From contig NZ_FOHB01000001.1 in assembly GCF_900111375.1 (NCBI RefSeq), forward strand, positions 124,001 to 188,000: DNA of 64,000 nt. The letters are read 5' to 3'. Below are positions 1 through 64,000 of the stretch, piece after piece. Origin of the DNA: Pedococcus cremeus. Lineage in GTDB: Bacteria > Actinomycetota > Actinomycetes > Actinomycetales > Dermatophilaceae. A model generated the notes under the pieces. That model did no database searches, was not told the DNA's origin, and saw only the letters and a program-made list of their open reading frames with translations. Each line of letters starts with the position of its first letter. Within the stretch, counting starts at the first letter, position 1. Position numbers and translations under genes: made by a program.

Positions 1-1
1 G

Positions 2-481
2 AACCGGCACCGGCCGCTGCCGAGGGTCGACGCGGAGCCCTCGGCACCCGAGTGCGGGACCAGCCCACCGGCGGCCGTCACGGTGCCGGCGACGACGCAC
101 GCGGCGGTCCTGGCCCGGGCCTTCGTCCGGACGCACCTGTGCCGTGAGCACGCCCGCTGGTCCCTGCCCGAGGTCACCCTCGTCGTCAGCGAGCTGGTCA
201 CCCGGGCGCTGTTCGCGGGAGTGCAGCCGATCACGGTGGAGCTGTCCTGCACCGGCTCCGCGGCCAGGGTCGCGGTGAGCGACACCGCACCTGACGACGT
301 CGAGCACCACCGCGACTCCCGCCTGCTGGTGGCGACCAGGGTCGCCGCTGACTGGGGGCGGGAGGACAGCGGCGGCGAGCCCATGGTGTGGTGCACCGTC
401 GCAGCCAGGGACCGAGGCAGCCCCACGGGGCCGCCCAGCAGCGGCCCGCCCCGGACGCGCGTCGCCCCACCGTGGGCCTGA
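2..481 (+). CDS. Anti-sigma-factor-like ATP-binding protein, 5' end uncertain (possibly partial)
   Basis: The protein resembles the SpoIIAB/RsbW-type HATPase_c_2 family, which bind ATP and usually regulate sigma factors. The visible N-box-like stretch is SELVTRAL about 30 residues after the GTG at 83; the usual Asn of ELVTNA is Arg here, so ATP and magnesium binding may be altered. A later SDTAPDD segment fits the G1 region (usually DxGxG), also degenerate. The frame is open to the window edge with no stop, so the gene may start outside; the GTG at 83 has no clear ribosome site. The C-terminus is a Pro/Arg-rich tail. The family assignment is moderate and the loss of key residues suggests a diverged or non-catalytic regulator. 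Confidence 0.5.
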   Translation, partial: NRHRPLPRVDAEPSAPECGTSPPAAVTVPATTHAAVLARAFVRTHLCREHARWSLPEVTLVVSELVTRALFAGVQPITVELSCTGSAARVAVSDTAPDDVEHHRDSRLLVATRVAADWGREDSGGEPMVWCTVAARDRGSPTGPPSSGPPRTRVAPPWA

Positions 482-546
482 CAGAGGGGCCGAGCGGACC
501 GACCGCAAGCACACGCGTCTCACGTCACGCCGCCCGAAAACGACGA

Positions 547-575
547 AACCCCTCCCGGTCGGACCGGGAGGGGTT
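547..575 (-). terminator. Strong hairpin terminator downstream of tRNA-Ala
   Basis: The arms 547-560 and 562-575 are perfect complements (14 bp) around a single central base, so about 12 bp with a 5-base loop would form in RNA. It lies just past the 3' end of the minus-strand tRNA and just after the plus-strand gene that ends at 481, so it can serve both directions. T-rich sequence (TTCTCTTCTC) follows on the plus side. Confidence 0.75.
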
Positions 576-585
576 CTCTTCTCGG

Positions 586-658
586 TGGAGCTGAGGGGAC
601 TCGAACCCCTGACCCCCTCCATGCCATGGAGGTGCGCTACCAGCTGCGCCACAGCCCC
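586..658 (-). tRNA. tRNA-Ala (anticodon GGC)
   Basis: On the minus strand a 73-base cloverleaf folds: the acceptor GGGGCTG pairs with CAGCTCC (one G-U), the D arm is GCGC...GCGC, the anticodon loop ATGGCAT gives GGC on a CCTCC/GGAGG stem, and the T arm is AGGGG-TTCGAGT-CCCCT. The discriminator base is A. The CCA tail is not encoded (genomic CCG follows), so the cell must add it, which is common in actinobacteria. It decodes GCC, the dominant Ala codon here. Confidence 0.96.
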
Positions 659-711
659 GTGCGATTTCTCGCCCGTTCCCCCGAAGGGGACGCCAGAGTT
701 TATCCACGGGA

Positions 712-735
712 CCCCCTGATTCACCAAATCGGGGG
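712..735 (-). terminator. Hairpin after the histidine phosphatase gene
   Basis: CCCCC-T-GATT (712-721) pairs with AATC-GGGGG (727-735) with one bulged base and a 5-base loop. It sits directly downstream of the minus-strand gene ending at 748 and before the tRNA gene, which fits transcription termination of the nadD operon. There is no U tract, so efficiency is uncertain. Confidence 0.5.
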
Positions 736-747
736 CGCACCAGCGGC

Positions 748-1401
748 TCAGGCCCGGGCGGCCTGCCCGTCGAGCGCCTCGATCCCCGGTGGACCGACGT
801 TCCAGCGCACCAGGCGCCACCCGACCCGGCCCTCGGTGACCTCGGCCCAGTGGCAGTTCCCCAGCCCCCCGAGCGTGGTCCACGCGGTGCCCTGGTCGAG
901 GCCCACGAGCTCGGCCACGACGGCCCGCCCGGCCACCCCGTGGGTGGCGACGACGACGGTCTCCCCCGCGCCCATGCCGGCGAGCAGCTCCTCGGCCGCC
1001 TCGGCCGTGCGGTGGGCGACGTCGGCCACCGACTCGCCGTGCTCGCCGCGGACGAAGTCCTCGCCGCGCAGCAGCTTCTCCTGCTCCTCCGGCCACTGCG
1101 CCCGCACCTCGGCGCCGCTCATGCCCTGCCACACCCCGGCGTGGATCTCGCGCCAGCGCTCGTCGTAGGCGATGGGCACACCGCACGCCTCGGCCACCGC
1201 CCGGCCGGTGATGGCCGCGCGCTGGAGGTCCGAGGCGACCACGCGCACGGGTGAGAGGGCCGCCAGGGCCTGCCCCGCGGCATACGCCTGCTGCATCCCC
1301 CGTTCGGAGAGGGGGCTGTCGAGCTGGCCCTGCCAGATGCCTGCGGCGTTGTGGGTGGTCTCACCGTGCCGGAGCACGACGATCCGGCGCCCCTGCGTCA
1401 C
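748..1401 (-). CDS. Histidine phosphatase family protein (GpgP-like)
   Basis: This 217-residue protein belongs to the phosphoglycerate-mutase-like histidine phosphatases. The nucleophile motif RHGE is at residues 11-14, the acid/base Glu is probably E85 (REIHAGVWQG), and the second catalytic His is in ATHG at 152-155. It lies 10 bases after rsfS in the order nadD-rsfS-phosphatase, the same order as in Mycobacterium, where this neighbour is GpgP (glucosyl-3-phosphoglycerate phosphatase). The substrate here cannot be fixed from sequence; broad phosphatase or phosphoglycerate mutase-like activity is possible. The GTG at 1401 is the only start near the conserved N-terminus, and a longer open frame upstream overlaps rsfS and is not real. 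Confidence 0.85.
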   Translation of the reverse strand: MTQGRRIVVLRHGETTHNAAGIWQGQLDSPLSERGMQQAYAAGQALAALSPVRVVASDLQRAAITGRAVAEACGVPIAYDERWREIHAGVWQGMSGAEVRAQWPEEQEKLLRGEDFVRGEHGESVADVAHRTAEAAEELLAGMGAGETVVVATHGVAGRAVVAELVGLDQGTAWTTLGGLGNCHWAEVTEGRVGWRLVRWNVGPPGIEALDGQAARA

Positions 1402-1411
1402 CGGCGCACCG

Positions 1412-1786
1412 TCACGCCTCGCGGCGCTTCTGCACGCCGAGCTCGATCTCGGGGCAGTCCTTCCAGAGCCGCTCGAGCTCGTAGAAGTTGCGCTCCTCGT
1501 CGTGCTGGACGTGCACCACGATGTCGCCGTAGTCGATGAGCACCCAGCGCCCCTCGCGCTCGCCCTCGCGGCGCACCGGCTTGGCGCCGGTCTCGCGCAG
1601 CTTGTCCTCCACCTCGTCGACGATGGCGCCGACCTGGCGGTCGGTGCTCGCCGACACGATGACGAAGACGTCGGTGAGCGCGAGCTGCTCGCTGACGTCG
1701 ATGGCGGTGATGGTGGTCGCCAGCTTGTCCTCGGCGGCGAGGGCGGCGACCTTGGCGAGGTCGAGGGCGCGTTGCGTTGCGGGCAC
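1412..1786 (-). CDS. rsfS: Ribosome silencing factor RsfS
   Basis: RsfS (RsfA/Iojap/DUF143) binds ribosomal protein L14 on free 50S subunits and blocks subunit joining when nutrients are short. The 124-residue product has the family core: ALTDVFVIVSAS followed by DRQVGAIVDEVEDKL and the EGREGRWVLIDYGDIVVH-type segment near residue 80-95, then the YELERLW C-terminal motif. A GTG at 1786 preceded by AGGAGA with good spacing sets the start; the longer frame to 1840 would read through nadD. It lies 7 bases after nadD and 10 before the phosphatase, so the three are one transcript. Confidence 0.93.
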   Translation of the reverse strand: MPATQRALDLAKVAALAAEDKLATTITAIDVSEQLALTDVFVIVSASTDRQVGAIVDEVEDKLRETGAKPVRREGEREGRWVLIDYGDIVVHVQHDEERNFYELERLWKDCPEIELGVQKRREA

Positions 1787-1793
1787 TGCTCTC

Positions 1794-2402
1794 CTACGTG
1801 TGGTTCCGGGGGCGGCCCGCGATCGCGCGGTCCGCGGCATACAGGTGGTACTTGTTGATGTACTGCACGACCCCGTCGGGGACGAGGTACCAGATCGGCT
1901 CGGACCGGCCGACGCGGTCGCGGCAGTCGGTGGAGCTGATCGCCATCGCGGGCACCTCCTGCAGGGTCACGCCGTTCCCCGGCAGGCCCGGGTCGGCGAG
2001 CTCGTGCCCGGGCCGGGTGACGCCGATGAAGTGGGCGAGCTCGAAGAGCTCCGCGACGTTCTTCCACGACAGGATCTCGGCCAGCGCGTCGGCGCCGGTG
2101 ATGAAGAACAGCTCGTCGCCGGGGCGCTGGGCCGTCAGGTCGCGCAGGGTGTCGATGGTGTAGGTGTCGCCGGGACGGTCGATGTCGACCCGGCTGACGG
2201 TGAAGCGGGGGTTGGACGCGGTCGCGATGACCGTCATGAGGTAGCGGTGCTCGGCGGGGCTGACGCCGTCCTTGTGCCAGGGCTGCCCGGTCGGGACGAA
2301 GACGACCTCGTCGAGGCCGAAGAGCGCCTGCACCTCACTGGCGGCGACGAGGTGGCCGTGGTGGATCGGGTCGAACGTGCCACCCATGACGCCGAGGCGC
2401 AT
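1794..2402 (-). CDS. nadD: Nicotinate-nucleotide adenylyltransferase NadD
   Basis: NadD joins nicotinate mononucleotide and ATP to give deamido-NAD, the shared step of de novo and salvage NAD synthesis in the cytoplasm. The 202-residue protein shows the nucleotidyltransferase signature [11 protein letters not shown] at residues 7-17 and the second signature ISSTDCR at 165-171, in line with the ISSTxxR adenylyl-binding motif. Length is normal for the family. Its ATG at 2402 is three bases after the stop of the small membrane protein gene, so the operon is small protein, nadD, rsfS, phosphatase. Confidence 0.95.
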
Positions 2403-2405
2403 GCG

Positions 2406-2600
2406 TCAACCGCGTTCGCTGGCCCGGGTGTGCGCCTCGCCGCCCGACATGTGCCCCGCTGCGCCGCGGAACATCCACAGCACGGCGAGGAGTAGTGCGA
2501 AGCCGGCCAGGGCCAGCGCGCCGAACATGTACGGGGACATGGGCAGCTCGCGCGTGTGCTCCTCGGCGGCGGTGTACAGGTTGACCAGCGACGACGACAT
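2406..2600 (-). CDS. Small single-pass membrane protein upstream of nadD
   Basis: A 64-residue protein starts at the ATG at 2600. The sequence has a polar N-terminus (NLYTAAEEHTREL), one hydrophobic segment around residues 24-43 (MFGALALAGFALLLAVLWMF), and a short basic/polar tail. Small proteins of this type often precede nadD in actinobacteria, and tight spacing (three bases) to nadD supports a real gene. I do not recognise a function. A longer open frame extends to 2921, but its extra N-terminus is low-complexity Arg/Pro-rich and overlaps the repeat region, so I reject it. Confidence 0.7.
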   Translation of the reverse strand: MSSSLVNLYTAAEEHTRELPMSPYMFGALALAGFALLLAVLWMFRGAAGHMSGGEAHTRASERG

Positions 2601-2674
2601 GCGGCACAGCCTACCCGGCGCCGGTGCCCCCGCCCGCCGACACCCGTCACCACACGCCGGTATGCCGCGCGCCC

Positions 2675-2736
2675 GCCAGGCGTGACGACGCACCGGTGCG
2701 CCGCGCCGGCCAGGCGTGACGACGCACCGGTGCGCC
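2675..2736. repeat. Tandem direct repeat, 28 bp x 2 with 34-bp period
   Basis: Positions 2675-2702 and 2709-2736 are identical over 28 bases (core GGCGTGACGACGCACCGGTG) and are separated by 6 bases. The unit contains the palindrome CACCGGTG. It sits in the long gap upstream of the nadD operon. There are only two copies, so it is not a CRISPR array. Confidence 0.85.
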
Positions 2737-2741
2737 ACGGC

Positions 2742-2859
2742 GTCCACAGCAGCCCGGGACCGCGGCTGGGGAGGGCGGCCCATGGCAGCCTCGGTGGTCC
2801 ACAGATCTTGTGCACAGGGCTGTGCACAAGACGTCACCCGTGCGGGGAGGGCTGTGGAC
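2742..2859. promoter_or_regulatory. Cluster of DnaA-box-like sites with a 24-bp palindrome
   Basis: Within about 120 bases are three GTCCACA cores (2742-2748 and 2797-2803 on plus, 2853-2859 on minus) and two facing TTGTGCACA sites. The facing pair forms a perfect inverted repeat, arms 2807-2817 and 2820-2830, with a 2-base centre. The actinobacterial DnaA box is TTGTCCACA, so these are near-matches. No dnaA or dnaN is nearby, so this is not an obvious oriC; a DnaA-titration or DnaA-regulated promoter site is an inference. Confidence 0.4.
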
Positions 2860-3255
2860 GGCGCTGTGGGTTGGTGGAAGGGTGAACAAGTTTTCCGGAT
2901 TCCGTTGCGGCACAGCATCACCCGGCGCTAGAACTTGCTCACTCGCTCCACGAGGTGGTCGGTGAAGGTTCCGACACCGCCGCAACGGGGAGCAGGGCCA
3001 GCCGGATAACGGCAGGCCCGCCCTGTCCGGCCGCGCCGGAGAGGGTTCCGGGGCGTGCCCCGGGTCCGCGGGCGCCGCCGCGGAGGGCCTACCGCGACTT
3101 GGGTGGCCCGACCGTCGCCGGTGACGGGGTCCACCCCCACCCCTGCCACCGTCGTAGTGGCCATCAGCGCACGGTCACCCGGTTCGCGCAGCGGACCGAC
3201 CCCCTGTGGCCCTCGGTGCCCATCCTCCTGCCGCGCAGGCGGTGGGCACCGAGGT

Positions 3256-3312
3256 CCTCCCCTTGCCCCTCCCCCTTGTCCCTCCCCCTTGTCCCTCCTG
3301 TCCCTCCCCCTC
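3256..3312. repeat. Polypyrimidine tandem repeat (13-bp units)
   Basis: About 3.5 imperfect copies of TCCCTCCCCCTTG run head to tail on the plus strand, giving an almost pure C/T strand. It ends about 30 bases before the glycosyltransferase start. Such homopurine/homopyrimidine tracts can form triplex DNA and vary in copy number by slippage, so an effect on the adjacent promoter is possible. Confidence 0.75.
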
Positions 3313-3330
3313 GAGCCGAGCGCCTGGCCC

Positions 3331-3336
3331 TAGGCT
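3331..3336 (+). promoter_or_regulatory. Putative -10 box of the glycosyltransferase gene
   Basis: TAGGCT lies 7 bases before the ATG at 3344, a spacing that would place transcription start at or beside the start codon. A GGGAGG ribosome site also lies between, so the transcript may have a very short leader instead. Confidence 0.4.
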
Positions 3337-3343
3337 GGGAGGC

Positions 3344-4342
3344 ATGCCACCCGCGCTGAGCCCCGAGCTGAGCATCGTCGTCCCCGTGTACAACGAGGAG
3401 GACGTCCTCCCGCTGCTGGCGCAACGGCTGCGCCCGGTGGCCGACGGCCTCGGCGCCACCTACGAGGTGGTCACCGTCGACGACGGCAGCACCGACTCCA
3501 CCGCGGTGGTGCTCCAGCGGATCCGGCGCGAGTGGCCCGAGCTGCGCGTCGTGCGCCTGCGCGCCAACGCCGGTCACCAGGCCGCGATCTCAGCCGGCCT
3601 CGCGGTGGCCCGCGGCGACTACGTCGTCACCCTCGACGCCGACCTGCAGGACCCACCCGAGGTCATCGCGCAGATGCTCGCCGTCGCGCGCGACGAGCGG
3701 GTCGACGTCGTCTACGGCGTCCGCTCCGACCGCTCGAGCGACTCGGCGTTCAAGCGGCTGAGCGCCCGGGCGTTCTACCGCGTGATCCGGGCCCTGTCGG
3801 GCACCTCGGCGCAGAGCGACGCCGGCGACTACCGGATGATGTCGCGCGCCACGGTCGAGGCGGTGAACTCCCTGCCCGAGCACAACCGGGTGCTGCGCTT
3901 CATCGTGCCCGCGCTCGGGTTCCCGTCGGCCTCGGTGTCCTACCGGCGCGACGAACGTGCGGCCGGCCGCTCGAAGTACCCGCTGGCAAAGATGCTGCGC
4001 CTGTCGATCGACAGCGTCACCGGCTTCTCCATCGCCCCGCTGCGCGCCGCGACGTGGCTGGGCCTGACGGGTGGGCTGGCGGCCGTGGCGCTGCTCGTCT
4101 ACGCGCTCGTGGCCCAGCTCGTCGGCCACACCCTCCCCGGCTGGACGTCCACGGTCGTCGCTGTCGCGGGCGTGGGCGCGGTGCAGCTGCTCTGCCTCGG
4201 CATCCTCGGCGAGTACGTCGGCCGCATGTACGCGATGATGCAGGCCCGCCCGACCTACTTCATCGCCTACGACTCGCTCACCGGGCCGGCGACGAGCTCC
4301 GACGCGCCGTTGCCAGCAGAGTCACACCAGGCATCCCTTTGA
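3344..4342 (+). CDS. Family 2 glycosyltransferase, DPM1/ArnC-like membrane enzyme
   Basis: The 332-residue protein has a GT2 GT-A fold at the N-terminus: VVPVYNEE at residues 12-19, VDDGSTDST around 45-53, and the metal-binding DADLQDPPE around 98-106. After the catalytic domain two hydrophobic segments (about residues 230-260 and 270-295) anchor it in the membrane, and the end GEYVGRMY is typical of the polyprenyl-phosphate glycosyltransferases that load a sugar onto undecaprenyl- or decaprenyl-phosphate. The start is the ATG at 3344 with GGGAGG ahead of it; the open frame to 3206 runs through the pyrimidine repeat and is rejected. Its 3' end overlaps the converging methyltransferase gene by 65 bases. 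The donor and acceptor are unknown. Confidence 0.88.
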   Translation: MPPALSPELSIVVPVYNEEDVLPLLAQRLRPVADGLGATYEVVTVDDGSTDSTAVVLQRIRREWPELRVVRLRANAGHQAAISAGLAVARGDYVVTLDADLQDPPEVIAQMLAVARDERVDVVYGVRSDRSSDSAFKRLSARAFYRVIRALSGTSAQSDAGDYRMMSRATVEAVNSLPEHNRVLRFIVPALGFPSASVSYRRDERAAGRSKYPLAKMLRLSIDSVTGFSIAPLRAATWLGLTGGLAAVALLVYALVAQLVGHTLPGWTSTVVAVAGVGAVQLLCLGILGEYVGRMYAMMQARPTYFIAYDSLTGPATSSDAPLPAESHQASL

Positions 4343-4985
4343 CGGGCAGGTAGCGCTCGGCCGTCACGACCGCCCGCAGCCCGGCGTTGACCAGCGGGTG
4401 CAGCTCGTCGAGGTCGCTCCCCCGGCTGCTGCGACGCCGCAGGGCCACGACCGGCCGCAGCAGCACGTTCCACGACGTCAGGGACTCGAGCTCGAAGCCC
4501 CCACGCTCGAGCACGTCGCGCAGGGTGACCCGCGTGTAGCGGCGCACGTGGTCGACGGCGACGTCGTGCTCCGACCACAGGCGCGGGTCGGCCGGCACGG
4601 CCACGAGGAAGGTGCCTCCCGGCCGCAGCACCCGGTGCACGTCGGCGACGGCGGCGTCGTGGTCGAGGATGTGCTCGAGCACGTCGAAGGCGACCACGAG
4701 GTCGAGGCTGCCGTCCGGCAGTGGCAGGGCGGTGGCGTCGGCCCGCACGACGTCGAGCCCCCGGCCGCGGGCCACCTCGGCCCCGTCGGCGCCGTACTCC
4801 AGAGCCGCGACCGACCAGCCGGCCGCCTTCAGCACCCGGGTGTTGCCGCCACCGGCGGCGCCCACGTCGAGCGCCCGGCCGGGCGTGAGGTTCTTGATGG
4901 CGCGGGCCAGCAGGTGCCGGCGCTCGCGGTACCACCAGTGGGTGTCCTCCAGCGCGGCCAGCTTGCGAACCTCGGTGCCCTCCAC
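4278..4985 (-). CDS. Class I SAM-dependent methyltransferase
   Basis: The 235-residue protein has the SAM-binding motif LDVGAAGGGNT at residues 39-49, an acidic motif II (LEYGADG) and motif IV VVAFDVLEHI with post-I/III loop RVLRPGGTFLVAVP. This is the Methyltransf_11/UbiG-like pattern; the DVLEH motif is common in small-molecule or glycan-modifying enzymes. The HWWYRERRHLL segment near the N-terminus is seen in methyltransferases found next to sugar enzymes. The GTG at 4985 follows an AGGA about 9 bases upstream. It overlaps the glycosyltransferase end to end, which suggests the two may act on the same glycan, but that is inference. Confidence 0.82.
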   Translation of the reverse strand: MEGTEVRKLAALEDTHWWYRERRHLLARAIKNLTPGRALDVGAAGGGNTRVLKAAGWSVAALEYGADGAEVARGRGLDVVRADATALPLPDGSLDLVVAFDVLEHILDHDAAVADVHRVLRPGGTFLVAVPADPRLWSEHDVAVDHVRRYTRVTLRDVLERGGFELESLTSWNVLLRPVVALRRRSSRGSDLDELHPLVNAGLRAVVTAERYLPVKGMPGVTLLATARRSSSPAR

Positions 4986-5076
4986 GGGCGGTCATCCTGC
5001 CACGGGTGGGGCACCGGTCCTGCACGGCGTCGGTGTGCCGCGTGGTGGGCCGCCGGTCCGGGCGCCCGTCAGTCGC

Positions 5077-6369
5077 TCAGGCGCGGACCTGGCCGTCGCC
5101 CTCCACGACCCACTTCGTCGTCGTCAGCTCCGGCAGCCCCATCGGGCCCCGGGCGTGCAGCTTCTGGGTGGAGATGCCGATCTCGGCGCCGAAGCCGAAC
5201 TCGCCGCCGTCGGTGAACCGGGTCGAGGCGTTGACCATCACCGCCGCCGCGTCGACCTCGTGAGTGAAGCGCCGGGCCGCCGCACGGTCCTCGGTCACGA
5301 TGGCCTCGGTGTGGCCCGACCCGTAGGTGCGGATGTGCTCGAGCGCCTCGTCGAGGTCGTCGACCACGCGCACGGCCATCTCGAGCGCGAGGTACTCGGT
5401 GCCCCAGTCCTCGTCGGTGGCGTCCTCGTGGGCCACCCCGGCCTGCTCGGCCGCCGCGCCGGAGGCCTCGTCGGTGTGCAGCCGCACGCCGGCGCCGCCC
5501 AGCTCGGCGAGCACCTTGGGCAGGAAGTCGTCGGCCACCGCCCGGTGCACGAGCAGCGACTCGGCCGCGTTGCACACGCTCGGCCGGTGCGTCTTGGCGT
5601 TGACCGCGATCGCGAGCGCCTTGTCGAGGTCGGCCGCGACGTCGACGTAGACGTGGCAGTTGCCCACGCCGGTCTCGATGACCGGCACGGTCGACTCGGT
5701 CACGACCGTCTGGATCAGGCTGGCCCCGCCGCGCGGGATGAGCAGGTCGACCAGGCCGCGCGCGGTCATCAGGGCGCGCACCGCGTCGTGCCCGCCGCCG
5801 TCGAGCAGGCTGATGGCGTCCTCGGGGAGTCCCTGCGCCACCAGCGCCTTGCGCAGCACGGCGACCAGGGCGCGGTTGGTCGACGCAGCGGCCGAGCCAC
5901 CGCGCAGCACCACGGCGTTGCCGCTCTTGAGGGCCAGGCCGGCCGCGTCGACCGTGACGTTCGGACGCGCCTCGTAGATCATCCCCACGACACCCATGGG
6001 CACCCGCACCTGGCGGATCTCCAGCCCGTTGGGCAGCGTCGAGCCGCGCACGACCTCCCCCACCGGGTCGGGCAGCGCGGCGATGTCGCGCAGCGCCTGC
6101 GCGACTCCGGCGACCCGTCCCGCGTCGAGGGTGAGCCGGTCGAGCAGGCCCTGGGCCATGCCGTTGTCGCGGCCGCGCTGGAGGTCCTCGGCGTTCGCCT
6201 TGATGACGTCGTCGGTGGCGGCGTCGAGGGCGTCGGCCATGGCCCGCAGCGCGGCGTCCTTGTCGGCGCGCGAGAGCAGGGCGAGACGGCGCGAGGCCGT
6301 GCCCGCGGCCGTGGCCAGCTCACGCACCTGCTCCACGGCGGCCGGGTCGATCATCGAGGTCGTCGACAT
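5077..6369 (-). CDS. proA: Glutamate-5-semialdehyde dehydrogenase (gamma-glutamyl phosphate reductase)
   Basis: ProA reduces gamma-glutamyl phosphate with NADPH to glutamate-5-semialdehyde, the second step of proline synthesis. The 430-residue protein has the family length. The catalytic Cys is C266 in [11 protein letters not shown], and [17 protein letters not shown] (about 125-141) and [12 protein letters not shown] near the C-terminus are characteristic. It is separated from proB by pdxY, a TetR gene and a SnoaL gene. The ATG at 6369 lies six bases after a TACCCT box on the minus strand, so the mRNA may be leaderless. Confidence 0.96.
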
Positions 6370-6375
6370 GCCCCA

Positions 6376-6381
6376 AGGGTA
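6376..6381 (-). promoter_or_regulatory. Putative -10 box of proA
   Basis: On the minus strand TACCCT ends six bases before the proA ATG. It overlaps a copy of the GGCATAC motif (6379-6385). The spacing fits a leaderless transcript. Confidence 0.4.
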
Positions 6382-6435
6382 TGCCGCGGGCTCACCGCCC
6401 AGCCGCGCGTCCCGTCCCCCGGACCGACCCCGGAT

Positions 6436-6509
6436 CGACTTCGTACCCGCCGTGCCGCGCGATCACCCCTTCCGGGGCCCGCATCACCGGCACGGCGGGT
6501 ACGAAGTCG
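6436..6509. repeat. 22-bp perfect inverted repeat between divergent proA and pdxY
   Basis: Arms 6436-6457 and 6488-6509 are perfectly complementary over 22 bases and enclose 30 bases, which themselves contain a small CCCC-TTCC-GGGG hairpin. It lies in the 213-base divergent promoter region. Perfect pairing of this length with no gene inside points to an operator pair, a cruciform or a miniature repeat element. Confidence 0.85.
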
Positions 6510-6570
6510 CCGGCACGAGCGCGAGGCGAGTGACCGCACGGCCGGCGCGCGGGCGGCATACCGGCTTTGC

Positions 6571-6576
6571 CACAAT
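6571..6576 (+). promoter_or_regulatory. Putative -10 box of pdxY
   Basis: CACAAT lies six bases before the GTG at 6583. No ribosome site is seen, which fits a leaderless transcript. Confidence 0.35.
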
Positions 6577-6582
6577 GCCCGG

Positions 6583-7434
6583 GTGAGCATCCTGTCGATC
6601 CAGTCCTCGGTCGCCTACGGCCACGTCGGCAACAGCGCGGCGGTCTTCCCGCTGCAGCGCCTCGGGGTGGAGGTGTGGCCCGTCTACACGGTGCACTTCT
6701 CCAACCACACCGGCTACGGCCAGTGGCGTGGGCCGCTGCTCCCGGCGAGTGACGTGCGCGAGGTGATCACGGGGATCGAGGAGCGCGGCGCGTTCCCCGG
6801 CGTCGACGCGGTGCTGTCCGGCTACCAGGGCGGTGAGGACATCGGCGACGTCATCCTCGACGCCGTGGCCCGCGTGAAGAAGGCGAACCCCGACGCCATC
6901 TACGCGTGCGACCCGGTGATGGGCAACGCCAAGAGCGGCTGCTTCGTGCACCCCGCGATCCCGGTGCTGCTGCGCGAGCGCGTGGTGCCGGCCGCCGACC
7001 TCATCACGCCCAACCAGTTCGAGCTCGGCTTCCTCACCGAGACCGAGCCCGAGACCCTCGAGGACACCCTCGACTCCGTCGACAAGGCCCGCGCCATGGG
7101 CCCGCAGACGGTGCTGGTGACCAGCGTGCTGCGCCCCGACCGCCCCGAGGACACCATCGAGATGCTGGCCGTGAACGGCGACGGCGCCTGGATCGTGCAG
7201 ACCCCTCAGCTGCCGATGAAGGCCAACGGCTCCGGCGACGTCACGGCCGCGCTCTTCACCGCGCACCTGCTCTCGACCGGCAGCCCGGCCGAGGCGCTCG
7301 GGCGCACCGCGAGCAGCGTCTTCGACCTGCTGGGGAACACGCTGGAGTCCGGTGAGCGCGAGCTGCAGCTGGTGCAGTCGCAGGAGAGCATCGCCCACCC
7401 GAAGATGCAGTTCGAGGTGACGCAGGTCCGCTGA
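6583..7434 (+). CDS. pdxY: Pyridoxal kinase PdxY
   Basis: PdxY phosphorylates pyridoxal to pyridoxal 5'-phosphate in vitamin B6 salvage. The 283-residue length matches the family (about 287). The ribokinase-fold features are visible: SVAYGHVGNSAA at 9-20 (substrate lobe), HFSNHTGYG around 38-46, YACDPVMGN at 107-115 and the anion-hole/catalytic motif GSGD at 216-219 with Asp as base. The start is the GTG at 6583, because the conserved SIQSSV segment begins five residues later; the huge open frame upstream (to 4612) is an artefact of high GC. Confidence 0.94.
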   Translation: MSILSIQSSVAYGHVGNSAAVFPLQRLGVEVWPVYTVHFSNHTGYGQWRGPLLPASDVREVITGIEERGAFPGVDAVLSGYQGGEDIGDVILDAVARVKKANPDAIYACDPVMGNAKSGCFVHPAIPVLLRERVVPAADLITPNQFELGFLTETEPETLEDTLDSVDKARAMGPQTVLVTSVLRPDRPEDTIEMLAVNGDGAWIVQTPQLPMKANGSGDVTAALFTAHLLSTGSPAEALGRTASSVFDLLGNTLESGERELQLVQSQESIAHPKMQFEVTQVR

Positions 7435-7455
7435 CCGGGCGCTGCACCGGGCGGG

Positions 7456-8139
7456 TCAGCCGGGGTGCGCGAGCAGGCTGTGCGCCAGGGTCACCGCCAG
7501 CCACGTGCGGTACTCCGCGTGGGTCCAGCCCCTGCTCGTGACGAGGCTGTCGTAGTTCGCCTGGGCGCACACCGCCCAGAGGATGTCAGCGGCGCGCTCG
7601 ACTGACAGGTCGGGTCGCAGTGCTCCGCGCTCGTCGAGCAACCTCGCGAGCCGGCGCAGGCCGTCGAGCCGTTGCACCGCCTGGGCCTCCCGGAGGGCCG
7701 CCAGGCTCTCGTCGGCAGTCGCCGCGGCATCCAGCACACGCAGCAGCGGCGCCACCCTGCTCCACACCCCCGGCTGCGTCGCAGCGTAGGCCTCGAGCTG
7801 CCGGCGGGGGTCGCGCTCCTCGATGACCCTCGCGATGCCCGGGCGATGCTCCACGGGGACCTCCGCCCGCTCGGCGCCCCCCGCGAGAGCGGCCTGGACC
7901 GCCGCCTCCAGCAAACCCGCCTTGCCGCTCGTCGAGCGGTAGACCGTCTCGACGGCCACGCCGGCCTCGGCGGCGATCAGCGGGATCGTCGCCTGCACGT
8001 AACCACGCTCCAGGAACACGCGAGCAGCAGCGTCGACGATCCGGGCGCGGGTCTGCTCCTTCTGCGCCCGGCGGCCCGGCGCGTCATAGCGCCGCCTGGG
8101 TCTTGTCTTCTCCATCATTAGCGAGAATGATACTGGCAT
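7456..8139 (-). CDS. TetR/AcrR family transcriptional regulator
   Basis: The 227-residue protein has a TetR N-terminal helix-turn-helix at about residues 30-76: TRARIVDAAARVFLERGY then IPLIAAEAGVAVETVYRSTSGKAGLLEA. The C-terminal part is an all-helical ligand-binding domain of the usual size. The ATG at 8139 is chosen because a GGAGG (8149-8153) precedes it; later ATGs at 8118 and 8115 lack a ribosome site. A palindrome at 8114-8131 lies over the first codons and is a likely autoregulatory operator. It is divergent from the SnoaL gene at 8191, which it probably controls. Ligand unknown. Confidence 0.88.
   Translation of the reverse strand: MPVSFSLMMEKTRPRRRYDAPGRRAQKEQTRARIVDAAARVFLERGYVQATIPLIAAEAGVAVETVYRSTSGKAGLLEAAVQAALAGGAERAEVPVEHRPGIARVIEERDPRRQLEAYAATQPGVWSRVAPLLRVLDAAATADESLAALREAQAVQRLDGLRRLARLLDERGALRPDLSVERAADILWAVCAQANYDSLVTSRGWTHAEYRTWLAVTLAHSLLAHPG
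8114..8131. promoter_or_regulatory. Candidate TetR operator palindrome
   Basis: ATCATT-AGCGAG-AATGAT is a perfect inverted repeat (6-bp arms, 6-bp spacer), AT-rich against a very GC-rich background. It overlaps codons 3-9 of the TetR gene and lies 60 bases from the divergent SnoaL start, as expected for a TetR self-regulation site. Confidence 0.6.
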
Positions 8140-8190
8140 CAATTAGATCCTCCGCGACTGGACACAGCCACGGCGACGTCAGGAGCGACG

Positions 8191-8631
8191 ATGAGTACAC
8201 GAGAGGCCACCCGGGGCCAGACCGACAACACGCTCGCGACCCGGCGGGTGCTTGAAGAGGCCTTCCCGGCCGACGACGAGACGCTGCTGGCGCAGCTGGT
8301 GACCGACGACGTGGTGAACCACATGGCCCCACCCGGCACCCCGCCCGGGCTGGGCAGCATCGCCTTTCCCATGCACGCCCTGGCCAGGGCGTTCTCGGAC
8401 CAGAAGTGGACCATCCACCGGATACTCGAGGACGGCGACATGGTGGCCGTGCACTGCACCCACAGCGGCCGCCACACCGGGGACTTCTTCGGTCTCCCCG
8501 CCACCGGCAGGACCTTCTCCTACGAGCAGATGCACATGAGCCGGATGGTGGACGGGCGCACCGCCGAGGTCTGGGAGGTCCGCGACGACGCCGCGTTGAT
8601 GCGGCAGCTGACCGGGACGCCGCGCCGCTGA
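8191..8631 (+). CDS. SnoaL-like ester cyclase family protein
   Basis: This 146-residue protein fits the SnoaL/NTF2-like fold (ester cyclase subfamily): ATRRVLEEAF, VTDDVVNH, the loop GTPPG, then RILEDGDMVAVHCTHSGRHTGDFFGLPATGR, and the closing EVWEVRDDAALM. The FFGLPATGR strand and the WEVRDD end are hallmarks of small SnoaL-like enzymes or binding proteins annotated as predicted polyketide cyclases. An AGGAG precedes the ATG. It is divergent from the TetR gene, so it is likely induced by a compound it binds or transforms. No polyketide genes are nearby, so a true cyclase role is doubtful. Confidence 0.8.
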   Translation: MSTREATRGQTDNTLATRRVLEEAFPADDETLLAQLVTDDVVNHMAPPGTPPGLGSIAFPMHALARAFSDQKWTIHRILEDGDMVAVHCTHSGRHTGDFFGLPATGRTFSYEQMHMSRMVDGRTAEVWEVRDDAALMRQLTGTPRR

Positions 8632-8660
8632 CCTCGGCGTCTGCATCCGACCAGAGCGGG

Positions 8661-9785
8661 TCAGAGGATGACCAGGTCGTCGCGGTGGACGACCTCGCGC
8701 TCGTAGCCCGGCCCGAGCTCACGGGCCAGGTCGTGCGTCGTGCGGCCCAGCAGGTCGGGGAGCTCGGTGGAGCTGTAGTTGACCAGTCCGCGCCCGATGA
8801 CGGTGCCGTCGGGGCCGCACAGCTCCACGGCGTCACCGTCGCCGAACGCGCCGACGACCTCCGTGACCCCGGCCGGGAGCAGCGACTTGCGACGCTCGAC
8901 GACCGCGTGCACCGCGCCCGCGTCAAGCATGAGCCGGCCGCGCGGGGTGGTGGCGTGGGCCAGCCACAGCTTGCGTGACGCGCGGCGCGAGCCGGTCGGC
9001 ACGAACAGGGTGCCGACGTCCTTGCCCTCCAGCGCCTCACCGGCCTGGGGGGCACTGGTGAGCAGCGTCGTGATGCCGGCGGAGTTCGCGATGGACGCCG
9101 CCTCGACCTTGGTGACCATCCCGCCGCTGCCCACCGACGAGCCGGTGCCGCCGATGCGCACGTGGTCGAGCCCGAGCCCGCCGACCACGAGCGGGACCCG
9201 CTGCGCACCGGGCTGGCTGGGCGGGCCGTCGTAGAGCGCGTCGACATCGGTGAGCAGCACCAGCGCGTCGGCGTGCGCGATGTGCGCGACGAGGGCGGCC
9301 AGCCGGTCGTTGTCGCCGAACCGGATCTCCTGCGTGGCGACGGTGTCGTTCTCGTTGACGATCGGCACGATGCCGAGCTCGAGCAGCCGGTCGATGGTGC
9401 GCTTGGCGTTGGTGTAGTGCGAGCGCCGGGTCACGTCGTCGGCGGTGAGGAGCACCTGCCCGACCGTGAGCCCGTGGGCGCCGAAGGCGCGCTGGTATGC
9501 CGCGACGAGGGCTCCCTGCCCCACGCTCGCCGCCGCCTGCTGCGTGGCGAGGTCCCAGGGGCGCTTGGTCAGGCCGAGCGGGGCGATGCCCGCAGCGATG
9601 GCTCCGCTGGAGACCAGCACCACCGAGCCACCGGCCAGGCGCCGCCTCGCGAGCACGTCGACGAGGGCGACGAGCCGCTCCTCGTCGAGGCCGCCACCAT
9701 GGGGGTCGGTGAGCGACGAGGACCCCACCTTGACGACCAGCCGCGACGCGTCGACGACGTCGCGGCGCCGGTTGGCGGCGGTCAT
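8661..9785 (-). CDS. proB: Glutamate 5-kinase ProB
   Basis: ProB phosphorylates glutamate to gamma-glutamyl phosphate, the first and proline-regulated step of proline synthesis. The 374-residue protein contains an amino-acid kinase domain (VVKVGSSSLT around residue 17, VSSGAIAAG around 63, IVNENDTVA around 150, FGDNDRLAA, then VGSGGMVTK) followed by a C-terminal PUA domain (about 290-370: RGRLMLDAGAV...GDAVELCGPDG). The ATG at 9785 lies 10 bases after the obg stop, so obg-proB is an operon; the open frame to 9986 would overlap obg and is rejected. Confidence 0.96.
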   Translation of the reverse strand: MTAANRRRDVVDASRLVVKVGSSSLTDPHGGGLDEERLVALVDVLARRRLAGGSVVLVSSGAIAAGIAPLGLTKRPWDLATQQAAASVGQGALVAAYQRAFGAHGLTVGQVLLTADDVTRRSHYTNAKRTIDRLLELGIVPIVNENDTVATQEIRFGDNDRLAALVAHIAHADALVLLTDVDALYDGPPSQPGAQRVPLVVGGLGLDHVRIGGTGSSVGSGGMVTKVEAASIANSAGITTLLTSAPQAGEALEGKDVGTLFVPTGSRRASRKLWLAHATTPRGRLMLDAGAVHAVVERRKSLLPAGVTEVVGAFGDGDAVELCGPDGTVIGRGLVNYSSTELPDLLGRTTHDLARELGPGYEREVVHRDDLVIL

Positions 9786-9795
9786 GCGGCTCGGC

Positions 9796-11322
9796 TCACT
9801 CGACGTCGTCCTCGTCGGCCGCCGTCGTCCAGTGACCGGCCCTGCGCTCGGTCGCCAGCTCGTCGCGGGCGGCGGTCTTGGCGGCGCGGCGGTCTGCGTA
9901 CTCCGAGCGCTTCTGGTCGCGGGTGGGGCGGCTGCCCTCCTCGAGGCGAAGGTCGGTGCCGCGCGGGCCGGTGAGCAGCTCGGCACCGGCGCTCATCGTC
10001 GGCTCCCAGTCGAAGACCACGGCGTTGTCCCTCGGGCCGATCACGACCGTCGCCCCCGCGACGGCTCCGGCCTTGAACAGCGCCTCCTCGACCCCGGCTC
10101 GGGCGAGCCGGTCGGCGAGGTAGCCGACGGCCTCGTCGTTGGAGAAGTCGGTCTGGCGCACCCAGCGGGTGGGGCGCTCGCCGTCGACGCGGAAGACCTC
10201 GCCGTCGGGGGTCATCTCCTTGACGACCCTGAAGCCGCTGTCGTCGACGGCCTTGGGGCGCAGCACGATCCGCGGCTGCTCGACGACCTCGATCTCCTTG
10301 CGGTGCTCGGCCACGTGCCGGGCCATCGCGAAGGTCAGCTCGCGCAGGCCGGTGCGGGCGACGGCGGAGACGACGAACACCTCGAGCCCGCGCGCCTCGA
10401 GGTCGGGCCGGACCATCTCGGCGAGCTCGCGGGCCTCGGGCACGTCGGCCTTGTTGAGCACCACGATGCGGGTGCGCTCGCCCAGGGGGCGGCCACCCAG
10501 GGAGTCGTCGGGCACGTACTGCGCCAGCTCCTCCTCGATGACGTCGAGGTCGGTCATCGGGTCGCGGCCGGGCTCTAGCGTGGCGCAGTCGATGACGTGC
10601 ACCAGCACCGAGCAGCGCTCCACGTGGCGCAGGAACTCGAGCCCCAGCCCCTTTCCCTGGTGGGCGCCCGGAATGAGGCCCGGCACGTCGGCGACGGTGA
10701 ACCGCTCGTCACCGGCGACCACGACGCCGAGGTTGGGCACGAGGGTGGTGAACGGGTAGTCGGCGATCTTCGGCTTGGCCGCCGAGAGCACCGAGACCAG
10801 CGAGGACTTGCCCGCCGAGGGGAAGCCGATGAGCGCGACGTCGGCGAGCGACTTCAGCTCGAGCACGACGTCGCGCGCGTCACCCGGCTCGCCGAGCAGG
10901 GCGAACCCGGGGGCCTTGCGCCGCGGCGACGCGAGCGCCTTGTTGCCCAGGCCGCCACGGCCGCCGCGCGCGATGACGAACTCGGCGTGCTGCCCCACGA
11001 GGTCGGCGAGCACCTCGCCATCGGCGGCCTTGACCACCGTGCCCTCGGGCACCGGCAGCACCAGGTCCTCGCCGTCGGCGCCGTTGCGCTCGTCACCGGC
11101 GCCGGGCTTGCCGTTCGGCGCCTTGCGGTGGGGGTGGTGGTGGTAGTCGAGCAGCGTGGTGGCCTGCGGGTCGACCCGCAGGACGACGCTGCCGCCCCGG
11201 CCACCGTTGCCGCCATCGGGACCGCCGAGCGGCTTGAACTTCTCCCGCTTGACGGAGGCCACGCCGTGGCCGCCGTCACCCGCGGCGACGTGCAGCACGA
11301 CGCGGTCGACGAAGCTGGCCAT
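9796..11322 (-). CDS. obg: GTPase Obg/CgtA
   Basis: Obg is an essential GTPase tied to 50S ribosome assembly and growth control. The 508-residue protein has the glycine-rich Obg domain (1-160, GGxGG repeats such as [12 protein letters not shown]), a G domain with P-loop GFPSAGKSS at 166-174, switch DVPG at 212-215 and NKAD near 295, and a C-terminal OCT domain (about 340-430). A further acidic/basic tail of about 80 residues is typical of actinobacterial Obg. It follows rpmA after a terminator, so it probably has its own promoter as well as read-through. Confidence 0.97.
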
Positions 11323-11377
11323 GGTCTCTGCTCTCTGTCAGGGGGCGTCCCGAGTCTAGGACGCCGAAAATGTGCGA

Positions 11378-11407
11378 AGGGGGCGGGCCGCACTGGGCCC
11401 GCCCCCT
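11378..11407 (-). terminator. Terminator between rpmA and obg
   Basis: A 12-bp perfect GC stem (11378-11389 with 11396-11407) and 6-base loop is followed on the minus strand by TTCGCACATTTT. It would end the rplU-rpmA transcript before obg. Confidence 0.7.
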
Positions 11408-11421
11408 CGCGAGGTTCGGTG

Positions 11422-11448
11422 GCCGCGGGCAGTGAGCCCGCGGCATAC
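11422..11448 (-). terminator. Second hairpin just after rpmA, flanked by a GGCATAC motif
   Basis: GCCGCGGGC (11422-11430) pairs with GCCCGCGGC (11436-11444) around a 5-base loop, 7 bases past the rpmA stop. GGCATAC at 11442-11448 overlaps its base. With the hairpin at 11378 it makes a tandem terminator. Confidence 0.55.
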
Positions 11449-11450
11449 CA

Positions 11451-11720
11451 TCACTCCGCGGCGACGGTCTCCGCCGGGACGATGTTCACGGTCTTGCGGC
11501 CGCGCTTGGCGCCGAACTTGACCGAGCCCGCCACGAGGGCGAAGAGCGTGTCGTCGCTGCCGCGGCCGACGCCCTCACCGGGGTGGAAGTGCGTGCCGCG
11601 CTGGCGGACGAGGATCTCGCCCGCGTTGACGAGCTGGCCGCCGAAGCGCTTGACGCCGAGTCGCTGTGCGTTGCTGTCGCGACCGTTACGGGTCGAGGAC
11701 GCACCCTTCTTGTGTGCCAT
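11451..11720 (-). CDS. rpmA: 50S ribosomal protein L27
   Basis: L27 sits at the peptidyl-transferase centre of the 50S subunit. The 89-residue protein starts [16 protein letters not shown] and carries the family core [22 protein letters not shown] and [11 protein letters not shown], at the usual length. The N-terminus begins directly with the mature AHKKG form rather than a cleavable Firmicutes-type extension. It lies about 60 bases after rplU in the same operon. Confidence 0.98.
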
Positions 11721-11781
11721 GTCAGTTCCTGCCTTTGTCTGAAGTCGACTGTTTGACGAAGTCTGGGGGGCTCGCGGAGGC

Positions 11782-12102
11782 TCAGGCCTCGATCGCGGTG
11801 ACCTTGACCTGGGTCAGGTGCTGACGGTGGCCCTGGCGCTTCTTGTAGCCGGTCTTGTTCTTGTACTTCATGATCGTGATCTTCGGGCCCTTGGCGGGCT
11901 TGACGACCTCGGCGGTGACCTTCACCTTGGCGAGCTTGTCGGCGTCGCTGGTGATGGTGGAGCCGTCGACCACCAGGAGCGGGGTGAGGTCAACGGTGTC
12001 GCCGGCCTGGGCGGACACCTTGTCGATGATGAGGACGTCGCCGACCGACACCTTTTCCTGTCGGCCACCAGCGCGAACGATCGCGTACACAGTTGAACTC
12101 AC
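11782..12102 (-). CDS. rplU: 50S ribosomal protein L21
   Basis: L21 binds 23S rRNA in the large subunit. The 106-residue product has the typical [14 protein letters not shown] start region, the VLIIDKV strand, and the C-terminal [19 protein letters not shown] signature. Two GTG starts are possible, 12102 (used here, giving MSST before VYAIV) and 12093; most family members begin at or near the second, so three extra residues may not exist. First gene of rplU-rpmA. Confidence 0.97.
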
Positions 12103-12144
12103 TTTCGTCTTTCGGAAGGCACGCGCTCTCTGTCTGGACCGTCC

Positions 12145-12152
12145 GATAGCTA
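12145..12152 (-). promoter_or_regulatory. Putative -10 region of rplU-rpmA
   Basis: On the minus strand TAGCTAT lies about 43 bases before the rplU start, an AT-rich patch in a GC-rich gap. No clear -35 was found, so this is tentative. Confidence 0.3.
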
Positions 12153-12201
12153 CCCGCGCGAGCGGACATCAGAGCGGTGGGCGCACCGAGGGACAAGACT
12201 A

Positions 12202-12244
12202 CCGGTATGCCGCCCGCTCACCAAACCGCGGCGGGCGGCATCCG
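12202..12244 (-). terminator. rne terminator built from GTATGCC/GGCAT arms
   Basis: CCGGTATGCCGCCCGC (12202-12217) faces GCGGGCGGCATCCGG (12231-12244... one base short of perfect) across 13 bases, right after the rne stop at 12251. On the minus strand TAGTCTTGTCC follows the stem. The arms carry the window-wide GGCATAC motif, with one arm having lost a base. Confidence 0.6.
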
Positions 12245-12250
12245 GGCTGG

Positions 12251-15200
12251 TCAGGCGGGGGGTGCGCCGGCCGCGCCGGAGCCCTCGCCGGCGGCCACGG
12301 GGGCCGTGGAGCGCGGCGGGCCGGCAGGCGCCACCACACGGCCGCGCCGGCGCCGCTTGGGCGTAGTGGCCGGTGCCGGCTCGGTGGCAGGGAGCTCGGC
12401 GGCCGGCTCCTCGGCCGAGGTGGTCTCGGCGGGCCGCTCACCGGGGGTCTCGCCGCGGGTCTCGGCGTGCGTGCTCGCCTCGGCTGCGGCGGCGGCCTGC
12501 GCCACCGGCACCTCGGCGGGGTGGGCCGTCACGTCGGCGCGGTGGGCCTGCTCCTGCTCCTCGGACTCGCTCTCGCGGACCTCGAGGTCGGGCTGGTCCT
12601 GCGCCGGCAGGGCCGACTCATCCACTGGCAGTCCGGCGCTCTTCATGGCGGCGGCGTGCGCAGCAGCGGCGATCTGCGCCGGTGTGGGGCCCGACGGGGT
12701 GGCCGGCTGCTGGGCCTGCTGCTGCGGCTGCTCCTCGGCCTGGCCGCCGCCCTTGCCGCGACGGCCGCGGGAGCGCCCGCCGGCGCTGCCGCCGGACTCG
12801 CCGCCACCCTGACCGCCCTGGCCGCCCTGGCCGCCCTGGCCACTCTGGCCACCATGGCCGGCGTGGCCACTGCCTCCGCCGTTGCCACCGTTGCCGGAAC
12901 GCTCGACCGGCTCGGCGTGCACGATGATGCCGCGGCCGTTGCAGTGGTCGCAGGTCTCGGAGAAGACCTCGATCAGGCCGCTGCCGACCCGCTTGCGGGT
13001 CATCTGCACCAGGCCCAGCGAGGTGACCTCGGCCACCTGGTGCTTGGTGCGGTCGCGGCCGAGGCACTCCAGCAGACGCCGCACGACGAGGTCGCGGTTG
13101 GACTCGAGCACCATGTCGATGAAGTCGATGACGATGATGCCGCCGATGTCGCGCAGCCGGAGCTGGCGCACGATCTCCTCGGCCGCCTCGATGTTGTTCT
13201 TGGTGACGGTCTCCTCGAGGTTGCCGCCCGAGCCGACGAACTTGCCGGTGTTGACGTCGATGACCGTCATGGCCTCGGTGCGGTCGATGACGAGCGAGCC
13301 GCCGGAGGGCAGCCAGACCTTGCGGTCCATCGCCTTGGCGATCTGCTCGTCGACCCGGTGGTGGGTGAAGAGGTCCTCCTCGGAGGTCCACTTCTTCAGG
13401 CGCTCGGCGAGGTCGGGGGCCACGTCGTTGATGTAGTCGCTGACCTCGGACCACGCCTGGTCGCCGGCGACCACCAGGGAGGTGAAGTCCTCGTTGAAGA
13501 CGTCGCGGATGACGCGGATGGTGAGGTCGGGCTCGCCGTGGACGAGCGACGGGGCTCCCCCGGACTTCCCCTTGGAGCCGGACTTGCCGTCCGCCTTGGA
13601 CTTGATGCGCTCCCACGTCTTGGTCAGCCGCTCGACGTCGGCGCGCAGCTCCTCCTCGCTGGCGCCCTCGGCCGCCGTGCGCACGATGACGCCGGCGCTC
13701 TCGGGCACGACCTCCTTGAGGATCTGCTTCAGGCGGGCTCGCTCGGTGTCGGGCAGCTTGCGGGAGATGCCGGTCATGTTGCCCTCGGGCACGTAGACCA
13801 GGTAGCGGCCGGGCAGCGAGATCTGGCTGGTGAGGCGGGCACCCTTGTGGCCGATCGGGTCCTTGGTGACCTGGACGAGCACGGTGTCGCCGGACTTCAG
13901 CGCGTTCTCGATGCGCTTGGGCTGGTTGGCCTCGAGCCCGGCGGCGTCCCAGTTCACCTCACCGGCGTACAGCACGGCGTTGCGGCCCTTGCCGATGTCG
14001 ACGAAGGCGGCCTCCATCGACGGCAGGACGTTCTGGACGCGGCCGAGGTAGACGTTGCCGGCCATCGAGACGTTTGTCTCGCGGGAGACGTAGTGCTCCA
14101 CGAGCACGCCGTCCTCGAGCACGCCGATCTGCGTCTTCCCGTCGCGCTCGCGCACGACCATGGTGCGCTCCACGCTCTCGCGGCGGGCGAGGAACTCGGC
14201 CTCGGTGATGATGGTGCGGCGACGACCAGCCTCGCGACCCTCGCGGCGACGCTGCTTCTTGGCCTCGAGCCGGGTGGAGCCCTTCAGCGAGGTGGGCTCG
14301 TCCCGGTCCTTGCGGGGCTCGCGGACCTTCGTGACGACGCCGGGCTCGGTCTCGGCCTCTGCGCCACCGTTGCCGCTGCGACGGCGACGACGGCGGCGAC
14401 GGCTGGTGGCGCTCTCGCCCTCAGGACCCTCGTCGTGTCCCTCGGTGCCCTCGGCCTCCTCGGCTGCCTCGGTGGCGGCCTCGGCGGCCTGGCCCTTGTC
14501 CTGCCGGCCCGGCTCCTGCTCGGCGGTCTCCTCGCCCTCGCCGTTGCCACGGCCACGGCGACCCTTGCCGCCGCGGCTGCGACGACGACGGCCGCGGCCG
14601 CCCTCGGACTCCTCCTCGGCGGCCTGCTTGGCCTCCTCGGCCTCTGCCGGCTCGGCGGGCTCGAGCGCCTCAGGAGCCTCAAGAGCCTCAAGAGCCTCAA
14701 GAGCCTCGGCGGCCGTGGTCTCCTCGACCTCGGGCTGGGCCTTGCGGGAACGACGGCGGGTCGGGACGGCCGGGGTCTGGGGAGGCTGGAAGAGCACCCC
14801 GAGGCTCGGGACGGCCGGCGCCGCGGCTGTGGCAGCAGCCAGCTCGGTCGCGTCGGTCTCCTCGTCCTCCTCCTCGTCCAGCGGCGGCACCTCGGCGCCG
14901 GCCGGCTCGAGCAGCAGGTCGTCGCTCAGGGCCGGCTGCGGCAGCTCGGCGAGCGCGGCAGCAGCCGACTCCGCCCGGTCCGCAGGCTCCTCGGACTCCT
15001 CGGGCTGACCCTTGGCGGCCGCCTTCTTGGCGGGCTTGCGGGTGGTCTTCTTGGCGGCGCGCTTGCGCGTCGCCTTCTTCTCGGCCTGCTGCTCGGCCTG
15101 GGCACCCTGCTCGGCGGTCGACTCGGCACCAGTGGGCTCGGCTCCAGCCGGCTCAGCGGCGGTGAGCTCGGCCCCGGTCGCCGGCTCCGCGGCCGGCAGG

Positions 15201-15364
15201 TCCCCCGCCGGCTGCGCCGGTGCGGGGGCCGAGGCCTTCTTGGTCGCCCGTCGCGGTGCTCGCTTGCGGGCGGGCGCGGGGATCTGGGGGCTGTCCCCCT
15301 GGGGAGCCTCGCCCTGCGGGGTTTCGTTCTGCGCGTCCTGGGACAGGTTGTCGGTGGAGGCCAT
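12251..15364 (-). CDS. rne: Ribonuclease E/G family protein
   Basis: This 1037-residue protein is an actinobacterial RNase E/G, an endoribonuclease for mRNA decay and rRNA/tRNA processing. The catalytic core is central: an S1 domain at about residues 430-470 (GNVYLGRVQNVLPSMEAAFV), the metal-binding Asp pair in VIDVNTGKF (about 700) and GGIIVIDFIDM (about 742), and the Zn-link CDHCNGRG (about 805). Long low-complexity arms flank it: an acidic/Lys-Arg-rich N-terminal arm with tandem LEA repeats (14660-14705) and a Gly/Gln-rich then Pro/Ala-rich C-terminal arm. Such arms usually bind partners or RNA. It lies between TIGR03936 and rplU, the usual actinobacterial place. Confidence 0.95.
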   Translation of the reverse strand: MASTDNLSQDAQNETPQGEAPQGDSPQIPAPARKRAPRRATKKASAPAPAQPAGDLPAAEPATGAELTAAEPAGAEPTGAESTAEQGAQAEQQAEKKATRKRAAKKTTRKPAKKAAAKGQPEESEEPADRAESAAAALAELPQPALSDDLLLEPAGAEVPPLDEEEDEETDATELAAATAAAPAVPSLGVLFQPPQTPAVPTRRRSRKAQPEVEETTAAEALEALEALEAPEALEPAEPAEAEEAKQAAEEESEGGRGRRRRSRGGKGRRGRGNGEGEETAEQEPGRQDKGQAAEAATEAAEEAEGTEGHDEGPEGESATSRRRRRRRRSGNGGAEAETEPGVVTKVREPRKDRDEPTSLKGSTRLEAKKQRRREGREAGRRRTIITEAEFLARRESVERTMVVRERDGKTQIGVLEDGVLVEHYVSRETNVSMAGNVYLGRVQNVLPSMEAAFVDIGKGRNAVLYAGEVNWDAAGLEANQPKRIENALKSGDTVLVQVTKDPIGHKGARLTSQISLPGRYLVYVPEGNMTGISRKLPDTERARLKQILKEVVPESAGVIVRTAAEGASEEELRADVERLTKTWERIKSKADGKSGSKGKSGGAPSLVHGEPDLTIRVIRDVFNEDFTSLVVAGDQAWSEVSDYINDVAPDLAERLKKWTSEEDLFTHHRVDEQIAKAMDRKVWLPSGGSLVIDRTEAMTVIDVNTGKFVGSGGNLEETVTKNNIEAAEEIVRQLRLRDIGGIIVIDFIDMVLESNRDLVVRRLLECLGRDRTKHQVAEVTSLGLVQMTRKRVGSGLIEVFSETCDHCNGRGIIVHAEPVERSGNGGNGGGSGHAGHGGQSGQGGQGGQGGQGGGESGGSAGGRSRGRRGKGGGQAEEQPQQQAQQPATPSGPTPAQIAAAAHAAAMKSAGLPVDESALPAQDQPDLEVRESESEEQEQAHRADVTAHPAEVPVAQAAAAAEASTHAETRGETPGERPAETTSAEEPAAELPATEPAPATTPKRRRRGRVVAPAGPPRSTAPVAAGEGSGAAGAPPA
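14665..14707. repeat. 9-bp tandem repeat in the rne coding region
   Basis: The unit AGCCTCAAG is repeated about four times and encodes the LEA/EAL repeats in the N-terminal arm of RNase E. Being a multiple of three, copy change would not shift the frame but would alter arm length. Confidence 0.7.
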
Positions 15365-15535
15365 CGTGGCGTCCTCTCGTCACCCACGGGGTGAGCGCCA
15401 CACCCGAGCGGCCGAGGCCTCTCCATTCAGCACCGTGGTGCATGTGGGTCGTTCGCCGTGTCGCGGGCGGGTGCCTGCGGCTCGGAAGTCGGTTGGTTAC
15501 CCCTGGCTGGCTCGCGCTGGGTCGCGCGTCACCGG

Positions 15536-16288
15536 TCAGGCGCCGGCGCCGCCCTTGTCGGCAGCCAGTGGGTCGGCCACCCCAGCGGTTGCGGGTTGCA
15601 GCGGGCCTTGCGCCAGCCGGGTCACCAGGGGTGGTGTCGGCGGCGCGAGCTCCGTTTCTGCTCGCAGCGCGGTCAGGACGTCGTCGGGACGTACGGCAGG
15701 TGTGGTGTGCCGGACGACCACTCGCAGTATCGCACACCCCGGCTGATCCGACGCTGCTGTCGACAGCGACACGACGGCGCCACGCACGTCGAACGTCTTG
15801 GGGCCGGTCTTGAACATGCGGGTGACCTCGGCCCGCTCGCGGGCCAGGAGGCCGTCGACGGCCCGCTGCAGCTCCCCCTGCTCGACGCCGCGGAACTCCA
15901 TGACCCAGTCACTGGCCTCGAGCCGGTCGGCCAGCGACCCCGGGCCGGCCTCCACGACCTCCAGCACGTCGAGGCCGTCCGGCAGCGCCTCGTCGAGGGC
16001 GGCACGCACGGACTCGGGCTCGACGCGGTCGGTCACGGAGATCTCGAAGTACTCCGCCTCGCTCGCGGTGCCGGTGGGGGCGGCGTTGGCGTAGGAGATC
16101 TTGGGGTGGGGGTGGAAGCCCGCCGAGTAGGCCATCGGCACGCCCGCCCGCCGCAGCGCCCGCTCGAGCGCCCGTTGGAAGTCGCGCGTGGAGGAGAACC
16201 GCAGCCGTCCGCGCTTGGCGTAGCGCACCCTCAGCTTCTGGACGGCGGGCGCTGGCGGGGGTCCTTCGGGGGTGCGCTGGCGGGCCAT
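15536..16288 (-). CDS. TIGR03936 family radical-SAM-associated protein (DUF2344)
   Basis: The 250-residue protein matches DUF2344/TIGR03936: RVRYAKRGRLRFSSTRDFQRALERALRRAGVPMAYSAGFHPHPKISYA at the N-terminus (key GFHPHPK at about residue 57-63) and the EYFEISV strand. It is normally encoded with or fused to the TIGR03960 B12-binding radical SAM protein; here that partner is 5 kb away at 21296. The pair is conserved but its reaction is not known to me. The ATG at 16288 is used; a TAGGCT box 8 bases upstream on the minus strand fits a short or absent leader. The C-terminus is Ala/Pro-rich. Confidence 0.9.
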   Translation of the reverse strand: MARQRTPEGPPPAPAVQKLRVRYAKRGRLRFSSTRDFQRALERALRRAGVPMAYSAGFHPHPKISYANAAPTGTASEAEYFEISVTDRVEPESVRAALDEALPDGLDVLEVVEAGPGSLADRLEASDWVMEFRGVEQGELQRAVDGLLARERAEVTRMFKTGPKTFDVRGAVVSLSTAASDQPGCAILRVVVRHTTPAVRPDDVLTALRAETELAPPTPPLVTRLAQGPLQPATAGVADPLAADKGGAGA

Positions 16289-16455
16289 GGGGTCCAAGCC
16301 TAGGAGGTGGACCGCGGTGCCCGGCCCCCCGGGCGGCCGCGGCTCCGCCGGGTCGCGTCCTGGGGTCGATCCTCACTGCGGAACCAGTGGCCATTGCACC
16401 GACGGACCACTGAAACGGTGGCGAGACGGCTCTTTCGCTGTCGACATCGTCGCAC

Positions 16456-16461
16456 TAGCCT
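16456..16461 (+). promoter_or_regulatory. Putative -10 box of the aminotransferase gene
   Basis: TAGCCT lies exactly six bases before the ATG at 16468, with no ribosome site between, as expected for a leaderless actinobacterial transcript. Confidence 0.45.
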
Positions 16462-16467
16462 TCGGCC

Positions 16468-17835
16468 ATGGCGACCCTCGACCGCACCCGGCTGGCCTCC
16501 CTCCTCGACGCCGAGCAGGCGGCATACACCAGCAACCACCCCCGCAGCCGCACCCTCTTCGGGGAGGCGGGGAACCTCTTCGGCCGGGTGCCGATGACGT
16601 GGATGAACATGTGGACCGGCGGCTTCCCGCTCTACCTCGACCGCGCCACGGGCAACCGCGTCACCGACGTCGACGGGCACACCTACATCGACTTCGCGCT
16701 CGGCGACACCGGCGCCATGGCCGGGCACTCCCCCGCCCCGACCGTGGCCGCCGTGCAGCGCCGGATGGGCGAGCTGGGCGGCATCACGACCATGCTGCCG
16801 ACCGAGGACGCCCAGTGGGTGGGCGCGGACCTCACGCGCCGGTTCGGTATGCCGCTGTGGTCGTTCACGCTGAGCGCGACGGACGCCAACCGCTGGGCGA
16901 TCCGCCTCGCCCGGCTCGCCACCGGACGGCCGAAGGTGCTGGTCTTCGCCTACTGCTACCACGGCTCGGTCGACGAGGCGTTCGCGCTGCCGGGACCGGA
17001 GGGCAAGACCGAGAGCCGGCCCGGCAACGTCGCCCCGCCGGTCGACCTCGACCTGACGACCCGAGCGGTCACCTGGAACGACCTCGACGCCGTCGAGAAG
17101 GCCCTCGCGCACGGCGACGTGGCCGCCATCCTCACCGAGCCGGCCCTGACCAACATCGGCATCGTGCCGCCCGAGCCGGGGTTCATGGAGGGACTGCGCG
17201 AGCTGGCGACGAAGTACGGCGCGCTGCTCATGATCGACGAGACGCACACCTTCTCGACCGGCTGGGGCGGCGCCACCCGCGCGTGGGGCCTGCAGCCCGA
17301 CATCTTCGTCATCGGCAAGTCGATCGGCGGCGGCATCCCCTCCGGCGCCTACGGCATCACCGAGGACGTTGCCCGGGCCGTCACCCGGCACACCGACGCC
17401 GGTGAGGCCGACATCGTCGACGTCGGCGGCGTGGGCGGCACGCTCGCCGGCAACGCCCTGTCGACCGCCGCCATGCGCGCCACCCTCGGCGAGGTGCTCA
17501 CCGAGGACGCCTTCGCCCACATGACCGAGCTCGCCACCGCGTTCACCGCGGGCGTCCAGGCCACCCTCGACGAGCTCGATGTGCCGTGGTCGATCAACCA
17601 GCTCGGCGCCCGGGCGGAGTACCGGTTCGCCCGGCCCGCCCCCACCACCGGCGAGGCGTCCGCCGCCGCGGCCGACGAGGAGCTCGACGCCTACATGCAC
17701 CTCGCGATGGTCAACCGGGGCATCCTCATGACGCCGTTCCACAACATGGCCCTGATGTGCCCGGAGACCTCACGCGAGGACGTCGACCGGCACACCGCGG
17801 TCTTCCGGGAGGTCGTGGGCGCGCTCTTCGTCTGA
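16468..17835 (+). CDS. Class III PLP-dependent aminotransferase (glutamate-1-semialdehyde aminomutase-like)
   Basis: The 455-residue protein is a fold-type I class III aminotransferase. The PLP-binding Asp is in MIDETHTF (about residue 257) and the Schiff-base Lys in FVIGKSIGGGIPSGAYG (about 284). FALGDTGAMAGHSPAP near residue 75 is the substrate/cofactor loop. The closest pattern is the GSA-aminomutase-like or omega-transaminase subgroup, but this is not the heme-pathway HemL, since no hem genes are near and the loop TDAN replaces the usual SGTEA (SATDANRWAIRLAR). It stands alone in the accessory block between TIGR03936 and TIGR03960. Substrate unknown. Confidence 0.85.
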   Translation: MATLDRTRLASLLDAEQAAYTSNHPRSRTLFGEAGNLFGRVPMTWMNMWTGGFPLYLDRATGNRVTDVDGHTYIDFALGDTGAMAGHSPAPTVAAVQRRMGELGGITTMLPTEDAQWVGADLTRRFGMPLWSFTLSATDANRWAIRLARLATGRPKVLVFAYCYHGSVDEAFALPGPEGKTESRPGNVAPPVDLDLTTRAVTWNDLDAVEKALAHGDVAAILTEPALTNIGIVPPEPGFMEGLRELATKYGALLMIDETHTFSTGWGGATRAWGLQPDIFVIGKSIGGGIPSGAYGITEDVARAVTRHTDAGEADIVDVGGVGGTLAGNALSTAAMRATLGEVLTEDAFAHMTELATAFTAGVQATLDELDVPWSINQLGARAEYRFARPAPTTGEASAAAADEELDAYMHLAMVNRGILMTPFHNMALMCPETSREDVDRHTAVFREVVGALFV

Positions 17836-17993
17836 GCCAAAGCACCGACCGCCCTTTTCGCGTAGACGCGAGGCCTCGCGGTCGTAGACCGGCTACGTCC
17901 TGTGCCCGACGAGCCGACCCGCGCGCCCGGCGTAGCGTCGGGCGCTGGACCACTTCACAGGGAAGCGGCCCTTCCACGACAGGAGGGCGAGAG

Positions 17994-18599
17994 GTGTTCA
18001 TCCAGATCATGCAGGGCAGGTGCCGCGACGAGGAGCGGCTGCACCGGCTGAGCGACGAGTGGCGCGAGACGCTGGGGCCGACGGCCGTCGGCTGGCTCGG
18101 TGGCACCTACGGCGTCACCGACGACGGCGAGTTCGTCGGGGTCGTCCGGTTCGAGTCCAAGGAGGCCGCCATGCGGAACTCCGCCCGGCCCGAGCAGGGC
18201 GCCTGGTGGCAGCGGATGCAGGAGTGCTTCGACGGTGACGTGATGTTCCACGACTGCGACGACGCCAGCATCTGGCTCGAGGGCGGCTCCGACGACGCCG
18301 GCTTCGTGCAGGTGATGCAGGGCCGGGTCAGCGACCCCGAGCGGTTCCGGCACTTCATGGAGCAGCCGATGGACACCCTCCACGAGGAGCGCCCGGAGAT
18401 CATCGGCGGCACCCTCGCCATGCAGCCCGACGGGTGGTTCACCGAGACGATCGCCTTCCGCTCCGAGGCCGAGGCCCGCGAGGGCGAGCGCAAGGAGATG
18501 CCGGAGGACGTGCGCCGGGAGTACGAGACCGAGATGTCGATGATGGAGAACGTCACCTACAAGGACCTGCACCACCCCTGGTTCGCCAGCCGCGGCTGA
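17994..18599 (+). CDS. Internally duplicated ABM/Dabb-like protein
   Basis: The 201-residue protein consists of two related halves, about residues 1-95 and 102-195. Each begins with the same strand (FIQIMQGRCRDEERLHRL and FVQVMQGRVSDPERFRHF), and the second half ends FRSEAEAREGERKEMP. This is the ferredoxin-like alpha+beta fold seen in antibiotic-biosynthesis monooxygenase and YdhR-like proteins, which act as dimers; here two copies are fused so one chain could form the pair. The GTG at 17994 follows AGGAGGG. I do not recognise a specific function. Confidence 0.72.
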   Translation: MFIQIMQGRCRDEERLHRLSDEWRETLGPTAVGWLGGTYGVTDDGEFVGVVRFESKEAAMRNSARPEQGAWWQRMQECFDGDVMFHDCDDASIWLEGGSDDAGFVQVMQGRVSDPERFRHFMEQPMDTLHEERPEIIGGTLAMQPDGWFTETIAFRSEAEAREGERKEMPEDVRREYETEMSMMENVTYKDLHHPWFASRG

Positions 18600-18680
18600 C
18601 ATCGCGCCGCAACGGCACCGTTGCCGAACGCCCCGCTCGACTTCTCGTCGGCCCCTCTTGCGCCCGGGGTGGGCACCGCC

Positions 18681-18720
18681 GTATGCCGCGTGGGCCCCGC
18701 GCAGCGCCCACGCGGCATAC
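18681..18720. terminator. Bidirectional hairpin made of paired GTATGCC/GGCATAC motifs
   Basis: Arms 18681-18695 and 18706-18720 are perfect 15-bp complements with a 10-base loop, between two converging genes (ends 18599 and 18770). Each outer end is exactly GTATGCC or GGCATAC. Confidence 0.8.
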
Positions 18721-18769
18721 CGGGGACGTCGGTGCCGAGGCTGCGCGCGGCTGGGACCGCGTGGAGCGG

Positions 18770-19195
18770 TCAGCTCGCGCGTGGTGGCGCGAGCGGGAAC
18801 GGCTCGTAGCAGTCGTAGGTCTCGTGCCGGGTGACGAGGCCGTCGCGCACGGTGAAGAACCCGGCCATGTGTGCGGTCAGCCGCGTGCCGGCCCGCAGCG
18901 CCCCGACGTCGTGCACCACGACCCCGGTCCACGTCGACTGCGCGGCTACGCGGTCGCCGTCGACCACCAGCTGCAGCACCTCGACGTGCTGGTCCTTGAG
19001 CAGGTCCTTGCCTGCGAGGAAGCCTGCGACCATCTCCTCGCGCCCGTGGGTGCGGCCGTGCGGCGACATCGGGCTGGGGTGCTCGATGTAGACCACGTCG
19101 GGGGCCAGGACACCGCGCAGGTCGTCCTCGTCGGAGCCCGGGGTGCCCACGATGGTGAGGTAGGTGTGGACGGTGGCGGCTGAGGTCCTGATCAC
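18770..19195 (-). CDS. SnoaL-like (NTF2 fold) protein
   Basis: The 141-residue protein fits the nuclear transport factor 2/SnoaL-like fold: TVHTYLTIVGTPGSDEDDLRGVLAPDVVYIEHPS at the start, the turn GREEMVAGF, VVDGDRVAAQSTWTGVV strand, and the DGLVTRHETYDCYEPF end. The W/T-rich strand and the conserved HETYDCYEP terminus suggest a small binding protein or an enzyme of the SnoaL_2 group. The GTG at 19195 overlaps the stop of the DUF817 gene by four bases (GTGA), so the two are translationally coupled and probably work together. Substrate unknown. Confidence 0.78.
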   Translation of the reverse strand: MIRTSAATVHTYLTIVGTPGSDEDDLRGVLAPDVVYIEHPSPMSPHGRTHGREEMVAGFLAGKDLLKDQHVEVLQLVVDGDRVAAQSTWTGVVVHDVGALRAGTRLTAHMAGFFTVRDGLVTRHETYDCYEPFPLAPPRAS

Positions 19196-20079
19196 CTCTC
19201 CACGGTAGGCACGGCGGTGGGAGCAGCGGTCGGGGCTTTTGACCTGAACCGGCCGGGATCGAGGCCCGGGTCAGGGTGGCGCAGCGTCTCGTCGCGCAGG
19301 TGCGAGGTCTTCCAGTTGGCCACCAGCACGAACGAGACCACCACCAGCAGGGCCCACGAGCCGAACTTGCCGACGTGCACCATCGACCAGCCGTCGGCCT
19401 GGTCGGGGTAGCGGTAGGCCGCGAAGATCGTGGAGATGTTCTCGGCCAGCCACAGGAAGAACCCGATCAGCACGAAGGAGAGCGCCAGCGGCATCCGGTA
19501 GCGGGCCTCCCCCACCGTGTAGTGCACCCAGGTGCGCCACGTGGCCGCCACGAGCAGCAACGCGAGCACCACGCGCACGTCCGGCAGGAAGTGGTGGGTG
19601 ACGAAGTTGGCGTAGACGGCCGCCGCGAGCACCGCGGTCGGCCACGGCCGGTAGCGGGTCAGCCGAAGGTCCATCAGCCGCCACGCGCGCGCGATGTAGG
19701 AGCCGACGGCGGCATACATGAACCCGCTGTAGAGCGGCACGCCGCCGACCTTGGTGAGGGCCTCCTCGGGGTAGGCCCACGAGCCGAGGCGCACCTTGAG
19801 GACCTCGAAGGTGAGGCCCACCAGGTGGAAGGCAGCGGTGCCCAGCACCTCGCGACCGGTCTCGAGGCGCAGCGCCCAGAACGCCAGGGTGGCGACGACG
19901 CCGTACATGAGCAGCGCGTCGTAGCGGGCGACCGGCAACGGCACGACGGTCGACAGCGCCAGGCCGGCGAAGATGACGACGGCGAAGGCGCACGCGCGTG
20001 CCTCGAGCCACGCGAACCGGAGCAGCTGCGCGACGGCGTGCACAGCTCTGCGCGCGCCCCTCTGCCCGGCTCCCCCCAT
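19192..20079 (-). CDS. DUF817 family integral membrane protein
   Basis: The 295-residue protein has about eight hydrophobic segments and the DUF817 landmarks GSWAYPEEALTKVGGVPLYSGFMYAAVGSYIARAW and WLAENISTIFAAYRYPDQ. DUF817 proteins are predicted inner-membrane proteins with no known activity. The ATG at 20079 is preferred over the GTG at 20088 because TAGAGT lies seven bases upstream, fitting a leaderless mRNA. Its stop overlaps the start of the SnoaL-like gene downstream. Confidence 0.82.
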   Translation of the reverse strand: MGGAGQRGARRAVHAVAQLLRFAWLEARACAFAVVIFAGLALSTVVPLPVARYDALLMYGVVATLAFWALRLETGREVLGTAAFHLVGLTFEVLKVRLGSWAYPEEALTKVGGVPLYSGFMYAAVGSYIARAWRLMDLRLTRYRPWPTAVLAAAVYANFVTHHFLPDVRVVLALLLVAATWRTWVHYTVGEARYRMPLALSFVLIGFFLWLAENISTIFAAYRYPDQADGWSMVHVGKFGSWALLVVVSFVLVANWKTSHLRDETLRHPDPGLDPGRFRSKAPTAAPTAVPTVER

Positions 20080-20086
20080 GCCGCTC

Positions 20087-20092
20087 ACTCTA
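20087..20092 (-). promoter_or_regulatory. Putative -10 box of the DUF817 gene
   Basis: TAGAGT on the minus strand lies seven bases before the ATG at 20079 and overlaps the alternative GTG at 20088, which argues against that start. Confidence 0.4.
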
Positions 20093-20124
20093 GGCGGGCC
20101 CGGCCGCGCCAGAGGGCAAACACG

Positions 20125-20637
20125 TCAGAGCTCCAGGCGCAGCAGCGAGTCGGCCGCCTCACGAAAACCGAACGCGGAGTAGAGCGGTCGCGAGATCTCG
20201 CTCGGCGCGAGCACGACGCGCACCATGCGCTCCGCCCGGGCCCACTCGACAAGGGCCTGCATGAGCAGGCCGCCCACGCCGCGTCGCCGGTGCCCCGGGT
20301 CGACCCAGACGTTGGCGCCGTAGGCCCACCGCGACGGTGGGATGCCGGGCTTCGGCATCCGCTCGAACACCGCGGCGTTCGCCATGCCGACCGCCTCGCC
20401 GCCCGGGGTGCGCGCCACCCACGCGCGCCGGTGGCCGGACTGCTGGTCCCACCACCGCCGCATCCGCTCGCCGAACGCCTCGACGGCAGCGTCGTCCGTG
20501 GCGTGCAGTCCCCGGTCGGCCGACCACGCCAGCCGCATCCGGGTCAGGTCGGCGAGCTCCTCGGCGCCGGCCTGCTCCACGGCATACCCGCTGGCGCTCA
20601 CCCCCGGACCGGGTGGCGCGGTCCCGCCTGCGCTCAC
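20125..20637 (-). CDS. GNAT family N-acetyltransferase
   Basis: The protein carries the GNAT acetyl-CoA motif A: VWVDPGHRRRGVGGLLMQALVEWA (R/Q-x-x-G-x-G/A as RRRGVGG) and the C-terminal SRPLYSAFGFREA strand. The early part LADLTRMRLAWSADRG resembles small GNATs acting on amino groups of metabolites. Two starts are possible: the GTG at 20637 overlaps the stop of the SGNH gene by four bases (coupled; 170 residues), while the GTG at 20601 skips a Pro/Gly-rich prefix. I use the coupled start. Substrate unknown. Confidence 0.82.
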   Translation of the reverse strand: MSAGGTAPPGPGVSASGYAVEQAGAEELADLTRMRLAWSADRGLHATDDAAVEAFGERMRRWWDQQSGHRRAWVARTPGGEAVGMANAAVFERMPKPGIPPSRWAYGANVWVDPGHRRRGVGGLLMQALVEWARAERMVRVVLAPSEISRPLYSAFGFREAADSLLRLEL

Positions 20638-21278
20638 AGCGACAGTCGCGCGAGCCCGCTGCCCGCGTCGTCGAGTCCCAGTCGCTGCAGGGTCAAGCGG
20701 GCCATCTCCCACTGCCCCCGGCCACCCGGGTGGATGGGGTCGTCGAGCCACGGGGTCGGCGGCTCGTCACCGAACCGGTCGGTCCAGTGGGCGTGGTGGT
20801 CGACGAGGAGGGCGCCGTGCCGCTCGGCGACGTCGCGGCAGACCTGCGCGTATGCCGCGAGGTCGGGCCGCGGGCGCTCGGCACCGGGCCCAGTGGTGGT
20901 CGGGGTGTGCACGACCACGGCCGCGCCCGAGTGCTGCAGGTGCTCGACGATCGCGGACAGGTCAGCGGCGAACCGCTGCCGTCCGTCGGGTCCCTCGACG
21001 GCGTCGTTCATGCCGAGGGCCACGCTGGCGACATCCGGCCGGAAGCGCAGCGCGTGGTGCTCGAGCGCCCCGAGCAGGTCGCCCGCCGTCCACCCGGAGA
21101 CCCCGGTGTTGACCACCACGTCGTGCACGCGGCCCAGCTCACCGCGCAGCCGCTCGGCCACGTGCTCGACGTAGCCGCGCAGGCCGCGGGTGTGGTGCAG
21201 CCCGTGGGTGATGCTGTCGCCGGTGAAGAGCCAGTCGAGAGGACGTCCGGAGCCGATCAGGTCAGGGAGGTCAGGCAC
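20634..21278 (-). CDS. SGNH/GDSL-type hydrolase
   Basis: The 214-residue protein has the SGNH blocks: GDSIT at 20-24 with nucleophile Ser22, Gly in VNTGVSG around 57-62, GMND at 89-92 with Asn91, and the catalytic DPIH at 180-183 (Asp180, His183). It is therefore a serine esterase/acylhydrolase, probably cytoplasmic as no signal peptide is seen. The GTG at 21278 lies six bases after a TAGGGT box, which fits a leaderless mRNA. It is coupled to the GNAT gene behind it by a GTGA overlap. Confidence 0.88.
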   Translation of the reverse strand: MPDLPDLIGSGRPLDWLFTGDSITHGLHHTRGLRGYVEHVAERLRGELGRVHDVVVNTGVSGWTAGDLLGALEHHALRFRPDVASVALGMNDAVEGPDGRQRFAADLSAIVEHLQHSGAAVVVHTPTTTGPGAERPRPDLAAYAQVCRDVAERHGALLVDHHAHWTDRFGDEPPTPWLDDPIHPGGRGQWEMARLTLQRLGLDDAGSGLARLSL

Positions 21279-21284
21279 CCCGCG

Positions 21285-21290
21285 ACCCTA
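21285..21290 (-). promoter_or_regulatory. Putative -10 box of the SGNH hydrolase gene
   Basis: TAGGGT on the minus strand ends six bases before the GTG at 21278 in the 17-base gap after the TIGR03960 gene. Confidence 0.45.
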
Positions 21291-21295
21291 CCGAC

Positions 21296-23293
21296 TCAGT
21301 GGGAGTGCGACGCCTCGAGCATCTGCTCGCGGCCGGAGCCGAGCACGGTCAGCGGCAGCAGCGTCTTGCCGGTCGGGCCGATCTCGATCTCGGTGCCCAT
21401 CTGGGGACACACGCCGCAGTCGAAGCACGGGGTCCAGCGGCAGTCGTCGACCTCGGTCTCGTCGAGGGCGTCCTGCCAGTCGGCCCAGAGCCACTCCTTG
21501 TCGAGGCCCGAGTCGATGTGGTCCCAGGGCAACACCTCGGTCTCGCCGCGCTCGCGGGTGGTGTACCAGGCGACGTCGACCGGCAGGTCGGCCAGGGCCT
21601 CCTCGGCGCAGCGCATCCACCTCTCGTAGGAGAAGTGCTCGCTCCAGCCGTCGAACCGGCCACCGTCACGCCATACCGCCTCGATGACCCGGCCGACACG
21701 GCGGTCACCGCGGGAGAGCAGGCCCTCGACGATGCCGGGCTTGCCGTCGTGGTACCGGAAGCCGATCGAGGAGCCGTAGCGCTTGTCGGACCTGATGGCG
21801 TCGCGCAGCTTCTCCAGGCGCGCGTCGGTCTCCTCGGCGCCGAGCTGGGCGCACCACTGGAACGGCGTGTGCGGCTTGGGCACGAAGCCGCCGATGGAGA
21901 CGGTGCAGCGGATGTCGCGGCGGCCGCTGACCTGCCGGCCGGTCTCGATGACCCGCTTGGCGAGGTCGGCGATCTGCAGCACGTCCTCGTCGGTCTCGGT
22001 GGGCAGCCCGCACATGAAGTAGAGCTTCACCTGCCGCCAGCCGGCACCGTAGGCCGCGGCGACCGTGTTGATGAGGTCGTCCTCGGTCACCATCTTGTTG
22101 ATGACCTTGCGGATCCGCTCACTGCCGCCCTCGGGGGCGAAGGTCAGGCCGGATCGGCGTCCGTTGCGGGTGAGCTCGTTGGCCAGCTCGATGTTGAACG
22201 CGTCGACGCGGGTCGAGGGCAGCGACAGGCCGGTCTCGGTGCCCTCGTAGCGGTCGGCGAGGCCCTTGGTGACCTCGGCGATCTCGGAGTGGTCCGCCGA
22301 GCTGAGCGAGAGCAGGCCCACCTCCTCGAACCCGGTCGCCGCCAGCCCGCGCTCGACCATCTCACCGATGCCGGTGATGGAGCGTTCGCGCACCGGGCGG
22401 GTGATCATGCCCGCCTGGCAGAAGCGGCAGCCGCGGGTGCAGCCACGGAAGATCTCCACCGACATGCGCTCGTGCACCGACTCCGCCAGCGGCACGAGCG
22501 GCTGCTTCGGGTAGGGCCACTCGTCGAGGTCCATGACGGTGTGCTTGGCGACCCGCCACGGCACGCCGGACGCGTCGGGCTTCGGGGCCACGCGCTTGAT
22601 CCGCCCGTCGGGCAGGTAGTCGACGTCGTAGAACGCCGGCACGTAGACGCCGCCGGTGCGGGCCAGGCGGAGCAGCAGCTCGCGGCGGCCACCCGGACGG
22701 CCCTGCGCCTTCCAGTCCGACACGATGTCGGTGATGGCCAGCACGGCCTGCTCGCCGTCGCCGACGACCGCGGCGTCGATGAAGTCGGCGATGGTCTCGG
22801 GGTTGAACGCCGCGTGGCCGCCGGCGATGACGACCGGGTCGTCGTCGCCACGGTCGACCGCGTGCAGCGGGATGCCCGCCAGGTCGAGCGCGGTGAGCAT
22901 GTTGGTGTAGCCGAGCTCGGTGGAGAACGAGATGCCGAACAGGTCGAAGTCGCGCACCGACCGGTGGGCGTCGACGGTGAACTGGGGCACCGCGTGGTCG
23001 CGCATGAGGCGCTCGAGGTCGGGCCACACGGCATACGTGCGCTCGGCGAGGGCGTCCTCACGCTCGTTGAGGACTTCGTAGAGGATCATGACGCCCTGGT
23101 TGGGCACGCCCACCTCGTAGGCGTCCGGGTACATCAGCGCCCACCGCACCGTGAGGTCCTCGCCCCCGGGGCCGAAGCCGCCGCAGTCCCAGTCCTTGAC
23201 GGTCGAGTTGAGCTCACCACCGACGTACTGGATGGGCTTGGAGACCTGCTCGAGCAGCGGCTCGAGAGCAGGGAAGACGGACAGGCCAGACAT
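21296..23293 (-). CDS. TIGR03960 family B12-binding radical SAM protein
   Basis: This 665-residue protein has an N-terminal B12-binding-like domain (about 1-230; MYPDAYEVGVPNQGVMILYEVLN, DLFGISFSTELGYTNMLTAL, VIAGGHAAFNPE) and a central radical SAM domain with the iron-sulfur motif EIFRGCTRGCRFCQAG (Cys at about 283, 287, 290). The C-terminus carries CFDCGVCPQMG, an extra Cys cluster. It is the partner of TIGR03936 (15536-16288). ATG 23293 is chosen because TACCCT lies seven bases upstream; an ATG at 23317 is an alternative. The joint reaction is unknown to me. Confidence 0.92.
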   Translation of the reverse strand: MSGLSVFPALEPLLEQVSKPIQYVGGELNSTVKDWDCGGFGPGGEDLTVRWALMYPDAYEVGVPNQGVMILYEVLNEREDALAERTYAVWPDLERLMRDHAVPQFTVDAHRSVRDFDLFGISFSTELGYTNMLTALDLAGIPLHAVDRGDDDPVVIAGGHAAFNPETIADFIDAAVVGDGEQAVLAITDIVSDWKAQGRPGGRRELLLRLARTGGVYVPAFYDVDYLPDGRIKRVAPKPDASGVPWRVAKHTVMDLDEWPYPKQPLVPLAESVHERMSVEIFRGCTRGCRFCQAGMITRPVRERSITGIGEMVERGLAATGFEEVGLLSLSSADHSEIAEVTKGLADRYEGTETGLSLPSTRVDAFNIELANELTRNGRRSGLTFAPEGGSERIRKVINKMVTEDDLINTVAAAYGAGWRQVKLYFMCGLPTETDEDVLQIADLAKRVIETGRQVSGRRDIRCTVSIGGFVPKPHTPFQWCAQLGAEETDARLEKLRDAIRSDKRYGSSIGFRYHDGKPGIVEGLLSRGDRRVGRVIEAVWRDGGRFDGWSEHFSYERWMRCAEEALADLPVDVAWYTTRERGETEVLPWDHIDSGLDKEWLWADWQDALDETEVDDCRWTPCFDCGVCPQMGTEIEIGPTGKTLLPLTVLGSGREQMLEASHSH

Positions 23294-23300
23294 GGGCTCA

Positions 23301-23306
23301 AGGGTA
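23301..23306 (-). promoter_or_regulatory. Putative -10 box of the TIGR03960 gene
   Basis: TACCCT on the minus strand lies seven bases before the ATG at 23293, supporting this start over 23317. Confidence 0.4.
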
Positions 23307-23389
23307 ACCGCGCCCATGCCACAGCCCGAATCGCGAGCACCGGGTCGGCTTTCCCAGCGCTTTCCCAGACTGTTCGCAGCCACCGCCCC

Positions 23390-23395
23390 TAGCGT
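23390..23395 (+). promoter_or_regulatory. Putative -10 box of the small His-rich ORF
   Basis: TAGCGT lies six bases before the ATG at 23402, the same arrangement as at several larger genes nearby; it is the main support that the short ORF is expressed. Confidence 0.4.
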
Positions 23396-23401
23396 CTGCC
23401 C

Positions 23402-23566
23402 ATGCGTTCCCGTGCCCTCACCGTGCGCCTGTTGGCCGGCACCGCCGCCGGACTGCTGCTGATCGCCCACCTGCACCACCACGCCGGCCACGACGCGTCC
23501 CCGACGGTCGCCGTGCGAGCACCCGCTGTGAGCGCGGAGTCGGCCTCGCTGACCCAAACGCACTGA
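23402..23566 (+). CDS. Small His-rich exported peptide (putative)
   Basis: A 54-residue reading frame starts at ATG 23402 and stops at TGA 23566. The N-terminus is basic then hydrophobic (RSRALTVRLLAGTAAGLLLIA, residues 2-22), like a signal peptide or anchor, followed by the His cluster HLHHHAGHD at 23-31 and a short Ala/Ser/Thr-rich tail. A TAGCGT box six bases before the ATG would give a leaderless transcript. It is divergent from the TIGR03960 gene and only 60 bases before the isoaspartyl methyltransferase. The His cluster suggests metal binding, but there is no family match that I know, and it could be a chance frame. Confidence 0.45.
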   Translation: MRSRALTVRLLAGTAAGLLLIAHLHHHAGHDASPTVAVRAPAVSAESASLTQTH

Positions 23567-23613
23567 CCCAGCCGCGCTGGCCCAGACGGCCCGCCCGGCG
23601 TCGTCCCCGGCGG

Positions 23614-23619
23614 CATACT
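23614..23619 (+). promoter_or_regulatory. Putative -10 box of the isoaspartyl methyltransferase gene
   Basis: CATACT lies six bases before the GTG at 23626 and is part of a GGCATAC motif copy (23612-23618). Confidence 0.4.
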
Positions 23620-23625
23620 GGCGGC

Positions 23626-24195
23626 GTGGAGGCCGCAGAGCGGGTGCACGAGGCCATGCGGGCGGTGCCCCGCGCGCGGTACCTCCCGAGGGCCCAGCGG
23701 TTCTTCGCCCCGGCCGACATGGCGCTGCCGATCGGGCACGGTCAGACCAACTCGCAGCCGAGCACCGTGCGCGCCATGCTCGAGCTGCTCGACGTCCGAC
23801 CCGGCCAGCGGGTGCTCGACGTCGGCGCCGGCTCGGGGTGGACGACCGCGATCCTGGCCCACCTCACCGGGCCCACCGGGTCGGTGGTGGGCGTCGAGCG
23901 GGTGCCCGCCCTCGTCGAGATGGCGACGGCCAACGTGGGCAGGGCCGGTATGCCGTGGGCGAGCGTCGTGTGCGCGACGCCGGGCGTGCTCGGGGCACCC
24001 GACGAGGCACCGTTCGACCGGATCCTGGTCTCGGCCGAGCCCGACCACCTGCCCGCCGACCTGGTTGCCCAGCTGGCCCAGGACGGCGTGATGGTGATCC
24101 CGGTCGGCGGGCGGATGCTACGCGTCCGGGCGACAGCAGCGGGGCCGGAGGTCGAGCGCACCGGCTACTACCGCTTCGTGCCCCTGGTGCCCTGA
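23626..24195 (+). CDS. pcm: Protein-L-isoaspartate O-methyltransferase
   Basis: The enzyme methylates abnormal isoaspartyl residues in damaged proteins using SAM, starting their repair. The 189-residue protein has the substrate loop GHGQTNSQPSTVRAM at about 37-51 (the family's GQTxSxP) and SAM motif VLDVGAGSGWTTA at 63-75, then VVGVERVPALVEMA, and the closing FDRILVSAEPDHLP with VMVIPVG. The usual VTAA acidic region is VSAE. The GTG at 23626 lies six bases after CATACT, so the mRNA may be leaderless. The gene is not next to a sigma-S/SurE-type partner. Confidence 0.88.
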   Translation: MEAAERVHEAMRAVPRARYLPRAQRFFAPADMALPIGHGQTNSQPSTVRAMLELLDVRPGQRVLDVGAGSGWTTAILAHLTGPTGSVVGVERVPALVEMATANVGRAGMPWASVVCATPGVLGAPDEAPFDRILVSAEPDHLPADLVAQLAQDGVMVIPVGGRMLRVRATAAGPEVERTGYYRFVPLVP

Positions 24196-24373
24196 CGGCC
24201 GGTCCGCGCCTGCCTTTTCCACAGGGCTGCCGAGGTCGCCACACCGTCCACAGGGGGCACTGGTGGGCTTGCGTTTCATCGACCCGTATGCCGTGAAAAT
24301 GGTTGCGTTGCAACGGTTTCCACGCGTCGCGACTTGAGCTGGGTTGTCGGTGGTCACCCCTAGGGTTGTCGTC
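24196..24373. other. Gap with DnaA-box-like sites and a CGTTGCAACG palindrome
   Basis: This 178-base gap before the HNH gene has TTTTCCACA (24215-24223), GTCCACA (24246-24252), a GTATGCC motif (24286-24292), an AT-richer patch and the 10-bp palindrome CGTTGCAACG (24306-24315), which may be an operator. No gene is seen. Confidence 0.45.
24361..24366 (+). promoter_or_regulatory. Putative -10 box of the HNH/DUF222 gene
   Basis: TAGGGT lies seven bases before the ATG at 24374; no ribosome site is present. Confidence 0.4.
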
Positions 24374-25705
24374 ATGGAGGGGAACCAGCACCACGACGAG
24401 CAGGCAGGTCACTGCCTGAGCCTGGCCGAGCGCCGGGAGCGGTTCGCCGCCGCGCGGGAGGCGCTGCACGGACTGGACGCGGTGACCTGGCAGTGTCCCT
24501 CCGGTGGTGGGCCCGACGGGCTGGCCGGCCTGATGGAGGAGCTCGACGCCCTGGTGACGGCCGGAGGCGCCGGCCAGGTGGCCGTGCTGCGCGACGCACT
24601 CCAGCGCGGTGAGACCTCCGGCGGGTCCGCGGCGATGACCCCGACCCAGTGGGTCCGGGCTCACGCCCCGTCGACCAAGGCCGGTGGCGCCGCGGCGATC
24701 GTGTCGGTCGCGACCGCGTTCGGGAAGGCCGTGAACCAGCCGGTGAAGGAGGCGGTCGAGGCAGGCCGGTTGCCGGTGCGGTCCGCGGCAACCGTGGTGT
24801 CGGAGTTCGAGAAGCTGAGCCCGCTGCTCGGTGACCCGATGCAGGAGCCGGCGCTGACCACGCTGGTCGACATCGCCGCCGACGACGGCCCCCAGGCCTG
24901 CCGGAAGGTGCGCCCGTTCATCCTCGCCCGGTACGGGCTCGAGGATGCGTTGCAGAAGGAGCAGGACGCCGGCAAGGCGTTCATCCGCCTCTCCCAACCG
25001 GCCGACGCCGGAGCAGGCACGTTCGAGTACCGGCTCACCCTCGACGTGGAGGGCAAGGCCATCCTCGAGGCCGCGCTCGGACCGCTGTCCGCGCCGAAGC
25101 CGGTCGACGGGGAACGCGACCTCAGGTCCAGCGACCGGCGCCGCGGCGACGCCCTCATCACCCTCGTCCGCCGGGCGGTGGCGGCCGGGGACGAGGCCGG
25201 CAAGACCAACAAGACCACCCTGCTGCTGACCATGAGCTACGACGACCTCAAGGACCGGCTCGGCGCGGCCACGACCTTGGGCGGGCTCGACGCCGGCACC
25301 CACCTCGCCCCCGAGACGGTGCGGCGGCTGTGCTGCGACGGGTCCGTCATCCCGATCGTCCTCGGCTCCGGCGGCGAGGTGATGGACTGGGGCGTCGAGA
25401 AACGCTTCTTCACCGACGCCCAGACCAAACGGCTCTGGCTGCGCGACGGCGGCTGCACCTACCCCGGCTGCCAGGCGCCGCCGCAGTGGACGGACGCCCA
25501 CCACCTCGTGCACTGGGCCGACCTCGGCCCCTCGGACCTGGCCAACGGGGCGCTGCTCTGCGAGCGGCACCACACCATCGTGCACAGCCGGCGTCTGGCC
25601 GGCCGAGTCGTGCAGGGGCCCTTCGGGGAACGGGTCGAGTGGGACCTGACCCGCGGCTCCTACGACGAGCTGCTCGCCCAACGGGCAGCGCAGGAGCCAG
25701 CGTGA
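24374..25705 (+). CDS. DUF222 domain-containing HNH endonuclease
   Basis: The 443-residue protein has an N-terminal DUF222 region and a C-terminal HNH nuclease motif at about residues 360-410: CTYPGCQAPPQWTDAHHLVHW followed by NGALLCERHHTIVH, giving the Cys pairs and the HH/N/H residues of the HNH fold. This family is abundant in actinobacteria, often in many copies per genome, and is often called 13E12-like; the biological role is unclear. The start is the ATG at 24374, as TAGGGT precedes it by seven bases; the open frame to 24344 is an upstream extension. Confidence 0.9.
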   Translation: MEGNQHHDEQAGHCLSLAERRERFAAAREALHGLDAVTWQCPSGGGPDGLAGLMEELDALVTAGGAGQVAVLRDALQRGETSGGSAAMTPTQWVRAHAPSTKAGGAAAIVSVATAFGKAVNQPVKEAVEAGRLPVRSAATVVSEFEKLSPLLGDPMQEPALTTLVDIAADDGPQACRKVRPFILARYGLEDALQKEQDAGKAFIRLSQPADAGAGTFEYRLTLDVEGKAILEAALGPLSAPKPVDGERDLRSSDRRRGDALITLVRRAVAAGDEAGKTNKTTLLLTMSYDDLKDRLGAATTLGGLDAGTHLAPETVRRLCCDGSVIPIVLGSGGEVMDWGVEKRFFTDAQTKRLWLRDGGCTYPGCQAPPQWTDAHHLVHWADLGPSDLANGALLCERHHTIVHSRRLAGRVVQGPFGERVEWDLTRGSYDELLAQRAAQEPA

Positions 25706-25797
25706 ACCCGCCCCACACCCCGCCGACCGCCGGCGGGGCCACACGCATGCCCGGCCACGCTCGGCCCCGCCGAGCGCCCTGCACCATCCGGAGACGT

Positions 25798-25846
25798 CAG
25801 GCGCTGGTGGTCTCAGGCGCTGCTGGTCGTCAGGCGCTGGTGGTGG
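25798..25846. repeat. Triplicated 3' end of the LapA-like gene
   Basis: TCAGGCGCTGGTGGT occurs at 25798, then with one change at 25813 (TCAGGCGCTGCTGGT), then at 25830 as the actual gene end. Read on the minus strand each copy is the end of the gene with its TGA stop, so the stop is followed by two spare copies. Likely slippage duplication. Confidence 0.75.
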
Positions 25847-26213
25847 CTTTCCTGGTCCGGCGGGCGTTCAGGCGGAGCTGGGTGACCCGGGCGATCCCGG
25901 CGATGGCGACGACCACGCCGCCCCCGACGGCGGCGATCAGCAGTGCCATCCCGAGCGGGATGGTGCCGGAAAGGCCGAGGAAGTGGACGTCGACCTTGGT
26001 CGTGTTCTGCAGCATGAAGACGATGAGCAGGATGAGGAGGAGCAGCGCGGCTCCGGTGGCCACCCAGACGGCGCTCGCCCGAGTGAGGGGTGGAGCACCA
26101 GCCTCAGGTGGAGGCGCAGCTGGGGGAACCTCGCCGGAGGAAACCTCCTCCGACGACGGAGTCTCCATCGGCCCCTCGTCGGATGGCGCCGGCGATGGAA
26201 GGTTGCTCGTCAT
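25830..26213 (-). CDS. LapA domain (DUF1049) membrane protein
   Basis: The 127-residue protein has a Pro/Ser/Glu-rich N-terminus (1-43), a transmembrane segment at about 48-68 (VWVATGAALLLLILLIVFMLQ), the LapA-typical QNTTKVDVHFLG turn, a second transmembrane segment at about 86-108 and a basic tail RLNARRTRKATT. In proteobacteria LapA takes part in lipopolysaccharide assembly; actinobacterial copies have no assigned role. The 3' end is triplicated downstream. Confidence 0.85.
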   Translation of the reverse strand: MTSNLPSPAPSDEGPMETPSSEEVSSGEVPPAAPPPEAGAPPLTRASAVWVATGAALLLLILLIVFMLQNTTKVDVHFLGLSGTIPLGMALLIAAVGGGVVVAIAGIARVTQLRLNARRTRKATTSA

Positions 26214-26372
26214 GGTCCGCCTCCCCCGGATCGGCGACCGCAGCAGGACATCTCCATGGTCACGCCCGCCGAGCTTCGAGACAAGGCTCTGGACCCGCCG
26301 ACTCCCGGGTCCCGTGCGCAGGCCGATCCGGCCGTGAACGCCAACGGGCCTCGTCCCGTCAGAACGGTCCGG

Positions 26373-26915
26373 TCAGAACAACCGGAGCCCGGCTACCTGC
26401 GCCTCGAGGTCGAGCAGCAGCCGCTTGCGTGGCAGCCCGCCGCCATAGCCGGTGAGGTCTCCCCCGGCGCCGACCACGCGGTGGCACGGGACCACGATGC
26501 CCAGGGGGTTGCGGCCGTTGGCCAGGCCGACGGCGCGCGAGCCGTTCGGGTGGCCCAGGCGCCGGGCCAGCTCGCCGTAGGTGGTCGTCTCCCCATAGGG
26601 AATCCGCAGCAGCTCGGCCCAGACCCGCTGCTGGAAGGCCGTCCCCTCCGGTGCGAGCGTGAGGTCGAACTCGGTGCGCCGCCCGGCGAAGTACTCCTCG
26701 AGCTGCGTCGCGGCGGCTGTCAGCACCTCGTCGTCGGCAGGGGCCGGTTCGCCGTAGGCGAGGACGCCGGGGTGGTGCCGCTGGTCCTCCATCCAGACCC
26801 CGACCAGCTCCGCCCCTCGGGCGACGAGCACCAGCCGACCGACGGGGGTCGACTCCATCACCACGTGGCGGCGGACGGCGGGCGAGGCCGCTCCGGAGAG
26901 GAACTGGCCCGTCAT
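26373..26915 (-). CDS. ogt: Methylated-DNA--protein-cysteine S-methyltransferase (Ogt)
   Basis: Ogt removes the methyl group from O6-methylguanine by transfer to its own Cys in a suicide reaction. The 180-residue protein has the acceptor motif PCHRVV at 143-148 with Cys144, preceded by the FQQRVWAELLRIPYGETTTYGELA helix-turn-helix region at about 94-117. ATG 26915 overlaps the stop of the Ada-AlkA gene by four bases (ATGA), so the two alkylation-repair genes are coupled. Confidence 0.95.
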   Translation of the reverse strand: MTGQFLSGAASPAVRRHVVMESTPVGRLVLVARGAELVGVWMEDQRHHPGVLAYGEPAPADDEVLTAAATQLEEYFAGRRTEFDLTLAPEGTAFQQRVWAELLRIPYGETTTYGELARRLGHPNGSRAVGLANGRNPLGIVVPCHRVVGAGGDLTGYGGGLPRKRLLLDLEAQVAGLRLF

Positions 26916-28483
26916 GCCGCCGACCCTTCCGACTCCGAGGCTCCCGAGCCCAGCCTCTCCGAGTCGGCCCCTCCCGTCTCCCTGTCCCCCGGTTCGTCGG
27001 GGAGCCGACCGGCAGCGTGGTCGCTGAGGCACCACAGGTGCTGCACGGCGTACGCGCCCCACGGCCGCCACCGACGCTGGGCCTCGGCCACCGCGGCACC
27101 GCCCGCAAGGCCCAGCTGGGTCAGCCCCGAACGCACGGCGAGGTCGGAGGCCGGGAAGGCGTCGGGGTCACCGAGTCCGCGCATGGCGAGCATCTCGACC
27201 GACCAGGGGCCGATGCCGGGCATCGCCATCAGAGCCCCACGTGCGGCGGTCCAGTCCTCCCCCGGCCCGAGCCGCACGTCGCCGGAGACCAGCGCTCCGG
27301 CGAGCCCGACCAGGGTGCGGGCGCGGCTGCCCGGCATGGCCAGGGTGGCGGGGTCGAGCGCGGCGACGGCGTCGGGCGACGGGAAGACGTGCGTCAGCCC
27401 GCCGTCGGGGTCGGTGAGCGGCTCGCCCAGGTCGGCCACCAGCCGGGCCGCGAGGCGACGCGCGGCGGCGGTGGAGACCTGCTGCCCCAGCACCACGCGC
27501 AGGGCGAGCTCCTCGGCGTCGACGGTGCGGGGCACGCGGCGTCCCGGGGCGGCTGCGACGAGGGGCCGAAGGGAGAGGTCGTGGCTGAGGTGCTCGTCGA
27601 CCGCGGTCGGGTCGGCGTCGAGGTCGAGCAGGGCGCGGCAGCGGGCCACGGCGCTGCCGAGGTCGCGCAGGTCGGTGAGCCAGACGCGGGCGGCGACGTG
27701 GTCGGGCTGCGGGGTCAGGGCCACCACTGCCGGGCCGTGCGGGAGGCGGAGGCTGCGCCGGTAGGCCCCCCTGCGCCACTCCTCGACCCCCGGCACGCGG
27801 GTCTCGACCAGGTGACCGAAGAGGCTGTCGGGAAGCAGGGGTGCGCGGAACGGCAGGCGCAGCGCCACGTGGTGCCACGCCCCACCGGTGGCCGCCTCGC
27901 GGTCGACGGGTGTCGTGGACGGGGACCGGCGGCGGCGCAGCTCGGTCGGCGTGAGCGCGAAGACCGCCTGCACGGTGGCGTTGAACGACCGCAGGCTGGA
28001 GAAGCCGGCAGCCCAGGCCACCTCGGTCATCGGCAGGTCGCTGGACTCGATGAGGGTGCGGGCGGTCTGGGCCCGCTGCGCCCGCGCGAGGGCGAGCGGT
28101 CCGGCGCCGAGCTCGGCCGCGACCACGCGCTCGACCTGGCGGGTGCTGTAGCCGAGCCGGCGCGCCAGGCCGCTGACGCCCTCGCGGTCGACGACGCCAT
28201 CAGCGATCAGGCGCACGGCCCGGGCGGTCGTGTCGGCCCGTGTCGACCACTCCGGTGAGCCGGGGCTCGCGTCGGGCCGGCACCGCTTGCAGGCCCGGAA
28301 GCCGGCGGCCTGGGCGGCAGCGGCACTCGGGTAGAACCGCATGTTCCGCGGCTTGGGCGGCACCACGGGACAGCTCGGTCGGCAGTAGATGCCCGTCGTC
28401 AGGACGGCGGTGAAGAACCACCCGTCGAACCGGGCGTCCTTGGCCTGCACGGCCCGGACGCAGGCCTCGGTGTCCTCGTGCAT
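26912..28483 (-). CDS. alkA: Ada regulator - AlkA DNA-3-methyladenine glycosylase fusion
   Basis: The 523-residue protein joins three parts. Residues 1-75 are the Ada metal-binding domain with Zn/methyl-acceptor Cys34, Cys38, Cys65 and Cys68 (YCRPSC...FRACKRC). Residues about 85-185 are an AraC-type helix-turn-helix. The rest, about 200-490, is the AlkA glycosylase with HhH element MPGIGPWSVEMLAM and the catalytic Asp in PASDLAVR (about 446). It both senses methyl phosphotriesters and excises alkylated bases, as in known actinobacterial AdaA-AlkA. Ogt is coupled downstream. ATG 28483 starts directly before the Ada domain; a longer frame upstream is rejected. Confidence 0.94.
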   Translation of the reverse strand: MHEDTEACVRAVQAKDARFDGWFFTAVLTTGIYCRPSCPVVPPKPRNMRFYPSAAAAQAAGFRACKRCRPDASPGSPEWSTRADTTARAVRLIADGVVDREGVSGLARRLGYSTRQVERVVAAELGAGPLALARAQRAQTARTLIESSDLPMTEVAWAAGFSSLRSFNATVQAVFALTPTELRRRRSPSTTPVDREAATGGAWHHVALRLPFRAPLLPDSLFGHLVETRVPGVEEWRRGAYRRSLRLPHGPAVVALTPQPDHVAARVWLTDLRDLGSAVARCRALLDLDADPTAVDEHLSHDLSLRPLVAAAPGRRVPRTVDAEELALRVVLGQQVSTAAARRLAARLVADLGEPLTDPDGGLTHVFPSPDAVAALDPATLAMPGSRARTLVGLAGALVSGDVRLGPGEDWTAARGALMAMPGIGPWSVEMLAMRGLGDPDAFPASDLAVRSGLTQLGLAGGAAVAEAQRRWRPWGAYAVQHLWCLSDHAAGRLPDEPGDRETGGADSERLGSGASESEGSAA

Positions 28484-28580
28484 GCGGACAGTCTGCCTCC
28501 CGGAGCCGACACCCACCGGCAGGAATCCGACATCGTCCTCCGTCCACCGGCGTCCTGCGTCCACCGCCCCGGACGCACGG

Positions 28581-28610
28581 CGCCCCGCCACCCGGGTGGG
28601 TGGCGGGGCG
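28581..28610 (-). terminator. Hairpin after the acyl-CoA ligase gene
   Basis: A 13-bp perfect GC stem (28581-28593 with 28598-28610) and 4-base loop lies just past the ligase stop at 28632 and before the Ada-AlkA start. No U tract is seen. Confidence 0.6.
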
Positions 28611-28631
28611 CGGCGTCGGGACGACCCTGGT

Positions 28632-30494
28632 TCAGCTCTTGACCGTGGTGTCGGAGTAGTGGGCGTCGAGCTGGCCGCGGTAGCGCTCGTTGACGACCTT
28701 CCGGCGCAGCTTCATGCTCGGCGTGATCTCGCCGTCCTCGACGGAGAAGTCGCGGTCGAGGATGGTGAACTTCTTGATCTGCTCCCACCGGTTGAGCGTC
28801 ATGTTGAGCTCGTCGATGTAGGTCTGGACCATGTCGCGGCACCGCTGGGACGTGACGACCTCGCTGTAGGGCTTGCCGGCCATGTTGTTGGCGGCCGCCC
28901 AGCCCTCCATCGCGTCGGGGTCCAGGGTGACCAGGGCCGAGACGAAGTGGCGGTCGGCGCCGTGCACCAGCATCTGGCTGACGTACGGGCACATGCCCTT
29001 GAAGATCGCCTCGATCCGCGACGGGGCGACGTACTTGCCGCCCGAGGTCTTGAACATGTCCTTCTTGCGGTCGGTGATCTTGAGGAACCCGCGGTCGTCG
29101 ATCTCGCCGATGTCACCGGTGTGGCACCACCCCTGGACGTCGAGCGTCTCGGCCGTCTGGTCCTGGGCGTTGTGGTAGCCCTGCATGATGCCCGGGCCAC
29201 GGACGAGGATCTCGCCGTCCTCGGCGACCTGGACCTCGGTGCCGGGGGCGGGCCAGCCGACGGTGCCGTGGCGGTAGGCGTTGGGGCGGTTGACGAACGA
29301 GAAGGCGCTCGTCTCGGTGAGCCCGTACCCCTCGAGGATGAGGAGGCCGAACGCGTCGAACCACCTCGCGATCGCGGGGTCGAGGGCCGCCGATCCGGAG
29401 ACGAAGAAGCGCACCCGTCCGCCGAACCGCTCCCGCACCTTGTGCAGCACCAGCCTGTCGGCCAGGGAGTACTGCAGCCCGAGCAGACCGGACGGCTCGC
29501 GGCCCTCGGCACGCAGGGCGGCGGCCTTGCTTCCGACGCCCTCGGCCCACTGGAAGAGGCGGTACTTGATGCCGCCCTCCTCCTCCATCATCATCCCGAT
29601 GCGGCCCTTGGCCTTCTCGAAGATGCGTGGGGGAGCCCCCATCCAGGTCGGCTTGACCACCGCGAGGTTCGGGACGATCTGGTCGACGCGCCCGTCGATC
29701 GCCGTGGGGAAGCCGATCTGCATCGGGATGATCAGGAACACCTTGCCGAGCACGTGCGACAGCGGCAGCCAGAGGAACTGCAGGTCGTCCTTGCCGAGGA
29801 TGCCGATCGAGTCGACCGCCGCGGCCTCGTAGGTCCAGGCGTCGTGGGTGAGCCGCACACCCTTGGGCCGACCGGTGGTGCCCGAGGTGTAGATGATGGT
29901 GGCCAGGCGCTCGGGGGTGAGGGCGTCGATGCGCTCGTCGACGACACCGGAGTCGGTGGCGAGGAGCTCGGCACCCATCTGGTCGAGCTCGTCGAGGGTG
30001 ATGACCCAGTCGCCGTCGGGCGTGCCGTCGTAGGTGACGACCCGGGTGACGTGCGGGATCTCGTGGCGGACCTCGCGCAGCTTGGCGATCTGCCCGTCGT
30101 CCTCGGCGAAGACGACGCGGCTGTCCGAGTTGGACAGGATGTAGGAGACGTCGCCCGGGATGGTCGTCGGGTAGATCGTCGTCGTGGCCGCCCCGGCACA
30201 CATGATGGCCAGGTCGCAGACGGCCCACTCGTAACGGGTGGTGGAGGCGATCGAGACGCGGTCCTCGGGGCTGACGCCGAGCGCGATGAGGCCGGCAGCC
30301 AGGCGGTAGGCCTGCTCACGGGCCTCGCCCCAGGTGACCGGCATCCACTCGCCGTTGCTCGGGAAGGAGTAGGCCACCTCGTCCTTGGAGGCCTCGACCC
30401 GGTTGCGGAACAGGTGGGCGACGCTCGGCGCCCGGTTGTCGATCAGGCTCCTGTCGACCGGCTCGTCGGCAGGGGTCCGGTAGTGCAGCGTCAT
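28632..30494 (-). CDS. Long-chain fatty-acid--CoA ligase (AMP-forming)
   Basis: The enzyme activates long-chain fatty acids to acyl-CoA via an acyl-AMP. The 620-residue protein is a standard ACSL/FadD: the P-loop-like motif IIYTSGTTGRPKGV at about residue 195-210, GYGLTETSA near 380, GWCHTGDIGEID, and ITDRKKDMFKTSGGKYV near 450-470, ending with KLRRKVV. Length and motifs match FadD15-like long-chain ligases of actinobacteria. The ATG at 30494 is preferred because GAGG precedes it by six bases; 30500 and the GTG at 30506 are weaker. Confidence 0.92.
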   Translation of the reverse strand: MTLHYRTPADEPVDRSLIDNRAPSVAHLFRNRVEASKDEVAYSFPSNGEWMPVTWGEAREQAYRLAAGLIALGVSPEDRVSIASTTRYEWAVCDLAIMCAGAATTTIYPTTIPGDVSYILSNSDSRVVFAEDDGQIAKLREVRHEIPHVTRVVTYDGTPDGDWVITLDELDQMGAELLATDSGVVDERIDALTPERLATIIYTSGTTGRPKGVRLTHDAWTYEAAAVDSIGILGKDDLQFLWLPLSHVLGKVFLIIPMQIGFPTAIDGRVDQIVPNLAVVKPTWMGAPPRIFEKAKGRIGMMMEEEGGIKYRLFQWAEGVGSKAAALRAEGREPSGLLGLQYSLADRLVLHKVRERFGGRVRFFVSGSAALDPAIARWFDAFGLLILEGYGLTETSAFSFVNRPNAYRHGTVGWPAPGTEVQVAEDGEILVRGPGIMQGYHNAQDQTAETLDVQGWCHTGDIGEIDDRGFLKITDRKKDMFKTSGGKYVAPSRIEAIFKGMCPYVSQMLVHGADRHFVSALVTLDPDAMEGWAAANNMAGKPYSEVVTSQRCRDMVQTYIDELNMTLNRWEQIKKFTILDRDFSVEDGEITPSMKLRRKVVNERYRGQLDAHYSDTTVKS

Positions 30495-30606
30495 CGCCAT
30501 CCTCACGTAGGGGGGTCCGTGTCGGCCGGTCTCCGGAAAGGGCCGCCTGTTCGCCTGCCCTGTCGGTGCAGGCCCGTTGGCGGGATCGTCCCACGGGGAC
30601 CAGTGG

Positions 30607-30649
30607 TGCGGGGGGTGATTCGAGTGAATCGTTGCGGTTCACCCCGCAC
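30607..30649. promoter_or_regulatory. Nested inverted repeats upstream of the ligase
   Basis: An outer GTGCGGGG/CCCCGCAC pair (30607-30614, 30642-30649) encloses GATTC-GAGT-GAATC (30617-30630). It lies about 110 bases before the ligase start and 108 after the rodA stop, so it may be a fatty-acid-type operator or a rodA terminator. Confidence 0.4.
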
Positions 30650-30757
30650 AAGGGACTTGGGACCCGGCCATGCTGCCAACGAGGCGCAACCGGCCGCCGC
30701 GGGCCCGTCTCAGCGGCGCAGCCCCGCCGCACCGCCGCACCGCCGCAGCCCGCCTGC

Positions 30758-31933
30758 TCAGCGGCGCTGGCCGGCGAGGTGGACGTTGTTGACCAGGCCG
30801 ATGGCGAGCCAGCAGGCGAACATCGACGACCCGCCGTAGGAGACGAACGGCAGCGGGAGGCCGGTGACGGGCATGAGTCCGAGGTTCATGCCGACGTTCT
30901 CGAAGACCTGGAAGGTGAACCAGGTCGCCACCCCGAGGGCCAGGAGCCGGCCGGTGGCGTCCTGCGCGCGTGAGGCCACCACGACGGAACGGATGACTAC
31001 GAACCCGAGGAGCAGCAGCAGCCCGGCGGCACCGAGGAAGCCGAGCTCCTCCCCCGCCACCGAGAAGACGAAGTCGGTCTGCTGGTACGGGATGAAGCCG
31101 CCCTGCGTCTGCCGGCCCTCGAACAGTCCCTGCCCCTGCCAGCCGCCGGAGCCGATCGCGATGCGCACCTGCCGGGTCTGGTAGCCGATGCCGTGTGGGT
31201 CGGCCTGCGGGTCGGCGAAGGCGGTGAGCCGGTCGCGCTGGTAGTCGCTCAGCAGCGGCGTCGTCAGGGCTGCCACCACCCCGGCGGTGACGAGGCCGAG
31301 CGCGAGCGCCAGCCGGCGCTTCGGGGCACCGCTGAGGGCCACGACACCGAACGCGAGCGCGCCCAGCACCAGGGCGGAGCCGAGGTCGGGCTGCAGCATG
31401 ACCAGGGCGATGGGGACCGCCGCCACCGCCCAGGCGACGGCGACGTCACGACCGTCGGGCACGGCGCCCCGGTCGAGCCGCTCACCGAGCACGATCGCGA
31501 GCCCGAGGCACAGGGCGGCCTTGGCGAGCTCGGAGGGCTGCACGGAGAACCCGCCCGGCAGCAGGATCCACGAGTGCGACCCGTTGACGGTCGAGCCGAT
31601 GGGCGTGAGCAGCAGCACCAGCCCGGCCACCGAGAGCACGTAGAGGGCGGGCGCCAGGGCCCGCAGCAGCTGGTAGCCCGTGCGCGTCACCGCGGCCGCC
31701 AGCGCCACCCCGAGCGCCGTGTTGACCAGGTGACGGGTGAGGTATGCCGTGCCGGCCGCGTTGCGCGTCGCCGACCACACGAGCAGGGCGCCGACGAGCG
31801 AGAGCCCGAGCGCGCCGACCACCAGCCCCCAGTCGCTGCGCGCCCAGGTGCCGGGCGCCGCCGGCCCCCACGCCGCAGACCACCGCCCGGGAGGCAGGCG
31901 TGTCGGCCGTGCCGCAGGAACGCGCCCCCGCAC
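30758..31933 (-). CDS. rodA: RodA/FtsW/SpoVE (SEDS) peptidoglycan glycosyltransferase
   Basis: SEDS proteins polymerise lipid II into glycan strands during cell elongation. The 391-residue protein has about ten membrane segments with the SEDS signature VQPSELAKAALCL (residue ~150), MLQPDLGSALVLGALAF (with the Asp of the QPD motif) and near the end LPFVSYGGSSMFACW. The protein starts at the GTG at 31933, 12 bases after ribF ends; the frame to 32227 would overlap ribF. It stands alone, with no adjacent PBP2 or mreBCD, so it could be RodA or a second FtsW; length and lack of an FtsW-type tail favour RodA. Confidence 0.88.
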   Translation of the reverse strand: MRGRVPAARPTRLPPGRWSAAWGPAAPGTWARSDWGLVVGALGLSLVGALLVWSATRNAAGTAYLTRHLVNTALGVALAAAVTRTGYQLLRALAPALYVLSVAGLVLLLTPIGSTVNGSHSWILLPGGFSVQPSELAKAALCLGLAIVLGERLDRGAVPDGRDVAVAWAVAAVPIALVMLQPDLGSALVLGALAFGVVALSGAPKRRLALALGLVTAGVVAALTTPLLSDYQRDRLTAFADPQADPHGIGYQTRQVRIAIGSGGWQGQGLFEGRQTQGGFIPYQQTDFVFSVAGEELGFLGAAGLLLLLGFVVIRSVVVASRAQDATGRLLALGVATWFTFQVFENVGMNLGLMPVTGLPLPFVSYGGSSMFACWLAIGLVNNVHLAGQRR

Positions 31934-31944
31934 GGCCGGGCCGG

Positions 31945-32922
31945 TCAGGACGGGACGACGGTCTTGAGCACCTGGCGGCACTGCTCGATGTCCCCCGCCA
32001 TGGCCGTCAGCAGCTCCTCGACGGAGTCGAAGCGCAGCGTCGGCCGGATGTGCTCGACGAAGTCGATGGCCACCCGCTCGTCGTAGAGGTCGAGGTCGGT
32101 GCGGTCGAGGACGTAGGCCTCCACCGTGCGCACGGTGCCGTCGAACGTCGGGTTCGTGCCCACCGAGATGGCCGAGGGCAGCGTGCGGTCGGCGTGCTCG
32201 GCCGGCAGGTCGAGCCGGGTCATCCACCCGGCATACACGCCGTCGGCGGGCACCAGGCCGAGCGCGTCCTGGTCGAGGTTCGCCGTCGGGTAGCCGAGGT
32301 CACGTCCGCGGTGCGCCCCGTGCACCACGGTGCCGACCACCTGGTGGGGACGGCCCAGGATGCCGGCGGCGGCACCGACCCGGCCGGCGGCCAGGTGCTC
32401 GCGCACCGCGGACGAGGACCAGCGGTGGAGGCCCTCGTCGCCGACGTCGTTCACCACGACGACCTCGAAGCCGTGCCGCGCCCCGAGCTCGCGGAGCAGG
32501 TCGACGTCGCCGGTGTAGCCCTTGCCGAAACCGCGGGTGTCCTCCCCCACCACGAGCACCTTCGCCTGCAGCGCCTCGACGAACGTGCGCACGACGTAGT
32601 CCTCGGGCGTCTGGTCGGCGAACTCGTGCGTGAACTCCAGCACGAGCAGGCCGTCGAGGCCCGTGTCTGCGAGCAGCTCGTCGCGCAGGGTGTCTGGCGT
32701 GATCAGCGGCAGGCCCTTCTCGCGGTGGAACAGCGCGGCCGGGTGCGGGTCGAACGTGACCGCCACCGAGGGCAGTCCGTGTCGGGCGCCCTCCTCGACC
32801 AGGCGGCCGAGCACCGCCCGGTGGCCACGGTGGACCCCGTCGAAGTTGCCGAACGTCGCCACGCAGGGGCGCAGCGAGTCGGGGGTCTGGGCGGGGTCGG
32901 TCCAGCGGTGCACGGAGGACAC
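31945..32922 (-). CDS. ribF: Bifunctional riboflavin kinase/FAD synthetase RibF
   Basis: RibF phosphorylates riboflavin to FMN and adenylates FMN to FAD. The 325-residue protein has an N-terminal FAD synthetase domain (about 20-185: VATFGNFDGVHRGHRAVL, TFDPHPAALF, SSSAVREHLAAGRV) and a C-terminal riboflavin kinase domain (about 190-325: GRDLGYPTANL, GVYAGWM, SVGTNPTF). Its order truB-ribF follows the conserved translation operon. It starts at GTG 32922, one base after the truB stop; a GTG at 32913 is also possible. Confidence 0.95.
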   Translation of the reverse strand: MSSVHRWTDPAQTPDSLRPCVATFGNFDGVHRGHRAVLGRLVEEGARHGLPSVAVTFDPHPAALFHREKGLPLITPDTLRDELLADTGLDGLLVLEFTHEFADQTPEDYVVRTFVEALQAKVLVVGEDTRGFGKGYTGDVDLLRELGARHGFEVVVVNDVGDEGLHRWSSSAVREHLAAGRVGAAAGILGRPHQVVGTVVHGAHRGRDLGYPTANLDQDALGLVPADGVYAGWMTRLDLPAEHADRTLPSAISVGTNPTFDGTVRTVEAYVLDRTDLDLYDERVAIDFVEHIRPTLRFDSVEELLTAMAGDIEQCRQVLKTVVPS

Positions 32923-32923
32923 T

Positions 32924-33838
32924 CTACGAACCCGAGGGGGCGAACACGACGAGCGCCCGCGCTTTCAGCCCGGACTCGTCGAGCATGGCCACCAGCGTGC
33001 CGTCCGGCGCGAAGGCCGCGACGGGCTCACGACGGCCGGCCGGGGCGGAGGTGATGCGCTGGCCGTAGCCGACGGCACGCGCCTCGGCCTCGCTGAGCTC
33101 GCGCGGGGTGAAGCCGCCGCGGGCCGCGTCGGCGATCGGCAGCAGCGGCACCTCGTCGCGCTCGGCGGCGGCCTCGAGCTGCTCGAGGGTGTGGGCCTGC
33201 TCGAGGGTGAACGAGCCGACCCGGGTGCGCCGCAGGGCGGTGAGGTGGCCACCCACGCCGAGCGCGGTGCCGAGGTCGCGGGCCAGCGCCCGCACGTAGG
33301 TGCCCGAGGACACCTCCACCTCGACGTCGACGTCGAGCACCGGCACACCGTCGGCCTCGGCGCGGCGGGTGGCCAGGACGTCGAAGCGGTGCACCGTCAC
33401 CGGTCGCGGCGGGAGCTCGACGTCCTCACCGGCCCGGACCCGGGCGTAGGACCTCTCCCCCTTGACCTTGATGGCACTGACCGCGCTGGGCACCTGCTCG
33501 ATGTCACCCGTGAGGGCGAGCACGGCGCCGCGGAGAGACCCGGCGGTCACCCCGTCGGCCGGGGTCGAGGCCGTGACCTCGCCCTCGGCGTCGTCGGTGA
33601 TGGTGCTCTGCCCGAGGCGGATGGTGGCGGTGTAGGTCTTGTCGCAGCCGACCAGAAAGGTCAGCAGCCGGGTGGCCTTGTTGACCCCGAGCACCAGCAC
33701 GCCGGTGGCCATCGGGTCGAGGGTGCCGGCGTGCCCGACGCGGCGGGTGCCACACAGGCGCCGGGCCCGGCCGACGACGTCGTGGCTGGTCCAGCCGGCC
33801 GGCTTGTCGACGACGAGCAGTCCGTCAGCGACGGGCAT
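32924..33838 (-). CDS. truB: tRNA pseudouridine55 synthase TruB
   Basis: TruB makes pseudouridine at position 55 of tRNAs. The 304-residue protein has the RNA-binding start GLLVVDKPAGWTSHDVV and motif II GHAGTLDPMATGVL with the catalytic Asp41, then KTYTATIRLG and the C-terminal SSGTYVRALARDLG (motif III-like). The final 70 residues look like a short C-terminal domain. Its ATG at 33838 overlaps the rbfA stop by 14 bases, so both are on one transcript. Confidence 0.96.
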   Translation of the reverse strand: MPVADGLLVVDKPAGWTSHDVVGRARRLCGTRRVGHAGTLDPMATGVLVLGVNKATRLLTFLVGCDKTYTATIRLGQSTITDDAEGEVTASTPADGVTAGSLRGAVLALTGDIEQVPSAVSAIKVKGERSYARVRAGEDVELPPRPVTVHRFDVLATRRAEADGVPVLDVDVEVEVSSGTYVRALARDLGTALGVGGHLTALRRTRVGSFTLEQAHTLEQLEAAAERDEVPLLPIADAARGGFTPRELSEAEARAVGYGQRITSAPAGRREPVAAFAPDGTLVAMLDESGLKARALVVFAPSGS

Positions 33839-34328
33839 CTGCTTCGCCGTCGAGGTCGGCGGTGTCCCACACGGTCTCGTCGGCGCCCTCGTCGAGGTCG
33901 TCGTCCTCGGTCGCGGGCTTCTTGTAGGGGTCGGCCTCGCCGGCGTACTTCGCCTCGGCCGCGGCAGCGGCCACGGCGGCGTCGCGCTCCTTGGCCTCGC
34001 GCAGGAGGTCCTCGAGGTGCGCGGCCGTCTCCGGGATCGCGTCGGCGAAGAAGTCCAGGCTGGGCGTCAGGCGGATGCTGATCTGGCCGCCCACGAAGGA
34101 GCGCAGCCGCCCCTTGTTCTTCTCGAGCAGGGCAGCGGTCCGGGCGCGCTGCGCCTCGTCGCCGAAGACGGTGTAGAAGACCGACGCGTGCTGCAGGTCG
34201 TTGGTGACCCGCACGTCGGTGATGGTGACGAAGCCGAGGTCGGGGTCCTTGACGATGCGCTCGACGTTGGCGGCGATCAGGACCTTGATGCGGTCGGCGA
34301 TCTTGCGGGCGCGTCCGGCGTCAGCCAT
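33825..34328 (-). CDS. rbfA: 30S ribosome-binding factor RbfA
   Basis: RbfA helps mature the 30S subunit and cold-shock growth. The 167-residue protein has the KH-like core RARKIADRIKVLIAANVERIVKDPDLGFVTITDVRVTNDLQHASVFYTVFG, then ISIRLTPSLDFFADAIPETAAHLEDLL. After residue 130 an acidic tail rich in Asp/Glu/Ala follows, common in actinobacteria. GGAGGA precedes the ATG at 34328; the frame to 34418 is not real. Confidence 0.95.
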   Translation of the reverse strand: MADAGRARKIADRIKVLIAANVERIVKDPDLGFVTITDVRVTNDLQHASVFYTVFGDEAQRARTAALLEKNKGRLRSFVGGQISIRLTPSLDFFADAIPETAAHLEDLLREAKERDAAVAAAAAEAKYAGEADPYKKPATEDDDLDEGADETVWDTADLDGEADARR

Positions 34329-34396
34329 GGCTCCTCCTGAGGTGGACGGTGGGGTCGTGCGGGCGCAGGGACGCCGCCCGCACGAGGGAGAGGTGC

Positions 34397-34429
34397 GGGT
34401 ATGCCGGGTGGTGACCACCCGGCATACCC
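34397..34429. terminator. infB terminator: 33-base palindrome of paired GTATGCC/GGCATAC
   Basis: Positions 34397-34412 and 34414-34429 are perfect complements around a single G. Each arm contains the window-wide motif (34399-34405 and 34421-34427). It lies between the infB stop (34478) and rbfA start, so it probably acts as a gene-end hairpin. Confidence 0.8.
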
Positions 34430-34477
34430 CTCACCTCGGTGCGTGCCCCTGCGTCAACAGGGGCACGCCGTGCCGCG

Positions 34478-37363
34478 TCAGGCGCGCGGCTTCTCGCGCA
34501 TCTCGTAGGTGGAGATGAGGTCGCCGAGCTGCAGGTCGTTGTAGGACCCGAGGTTGATGCCGCACTCGAAGCCCTCGCGGACCTCGGTGACATCGTCCTT
34601 GAACCGGCGCAGGCCGGCGATCTCGACGTTCTCGGCCACCACGACACCGTTGCGCGTGATCCGCGCCTTGGTGCCGCGCTTGATCTCGCCGCTGCGGACG
34701 ATCGAACCGGCGATGTTGCCGAACTTGGACGAGCGGAAGATCTCGCGGATCTCCGCCGTGCCGAGCTGGTGCTCCTCGTACTCCGGCTTGAGCATGCCCT
34801 TCAGGGCTGCCTCGATCTCCTCGATGGCGTTGTAGATCACCGAGTAGTAGCGGATCTCGACGCCCTCGCGCTCGGCGTAGTCGGCGTTCTGGCCCTCGGC
34901 CCGAACGTTGTAGCCGATGATGATGGCGTCGGACGCCATCGCGAGGTTGATGTTGTTCATCGTGATCGCACCGACGCCGCGGTCGATGATCCGCAGGTCG
35001 ACCTCGTCGCCCACGTCGATCTGCAGCAGCGCGTCCTCGAGCGCCTCGACCGAACCGGAGACGTCGCCCTTGAGGATGAGGTTGAGCGTCTCCACCTTGC
35101 CGGCCGCGAGCGCCTCGTTGAGGTCCTCGAGGCTGATGCGCTTGCGGGCCTTGGCCAGGGAGGCCTGACGGTCCGCAGCCTCACGCCGCTCGGCGATCTG
35201 GCGGGCGGTGCGGTCGTCGGGAGCCACCACGAAGGTGTCACCCGCACGCGGCACGGAGGACAGGCCGAGCACCTGCACCGGGCGGGACGGACCCGCCTCG
35301 TCGACGTTCTTGCCGTGCTCGTCGAGCATGGCGCGAACGCGGCCGTAGGCGCTGCCGGTGACGATCGCGTCACCGACGTGCAGGGTGCCGGTCTGCACCA
35401 GCACCGTCGCGGTGGCACCGCGGCCACGGTCGAGGTTGGCCTCGATCGCGACACCACGGGCGTCCTTGTCCGGGTTGGCCCGCAGGTCGAGCGCTGCGTC
35501 GGCGGTCAGCAGGACGGCCTCGAGGAGGCTGTCGATGTTCTGGCCGGCCTTCGCGGAGACGTCGACGAACATCGTGTCGCCGCCGTACTCCTCGGCGATG
35601 AGGTTGTACTCGGTCAGCTGCTGGCGCACCTTGGCCGGGTTGGCACCCTCGACGTCGATCTTGTTGACCGCGACCACGATCGGCACGTCGGCCGCCTGGG
35701 CGTGGTTCAGCGCCTCGATGGTCTGCGGCATCACGCCGTCGTCGGCGGCGACGACGAGGATCGCGATGTCGGTGACCTTCGCACCGCGGGCACGCATGGC
35801 GGTGAACGCCTCGTGACCCGGGGTGTCGATGAAGGTGATCGGCCGGTCGACACCCTCGTGCACCTTGTGCACCTGGTAGGCGCCGATGTGCTGGGTGATG
35901 CCGCCGGACTCGCCGCCCGCGACGTTCTCGTTGCGGATGGCGTCGAGCAGGCGGGTCTTTCCGTGGTCGACGTGGCCCATGACGGTCACGACCGGTGGAC
36001 GCGCCTCGAGGTCCTCTTCCTCCTCGCCCTCGATGCCCGTCTCCAGGTCGATGTGGAAGGCGTCGAAGAGCTCCTTCTCCTCCTCCTCGGGGGAGACGAC
36101 CTGGATGTCGTAGCCGAGCTCGGCGCCGAGCAGCTTGAAGGTGTCCTCGTCGAGCGACTGCGTGGCCGTGGCCATCTCGCCGAGGTGGAAGAGCACCGTC
36201 ACGAGGGCGCCCGGGTTGGCGTCGATCTTGTCGGCGAAGTCGCTCAGGGACGAGCCGCGGCGAACGCGGATGACGGTCGAGCCGTTGCCGCGAGGGACGC
36301 TCACGCCACCGATCGACGGCGCCTGCATCTGCTCGAACTCCTGGCGCTTCGCGCGCTTGGACTTGCGGCCGCGGACCGGACGACCGCCACCGCGGCCGAA
36401 CGCACCTGCCGTGGAGCCACGACCGGCGCCACCACGGAAGCCACCGCCACCGGGACGACCGGCGAAGCCACCGCCGCCGCCGGGACGACCGCCACCGGCA
36501 CCGCCGGGGCCACCACCGGGACGACCGCCCGGACGGGCCGGACGCTCACCGGGTCGGGCGACCGCGCTGCGGTCGGGCATCATGCCGGGGCTCGGACGCG
36601 GGCCACCCGGACGGGGACCGGCCGCACCAGTGCCACCCGGACGGGGCCCGGGACGGTTCTGGGGACGCGGCATGCCCTGGCTCGGGGCGAACGGGTTGTT
36701 GCCGGGACGCGGCGAACCCTCGCGCCCGCCACCCTCGCGGCCGGCACGCATGCCCTGGCTCGGGGCGAACGGGTTGTTGCCCGGGCGCGGGGCGCCGGGA
36801 CGGGGACCGCCGGGCCGGGGGGCGGACCCACCAGCGGGACGCGGCGCGCCCGCACCAGCGCCACCCGGGCGAGGTGCACCGGTGCCGGGACGCGGGGACG
36901 GCGGCACGCCGGGGCCCTGGCGGCCCTCGTCACGCGAGGACTGCACGCGCGCGGCCGGGGCCTCGGGGGTCTTCGGCGCGGGACGGGGGCCGGGCGTCGG
37001 GCCGGACGGCGCGACAGCAGGCTTCGCCGGGGCGGCGGGCTCGGCCGCGGCCGGAGCGGCCGGAGCCGGGGTCGCCGGAGCCGGAGCGGCCGCAGCCGGG
37101 GCAGCCGGAGCTGCGGGGGCCGGTGCAGCCGGGGCAGCAGGCTTCCTCGCCCCCGGCTTGGCGGCGGGCTTCGCCTCGGCCTGGCCGTCGCCGCTGCCGC
37201 GGAGCTCCGCGGGGAAGGTCTCCTTGATCTTGCGGACGACCGGCGGCTCGATGGTGGACGACGCGGAGCGGACGAACTCGCCCTGCTCCTTCAAGTGGTT
37301 GAGCAGTGTCTTGCTCTCGACTCCGAGCTCCTTGGCGAGCTCGTAGACACGGACCTTGGCCAC
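34478..37363 (-). CDS. infB: Translation initiation factor IF-2
   Basis: IF-2 places initiator tRNA on the 30S subunit and promotes subunit joining using GTP. The 961-residue protein has an IF2-N module at the start ([22 protein letters not shown]), a long Pro/Ala/Gly/Arg-rich linker (about 55-350) and then the G domain (GHVDHGKT near 460; NKID near 563) and C-domains. The linker contains the repeat [10 protein letters not shown] twice (encoded at about 36670-36715 and 36747-36790) and glycine-rich GGRPGGG runs. Length over 950 residues is typical of actinobacteria. Confidence 0.98.
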
Positions 37364-37478
37364 GTTTCTCCTGTCTGGTCCGTGCCGGGACAGGCGCGGA
37401 CCGTCGTTAATGCTGGGGGGTGCTCATCGCTGAGTACTCATCGGGTGCTCATCAGCGTCAAACCCGCTTTCGGTTCCC

Positions 37479-37829
37479 TCATTCGGACGGTTTTCCCTGC
37501 TTTGCTGCCTCGAGGTGGTCCCTCACCGGGTTCGGGTCCAGGGCGGCGCTGACACGCAGCGCGCGCCCGAAGGCCCGCCGGCGAAGGGCTTGGTCGAAGC
37601 AGTCGGTCGTCGGGTGCAGCCATGCGCCACGGCCCGGCGAACAACGTCGCAGATCAGGTACAAGCAGGAACTGGCCCTGTTCATTCCTCATCGCGACCAC
37701 TCGCAGGAGCACCGACCGGCTATCCCTCCCACGACACCCCACGCACGTCCGGGTCGGGCGCGCTGCGCCCTCGTCGTGCCGTGCACGGGTGCGCCGAGGC
37801 TGGAGTCCAGTCCGGTCGGTCCCCACCAC
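37479..37829 (-). CDS. ylxR: YlxR family RNA-binding/regulatory protein
   Basis: The 116-residue protein has the DUF448 pattern RTCVGCRGRDSRSVLLRVVA, then DLRRCSPGRGAWLHP, DCFDQALRRRAFGRAL. YlxR lies between nusA and infB in many bacteria and is reported to bind RNA or RNase P. The N-terminal ~28 residues (GTD RTGLQPRRTRARHDEG region) are poorly conserved and start choice (GTG 37829 or 37826) is uncertain. It is 8 bases after the nusA stop. Confidence 0.88.
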   Translation of the reverse strand: MVGTDRTGLQPRRTRARHDEGAARPTRTCVGCRGRDSRSVLLRVVAMRNEQGQFLLVPDLRRCSPGRGAWLHPTTDCFDQALRRRAFGRALRVSAALDPNPVRDHLEAAKQGKPSE

Positions 37830-37837
37830 TCTACCCG

Positions 37838-38989
37838 TTACCGGGGCGCGTGTGCGCCACCGGCACCGCCGGTCCGGTCACCACCGGCACCAGCGGCTCC
37901 ACCAGCACCATGACCAGCGGACTGCCCACCACGCTGACCGGCCCCGGACGCACCGGTCGAGCCGGTCGAGCGGCCGCCCTGCTGGCCGGAGGGGGCGTTG
38001 TCGGGGCGGATGTCGATGCGCCAGCCGGTCAGCTTGGCGGCGAGGCGGGCGTTCTGGCCCTCCTTGCCGATGGCGAGCGAGAGCTGGTAGTCGGGCACCA
38101 CCACGCGGGCCGCGCGCAGCTTGGGGTCGACGATCTCGACCGACTCCACCCGCGAGGGCGAGAGCGCCGCCGCGACGAACACCTTGGGGTCCTCGGAGTA
38201 GTCGACGATGTCGATCTTCTCGCCGTGCAGCTCGGTCATGACCGCGCGCACGCGCGCGCCCATGGGGCCGATGCAGGCGCCCTTGGCGTTGAGTCCCGCG
38301 ACCTTGGAGTGCACGGCGATCTTGGTGCGGTGGCCGGCCTCGCGGGCCAGCGCGGCGATCTCGACGCTGCCGTCGGCGATCTCGGGCACCTCGAGCGCGA
38401 ACAGCTTGCGCACCAGGTTGGGGTGGGTGCGCGACAGGCCGATCTGCGGGCCCTTCGGGCCGCGGCGCACGCTGACCACGAAGCAGCGCAGGCGCTCGCC
38501 GTGCACGTACTTCTCCCCCGGCACCTGCTCGGCCAGCGGCAGGATGCCCTCCACGGTGCCGAAGTCGACCAGCACGTGGCGGGGGTCGGAGCTCTGCTGG
38601 ATCACGCCGGCGACGACGTCACCCTCGCGACCCTTGAAGTCGCCGAGGATGGCCTCGTCCTCGAGGTCGCGCAGGCGCTGGACGATGACCTGGCGGGCGG
38701 TCGACGCGGCGATGCGGCCGAAGCCCGAGGGGGTGTCGTCGAACTCGGGCCCGAGCTCGGGACGCCCGCGCTCCTCGCCCTCGGCCGGCTCCGGGGTCTC
38801 GAGCTCCTCGCGGGCCCACACGATCACGTGGCCGGTCTTGCGGTCGAGCTCGACCCGGGCGTGCTTGTAGGCGCCCTCGGTGCGGTGGTAGGCGACGAGC
38901 AGCGCCTGCTCGATGGCAGGGATCAGGATCTCGAGCGAGATGTCGCGCTCGCGCTCGAGGGCCCTCAGGGCCGCAAGGTCGATGTCCAT
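37838..38989 (-). CDS. nusA: Transcription termination/antitermination factor NusA
   Basis: NusA binds RNA polymerase and nascent RNA and controls pausing, termination and rrn antitermination. The 383-residue protein has the N-terminal RNAP-binding domain, S1 (GDVVAGVIQ, residue ~130) and KH domains ([10 protein letters not shown]...[17 protein letters not shown] and the [20 protein letters not shown] second KH). The ATG at 38989 has GGAGAAC upstream. A Ser/Gly/Thr-rich tail of about 45 residues ([10 protein letters not shown]..., AGGAAGAGG...) follows the KH domains and is unusual in composition. The frame extending to 40348 overlaps rimP and a divergent gene and is rejected. Confidence 0.97.
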
Positions 38990-39000
38990 GTTCAGTTCTC

Positions 39001-39561
39001 CTACTCGCTGCTGTCGGTGCCGTCGTGCGCGGCGCTGTCGTGCTCGTGACGCTCGTGACCCCGCGAGAACTCGACCTGGACCGCGGCACGCGCGACGTCG
39101 GCATACCGGAGCTCGAGCTCGCGTGCGGGCTGCTTCTTGACGGCGGGGACCTCGATGGTGAGCCCCTCGGCGCCGGCCCGCAGGATGCGGCCGGTCACCG
39201 GCTCGCCCTCGACGGGGGTCAGGGTGACCAGGCGCGAGACGTTGCGCTGGAAGTGCCGCGGCTCGGTCAGTGGGCGGTCGACGCCCGGAGAGGTGACCTC
39301 GAGCGTGTACGGCTGCTCGCCCATCACGTCGGAGGCGTCGAGCGCGTCGCCGACGACGCGGGTGGCGTCGGCGACCTCGTCGAGGGTCAGCGACGGGGTG
39401 GGCTCGGTGACATCGGCGCCGTCGGCGTCGAGAACGCGGTCGATCCAGACGCGCACCAGGCGGCGTCGTCCCGCCGGCGTGACCGCGACGTCCTCGACCA
39501 GCAGGCCCAGGGCGGCGAGCGGGCCCTCGACGGTAGGACGGATCTGCTCTCTCACGCTCAT
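39001..39561 (-). CDS. rimP: Ribosome maturation factor RimP
   Basis: RimP is needed for 30S maturation and lies before nusA in most bacteria. The 186-residue protein has the RimP core with [62 protein letters not shown] and a C-terminal acidic/His-rich tail ([13 protein letters not shown]). RimP-NusA spacing is 11 bases. It is the first gene of the minus-strand rimP-ribF operon. Confidence 0.96.
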
Positions 39562-39692
39562 GCGGATCGTCCTCTCTGAAGTTCTCGGGTCCGTGCGCGC
39601 ACACTCTATCCACGGGGGCAGCCGCGCTGCATGTCGCCCGACGACACCCGGTGCGGCCGGTCGGCATCCCGCCGCGTGCCATGATCGGGCCC

Positions 39693-40712
39693 ATGCCCGA
39701 GACGCGTATGCCGTGCGGCCCGAGCCGACGGTCGGTGCTGGCCGTCCTCGGGCTCGGCGCTGCGGGGGTGGCGCTGTCCGGGTGCGGGATCCGCCTCGAG
39801 GACGACGCTCCCCGCGTGCCGCTCGTGCCCACCCGGGAGCCGGTGCCGGGCGAGGCGTTCCTGATCGGGCTGTGGCTCGGTTCGCAGGACCTCTCGGCCC
39901 AGGCGTCCGCCCTCGGGGGGCCCGGCACCGGGCTGCCCGCCCGGCTCGCCCTGCTGCACCGCGCCCAGGCGGAGGTGCTGCGGACCCTGCTGCGCAGCGA
40001 GGGCGTGCCCGACTCGGTGGTGGACGACGCCCGGGAGCGGCACACGTCCACGCCGTCGACCACGTCGAGCCCCTCCGCCGCGTCCCCCACGTCCGGCGCC
40101 ACGCCCGGCCGGTCGAGCACCGGCGCGCCCACCTCCCCCTCGCGCTCCACCCTGGCGGCAGCCGAAGCCGCGACGCTGTCCCCCGAGTCGTTCGCGGCGC
40201 TCAAGGCGCTCGACGCCAAGGCGGTCGTGACGCCGGCGGCCGCCCTCGCCCAGCGGGCCGCCGCCGCGACCCTCCTGGGCAAGCTGCCGGCGTGGCCCAC
40301 CCAGGAGGACGTGCCGGCGGACCTCGCCGCGGCGGCGCTCGAGGCCACCCGCGCGGCGGTCTACGGGTTCGAGGTCGTGGCGGCTCAGTCGGCCGGGGCC
40401 CAGCGCGCCCAGGCCACCGCGACGCTCGCGACGCTGCGCGCCCGCGTCGCACGGCTCGAGCAGCCGGCCGGTGACAAGGCCCCGCCCGCCTCGCTGGGCT
40501 ACCCGCTGCCCTTCCCGGTCACGACCCCCGGTGCCGCGAAGCGCCTGGCCCTGCACGTGCTCGAGGGCCTGCGGGCGAGCCAAGCCGCCGCGACCGGGCG
40601 GGCGGCCCGCGACGCCACCGGGCTCGCGGCCACCGTGCAGTGGCTGGCCGAGGCCGAGGGCCTGTGCCACCGCTGGGGCATGGCCCTGCAGCCCTTCCCC
40701 GGCCTGGAGTGA
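39693..40712 (+). CDS. DUF4439 putative lipoprotein
   Basis: The 339-residue protein has a twin-Arg-free lipoprotein signal: [20 protein letters not shown] with the lipobox LSGC at 28-31 and Cys31 as the likely lipidation site. A Ser/Thr/Pro-rich linker (about 115-150: [11 protein letters not shown]...) precedes a C-terminal helical DUF4439/ferritin-like region with [15 protein letters not shown] and [14 protein letters not shown]. The actual C-terminal domain is a ferritin-like bundle in this family. ATG 39693 follows a CATGAT at seven bases; 39681 is alternative. It is coupled to the kinase gene by a GTGA overlap. Confidence 0.82.
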
Positions 40713-41635
40713 GCGTGCCCTCGACCACCGAGGCCGCCGCCCTGATCCCCGACGGGTGGCGTGAGCAGGTCTCCCGGCTGCCCGCCGAGGGTGGCCCGTC
40801 CGGCGCGACATGGGCGGCCGGTCTCCCCCGCCTGCTGGCCGACCTGCTCGACCACTGGGGCCTGTCCCCCACCGGGACCGGCATGACCGGCTGGACCGCA
40901 GTGGTCGTGCCGGTCACCCGCGAGGGTGACCCGCTGGTTCTCAAGGTGGTGTGGCCGCACCACGAGGCCGCGGCCGAGCCGCTGGCCCTGCGACACTGGG
41001 CGGGCAACGGGGCGGTGCGCCTCGTGGCGGCCGAGCCCTCGCGCGGGGGCCTGCTCCTCGAGGCCCTCGACCCCACGACGGACCTGCGGTGCGAGCCGGT
41101 CGAGGACGCCTGCGAGGTCATCGGCGGCCTGCTCCGCCGGCTCCACGTGCCCGCGCCGCCGCGGGTGCGCACGCTCAGCGACTGGCTGGAGCGGCAGCTC
41201 GGCCGGCTGCCGCAGCACGCCGACACGGTGCCCCGCCGGATGCTCGACCAGGCCGAGTCGCTCATGCGTCAGCTCGCGACGGTGCCGGAGGTCGACGGCA
41301 CCCTGCTGCACACCGACCTGCACTTCCAGAACGTCCTCGCCGCCGGTCGCGAGCCCTGGCTGGCCATCGACCCCAAGCCGCTGGCGGGTCGTCCCGGGTT
41401 CGAGCTCCCGCCGGTGCTGTGGAACCGGCTCGGCGAGCTCGGCACCGGCTCGGCGTTCCGCTGGTCGGTGCGCCGCCGGCTGCAGGTCGTCTGCGAGGCG
41501 GCCGGCATCGATGAGGACGAGGCGCGCGCCTGGGTCGTGGTCCGCGAGACGGCCGAGGCGATGTCCGCAGCCGACGACGGCGACCGTGACGCGCTCACGC
41601 TGGCCATCTCGCTCGCCAAGGCGATGGACGACTGA
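40709..41635 (+). CDS. Aminoglycoside/hydroxyurea phosphotransferase-like kinase
   Basis: This 308-residue protein is of the APH fold (APH_6_hur type): an early VVPVTREGDPLVLKVVWPHHEAAAEPLALRHWAG with the conserved Lys of the nucleotide site, then the catalytic loop LLHTDLHFQNVLA (residue ~200) and IDPKPLAGRPGFEL (residue ~218) with the metal-binding Asp. Proteins of this family include streptomycin/hydroxyurea phosphotransferases, but many actinobacterial members have unknown substrates. The GTG at 40709 overlaps the DUF4439 stop by four bases, implying coupling. I would not call it a resistance gene on this evidence. Confidence 0.82.
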   Translation: MSVPSTTEAAALIPDGWREQVSRLPAEGGPSGATWAAGLPRLLADLLDHWGLSPTGTGMTGWTAVVVPVTREGDPLVLKVVWPHHEAAAEPLALRHWAGNGAVRLVAAEPSRGGLLLEALDPTTDLRCEPVEDACEVIGGLLRRLHVPAPPRVRTLSDWLERQLGRLPQHADTVPRRMLDQAESLMRQLATVPEVDGTLLHTDLHFQNVLAAGREPWLAIDPKPLAGRPGFELPPVLWNRLGELGTGSAFRWSVRRRLQVVCEAAGIDEDEARAWVVVRETAEAMSAADDGDRDALTLAISLAKAMDD

Positions 41636-41642
41636 GCCGTCT

Positions 41643-42368
41643 CTACCCGACCCAGGTGTACTCGACCTCGGGCCGCCCCGAGCCGGTGTAACGCGACCGG
41701 CGCACGGCCAGACGGCCCTCGCAGAGGTACTCGGCGTAGCGCCGGGCCGTGACCCTGCTGACGCCGACCGCCTCGCCGAGCTCGGAGGCCGACAGGCCGG
41801 CACCGGCCTCACGCAGCGCCCGGCTCACCCGGGCGAGCAGCTCCTCGCCCATGCCCTTCGGGAGCCGGGCCTCGGTGGCCGCCCGGACACCGGAGACGAC
41901 CTCGTCGACCTCCGCCTGGGTGCCCACCTGCTCGGCGCCGTGCAGCTGCTCGCGGTAGGTGCGGTAGGCCAGCAGCCGCTCGCGCAGCGTGGCGAAGACG
42001 AACGGCTTGAGCACGTACTGCACCACCCCGAGCGACACCGCCGCCCGCACCACCTCGAGGTCGCGCGCCGAGGTGAGCGCGATGACGTCGGCCCGGTGCC
42101 CACCCGCCCGCATGGCCCGCACCACCTCGAGGCCGTGCCGGTCGGGCAGGTTCATGTCGAGCAGCACGAGGTCGATGCGGTGCTCCTGCAGTGCTTGCAG
42201 CGCGGCCTGGCTGGTGCCGGCCGTCGCCACGACGGCGAAACCGGGCACCCGCAGGACGTATGCCGCGTGCGCCTCCGCCGCGACCGGCTCGTCCTCGACC
42301 ACGAGGACGCCCAGGACGCCCACGCCGTCCGCGGCGCCCCGCTGGCCACCTGCCTGCTCGCCGCTCAC
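41643..42368 (-). CDS. CitB/DctR-type response regulator
   Basis: The 241-residue protein has a receiver domain with the acidic pocket ED at 25-26 and phosphoryl-acceptor Asp71 in DLVLLDMNLPD, Lys in LGVVQYVLKPF near 122, and a C-terminal helix-turn-helix (about 190-215: LSASELGEAVGVSRVTARRYAEYL). This is the CitB/DcuR architecture that partners CitA/DcuS sensors. Its GTG at 42368 overlaps the sensor stop by four bases, so both are made together. It likely regulates the divergent dctA gene. Confidence 0.93.
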   Translation of the reverse strand: MSGEQAGGQRGAADGVGVLGVLVVEDEPVAAEAHAAYVLRVPGFAVVATAGTSQAALQALQEHRIDLVLLDMNLPDRHGLEVVRAMRAGGHRADVIALTSARDLEVVRAAVSLGVVQYVLKPFVFATLRERLLAYRTYREQLHGAEQVGTQAEVDEVVSGVRAATEARLPKGMGEELLARVSRALREAGAGLSASELGEAVGVSRVTARRYAEYLCEGRLAVRRSRYTGSGRPEVEYTWVG

Positions 42369-44005
42369 GCACCCGCTCCCATCGGGAGGCGCACGACGAA
42401 CCGGGCGCCGGGCGGCCCCTCGACGCGCAGGTCGCCCCCGAGCCGGTGCACGGACTGCGCCACCAGCGCCAGGCCCAGGCCGCGGCGGCCCGCGCCGGCG
42501 GCTTCCTTCGTGGAGTACCCGCGCTCGAAGGCCCGCTCGACCTCGTCCGGGGCCAGCCCGGGGCCGCTGTCCTCGACGACCAGCACGGAGCTCCCCTCCT
42601 CCACGTGGGCGTCGAAGCGGACGCGCCGCGGGCCGTCGACGGTCGCCACCGCGTCGAGGGCGTTATCGACGAGGTTGCCGACGATGGTGACGAGGTCGCG
42701 CGCCGGCACGAGGTTCTCGGGCCAGTGGGCTCCCTCGCCCACCTCGAAGTCGATGCCGCGCTCCCCCGCCTGGGCGGCCTTGCCGAGCAGCAGTGCGGTG
42801 AGGGCCGGCTCCTGCACCGCCCCGACCACCCGGTCGGTGAGCACCTGCGAGGCGGCCAGCTCCTCGGTCGCGAACGCGAGCGCCCTTTCAGGGTGGCCGA
42901 GCTCGATGAGGGAGACGACGGTGTGCAGCCGGTTCGACGACTCGTGGGCCTGCGAGCGCAGCGCCTCGGTGAGGCCGCGGGCCGAGTCCAGCTCACCGGT
43001 CAGGTCCTCGAGGTCGGTGCGGTCGCGCAGCGTGACCACCGACCCGAGCCGGCGCCCGGCGCGCACCGCCGGCGCCTTGTTGAGCACGACGACCCGTGCC
43101 TCGGTGACGTGCAGCTCGTCCTCCCGCGGCTGCGGGTCGGTGAGCGCCTGCTGCAGCTGCGGCGCGAGGCCCAGGCTCTCCACGGGCCGGCCGCGGGCGT
43201 CGTCCGGCAGACCGAGCAGCCGCACCGCCTCGTCGTTGGCCAGGATGAGCCGGCCGTCGGGGTCGACGAGCAGCAGCCCCTCGGTCACGGCGTGCAGCAC
43301 CGCGTCGTAGTACTCGTACATCTGGGTCAGCTGCTGCTCACCGAGGCCGTGGGTCTGGCGCCGGACCCGCCGGGCCACCAGCGCCGTGCCCACCCCCGAG
43401 AGCAGTGCCGCGGCGAGTCCGGCGAGGAGCAGCCCCGGCACCTGGCCGCGCAGCCGCTGGGCCACGGCTGCCTTGCGGATGCCGACCGCGACCAGCCCCA
43501 CCACGCGGCCACCGTCCTCGACCGGGACGACGACCCGGCGCGAGGGCCCCAGCGTGCCGGTGTAGTCCTCCACCACCGTGCCGCCGGCCGCCGCCGCGGC
43601 GATGTGGCCGATGAACTGGCGGCCCACCTGGGCGGGGTCCGGGTGGCTGTAGCGGGTGCCCGTCGGGCTCATGACCACCACGAAGTCGGTGGCCGTCTCA
43701 CGGCGCACCCCCTCGGCATACGGCTGGAGGACCCGGCTGCGGTCGGTCCCCTGCACGGCCTTCACGACCTCGGGCGTCGCCGCCACCGACTCGGCCACCG
43801 CCGTGGCCCGCGCCGTGGCCTCCGCGGTCGCCGACCGCTGCGCCTGCACGCCGGCGCCGAGGAGGCCGGCGCCGACCACCAGCACCGCCACCAGCACCTG
43901 GAGGGCGAAGGTCTGCCCGGCGACCGACCAGCGCGACGGCGGCACCAGCCGGGGCCTGCCACCGGCGGTCGGCGCCGCGGAGGCGGAAACGGACATCAGC
44001 GGCAT
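42365..44005 (-). CDS. CitA/DcuS-type sensor histidine kinase
   Basis: The 546-residue protein has transmembrane segments at about 28-52 and 190-215 enclosing a periplasmic sCache-type sensor domain with DRSRVLQPYAEGVRRETATDFVVVMSPTGTRYSHPDPAQVG, a PAS-like region (GLLLVDPDGRLILANDEAVRLLG), an unusual His-box SQAHESSNRLHTVVSLIELG (about 350-370) and an HATPase with GNLVDNALDAVA. Such sensors detect C4-dicarboxylates or citrate outside the cell. The ATG at 44005 sits inside a GTATGCC motif. Adjacent divergent dctA and the paired regulator fit dicarboxylate control. Confidence 0.93.
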   Translation of the reverse strand: MPLMSVSASAAPTAGGRPRLVPPSRWSVAGQTFALQVLVAVLVVGAGLLGAGVQAQRSATAEATARATAVAESVAATPEVVKAVQGTDRSRVLQPYAEGVRRETATDFVVVMSPTGTRYSHPDPAQVGRQFIGHIAAAAAGGTVVEDYTGTLGPSRRVVVPVEDGGRVVGLVAVGIRKAAVAQRLRGQVPGLLLAGLAAALLSGVGTALVARRVRRQTHGLGEQQLTQMYEYYDAVLHAVTEGLLLVDPDGRLILANDEAVRLLGLPDDARGRPVESLGLAPQLQQALTDPQPREDELHVTEARVVVLNKAPAVRAGRRLGSVVTLRDRTDLEDLTGELDSARGLTEALRSQAHESSNRLHTVVSLIELGHPERALAFATEELAASQVLTDRVVGAVQEPALTALLLGKAAQAGERGIDFEVGEGAHWPENLVPARDLVTIVGNLVDNALDAVATVDGPRRVRFDAHVEEGSSVLVVEDSGPGLAPDEVERAFERGYSTKEAAGAGRRGLGLALVAQSVHRLGGDLRVEGPPGARFVVRLPMGAGA

Positions 44006-44064
44006 ACTGGACAGCTGCGGGGGCGGCAGCGCGTGCCCAGCGGCCAGAACTCAATGAACACAAA

Positions 44065-44080
44065 GGTGACCCTAGTCACC
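44065..44080. promoter_or_regulatory. Candidate regulator site GGTGAC-N4-GTCACC
   Basis: A perfect 6-bp inverted repeat with a 4-base spacer lies in the 146-base divergent gap between the sensor gene and dctA, about 70 bases before the transporter start. It is a good candidate site for the CitB-like regulator. Confidence 0.55.
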
Positions 44081-44151
44081 ACGGCCAGCACCCTCGTGGT
44101 TGATCACCGCTCCGGGCACCGCCGCCCGGACCGACCCGCTGGAGGACCACC

Positions 44152-45591
44152 GTGAGCAGCACCACCGACAACGCCGTCGAACCCCGGCCGACACGCAGGC
44201 GCGACCGCACGCACTACCTCTACGTTGCCGTCATCGCCGCCATGGTGGGCGGCATCGTCGTCGGCGCCATCTGGCCCGACTTCGGCGTCCAGCTCAAGCC
44301 GCTGGGCACCATGTTCGTCAACCTCATCAAGATGATGATCACGCCGATCATCTTCTGCACCATCGTCCTCGGCATCGGCTCCGTCCGCCGAGCCGCCCAG
44401 GTCGGCCGCGTCGGTGGCCTCGCCCTCGGCTACTTCCTCACCATGTCGACGGTCGCCCTCGCGATCGGCCTCGTGGTGGGCAACCTCATCCACCCGGGTT
44501 CCGGGCTGCACCTGACCAAGGAGCTGGCCGCCGCCGGCCAGAAGCAGGTCGCGACCGCCGGGGAGAGCGGCTCGACCATGGACTTCGTGCTCGGCCTCAT
44601 CCCCGACACGCTCGTCTCCGCACTGACCTCCGGCTCGGTGCTGCAGGCCCTGCTCGTGGCCCTGCTGGTCGGCTTCGCCCTGCAGAAGATGGGCCGGGCC
44701 GGTGAGCCGATCCTCGGTGGCATCAAGCACCTCGAGCGGCTCGTGTTCCGCCTGATGGCCATGATCATGTGGGTTGCCCCCGTGGGCGCCTTCGGTGCGA
44801 TGGCCGCCGTCGTCGGTGCCACCGGCCTCGGGGCCCTCAAGAGCCTCGGCCTGCTGATGCTCAGCTTCTACATCACCTGCGCCATCTTCGTGTTTGGCGT
44901 TCTCGGCCTCATGCTCAAGGTCGTCACAGGGCTCAACGTCTTCTCGCTGCTGCGCTACCTCGCCCGCGAGTTTCTGCTGATCCTGTCGACCTCGTCGTCG
45001 GAGTCGGCCCTGCCGCGCCTCATCGCCAAGATGGAGCACCTGGGCGTCTCGCGTCCGGTCGTCGGCATCACCGTGCCGACCGGCTACTCCTTCAACCTCG
45101 ACGGCACCGCGATCTACCTCACCATGGCCTCGCTCTTCATCGCCGAGGTGATGGACAAGCCGTTCAGCATCGGGCAGCAGATCTCGCTGCTGGTCTTCAT
45201 GGTGATCGCCTCCAAGGGCGCCGCGGGCGTCACCGGTGCGGGCCTGGCGACCCTCGCGGGTGGCCTCCAGTCGCACCGCCCCGACCTCGTCGACGGCGTC
45301 GGCGTCATCGTCGGCATCGACCGCCTCATGAGCGAGGCCCGCGCGCTGACCAACTTCGCCGGCAACGCGATCGCCACCGTGCTCATCGGCACCTGGACCG
45401 GACAGCTCGACAAGGTCCAGTGCGCCGCGGTGCTCGCCGGCGACCGGCCCTTCGACGAGGCCACGATGGTCGACAACGACCACGACACCGTCCATGACGC
45501 TGAGCCGGCACAGCTGCCGGCGGCCGCGGCCGGAACCAACGCCGGCACGGCTCCCAGTGAGCGGGAGACGGTCGGGTCCACCCGGATCTGA
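44152..45591 (+). CDS. dctA: C4-dicarboxylate:cation symporter (DAACS family, DctA-like)
   Basis: The 479-residue protein is a glutamate-transporter-fold symporter: FVNLIKMMITPIIFCTIV, the serine-rich reentrant loop LILSTSSSESALPRLIAKMEHLGV (about 275-300), PTGYSFNLDGTAIYL with the sodium-site motif, IASKGAAGVTGAG and DRLMSEARALTNFAGNAIATV. These are the core residues for dicarboxylate and cation binding. DctA-type specificity is inferred from the divergent CitA/CitB-type pair. GGAGG precedes the GTG at 44152. The C-terminal 45 residues are polar and variable. Confidence 0.92.
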   Translation: MSSTTDNAVEPRPTRRRDRTHYLYVAVIAAMVGGIVVGAIWPDFGVQLKPLGTMFVNLIKMMITPIIFCTIVLGIGSVRRAAQVGRVGGLALGYFLTMSTVALAIGLVVGNLIHPGSGLHLTKELAAAGQKQVATAGESGSTMDFVLGLIPDTLVSALTSGSVLQALLVALLVGFALQKMGRAGEPILGGIKHLERLVFRLMAMIMWVAPVGAFGAMAAVVGATGLGALKSLGLLMLSFYITCAIFVFGVLGLMLKVVTGLNVFSLLRYLAREFLLILSTSSSESALPRLIAKMEHLGVSRPVVGITVPTGYSFNLDGTAIYLTMASLFIAEVMDKPFSIGQQISLLVFMVIASKGAAGVTGAGLATLAGGLQSHRPDLVDGVGVIVGIDRLMSEARALTNFAGNAIATVLIGTWTGQLDKVQCAAVLAGDRPFDEATMVDNDHDTVHDAEPAQLPAAAAGTNAGTAPSERETVGSTRI

Positions 45592-45641
45592 CGCCCGGGG
45601 AGGCGAGCTTTCGCTCCGCCGCTCCACCCCCTCACGAGACG

Positions 45642-45668
45642 AGCCCGGCCGGGCACACCGGCCGGGCT
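45642..45668 (+). terminator. dctA terminator
   Basis: An 11-bp perfect stem (45642-45652 with 45658-45668) and 5-base loop is followed by TGTTCGTGTC, 51 bases after the dctA stop. It also lies at the end of the minus-strand DUF2071 gene, so can act both ways. Confidence 0.75.
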
Positions 45669-45690
45669 TGTTCGTGTCCGGTGGGCTCTC

Positions 45691-46463
45691 TCAGAGCCGC
45701 ACGGGGAACCCGAAGCTCGTCTCGACCCCGCGTGAGAAGAGCACGCTGTCCGGCGGCCGGTCGACGACACCCTCGAGACCAGCGGCGGCGACGAAGCGGT
45801 CGTCGAGCTCGAGCACCTCACCCCGGTGCAGCGGCCACGGGCCATGGGTGTTCGGCACCCAGAGCGGACGACCCGCGACGGTGGTGTGCAGGCCGAACCG
45901 CGCGGTGAGGAAGAGGTCGATGGCACTCGGCTCGGGCAGGGCCTGCCCCACCCGCACCCGCAGCCGGCTGTCCGGTCGCGCCGAGGACGGGTATGCCGGT
46001 CCCGCCGGGACCGCGCGCCGGTGCCACGGCGTGCGGTGCCACAGCGTGCGGTCCCACGGCGTGCGGTGCCGCCGTGCGGCATACGTCACCACCGTGCCGG
46101 TGGGGTCCGCCGGCACGGTGCTCGGAGAGGCAGCCATGCGGGCCCACTGGTACGGCGTGCCGAACAGCAGCCGGGCGCCCACGACGACCGGCAGGCGCTC
46201 TGCGTCGAGTGACAGAAACACCACGCCGCGGCGGCCCGCATCGTCGCGCGAGTAGACGCGCACGTTGGTCTCGAGGAAGGTGCCCAACCACGGCACCGCA
46301 CGTCCCCGGCCGACGCCGGCTCCGACCATGCGGAACGGGATCAGCCCACCCAGCCCGAGCCGTCGTGCACGTCGGGTCGCACCCCGCCAGGCATGAACTG
46401 CTCGAGACGGATGGGGTCGACCCTCCAGTGCACGAACGTGATGTCACGCCAGTGCTGGTGCAT
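45691..46463 (-). pseudogene. DUF2071 (YqjF-like) gene broken by a one-base frameshift
   Basis: Reading from the ATG at 46463 gives MHQHWRDITFVHWRVDPIRL then FMPGGVRPDVHDGSGWVG and a TGA stop around residue 41. Dropping one base of the frame at about 46342-46350 restores LIPFRMVGAGVGRGRAVPWL and the rest of the family through a W/R-rich segment to SFGFPVRL, about 257 residues in all, the normal YqjF/DUF2071 length. The junction GTGGGCTGATC lacks one base of an expected GGN-CTG-ATC (Gly-Leu-Ile). It may be a recent mutation, a sequencing error or, less likely, programmed shifting. The downstream part alone (45691-46329) is an open frame. Function of DUF2071 unknown. Confidence 0.8.
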
Positions 46464-46545
46464 GACAGGGCGACCCGGCAGCGCCGGCCCCTGGGCCTAG
46501 AGCTCGTGGGCGGACGGCGTGGTCATGCCGACGCCGCGCACGGGG

Positions 46546-47835
46546 TCATGCCCGGCGGCCCGCGAGCTCGAGCAGCACCGCGCGCGCGGCCCGCCGTCCT
46601 GAGACCAGGGCGCCCTGCTGGCTGGCCGTGTCACGGTGGTCGCCCGCCACGAAGAGGCCGTCGCCGAGGGCGACGGGCCGGCGCGGCTGGAGCGGCGGCA
46701 GCTGCCGCGGCAGCGACCGGGCGACGTCGTGGCGCACCACCAGCTCCCAGTCGGAGGTGGACGTCCCCCAGAGACGGTCGAGCTCGCGGCGCACCACCCG
46801 CTCGTCGGCCTCGGTCGGCAGGAGGGTGGTCGCCTGGACGAGGCTGCGCCCCGGCGGGGCGTAGGCCGGCGCGACGGCGCTGAGGACGGCGGTGTTGACG
46901 ACCGGCCCACGGCGAGCGTCGACGACGAGCATCCGTTCGGGGCGCGGGGCCCGGGACGCCGCGAACCACCACGTGCGTAGGCCGTTCATGGTCTCGGCGC
47001 GGCGGTCGAGCAGGCGCGACCCGAGCAGCGCCCCGGCGTCGGGGCCGTCGGTGGCGACGACGACGGCCCGGCTCCGCAGTGGCCCCGAGGCGGTGCGCAC
47101 CGACGGTCCGCCGGCTCCCCCACTCCCGGCGTGGACCTCCTCGACGGCGGTGCCGCAGCGCACCGGTCGGTGCAGCCCCGCGGCGAGCTGGCGGGGCAGC
47201 TCCCCCATGCCGCCCGCCGGCACGCCGGGCGTGCCGAGCAGGAAGCAGCGCACGAGCAGGCGCACGAAGGCGGCCGACGAGGCGCCGGTGTCGTCGGCGA
47301 GGACCCCTGCCAGGAAAGGCTCGAGGACCTCGCGGCGCAGCGCTCCCCGGGCTCCGGCGGCATCGAGCGAGGCCGCGAGGGTCGTGTCGGCTCTGGACAG
47401 GAGGCTGCGCGGGCTGCCCAGCGCCGGGGCGGCCCAGCGGGCGAGCGCGAACAGCTCGACCGGGTCGAGGTAGCCGGCGCGCCAGGCCGACCGCACCGTC
47501 CGGGGCAGGAGCCGCGGCGCCCTGCGCGGGTCCGCCAGCACCGCGAGTGCGCCCGGGCCGTCATGACGGCGGACCGCCACGCCGGGCTCGAAGGTGCGCA
47601 GCCGCAGCGCGTCGACGTCCACGAGGCAGCGCACCGCCGGGTAGGCCGGGTTGACCAGCTGGAACCCGATGTCGCAGCGGAAGCCGTCGACCAGCTCGGT
47701 GCGCACCCGGCCCCCGACCTCCGGCGCGGACTCGAGGACGACCACCGCCAGCCCGGCCCGCTCCAGCGTCCGTGCGCAGGCCAGCCCCGCCAGGCCGGCC
47801 CCCACGACCACGACGTCGGCGTCGTCCGCGCTCAC
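46546..47835 (-). CDS. FAD-dependent amine oxidase/desaturase-like protein
   Basis: The 429-residue protein begins with a Rossmann FAD motif VVVVGAGLAGLACARTL (from residue 8) and VVVLESAPEVGGRV, the FAD-binding pattern of amine oxidases, protoporphyrinogen oxidases and phytoene desaturase-like enzymes. It ends with GLFVAGDHRDTASQQGALVSGRRAA, the FAD-ribityl motif. No marker fixes the substrate. Start: the GTG at 47835 has GGGAGAG six bases upstream; the GTG at 47856 lacks a site. It lies just before the aldehyde dehydrogenase on the same strand (ALDH ends 47963), so the two may share one transcript with ALDH first. Confidence 0.82.
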   Translation of the reverse strand: MSADDADVVVVGAGLAGLACARTLERAGLAVVVLESAPEVGGRVRTELVDGFRCDIGFQLVNPAYPAVRCLVDVDALRLRTFEPGVAVRRHDGPGALAVLADPRRAPRLLPRTVRSAWRAGYLDPVELFALARWAAPALGSPRSLLSRADTTLAASLDAAGARGALRREVLEPFLAGVLADDTGASSAAFVRLLVRCFLLGTPGVPAGGMGELPRQLAAGLHRPVRCGTAVEEVHAGSGGAGGPSVRTASGPLRSRAVVVATDGPDAGALLGSRLLDRRAETMNGLRTWWFAASRAPRPERMLVVDARRGPVVNTAVLSAVAPAYAPPGRSLVQATTLLPTEADERVVRRELDRLWGTSTSDWELVVRHDVARSLPRQLPPLQPRRPVALGDGLFVAGDHRDTASQQGALVSGRRAARAVLLELAGRRA

Positions 47836-47962
47836 CGGTGTCTCTCCCGCACGCACCTACGGTGACACGGCGCCGCCCACGGCGCGCTGCAGGTTGGGGG
47901 CGGTTGGGCTCGGCCGGGCGGGCGCGAACCCGCCGCGTGTCGTCAGAGCGGTGCGAGGGGCG

Positions 47963-49375
47963 TCACCGTGGTCCAGTCGGGGCAGGCTCCCAGTGCACGG
48001 CCTTGAGCAGCTGGAACTCCCCCAGCAGGTCGGGCCCGTACCCGCGGCCCTGGCCGCTGGCCCGGCGCGGGTCCGCCGACCCTCCCGGCGCCCCGCCGAA
48101 GACCGCGTTGACCTTCACCGTGCCGACCTCGAGCTCCTCCACGGCCTGCAGGGCGTGGCGCTGGTCAGGGGTGAGCACGGTGGCGGCCAACCCGTAGGCC
48201 CCGCTGTCGGCTGCGCGCAGCGCCTGCTCCCAGCTCGGCACCACGACGACCGGCACCACCGGCCCGAAGGTCTCCTCCGTCATGACCGGCAGGTCGGCCG
48301 CGACGTCGACGAGCACCGTGGGCGCGTAGAAGGCCCCCGGCAGGTCGAGCCGGTGACCACCGGTGAGGCAGCGGGCCCCTCGCGCGAGGGCGTCGTCGAC
48401 GTGCGACTCGACCACGGCGAGCTGGCGCTCGTCGACGAGCCGGCACAAGGTGGTCTGCTCGTCGCGCGGGTCGCCGGCGCACAAGGCCTCTGCCCGCTGA
48501 ACCAGCTCGCGCAGCAGCGCGTCGGCGACCGCCTCGTGGACGTAGACGCGCTCGACGCCGGTGCACAGCTGGCCGGCGTTGGTGAACGCGCCGATGGCGA
48601 CCTGCTCCGCGGCCCACGCCGGGTCGACCCCCGCGTCCACCACCAGGGCGTCCTTGCCACCGTTCTCCACCAGCGCCTTCGCACCGCGGGCGCCGCAGGC
48701 CGTCGTGATGGCTCGACCGCCGGTGCTGCTGCCGACGTGCGCGACGACGCGCACCCGTTCGTCGGCGACGAGACGGGCGCCGACGTCACCGTCACCGGGC
48801 AGCACCTCGAGCACCCCGGGCGGCAGGCACTCCTGAACGATCTCCGCGAGCCGGATTCCCGGCGCCAGGCTGCGCTCGGAAGGCTTGTGCACCACCGTGT
48901 TTCCCGTGACGAGGGCAGCGGCGAGCAGGCCCGCAGCGGCGGGGTACGGGTCGTTCCACGGAGTCAGGACGGCCACCACGCCGTAGGGCTCGGCACGCAC
49001 CCAGTCGGCGCTGCCGGCAGACCCGGCGAGGGTGCGGCCTGCGACGCCGAGACCACTGACGGCCGCCTCGTCGAGCAGGTCGGCGGCCACCTGCGCCGAC
49101 GCGACCGACTCACCGTGCAGCCGTCCGGTCGTGTCGCACAGCAGGTCGCCGAGCTCGGCCGCAGCCGCTCGTACCGCGGAGGCGGCCCGGCGCAGCGCTG
49201 CGGCCCGGTCCCCGGGTGACGTGCGACGCCACGACGCGAACGCCTGGTGCGCGGCTCCGACGGCACGCTCCACGTCCGCGCCTGACGCGAACGGCACTTC
49301 TCCCGGGGAGGGCCGACCGGACGGGCCGGTCGAGGTGTGGGCAGGGCTGACCATCGGCGCCTGTGTCGTCGTCAT
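47963..49375 (-). CDS. Aldehyde dehydrogenase family protein
   Basis: The 470-residue protein has the NAD-dependent aldehyde dehydrogenase fold: LTPWNDPYPAAAGLLAAALVTGNTVVHKPSE, the catalytic Glu in LVENGGKDALVV (about 238) and the catalytic Cys in AGQLCTGVERVYV (about 269), then MTEETFGPVVPVVVV. It is shorter than many ALDHs and lacks obvious substrate markers. It is divergent from the carbamoyltransferase/heptose operon across a 152-base gap with nested inverted repeats, so joint regulation is possible. The ATG at 49375 is chosen; upstream frame is not conserved. Confidence 0.88.
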   Translation of the reverse strand: MTTTQAPMVSPAHTSTGPSGRPSPGEVPFASGADVERAVGAAHQAFASWRRTSPGDRAAALRRAASAVRAAAAELGDLLCDTTGRLHGESVASAQVAADLLDEAAVSGLGVAGRTLAGSAGSADWVRAEPYGVVAVLTPWNDPYPAAAGLLAAALVTGNTVVHKPSERSLAPGIRLAEIVQECLPPGVLEVLPGDGDVGARLVADERVRVVAHVGSSTGGRAITTACGARGAKALVENGGKDALVVDAGVDPAWAAEQVAIGAFTNAGQLCTGVERVYVHEAVADALLRELVQRAEALCAGDPRDEQTTLCRLVDERQLAVVESHVDDALARGARCLTGGHRLDLPGAFYAPTVLVDVAADLPVMTEETFGPVVPVVVVPSWEQALRAADSGAYGLAATVLTPDQRHALQAVEELEVGTVKVNAVFGGAPGGSADPRRASGQGRGYGPDLLGEFQLLKAVHWEPAPTGPR

Positions 49376-49468
49376 GGCTGCGTGGTGCCCGATCCTGCGA
49401 CGGTGAAACATGCCCCGGCGATCACCCATCTCACGAACACCCCGACCAGAGGCCGATTTCCGTGCTCA

Positions 49469-49512
49469 GGGAGAAGCGGTTCTCGGAGAACCGGAATAGA
49501 AGCGCTTCTCCC
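49469..49512. promoter_or_regulatory. Nested inverted repeats, candidate operator of the divergent operons
   Basis: GGGAGAAGCG (49469-49478) faces CGCTTCTCCC (49503-49512); inside are GGTTCTC-G-GAGAACC (49478-49492) and AGAAGCGCTTCT (12-bp palindrome). All are built from GAGAA/TTCTC half-sites. The block is 16 bases before the carbamoyltransferase start and about 94 from the ALDH start. Confidence 0.65.
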
Positions 49513-49527
49513 GGGTAGGCACTTCGC

Positions 49528-51192
49528 ATGCGAGTCCTGGGAGTCAACGCACTGTTCCACGACCCGTCGGCCGCCCTGGTTGTCGACGGGCAGGTCGTGG
49601 CCGCCGCCGAGGAGGAGCGCTTCAGCAGGCGCAAGCACGGCAAGCGACCCGTGCCGTTCGCGGCGTGGGAGCTGCCGGAGCAGGCGATGCGCTGGTGCCT
49701 GTCGGAGGCCGGCCTGCGACCGCAGGACCTCGACGCGGTCGGCTACTCCTTCGACCCCGCCCTGGCCAAACCCGCCGAGGACATGGGGCTCGACGACCCC
49801 TGGGACCACCTGCGACGGGTCTACGCCGAGTCGGCCCCCGGCTTCCTGACGACCGCGCTGCCGGGCCTGGACAGTGAGCAGGTGCGTTTCGTGCCGCACC
49901 ACGTCGCCCACGCCGCCTCTGCCGCGCTGGCCGCCCCGGTCGACACCGACGAGCGCGCCACGAGCGTGCTGGTGCTCGACGGCCGCGGTGAGCAGGCCTC
50001 GCACCTCGCCGGTCGCTACCGTGGCGGCCGTCTGGAAGTGCTTGCGGCACAGGCACTCCCGGACTCCCTCGGGCTGCTCTACGAGTCGCTCACCGAGCAC
50101 CTGGGGTTCCTGCGCTCCAGCGACGAGTTCAAGGTCATGGCGCTGGCGTCCTACGGCGAGCCGGCGCACCTCGAGCAGCTCCGCGAGACGATCCGCGTGA
50201 CCGGTGACGGCGGGTTCACCGCCCCCATCCCCGACTGGTCGACGTTCGCGCCCCGGCGCTCCGGTGGCGAGAACGACTGGCCCAAGGAGTACGCCGACCT
50301 CGCGTGCTCGGTGCAGGCGCGCCTGGAGGAGGTGCTGGTCGAGCTGGCTCGTTGGCTGCACGAGCAGACCGGCGACCGTCACCTCACCATGGCGGGCGGC
50401 ACAGCGCTGAACTGCGTTGCGAACAGCCGCATCTGGCGCGAGACGCCCTTCGAGCACGTGTGGGTGCAGCCCGCTGCCGGGGACGCCGGCACCGCGTTGG
50501 GAGCCGCGCTCCAGCTGAGCGCCGACGGCGGCGAGCTGGCCGAGCCGATGACCACCGCTGGCCTCGGTCGCCAGTGGAGCGACGACGACCTCGCCGCCTG
50601 GCTGCGCCGGGCCGCAGTGCCGTTCACGACTCCGGACGACCTGGCCGGCGAGGTGGCCGACGTGCTGGCCGCCGACGGCGTGGTCGCGTGGTTCGACGGC
50701 CGCAGCGAGTTCGGTCCGAGGGCACTCGGGCACCGCTCGCTCATGGCCCACCCCGGTCGGGCCGAGAACCTCGAGCGCCTCAACGACGTCAAGGGCCGCG
50801 AGCAGTTCCGTCCCGTCGCACCGATGGTGCTCGCCGAACGCGCCGCCGAGATCTTCCTCGACGGACCGCTGCCCAGCCCGTACATGCTGTTCGTCCACCG
50901 GGTGGCACCGCAGTGGCGCGAGCGGATCCCCGCCGTCGTGCACGTCGACGGCACGGCCCGCATCCAGACCATCGACGACGCGGCGACGCCGAACGTGGCG
51001 GCGCTGCTGCGCGCGTTCGAGGCCCGCACCGGCCTGCCGGTGGTGGTGAACACCAGTCTCAACACGGCCGGGCGGCCGATGGTCGACGACCCACGGGACG
51101 CGCTCGAGCTGTTCGGGTCCGCCCCCGTCGACGTGCTCGTCGTCGGGCCGCACCTGGTGCGGCGCGCCGAGTTCTTCGGGGGCCGCCGGTGA
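49528..51192 (+). CDS. NodU/TobZ-type carbamoyltransferase
   Basis: These enzymes make carbamoyl-adenylate from carbamoyl phosphate and ATP and transfer the carbamoyl group to a sugar or other hydroxyl. The 554-residue protein has the family start VLGVNALFHDPSAALVVDG and EEERFSRRKHGK, metal/catalytic HHVAHAASA (about 125), a Kae1-like domain (AGGTALNCVAN) and the C-terminal DGRSEFGPRALGHRSL motif. In other clusters such enzymes decorate antibiotics and nodulation factors. It heads the heptose operon, preceded by nested inverted repeats; its stop overlaps the next start (GTGA). A carbamoylated heptose product is an inference. Confidence 0.9.
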   Translation: MRVLGVNALFHDPSAALVVDGQVVAAAEEERFSRRKHGKRPVPFAAWELPEQAMRWCLSEAGLRPQDLDAVGYSFDPALAKPAEDMGLDDPWDHLRRVYAESAPGFLTTALPGLDSEQVRFVPHHVAHAASAALAAPVDTDERATSVLVLDGRGEQASHLAGRYRGGRLEVLAAQALPDSLGLLYESLTEHLGFLRSSDEFKVMALASYGEPAHLEQLRETIRVTGDGGFTAPIPDWSTFAPRRSGGENDWPKEYADLACSVQARLEEVLVELARWLHEQTGDRHLTMAGGTALNCVANSRIWRETPFEHVWVQPAAGDAGTALGAALQLSADGGELAEPMTTAGLGRQWSDDDLAAWLRRAAVPFTTPDDLAGEVADVLAADGVVAWFDGRSEFGPRALGHRSLMAHPGRAENLERLNDVKGREQFRPVAPMVLAERAAEIFLDGPLPSPYMLFVHRVAPQWRERIPAVVHVDGTARIQTIDDAATPNVAALLRAFEARTGLPVVVNTSLNTAGRPMVDDPRDALELFGSAPVDVLVVGPHLVRRAEFFGGRR

Positions 51193-52721
51193 CGGCCGCA
51201 CCCGGGCGCTCGGAGGCGTATGCCGTCGTGGTGCCGACCGTGGGACGGCCGAGCCTCGACGTGCTGCTGAGCTCGCTGGTGTCACACCCCGGCCCGTTGC
51301 CCGACGAGGTCGTCGTCGTCGACGACCGGCGCGACCCGGTGCCGCCGCTGGACCCCTCCAGCGCCCTGATCGGTCGCGTCCCGGTGCGCGTGGTGCAGGG
51401 CTGGGGTCGCGGTCCTGCTGCCGCGCGCAACCTCGGCTGGCGGCTGGTGTCGGCGCCGTGGGTCGCCTTCCTCGACGACGACGTGGTGCTCCCCGAGGGC
51501 TGGACGGAGGGGCTGCAGGCCGACCTCCGCGCGGCTGGACCGGAGGTCGGGGCGACCCAGGGCCGCCTCGTGGTCCCGCTCCCCCGCGACCGCCGCCCCA
51601 CCGACTGGGAGCGCTCCACAGCGGGGCTCGAGACGGCCCGGTGGGCCACCGCAGACATGGCCTACCGCCGCGAGTGCCTCCTGGCGGTCGACGGCTTCGA
51701 CGAGCGCTTCCCGCGGGCCTACCGTGAGGACGCCGACCTCGCCCTGCGCGCCCGGCGTGCCGGTTGGCAGCTGGTGCGCGGCGGCCGCACGGCGGTGCAC
51801 CCCGTCCGCCCCGCCGACGACGGCATCAGCCTGCGGGTGCAGCGTGGCAACGCCGACGACGCGCTCATGCGTCGCCTGCACGGGCGACACTGGCGGACCC
51901 TCGCCGAGACCGGGAGGGGCCGACTGCCGTGGCACCTCGCGACCGCCACCGCTGCCGTCCTGGCCGCTGCGGGTGCCGCCGCCTCCAGCCGACGGCCGGG
52001 CCGGCTCGTAACGGCCACGTCCGCCATCGGGTGGGGCGCCCTCACCGCGGAGTTCGCCTGGCGCCGCATCGCATCGGGCCCACGGGACCGCGACGAGGTG
52101 GTGCGGATGCTGTGGACCAGCGCGGCGATCCCCCCAGCGGCCGTGTGGCACCGGGCGCGCGGCTGGTGGCTCCACCGCCGTGCCGAGGCCTGGCCGCCCC
52201 GTGTCAGGGCCGTCCTCTTCGACCGTGACGGCACCCTCGTCCACGACGTGCCCTACAACGGAGACCCCGAGCAGGTGCGGCCCGTCGAGGGAGCTGCCGA
52301 CTCGGTGGCCCGGCTGCGCGCCCACGGCCTGCGCGTCGGGGTGGTGAGCAACCAGTCGGGGGTCGCCCGGGGGCTGCTCACCACCGACCAGGTGGGAGCC
52401 GTCAACGCCGAGGTCGACGGCCGGGTCGGGCCGTTCGACACGTGGCAGGTCTGCCCCCACGGCCCCGAGGACGGCTGCGGATGCCGCAAGCCCCGACCGG
52501 GCCTGGTGCGGGCCGCCGCCCGTGCGTTGGGCGTGCGCCCCGAGGAGTGCGTGGTGGTCGGTGACATCGGCGCCGACGTCGAAGCGGCGCGGGCCGCCGG
52601 CGCACGCAGCGTCCTGGTGCCCAACGGCAGCACGCGCGCGCAGGAGGTGGCGGACGCCCCGCTCGTGGCCACCGACCTCGCGGAGGCGGTCGACCTCATC
52701 GTCGGAGGCGGCCGTGGCTGA
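51189..52721 (+). CDS. GT2 glycosyltransferase - GmhB (D,D-heptose 1,7-bisphosphate phosphatase) fusion
   Basis: The 510-residue protein is two enzymes in one. Residues 1-215 are a GT2 domain: VVVPTVGRPSLDVLL, DDRRDPVPPL, FLDDDVVLPEGW, and EDADLALRARRAGW. A hydrophobic stretch at about 255-290 (LATATAAVLAAAGAAASS) may anchor it. Residues 338-508 are a GmhB-type HAD phosphatase: FDRDGTLVHD (343), SNQSGVARG, Zn ligands in CPHGPEDGCGCRKP (about 420-433; Cys, His, Cys, Cys) and VVGDIGADVEAA. GmhB removes the 7-phosphate in ADP-heptose synthesis. It overlaps the carbamoyltransferase and the next gene (8 bases). The GTG at 51189 lies in a GTGA overlap. Confidence 0.9.
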   Translation: MTAAPGRSEAYAVVVPTVGRPSLDVLLSSLVSHPGPLPDEVVVVDDRRDPVPPLDPSSALIGRVPVRVVQGWGRGPAAARNLGWRLVSAPWVAFLDDDVVLPEGWTEGLQADLRAAGPEVGATQGRLVVPLPRDRRPTDWERSTAGLETARWATADMAYRRECLLAVDGFDERFPRAYREDADLALRARRAGWQLVRGGRTAVHPVRPADDGISLRVQRGNADDALMRRLHGRHWRTLAETGRGRLPWHLATATAAVLAAAGAAASSRRPGRLVTATSAIGWGALTAEFAWRRIASGPRDRDEVVRMLWTSAAIPPAAVWHRARGWWLHRRAEAWPPRVRAVLFDRDGTLVHDVPYNGDPEQVRPVEGAADSVARLRAHGLRVGVVSNQSGVARGLLTTDQVGAVNAEVDGRVGPFDTWQVCPHGPEDGCGCRKPRPGLVRAAARALGVRPEECVVVGDIGADVEAARAAGARSVLVPNGSTRAQEVADAPLVATDLAEAVDLIVGGGRG

Positions 52722-53805
52722 CCGCCCACCCACGACCCTCGCGGTGCGCCTCGACAGCGACGGCGACGTGCTGCTCACCGGTCCCGCCCTCCGGGCCCTC
52801 GCCGCCGGCAGCCGACGCCTCGACCTGTTGGCCTCACCGGCCGGGCACGCCGCGGCGGAGCTGCTGCCCGGCGTCGACGAGGTGCTCCTGGTCGACCCGC
52901 CGTGGTCGGGCTACCAGCCGCCGCCGGTCGACCCGGATGCGCTGGAGTGGCTGCTCCACCTGCTGCGGCAGCGCGCCTACGACCTCGTGGTCGTCTTCAC
53001 CTCGTTCCACCAGAGCGCGCTGCCGGTGGCCCTGCTCGCCAAGTGGGCAGGCGTGCCACGGGTGGTGGCGGCGAGCGAGGACTACCCCGGGTCGCTGCTC
53101 GACGTCCGGGTGCGGCGGATGCCGGGTGGGGCGCCTGACGACGGTGGTCCGAGCGGTGGCCACGAGGTGGAGGCCGCCCTCGCCGTCACCGAGGCCGCGG
53201 GATTCGCGCTGCCCCCCGGCGACGACGGCCGGCTCCGGATCCGCCCCGTGCCTCCTCGGGGGCCGGATCTTCCCGGCCCGTACGTCGTGCTGCACCCGGC
53301 CGCCTCGGTGCCCAGCCGCTCGATGCCGCTCGACCACGCGGCGGCGGTCGCCGCCGCGCTGCAGGACGCCGGCTGGCACGTCGTGGTCACCGGTGGACCC
53401 GGGCAGGAGGAGGTCGGTCGACACGTCACCCCTCCGGCCGGGCACGACCTCACGGGGCGCACCAGCCTCGCCGAGCTGGCCTCGGTGCTGGCGGGCGCCT
53501 CGTGCGTCGTGGTGGGCAACACGGGCCCCGCCCACCTGGCCGCCGCGGTGGGCACCCCTGTCGTCAGCCTGTTCTCGCCTGTCGTGCCGGCCGAGCGCTG
53601 GGCGCCCTGGGGCGTCCCCCACGTGCTGCTCGGCGACCAGGGCGCCGCGTGCCGGCTCAGCCGCTCCCGCGAGTGCCCCGTGCCCGGTCACCCCTGCATC
53701 GCAGGTGTGTCCCCGCGCGAGGTGACCGTCGCGGTGGGCCGGCTGACCGGCATACCGGCGGTGCCCGTGCCCGCGCCGGCCCCCGCGGTGGGAGGTGCGC
53801 GGTGA
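52714..53805 (+). CDS. GT9 glycosyltransferase (heptosyltransferase-like)
   Basis: The 363-residue protein matches the ADP-heptose:LPS heptosyltransferase family 9: the start TLAVRLDSDGDVLLTGPALRAL, the mid-chain YVVLHPAASVPSRSMPLDHAAAVAAAL and the ADP-binding-type TSLAELASVLAGASCVVVGNTGPAHLAAAVGTPVVSLFSP. Actinobacteria lack LPS, so the acceptor is some other glycan or lipid. It overlaps both the GmhB fusion and the following gene. The start GTG at 52714 has no clear ribosome site, as expected for coupling. Confidence 0.9.
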   Translation: MADRPPTTLAVRLDSDGDVLLTGPALRALAAGSRRLDLLASPAGHAAAELLPGVDEVLLVDPPWSGYQPPPVDPDALEWLLHLLRQRAYDLVVVFTSFHQSALPVALLAKWAGVPRVVAASEDYPGSLLDVRVRRMPGGAPDDGGPSGGHEVEAALAVTEAAGFALPPGDDGRLRIRPVPPRGPDLPGPYVVLHPAASVPSRSMPLDHAAAVAAALQDAGWHVVVTGGPGQEEVGRHVTPPAGHDLTGRTSLAELASVLAGASCVVVGNTGPAHLAAAVGTPVVSLFSPVVPAERWAPWGVPHVLLGDQGAACRLSRSRECPVPGHPCIAGVSPREVTVAVGRLTGIPAVPVPAPAPAVGGAR

Positions 53806-54785
53806 GGGTCCTCATCTGGCACGTGCACGGGTCCTGGGCGACCAGCTTCGTCGCGGGCGAGCACGAGTACGTCATCCCCGTCACCGACGACCGCGGACCC
53901 GACGGGCGCGGCCGGGCGCAGTCGTGGGACTGGCCGCAGGGCGCCGTCGAGGTGCCGTTGGAGCGGCTGGCCGAGCAGGACATCGACGTCGTGGTGCTCC
54001 AGCGACCCCACGAGGCCGCGCTCGTGCGACGGTGGGCCGGGCTGCGCGTGGGCGTCGACGTGCCTGCCGTCTACGTCGAGCACAACGCCCCCACCGAGCA
54101 CGCCGTGCGCAGCGTGCACCCGGTCGTCGAGCAGCCCGAGCTCGCCGGCTTGCCGGTCGTGCACGTGACGCGCTTCAACCAGATGGCCTGGGACTGTGGT
54201 GACGCGTCCACCGAGGTAGTCGACCACGGCATCCACGACCCCGGTCCGCTCTACACCGGCGAGGACGCCAGCGTCGCCGTGGCGGTGAACGAGCCGGTGC
54301 GCCGCTGGCGGGTCGCCGGCACCGACCTCGTCATCGACCTCGGGCGGCACCTTCCGGTGCACGTCTACGGCATGGGCACCGACCAGCTGCCCGACGTCGC
54401 GCGGGCGCGCGGCGTCGTCGGGTTCGAGGACCGGGTGCACGACCTGCCGCAGCACGAGCTGCACCAGGCCATGGCGCGGCACCGCGCCTACTTCCACCCC
54501 TACCGGTGGACCAGCCTCGGCCTGTCGCTCCTCGAGGCCATGACGCTTGGTATGCCGGTGCTGGCCCTCTCGACGACGGAGGCACCGGAGGCGGTGCCCC
54601 CCGAGGCGGGGCTGGTCACCAACGACGTCTCGGCGCTGCGCCGCACGGCGCACCGCTGGCTGGCGGACCCGGCCGAGGCGCGCGAGCGCGGCCTCGCCGC
54701 TCGCGAGCACGCACTCCAGCACTACGGCCTGAACCGGTTCCTGACCGACTGGGACCGCATCCTCAAGGAGGTGGCAGCACGATGA
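53802..54785 (+). CDS. Glycosyltransferase (GT-B type), heptose cluster
   Basis: The 327-residue protein has a weak N-terminal domain (VRVLIWHVHGSWATSFVAGEHEYVIPV) and a GT-B C-terminal donor half with HRAYFHPYRWTSLGLSLLEAMTLGMPVLALSTTEAPEAV, the E-x7-E region of GT4-type enzymes. It lacks a clear sugar-class marker. It overlaps the GT9 stop (GTGA) and its own end overlaps the next start (ATGA). Proteins of this shape recur in carbamoyltransferase/heptose clusters as I recall, but no substrate is known to me. Confidence 0.8.
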   Translation: MRVLIWHVHGSWATSFVAGEHEYVIPVTDDRGPDGRGRAQSWDWPQGAVEVPLERLAEQDIDVVVLQRPHEAALVRRWAGLRVGVDVPAVYVEHNAPTEHAVRSVHPVVEQPELAGLPVVHVTRFNQMAWDCGDASTEVVDHGIHDPGPLYTGEDASVAVAVNEPVRRWRVAGTDLVIDLGRHLPVHVYGMGTDQLPDVARARGVVGFEDRVHDLPQHELHQAMARHRAYFHPYRWTSLGLSLLEAMTLGMPVLALSTTEAPEAVPPEAGLVTNDVSALRRTAHRWLADPAEARERGLAAREHALQHYGLNRFLTDWDRILKEVAAR

Positions 54786-56617
54786 AGATCGCGATGATCT
54801 CCGAGCACGCGAGCCCGCTTGCGGCCCTGGGCGGGGTCGACGCAGGTGGACAGAACGTCCACGTCGACGCCCTCGCGCGCGGGCTGGCGCGGCTCGGACA
54901 CGAGGTCGACGTCTACACGCGGCGTGACGACCCCCACCTCCCCGAGCGGGTGCCGCTCGAGAAGGGCGCCACCGTCGTGCACGTGCCCGTGGGGCCGGAC
55001 CACCCGGTGCCCAAGGACGACCTCTTCCCGCTCATGGACGACTTCGCCGACTGGGTCGAGCTGGACTGGGCGCGGCGGGGCGACCCGGCCGTCGTGCACG
55101 CGCACTTCTGGATGTCGGGGCTGGCCGCACTGCGTGCCGGACGGGCGCGCGGCGTGCCCGTGGTGCAGACGTTCCACGCGCTCGGCAGCGTCAAGCGCCG
55201 GTTCCAGGGAGCGGCCGACACCAGCCCGACCGAACGAGTCGGCTTGGAGCGCAGGCTTGCTCGCGATGTCGACCTCGTGATCGCGACGTGCGCCGACGAG
55301 GTCGCCGAGCTGGAGCGCATGCACAGCGGGACCGACCACGTGCGGGTCATCCCGTGCGGCGTCGACACGGTGCACTTCACTCCCCACGGGCCGACGGACA
55401 CCGGGCCGACGGGCTCGACGGAGCGGCCACGCCTGCTCCTGGTGGGGCGCATGGTGGAGCGCAAGGGCTTCGACGTCGCCATCCGGGCCCTGGCCGACCT
55501 CCCGGGCGTGGAGCTCGTCATCGCGGGCGGACCGCCCGTCGAGTCGCTGGACGACGACCCCGAGGCCCGCCGCCTGCGCGCGGTCGCGGAGGAGGTCGGT
55601 GTCGCGGACCGGGTGATCATGACAGGGCAGCTCGCCCACGAGGACATGCCGGCCGTCTACCGCTCGGCCGACGTCGTGCTCGCCACGCCGTGGTACGAGC
55701 CGTTCGGCATCACGCCGCTCGAGGCGGCAGCGGCAGGACGCCCCCTCGTGGGCAGCGCGGTCGGCGGGCTGCTGGACTCGGTGGCCGACGGGGTCACCGG
55801 ACGGCTCGTCCCGCCGCGCGACGTGCCTGCGCTGGTCCGTGGCGTGCGCGAGCTGCTCGACGACCCGGAGAAGGGCCGCCGCTGGGGCGCCGCCGCCCGC
55901 GCCCGGGCCGTGACGCACTTCGACTGGGGCGTGGTCACCGCCCAGACCGAGCGCGCGCTGCTCGAGGTCGCGCGACGACGTGACGACGGCGCCGACACGG
56001 TCGACACCACGGCGGCCTGGCTCGACGCGCACGCCCGGGAGTTCCAGGACGGCATGGCCTCGCTGATGGGCCAGAGCGACGTCGTCCGGTCCTGGGGAGA
56101 GCAGCTGGCCACCTGCCTCGTCGGCGGCGCCCGGCTCCTCGCCGCCGGCAACGGCGGCAGCGCCGCCGAGGCGCAGCACCTCACGGCCGAGCTGGTCGGA
56201 CGCTTCTGCGGCGAGCGTCGCCCGCTGTCGGCGATCTCGCTGTGCGCGGAGAGCTCCAGCGTGACGGCGATCCTCAACGACTACGGGCCCGACGAGGTCT
56301 TCGCCCGTCAGGTGGAGGCCCACGGCCGCGCCGGCGACGTGCTCGTCGTGCTCTCCACCAGCGGCACGAGCAGCAACGTCGTGCACGCGGCCAAGCGCGG
56401 CCACGAGGTGGGGATGCGGGTCTGGGCCCTGACCGGACCGGCCCCCAACCCCTTGGCATCCATCGCCGACGAGGCGCTCACCATCAGCGCCGGTTCGACC
56501 GCCGCGGTGCAGGAGGTGCAGCTCGTGGCGGTGCACGCCATCTGCGCGGCGCTCGACGCCGCGCTGCGGGCCCGTGGCCGGCTCCACGCCCCGACCTCGG
56601 AGGTGGTGACCGCGTGA
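54782..56617 (+). CDS. GT4 glycosyltransferase - GmhA (phosphoheptose isomerase) fusion
   Basis: The 611-residue protein is a GT4 GT-B enzyme (about 1-400: GGQNVHVDALARGLARLGHEVDVYTR, VVHAHFWMSG, VERKGFDVAIRAL, PSWYEPFGITPLEAAAAGRPLVGS with E-x7-E) followed by a GmhA SIS domain (about 420-611: NGGSAAEAQHLTAELVGRF near 456, NDYGPDEVFARQVEAHGR, STSGTSSNVVHAA, VQEVQLVAVHAIC). The conserved catalytic Glu, Gln and His of GmhA can be seen in TAELVGRF and QEVQLVAVH. GmhA turns sedoheptulose-7-phosphate to D-glycero-D-manno-heptose-7-phosphate. ATG 54782 overlaps the previous stop (ATGA). Fusion of GmhA to a GT4 is unusual. Confidence 0.9.
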   Translation: MKIAMISEHASPLAALGGVDAGGQNVHVDALARGLARLGHEVDVYTRRDDPHLPERVPLEKGATVVHVPVGPDHPVPKDDLFPLMDDFADWVELDWARRGDPAVVHAHFWMSGLAALRAGRARGVPVVQTFHALGSVKRRFQGAADTSPTERVGLERRLARDVDLVIATCADEVAELERMHSGTDHVRVIPCGVDTVHFTPHGPTDTGPTGSTERPRLLLVGRMVERKGFDVAIRALADLPGVELVIAGGPPVESLDDDPEARRLRAVAEEVGVADRVIMTGQLAHEDMPAVYRSADVVLATPWYEPFGITPLEAAAAGRPLVGSAVGGLLDSVADGVTGRLVPPRDVPALVRGVRELLDDPEKGRRWGAAARARAVTHFDWGVVTAQTERALLEVARRRDDGADTVDTTAAWLDAHAREFQDGMASLMGQSDVVRSWGEQLATCLVGGARLLAAGNGGSAAEAQHLTAELVGRFCGERRPLSAISLCAESSSVTAILNDYGPDEVFARQVEAHGRAGDVLVVLSTSGTSSNVVHAAKRGHEVGMRVWALTGPAPNPLASIADEALTISAGSTAAVQEVQLVAVHAICAALDAALRARGRLHAPTSEVVTA

Positions 56618-57999
56618 CCGCCGAGCGCAGCATCGTGGTCGTCGGCGACGCCGTGCTCGACCGCGACGTGGTGGGCCGCACCGAGCGCATCTGCCCCGAC
56701 GCCCCGGTTCCGGTGCTCGATGTCGAGGCGGCGACGAGCGGTCCGGGTGGTGCCGGGCTGGCGGCCCTGCTGTGCCGGGCGCCCGGCACCGCGGTGACGT
56801 TGGTGACGCCGCTCGGCGACGACGAGCCGGGCCACGAGCTGCGGACCGCCCTCGAGGCCGCCGGCGTCTCGGTCGTGCCGCTGCGGCAGGCTGGCCCGAC
56901 CCGGCGCAAGACGCGGGTGCGCAGCCTCGGCCAGTCGCTGCTCCGCATCGACGACGGAGGCCCGGGCACGCCCCTCGGACCGCTTCCAGCCGAGGCGCTC
57001 ACCGCCATCGACGAGGCCGACGTCGTGCTGGTGTCCTGCTACGGCGCCGGCACCACCGCGCACCAGCAGCTGCGCGAACACCTGACTGCGCGGGCCACGG
57101 GCCGCCCCGTGCTCTGGGACCCCCACCCGCGCGGTGGGGCGCCGGTGCCCGGCTGCACCTTGGTCAGCCCCAACCTTGCCGAGGCGCGGGCCGAGACCGG
57201 TATGCCGGACGGTTCCGGCGACCAGGTCGCGCGCCGCCTGCGCGAGCACTGGTCCGCCGCCGCCGTCTGCGTGACGGCCGGTGCCTCCGGCGCCTGGCTG
57301 GCAGCCTCGGCCGGCGAGCCGGTGTACGTGCCCGCGGTGCCTGCCGAGGGCGATCCCTGCGGAGCGGGTGACCGGTTCATCGCCGCAGCGGCCAACGCCG
57401 TCGCCCACGGCCGCACCACCAGCGAGGCGGTCGCGGCAGCGGTCGAGAGCGCGAGCGCCTTCGTCGCAGCGGGCGGCGCCTCGGGGTTCCGCCGTCGACA
57501 CGAGCAGCCCAACCCGTCGCCGGCGGGGGCTCGCGAGACCGGCGCCGTCGCCGCAGGCGCCGAGGGCGCTGTCGTCGACCGGGTGCGCGCCACCGGGGGC
57601 TCAGTGGTCGCCACCGGAGGCTGCTTCGACATCCTGCACGCCGGACACGTCAGCTGCCTCGAGGCGGCCCGCAGCCTCGGCGACGCCCTGGTGGTGCTGC
57701 TCAACTCCGACGCGTCGGTGCGCCGGCTCAAGGGCCCCGGACGGCCCGTGCAGCCGGCGGCCGACCGGGCCAGGGTCTTGCAGGGCCTCTCCTGCGTCGA
57801 CGCCGTCCTGGTGTTCGACGAGGACACCCCCGAGCGGGCGCTCGCCGAGCTGCGACCGGACGTGTGGGTCAAGGGCGGCGACTACGAAGGGGCCGAGCTC
57901 GCCGAGGCCGAGCTGGTCCGCGGCTGGGGCGGTCGCGTGGTGCTCCTGCCCTACCTGTCGGGCCGCTCCACCACCGCGATCCTCGCCGACGTCCGCTGA
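56614..57999 (+). CDS. hldE: Bifunctional heptose-7-phosphate kinase/heptose-1-phosphate adenylyltransferase
   Basis: HldE phosphorylates heptose-7-phosphate at C1 and later joins heptose-1-phosphate to AMP. The 461-residue protein has a ribokinase-fold kinase domain (1-310: VGDAVLDRDVVGRTERICPDAPVPVLD, GPGGAGLAALL, and GDPCGAGDRFIAA with the catalytic GAGD) and an adenylyltransferase domain (330-461: TGGCFDILHAGHVSCLEAARSLGD, NSDASVRRLKG and VKGGDYE). The NTP-transfer motif HAGH and the LKG motif match HldE rather than GDP-type HddC. Start GTG 56614 overlaps the GmhA stop (GTGA). With GmhA and GmhB the pathway is complete. Confidence 0.93.
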   Translation: MTAERSIVVVGDAVLDRDVVGRTERICPDAPVPVLDVEAATSGPGGAGLAALLCRAPGTAVTLVTPLGDDEPGHELRTALEAAGVSVVPLRQAGPTRRKTRVRSLGQSLLRIDDGGPGTPLGPLPAEALTAIDEADVVLVSCYGAGTTAHQQLREHLTARATGRPVLWDPHPRGGAPVPGCTLVSPNLAEARAETGMPDGSGDQVARRLREHWSAAAVCVTAGASGAWLAASAGEPVYVPAVPAEGDPCGAGDRFIAAAANAVAHGRTTSEAVAAAVESASAFVAAGGASGFRRRHEQPNPSPAGARETGAVAAGAEGAVVDRVRATGGSVVATGGCFDILHAGHVSCLEAARSLGDALVVLLNSDASVRRLKGPGRPVQPAADRARVLQGLSCVDAVLVFDEDTPERALAELRPDVWVKGGDYEGAELAEAELVRGWGGRVVLLPYLSGRSTTAILADVR

Positions 58000-58026
58000 G
58001 GTCCGCTGACGGCGTTTGACCTCCCC

Positions 58027-58056
58027 GACAACCGAAGACAACCAAAGACAACCGAG
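58027..58056. repeat. Three 10-bp direct repeats GACAACCRAA before the dehydrogenase
   Basis: GACAACCGAA, GACAACCAAA and GACAACCGAG follow directly, one helical turn each. They are A-rich in a GC-rich setting, 27 bases before the dehydrogenase ATG and after hldE, and suggest a direct-repeat regulator site or an unstructured translation leader. Confidence 0.75.
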
Positions 58057-58082
58057 TCCCCCACCAGACCGAGGAGAACCAC

Positions 58083-58781
58083 ATGACCCGCGAACGCGAC
58101 CTGGGAGTCGTCTACGTCACCGGCGGTGCCAGCGGCCTGGGAGCCGCCGTCGTCGAGGCCGTCGCCAAGGCCGGCGGAACACCGGCGGTGATCGACATCG
58201 CGCCACCGCCGGACGAGGGCGTGGCCCACGCCATGGCCGACCTGTCGGACTCGTCCGCCGCCGAGGCGGCGGTCGCCGACCTGGTGAGCCGGGTGGGCCC
58301 GCCGCAGGCCGTCGTCACGGCCGCCGGCACCGACGCCTGCGGCCCGTTGGCCGAGATCGACACGCAGACGTGGGAACGCGTCGTGCGCGTCAACCTCTTC
58401 GGCACCGCCGCTGTCGTGCGCGCCTGCCTGCCGCACCTCGAGGAGGTGCGCGGCACCGTCGTCACGGTCGCCTCCACGCTGGGGCTGCGCCCGGCCGGCG
58501 ACGCCACGGCATACTGCGCCTCGAAGTTCGGCGTCGTCGGCTTCACCCGCGCGCTGGCCATGGAGCTGGCCGGCCGGGTCGGGGTGACCCTGCTCGTGCC
58601 CGGCGGGATGCGCACACACTTCTTCGACGGCCGCACCGAGCAGTACAAGCCTGGGCCCGACGCCGAGCTGAACGACCCCGCCGACGTGGCCCAGACCGTG
58701 CTCATGGCCCTGCGCCAGCCGGTCGGGTGTGAGGTGCGCGAGATGGTCGTCGCGACCTCCACGGAGCCGTCGTGGCCGTAG
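58083..58781 (+). CDS. Short-chain dehydrogenase/reductase
   Basis: The 232-residue SDR has the cofactor-binding TGGASGLGAA (14-23), DLSDSSA, NAG-like VTAAGTD, and the catalytic Ser in VASTLG with Tyr144 and Lys148 in YCASKFG. This is the classical SDR type, probably NAD(P)-dependent; the VIDIAP segment after beta-2 favours NAD. It could modify the heptose product (for example an epimerase or ketoreductase step), but classical SDRs are not HldD-like epimerases. It has GGAG before the ATG and 10-bp repeats upstream. Confidence 0.85.
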   Translation: MTRERDLGVVYVTGGASGLGAAVVEAVAKAGGTPAVIDIAPPPDEGVAHAMADLSDSSAAEAAVADLVSRVGPPQAVVTAAGTDACGPLAEIDTQTWERVVRVNLFGTAAVVRACLPHLEEVRGTVVTVASTLGLRPAGDATAYCASKFGVVGFTRALAMELAGRVGVTLLVPGGMRTHFFDGRTEQYKPGPDAELNDPADVAQTVLMALRQPVGCEVREMVVATSTEPSWP

Positions 58782-58791
58782 GAACCGCTGC

Positions 58792-59724
58792 GTGACAACG
58801 GTTCTCGCACTCAGGGCACTGGGACTCGGTGACGCACTGACCGGCATACCGGCCCTGCGGGGCCTGCGTCGCGCGCACCCGGACGCCCGGCTGGTGCTGG
58901 CCGCACCGGCCGGGGTCGGGGGCTTCCTCGCGTCGTTCGGCATCGCCGACGAGGTGCTCGACACCGCCGGCCTGCAGCCGTTGCGCTGGACCGGCGAGCC
59001 TCCCGACGTCGCGGTCAACCTGCACGGCCGCGGTCCGCAGAGCCAGCGGCTGCTCCAGCAGGTGCGGCCTCGCCGCACGGTCGCCTTCGCGTGCCCGGAG
59101 GCCGGCCACCGCGACGGGCCGCCCTGGCCGATCCACGCGCACGAGGTGGACCGCTGGTGCGGCCTCGTCCAATGGGCCGGCGGCGACTGCTCGCCCGACG
59201 ACCTCCGCCTCCCCGGCCGTCGCGAGGAGTCGCACGTGGTGCTGCACCCCGGTGCGGCGTCCGGCTCCCGCCGGTGGCCCGTGGACCGGTGGGCCGCCGT
59301 CGCAGCCGGCCTCGCGGGCCGGGGTCGCGAGGTGGTGGTCACCGGGGTGCCGGCGGAGGCCGACCTGTGCGCCCGCGTCGCGGCCGCCCACCCGGGAGTG
59401 CGCAACGCGTGTGGCGCCTCGTCCCTCGCGGAGCTCGCCGACCTGGTCGCCTCTGCCGCGCTGGTGCTGTGCGGAGACACCGGGATCGCCCACGTCGCAA
59501 CGGCATTCGGCACGCCGTCCGTGCTCCTGTTCGGCCCCGTGTCACCGGACCACTGGGGACCGCGCATCGACGCCGACCGTCACCGGGTGCTCTGGCACCC
59601 CCACGTCGGTGACCCCGCCGGTGACCCGCACGCGGACCGGACCGACCTGCGGCTGGTGCGCGTGCAGGTCGACGAGGTGCTCGCCGCCGCGGAGGCACAG
59701 CTCGCGGTCGCTTCGGTGGGCTGA
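58792..59724 (+). CDS. Second GT9 glycosyltransferase (heptosyltransferase-like)
   Basis: The 310-residue protein is another family 9 enzyme: [35 protein letters not shown], the heptosyltransferase central WAGGDCSPDDLRLP, VVLHPGAASGSRRWPVDRWAAVAAGLAGRG, and SLAELADLVASAALVLCGDTGIAHVATAFGTPSVLLFGP. Its start GTG at 58792 follows AGGA. It is 10 bases after the dehydrogenase, so the two are linked. A second heptosyl- or pentosyl-transfer step in the same product is the likely role. Confidence 0.88.
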   Translation: MTTVLALRALGLGDALTGIPALRGLRRAHPDARLVLAAPAGVGGFLASFGIADEVLDTAGLQPLRWTGEPPDVAVNLHGRGPQSQRLLQQVRPRRTVAFACPEAGHRDGPPWPIHAHEVDRWCGLVQWAGGDCSPDDLRLPGRREESHVVLHPGAASGSRRWPVDRWAAVAAGLAGRGREVVVTGVPAEADLCARVAAAHPGVRNACGASSLAELADLVASAALVLCGDTGIAHVATAFGTPSVLLFGPVSPDHWGPRIDADRHRVLWHPHVGDPAGDPHADRTDLRLVRVQVDEVLAAAEAQLAVASVG

Positions 59725-59767
59725 GCCCACCTCAGCCGCCGTCGGCGGGGCGCAGTGCCCCTTGCGG

Positions 59768-60709
59768 TCAGCTCGCCTCGAGCTCCACGGTCCTGAACCA
59801 GCCGACCGTGCGCTCCAGGCCCTGTTCCCACTCCACCGCGGGCTGCCATCCCAGCAGCTGCTGCGCGCGCGTCGTGTCGGGCCGGCGGACCTTGGGGTCG
59901 TCGACGGGCAGGTCGACCAGCTTGATCTCGGAGCCGGACTCCGTTGCGGCGACGACGTCCTCGGCGATCTGCAGAACCGACATCTCGTCGGGGTTGCCGA
60001 TGTTGACCGGCCCGGGGTCGCTCGTGGCGGCGAACGCCAGGATGCCTGCCACGAGGTCGTCGACGTAGCAGACCGACCGCGTCTGCGAGCCGTCGCCGGC
60101 CACGGTGATCGGCTGCTGCAGCAGCGCCTGGCGGATGAAGGTGGGGATGGCGCGGCCGTCGTAGGGCCGCATGCGGGGGCCGTAGGTGTTGAAGATCCGC
60201 ACGATGCCCGTGTCGACGCCCTCGCTCTCGCGGTAGGCGGTGGTGAGGGCCTCGCCGTAGCGCTTGCCCTCGTCGTAGACGCCGCGCGGGCCGATGGGGT
60301 TCACGTGGCCCCAGTAGTCCTCGGACTGCGGGTGCACCTGCGGATCGCCGTAGACCTCGGAGGTCGAGGCGAGGATGAGGCGAGCGCCCTTCTCCTTGGC
60401 GATGCCGAGGGCGTGCCACGTGCCGATGGAGCCCACCTTCAGCGTGTGGATCGGCAGCTTGAGGTAGTCGACGGGCGATGCGGGAGAGGCGAAGTGCAGC
60501 ACCAGGTCGACGTCGCCGGGCACGTGCACGAAGTCGGTGAGGTCACAGGGCACGACGCGGAACGCCTTGTGGTGCATGAGGTGCGCGACGTTGTCCGGGC
60601 TACCCGTGAGGAAGTTGTCGAGGCAAACCACCTCGTCGCCCCGCGCGAGCAGTGCCTCGCAGAGATGGCTGCCCAGGAATCCCGCTCCTCCGGTGACCAC
60701 AGCGCGCAC
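59768..60709 (-). CDS. NAD-dependent epimerase/dehydratase, UDP-glucuronate decarboxylase-like
   Basis: The 313-residue extended SDR has [21 protein letters not shown] at the start, [11 protein letters not shown] (catalytic Ser/Thr), YDEGKRYGE with Tyr145 and Lys149, and [16 protein letters not shown]. The [13 protein letters not shown] and NTYGPRM segments match UDP-xylose synthase/UXS-type and related sugar-nucleotide enzymes, which convert UDP-glucuronate to UDP-xylose with NAD. It faces away from the heptose operon (tail-to-tail with the second GT9). It may provide a pentose donor for the same glycan. ADP-heptose epimerase is a weaker alternative. Confidence 0.88.
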
Positions 60710-60813
60710 GTCCGTCCTCCTCGGTGTCGACGTATCCCTGCCACGTAGCGACTACCCGGTGGAGGGCGGTGCAAACCCGGCACCGCAGCGCCGCCGCGCC
60801 GATCTGCCCGTCC

Positions 60814-61146
60814 CTACCGGGCGAGGTGCTCGTCCAGCACCGGCTGCACGAGCCGGGCGGCCTTCGTCGGCTGGACCTGCACGACGCGGTACTCGGCGAC
60901 CCCGCCGCGGACGAACGGGTCCTGAGCGACGACCGCCTCCATCGACGAGCGGTCCTCGCAGGCCGCGAGGATGAAACCGCCCTCGCGCGGAACCTGCCGC
61001 CCCGACATCAGGAACGTGCCCTCGGCGTAGAACCGCTCCAGGAAGCGGACGTGGTCCTCCAACAGGGCGTCGACCTCGGGAAGCGGCGCGACGTAGTCCA
61101 CGATCAGCGCGAACAGCTCGCGCCCACCCCGCTGTGCATCCGTCAT
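60814..61146 (-). CDS. YciI family protein
   Basis: The 110-residue protein has the YciI dimeric ferredoxin-like fold: [82 protein letters not shown] has the conserved His and Asp (D-H/F region: DYV...DHVRFL; DPF). Function of YciI proteins is generally unclear; some act in degradation pathways. GGAGGAGCC precedes the ATG at 61146. The large open frame up to 63378 is antisense to the next gene and false. Confidence 0.87.
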
Positions 61147-61263
61147 CTGGCTCCTCCGTGTCGGGCTCCTCGGGTCCTTGCCGACCGACGACCCCGGGTG
61201 AGCATGCCACCACCCACCCGCCGGCCGGGGCGCGGCGCGGCCACGCGGCATACGGTGGAGCAC

Positions 61264-63279
61264 ATGGCCAACCGTCTCTCGGCGTCCACCTCCCCCTACC
61301 TGCTCCAGCACGCGGGGAACCCGGTCGACTGGTGGGAGTGGTGCCCGGAGGCGTTCGAGGAGGCCCGTCGCCGCGACGTGCCCGTCCTGCTCTCGGTGGG
61401 GTATGCCGCGTGCCACTGGTGCCACGTCATGGCCCACGAGTCGTTCGAGGACGAGGACGTCGCGCAGGCGCTGAACCGCGACTTCGTGTCGGTGAAGGTC
61501 GACCGTGAGGAGCGGCCCGACATCGACGCGGTCTACATGCAGGCGACCACCGCGCTGACCGGGCACGGCGGCTGGCCGATGACCTGCTTCCTCACCCCCG
61601 ACGGCGAGCCGTTCTTCTGCGGCACCTACTTCCCGCGCGACCACTTCCTCCAGCTGTTGCAGGCGGTGCACGACACCTGGCGCACCCAGCGCGACCGGGT
61701 GCTCGAGACCAGCGGCTCCATCGTCGCCCGCCTGCAGGAGGTCGGTGGGGCCCTGCCTGCCCGCCCGGTCGGCGAGGACGTGCTCGCCGGCGCGGTGGCC
61801 CGGTTGCTCGGGCAGTTCGACGACGAGCGCGGCGGGTTCGGCGGCGCGCCGAAGTTCCCTCCGTCGATGGTGCTCGAGTTCCTGCTTCGTCACCACGGCC
61901 GCACCGGCTCGCGCGACGCGCTCTACATGGCGGAGCGCACCTGTGAGGCGATGGCGCGGGGCGGCATGTACGACCAGCTCGGTGGAGGGTTCGCCCGCTA
62001 CTCCGTCGACGCCGACTGGGTGGTGCCGCACTTCGAGAAGATGCTCTACGACAACGCCCAGCTGCTGCGGGTCTACGCCCACCTGCACCGGTCCACCGGT
62101 TCCGCGCTCGCGCGCCGGGTGGCGCTCGAGACGGCGGATTTCATGCTGCGCGACCTGGGCACCGAGCAGGGCGCCTTCGCCTCGGCCCTCGACGCCGACA
62201 CCGAGGGGGTGGAGGGCCTGACCTACGCGTGGACGCCCGACCAGCTCGTCGAGGTGCTCGGCCCCGACGACGGCCCCCGGGCCGCGGACCTGCTGGGTGT
62301 CACCGGGCACGGCACCTTCGAGCACGGCAGCTCGACGCTGCAGCTGCGCCGTGACCCCGACGACGCGCAGTGGTGGCACGAGGTCCGCGAGCGCCTGTTC
62401 GAGGCCCGGCAGCAGCGTCCGCAGCCGGCGCGCGACGACAAGGTGGTGACCTCGTGGAACGGCCTGGCCATCGCCGGCCTCAGCGACGCCGGGGTGCTGC
62501 TCGATGAGCACCGTCTCGTGGAGGCTGCGGCTCGGTGCGCCGAGCACGTGCTCGGGTCGCACCTCGTCGACGACCGGCTGCGCCGGGCCTCCCGCGGCGG
62601 CCGGGTCGGGGCGGCTGCGGGGGTGCTCGACGACTACGGCAACCTCGCCGAGGGCCTGCTCGCCCTCCACCAGGCGACGGGCGAGCCACGCTGGCTGGAG
62701 GCGGCCGGGCGCCTGCTCGAGGTGGCGCAGGAGCGGTTCGGCGACGCCAGCGGCAGCTTCCACGACACCGCCGACGACGCCGAGACCCTCTTCACCCGTC
62801 CCCGCGGTCAGGGAGACAACGCCGAGCCGTCCGGGCAGTCGGCCGTGGCCGGCGCCCTCCTCACGTACGCCGCCCTCACCGGCAGCAGTGAGCACCGTCG
62901 TGCCGCCGACGCCGCTCTGGCCGCCTCGGGCCTGCTCGCCGCGCGCGACCCGCGCTTCGCGGGCTGGACCCTCGCGGCCGCCGAGGCGGCGGCCGCCGGT
63001 CCGCTCCAGGTGGCCGTGGTCCACGACGCGGCACAGGGGAAGGCGGCACAGGAGGATGCGGCGCAGCGCTTGCTCGACCTCACCCGGCGTTCCCTCTCGC
63101 CGGGGCTCGTGCTCGCCCACGGCGAGCCGGACGCCCCCGGCGTCCCCCTGCTCGAGGGCCGGCCGCTCGTCGGCGGCCACCCGACGGCATACGTCTGCCG
63201 CGGCTTCGTGTGCGACGCCCCGGTGACCGAGCCGCAGGCGCTGGGGGCGGCGCTGGCCCGGGCGGCCGTCACCTCCTAA
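61264..63279 (+). CDS. Thioredoxin-domain protein, YyaL/SSP411 family (DUF255)
   Basis: The 671-residue protein has an N-terminal thioredoxin-like DUF255 domain: [42 protein letters not shown] with Cys50 and Cys53, [12 protein letters not shown] and [20 protein letters not shown]. The rest is an (alpha/alpha)6 barrel-like region ([65 protein letters not shown]). The family is wide in bacteria and eukaryotes (spermatogenesis-associated protein 20) but its activity is unclear. A GTGGAG and a TACGGT box precede the ATG at 61264. Confidence 0.93.
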
Positions 63280-63330
63280 GGGCAGGAGCCGGAAGGCGCG
63301 GAGCCGACCGGCCGACCGGGGGCCCGGAGA

Positions 63331-63366
63331 CGAACCGGCGGCCAGGAACGAACCGGCGGCCAGGAA
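63331..63366. repeat. 18-bp tandem repeat downstream of the YyaL-type gene
   Basis: CGAACCGGCGGCCAGGAA occurs twice head to tail, followed by a partial CGGAG. It lies between two converging genes (ends 63279 and 63383). Confidence 0.8.
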
Positions 63367-63382
63367 CGGAGCCGCCAAGCCC

Positions 63383-63991
63383 CTAGACGGCGACGAGGTC
63401 GGAGACCTGCTCCCACGTCCAGTGCGGGCTCACGCCCGGGCAGTCGAGCAGGTAGTCGACGAGGTGCTCGTCGGGGTGCTCGTGGGTCTCCCGCAGGCCC
63501 TGAGCCACCATCGCGAGGTACGCCTCCGACGGCGGGTTGTGCGGCAGGTCGGCGTCGTCCGGGCTGGTGAAGGTCAGCACCGGGTGGCCCTCGAGGTCAC
63601 CGAGGAGGTGCAGCGACTCGTAGCGTCCCGGCCCGAGACTGTGCTTCCGCTCCTCGAGCACGGTGCTGAGGTCGAGGTCCTCCCCCGGGTCGCGATGCAT
63701 CTCCTGGGCCGCCACGTCGGCGAACTGCCCCTCGGTGATGAGGTAGGCCCGCGCCAGCGCCCCGCCGGTCGACGACGCGTCGTAGAACGCCACGCCGCCG
63801 TCCCACGTCGGGGAGTGCCAGCCGAAGAAGACCTGGCCGGGCAGCTCGATCGGCGCGTCGCCGAGGGGGTGGCTCTGGTCGCGGGCGCCGGGGTAGGTGC
63901 GGGTGGCACCCTGCGGGCGGCCGCCCCTCAGGTAGCAGAGGAAGCGGTCGCGGGCGAGGTTCGAGCCGTAGCTGGCGTACCAGACATGCAT
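63383..63991 (-). CDS. GGCT-fold protein (gamma-glutamylcyclotransferase-like)
   Basis: The 202-residue protein begins VWYASYGSNLARDRFLCYLRGGRP, with the YGSNL substrate-loop motif of gamma-glutamylcyclotransferase/AIG2-like folds (residues 8-12), then GQVFFGWHSPTWDGGVAFYD and RAYLITEGQFADVAAQEMHR. The catalytic Glu of the family is not obvious: the region that follows ends EGQFADVAAQE. Proteins of this shape are common in actinobacteria and are often mislabelled. Function unknown; GGCT-like chemistry is only a fold-based guess. ATG 63991 is near the window end. Confidence 0.7.
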   Translation of the reverse strand: MHVWYASYGSNLARDRFLCYLRGGRPQGATRTYPGARDQSHPLGDAPIELPGQVFFGWHSPTWDGGVAFYDASSTGGALARAYLITEGQFADVAAQEMHRDPGEDLDLSTVLEERKHSLGPGRYESLHLLGDLEGHPVLTFTSPDDADLPHNPPSEAYLAMVAQGLRETHEHPDEHLVDYLLDCPGVSPHWTWEQVSDLVAV

Positions 63992-64000
63992 CGCTCCCCA

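Follow-up and report, generated by a model that had tools for sequence, protein, structure and literature searches.

A previously unlisted 73-base hairpin repeat family with at least 12 copies in Pedococcus cremeus recurs in a few related actinobacteria

Small elements with inverted ends include Rickettsia palindromic elements (RPE) and MITEs, some copies of which are found in reading frames. Short palindromic repeats have been studied mostly in Proteobacteria, where their spread is explained by RAYT. REPINs are REP doublets that form hairpins, with 71 bp between the 16-mers in SBW25 GI (Bertels and Rainey, 2011, PMC3116915). Palindromic repeats with and without a CGTC tag, the tag being unpaired, are described from five phyla, Actinobacteria not among them (Di Nocera et al., 2013, PMC3733652). 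Petrillo et al. (2006, PMC1590033) describe SLS families as stable intergenic stem-loops concentrated 3' of genes, some of which are repeat families, and name three new ones from Yersiniae, Bordetellae and Enterococci.

The window analyzed here is a 64,000-nucleotide stretch of the P. cremeus genome (NZ_FOHB01000001.1, positions 124,001 to 188,000). The first-pass annotation had described a perfect 22-bp inverted repeat between two divergent genes, with no gene inside and with a small hairpin of its own in the 30-base loop, and all of this was reproduced (Table 1): all 22 nt of the arms pair (100% complementarity) across a spacer of 30 nt, the loop hairpin has a 4-bp stem, and the flanking genes lie outside the repeat. 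From that annotation we infer the exact gene names proA and pdxY, Pfam giving Aldedh and Phos_pyr_kin. About 7e-5 such perfect inverted repeats are expected per window by chance, a figure extrapolated from versions of the window generated with an order-2 Markov model, in which repeats with loops up to 60 nt become about 2.8-fold rarer per extra bp. The folding energy of the element region is -123.4 kcal/mol (z = -5.3). A second, looser inverted repeat (6378-6400 / 6540-6562, 78%), built on two GTATGCCG octamers, encloses the element; in the same-genus genome G001 the arms of this outer repeat are a perfect 13-mer.

Table 1. The hairpin element and its surroundings, in positions of the window.
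Feature	Position	Strand	Remarks
Family copy in the window, a hairpin of 74 nt	6436..6509		R1 77.9 bits, E 5.6e-16 (whole genome; rough)
Left arm CGACTTCGTACCCGCCGTGCCG	6436..6457	+	tip CGACTTCGTA = 6436-6445
Right arm CGGCACGGCGGGTACGAAGTCG	6488..6509	-	tip TACGAAGTCG = 6500-6509
Variable centre, not alignable across copies	6458..6487		
Apical hairpin CCCC-TTCC-GGGG within the loop	6466..6477		
proA (putative glutamate-5-semialdehyde dehydrogenase)	5077..6369	-	start 66 nt left of the element; Pfam Aldedh
pdxY-like pyridoxal kinase (putative)	6583..7434	+	start 73 nt right of the element; Pfam Phos_pyr_kin
GTATGCCG octamer flanking the element	6379..6386	+	octamer at the same site in G001 too
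Second GTATGCCG octamer, inverted	6554..6561	-	octamer at the same site in G001 too

When the source genome (G000, 4.33 Mb) was searched with the arm, related arms were found elsewhere, and those places proved to be whole hairpins with the same tips. A covariance model (R1) made from an alignment of seven copies retrieved at least twelve copies from G000 (12 at E < 1e-4), the remaining list being at chance level. With a second model (R2), made from 24 copies, the family was detected in 11 of the 188 genomes of the taxonomic family, spread over five genera (G000; G066 and G101; G088 and G163; G095 and G208; G105, G212, G213 and G217). E-values of both models are rough, and since similarity searches had supplied the copies used for model building, the scores of those copies are not independent evidence. 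The recurrence of the arm in the genome, which the first-pass annotation had proposed to check, is thus established, and of the options offered there a dispersed miniature repeat is supported by the 12 copies in this genome and the 11 carriers in the family. The repeat is neither confined to a single occurrence nor unconserved, its copies nonetheless being patchy among close relatives. Taken together, the hairpin repeat is a previously unlisted 73-base family with at least 12 copies here that recurs in a few related actinobacteria.

Rfam yielded no match over the gathering score; plant miRNA precursors were hit by chance alone, at scores well under the threshold. Phage records contained no match to the family. 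Exact matches to the tips in 84,980 named genomes and in viral contigs (from Pedobacter insulae, Flavobacterium, Planctomycetes and the viral contigs) were rejected as an extension of the family, being only palindromes with unrelated centres. Matches in plasmid records were likewise set aside; they were weak and partial, came from Rhizobiales-type plasmids only and are probably due to chance. Pedobacter insulae has a dispersed palindrome (CGACTTCGTAAGTCG / CGACTTACGAAGTCG), usually with three copies per 70-71 nt, which is unrelated but for the tip.

Almost all elements are 73-74 nt long, and the R2 matches nearly all span 73-76 nt, with two of 64-65 nt in G088. Common to the copies are the tips CGACTTCGTA and TACGAAGTCG and an inner CCGCTCA/TGAGCGG box, and the centre is variable and cannot be aligned. 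Two arm types, GTACCCGC and GTATGCCGC, are found together or mixed within one element. Terminal inverted repeats are present: the ends, CGAC/GTCG, are paired, and no unpaired GTAG or CGTC tag was found at one end. In the 26-bp outer stem, examined in 24 copies, 82% of the cells were paired, compared with 74% after shuffling and 31-39% when the partner was slid. Both sides had changed in 16 of the 26 stem pairs, and two-sided changes were counted in 62 cells against 34 +/- 4 in shuffles (0 of 500 shuffles). The shuffle figures are not probabilities, since related copies were compared and the same copies had served to derive the structure. Pairing of the stem is maintained while the arms diverge.

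The genomic position was determined for 29 copies from G000, G095 and G066 with a simple script as ORF caller. Thirteen copies are located between convergent genes, three between divergent genes and the rest between tandem genes, with two of the tandem ones inside reading frames. About 21 of the 29 lie at most 45 nt after a stop codon, compared with 23% of intergenic bases that qualify (P ~3e-8), and the 13 convergent copies compare with 15% of intergenic bases in convergent spacers (P ~7e-5); the background for both figures is a 264-kb sample of G000 only, the copies coming from three genomes. Two of the three divergent exceptions occupy the proA-pdxY locus, one in the window and one in G095, and the window copy, between two promoters, is at an atypical landing site. 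In G000, the copy at C3:10813 (L091:4014-4086) contributes ~25 residues to the C-terminal tail of a NuoI-like protein; the tail is shorter or different in relatives, that of G000 being longer by about the length of the element. A copy in G095 (C4:156061, L082:4062-4134) is read through in the linker between the two ATPase domains of an ABC protein, again with ~25 residues added. A T-tract following the GC stem, as in intrinsic terminators, was not found in the flanks of the copies, nor was any terminator-like match.

Sites occupied in G000 were then compared with the orthologous sites of G001, G033 and G095. No element was present at the sites of C6:360429 and C3:10813 (nuoI) in any of these three genomes, at that of C9:267102 in G095 or at that of C7:89485 in G001, and visual comparison of these empty sites revealed no clear target-site duplication. 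The site of C6:589387 holds a decayed 73-nt copy in G001 (E 5e-4 among the searched loci) and that of C13:78740 a half copy in the same genome. Between proA and pdxY, a copy of the family is present in G095 and none in same-genus G001; the spacer of G120 contains an 18-bp hairpin unrelated to the family, and that of G033 a different sequence. At C13:91485, downstream of an ABC-transporter gene that is pstB-like by context (stretches L096 in G000, L173 in G095, L174 in G001 and L179 in G033), a family copy is found in G095 and long hairpins of other sequence in G001 and G033. Judged from these comparisons, hairpins turn over at this one gene 3' end across related species, and turnover of the family is quick. 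G000 and G095 share copies at two loci, proA-pdxY and the ABC-transporter/phosphate-transporter pair, and some copies are therefore not recent insertions; the family may be older than the divergence of the two genera, or the same two loci may have been reached twice. Other lineage-specific hairpins or families were seen as well, for example CAGGCCATGCACTGCCCC (G120, L108), TTTGGGTGCCCAG (G033, L109 and L184) and CGACACGCTGGGAAACGGCCC (G001, L142-L150), and a hairpin CTACGACACTGATCGC / CTACGACACTGCTCGC with a compensatory change is common to two genera (G000 C9:191547-191583, G120 C4:212357-212393).

No octamer is more over-represented in the window than GTATGCCG, which flanks the element: it has 39 copies against 0.9 expected under an order-2 model; apart from the two in Table 1, examples are found at 18681-18720 and 34399-34427, and the enrichment is about 30-fold. 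It also ranked first in four genomes that were sampled over 200 kb each (107-112 copies per sample against 2.5-3.7 expected), and the whole of G000 contains 2417 copies against 102 of the reversed pattern. As its sub-words occur almost only inside the motif, a maximal-order Markov null is unusable, and the order-2 null and the reversed-pattern control were employed instead. About half of the genera of the taxonomic family have several hundred to 4700 copies and the other genera are at or near background; no enrichment was found in 19 other families of the order, all sampled genomes being at or near background. The motif is strand-symmetric, with a G before TATGCC in 97% of cases and a G after it in 99%, and often occurs as inverted pairs forming hairpins. 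Genic copies are mainly in two frames, for which we infer the readings Tyr-Ala (TAT GCC) or Ala-Tyr (GCA TAC) and the use of rare codons. By analogy, the pattern resembles a DNA uptake sequence. The gene comEC (PF03772) was rejected as a tracker of the motif because it is nearly universal (92 of 98 genomes), and in the open-access literature neither the motif nor an uptake sequence for Actinobacteria was found. This genus-spanning octamer is perhaps more important than the hairpin family.

On balance, we consider it probable that the family is a REPIN- or MITE-like non-autonomous hairpin repeat that is tolerated or used at transcript 3' ends. A unit recognized at both ends would be expected to vary little in length and to combine conserved, paired ends with an unconstrained centre, as these elements do. 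Each element would consist of two inverted ends with an exchangeable centre between them and would have spread non-autonomously, mobilized in trans by a putative enzyme, and copies would persist mainly at transcript 3' ends, where a long hairpin may be harmless or useful and might serve as a two-way terminator or 3'-end protector. Mobility is favoured by the patchy distribution, the empty orthologous sites and the copies inside coding sequence; against it, transposition was not directly seen, and unalignable centres beside conserved tips are not what recent copying alone would give. A search for the RAYT/Y1 transposase (PF01797) detected it in 6 of 14 control genomes but in none of G000, G095, G066 and their three sisters. 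No further transposase candidate was linked to the family, and the single-arm matches checked for a parent insertion sequence with the same ends (one arm type searched) show no element end. It is less likely, though worth serious consideration, that the hairpins are primarily functional, as U-less bidirectional terminators or stabilizers of mRNA 3' ends whose pairing is under selection and which were multiplied by ordinary recombination or gene conversion, with no transposition system. The bias to 3' ends and convergent pairs, the compensatory changes in the stem and the different long hairpins of G001 and G033 downstream of the pstB-like gene speak for such a function, and the position after stop codons would be compatible with a U-less intrinsic terminator. 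However, T-tracts and terminator-like matches are absent, three copies, that of the window included, have divergent neighbours, nuoI and the ABC-ATPase linker contain copies, and termination needs neither near-constant length nor conserved tips. Both readings are compatible with each other, as a repeat may both spread and survive at harmless or useful sites.

Two further readings were considered. The symmetric distance of the window copy from the two start codons and the presence of a G095 copy between proA and pdxY would suit a paired operator or cruciform regulating these two genes specifically, yet 26 of the 29 examined copies lie elsewhere than between divergent promoters, same-genus G001 lacks a copy at this locus and G120 and G033 have other sequences there; this reading is very improbable. 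The paired binding sites shared by both promoters that the first-pass annotation had suggested are disfavoured by the same 26 copies, and the cruciform that it named might form physically at any copy without accounting for the family. No indication of an operator role of the window copy was found; it is probably little more than a separator of the two promoters, and insulation is possible. A link to DNA uptake, with the arms as a by-product or variant of the abundant GTATGCCG motif, is very unlikely. GTATGCCG/CGGCATAC is present in the arms of three G000 copies, two inverted octamers flank the window copy and inverted GTATGCCG pairs make up many of the other hairpins of these genomes, but most copies, including the window copy and the aligned G095 and G066 copies, lack the octamer, and the family occurs in 11 of 188 genomes whereas enrichment of the octamer extends to about half of the genera. 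A more novel reading is speculative and rather doubtful: a pair of CGACTTCGTA ends in fixed geometry (63 bp, six helical turns, centre to centre) would be recognized by a putative non-Y1 enzyme, each lineage would have its own long-hairpin family, and families would swap at the same gene 3' ends, constituting a new class of transposase-less-looking hairpin element.

The repeat represents a well-delimited family in high-GC bacteria without a Y1 enzyme in the genomes tested, with sites that are empty, decayed or replaced in close relatives, and both the mover and the effect on transcript ends are directly testable in it. Inverted ends and copies in the nuoI tail and the ABC linker are shared with RPE and MITEs; the family differs from them in that no target duplication was clear, and the matches checked for the one arm type searched included no parent insertion sequence sharing its ends. 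With SLS repeats the family shares intergenic stem-loops on the 3' side of genes, and it differs from them in that length and tips are fixed across actinobacterial genera (Petrillo et al., 2006). The 73-nt unit with paired CGAC/GTCG ends distinguishes it from the palindromic repeats of Di Nocera et al. (2013), which are likewise short families without a dedicated transposase and often inverted dimers of unlike stems, to which the mixed GTACCCGC and GTATGCCGC arms are comparable. Because a Y1/RAYT transposase and a GTAG or CGTC tag are both missing, the family is not filed as a proven REPIN; further differences are the fully paired ends, an arm that is itself not consistently palindromic and a copy number that is low for REP, about 12 compared with hundreds. 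As a dispersed extragenic palindrome in many copies (12, mostly intergenic), it nevertheless corresponds to REP sequences, and it shares with REPINs two conserved inverted ends that form one long hairpin around a less conserved spacer, an intergenic and lineage-specific occurrence, a similar spacing and, in the half element of G001, a singlet-like decay product (Bertels and Rainey, 2011).
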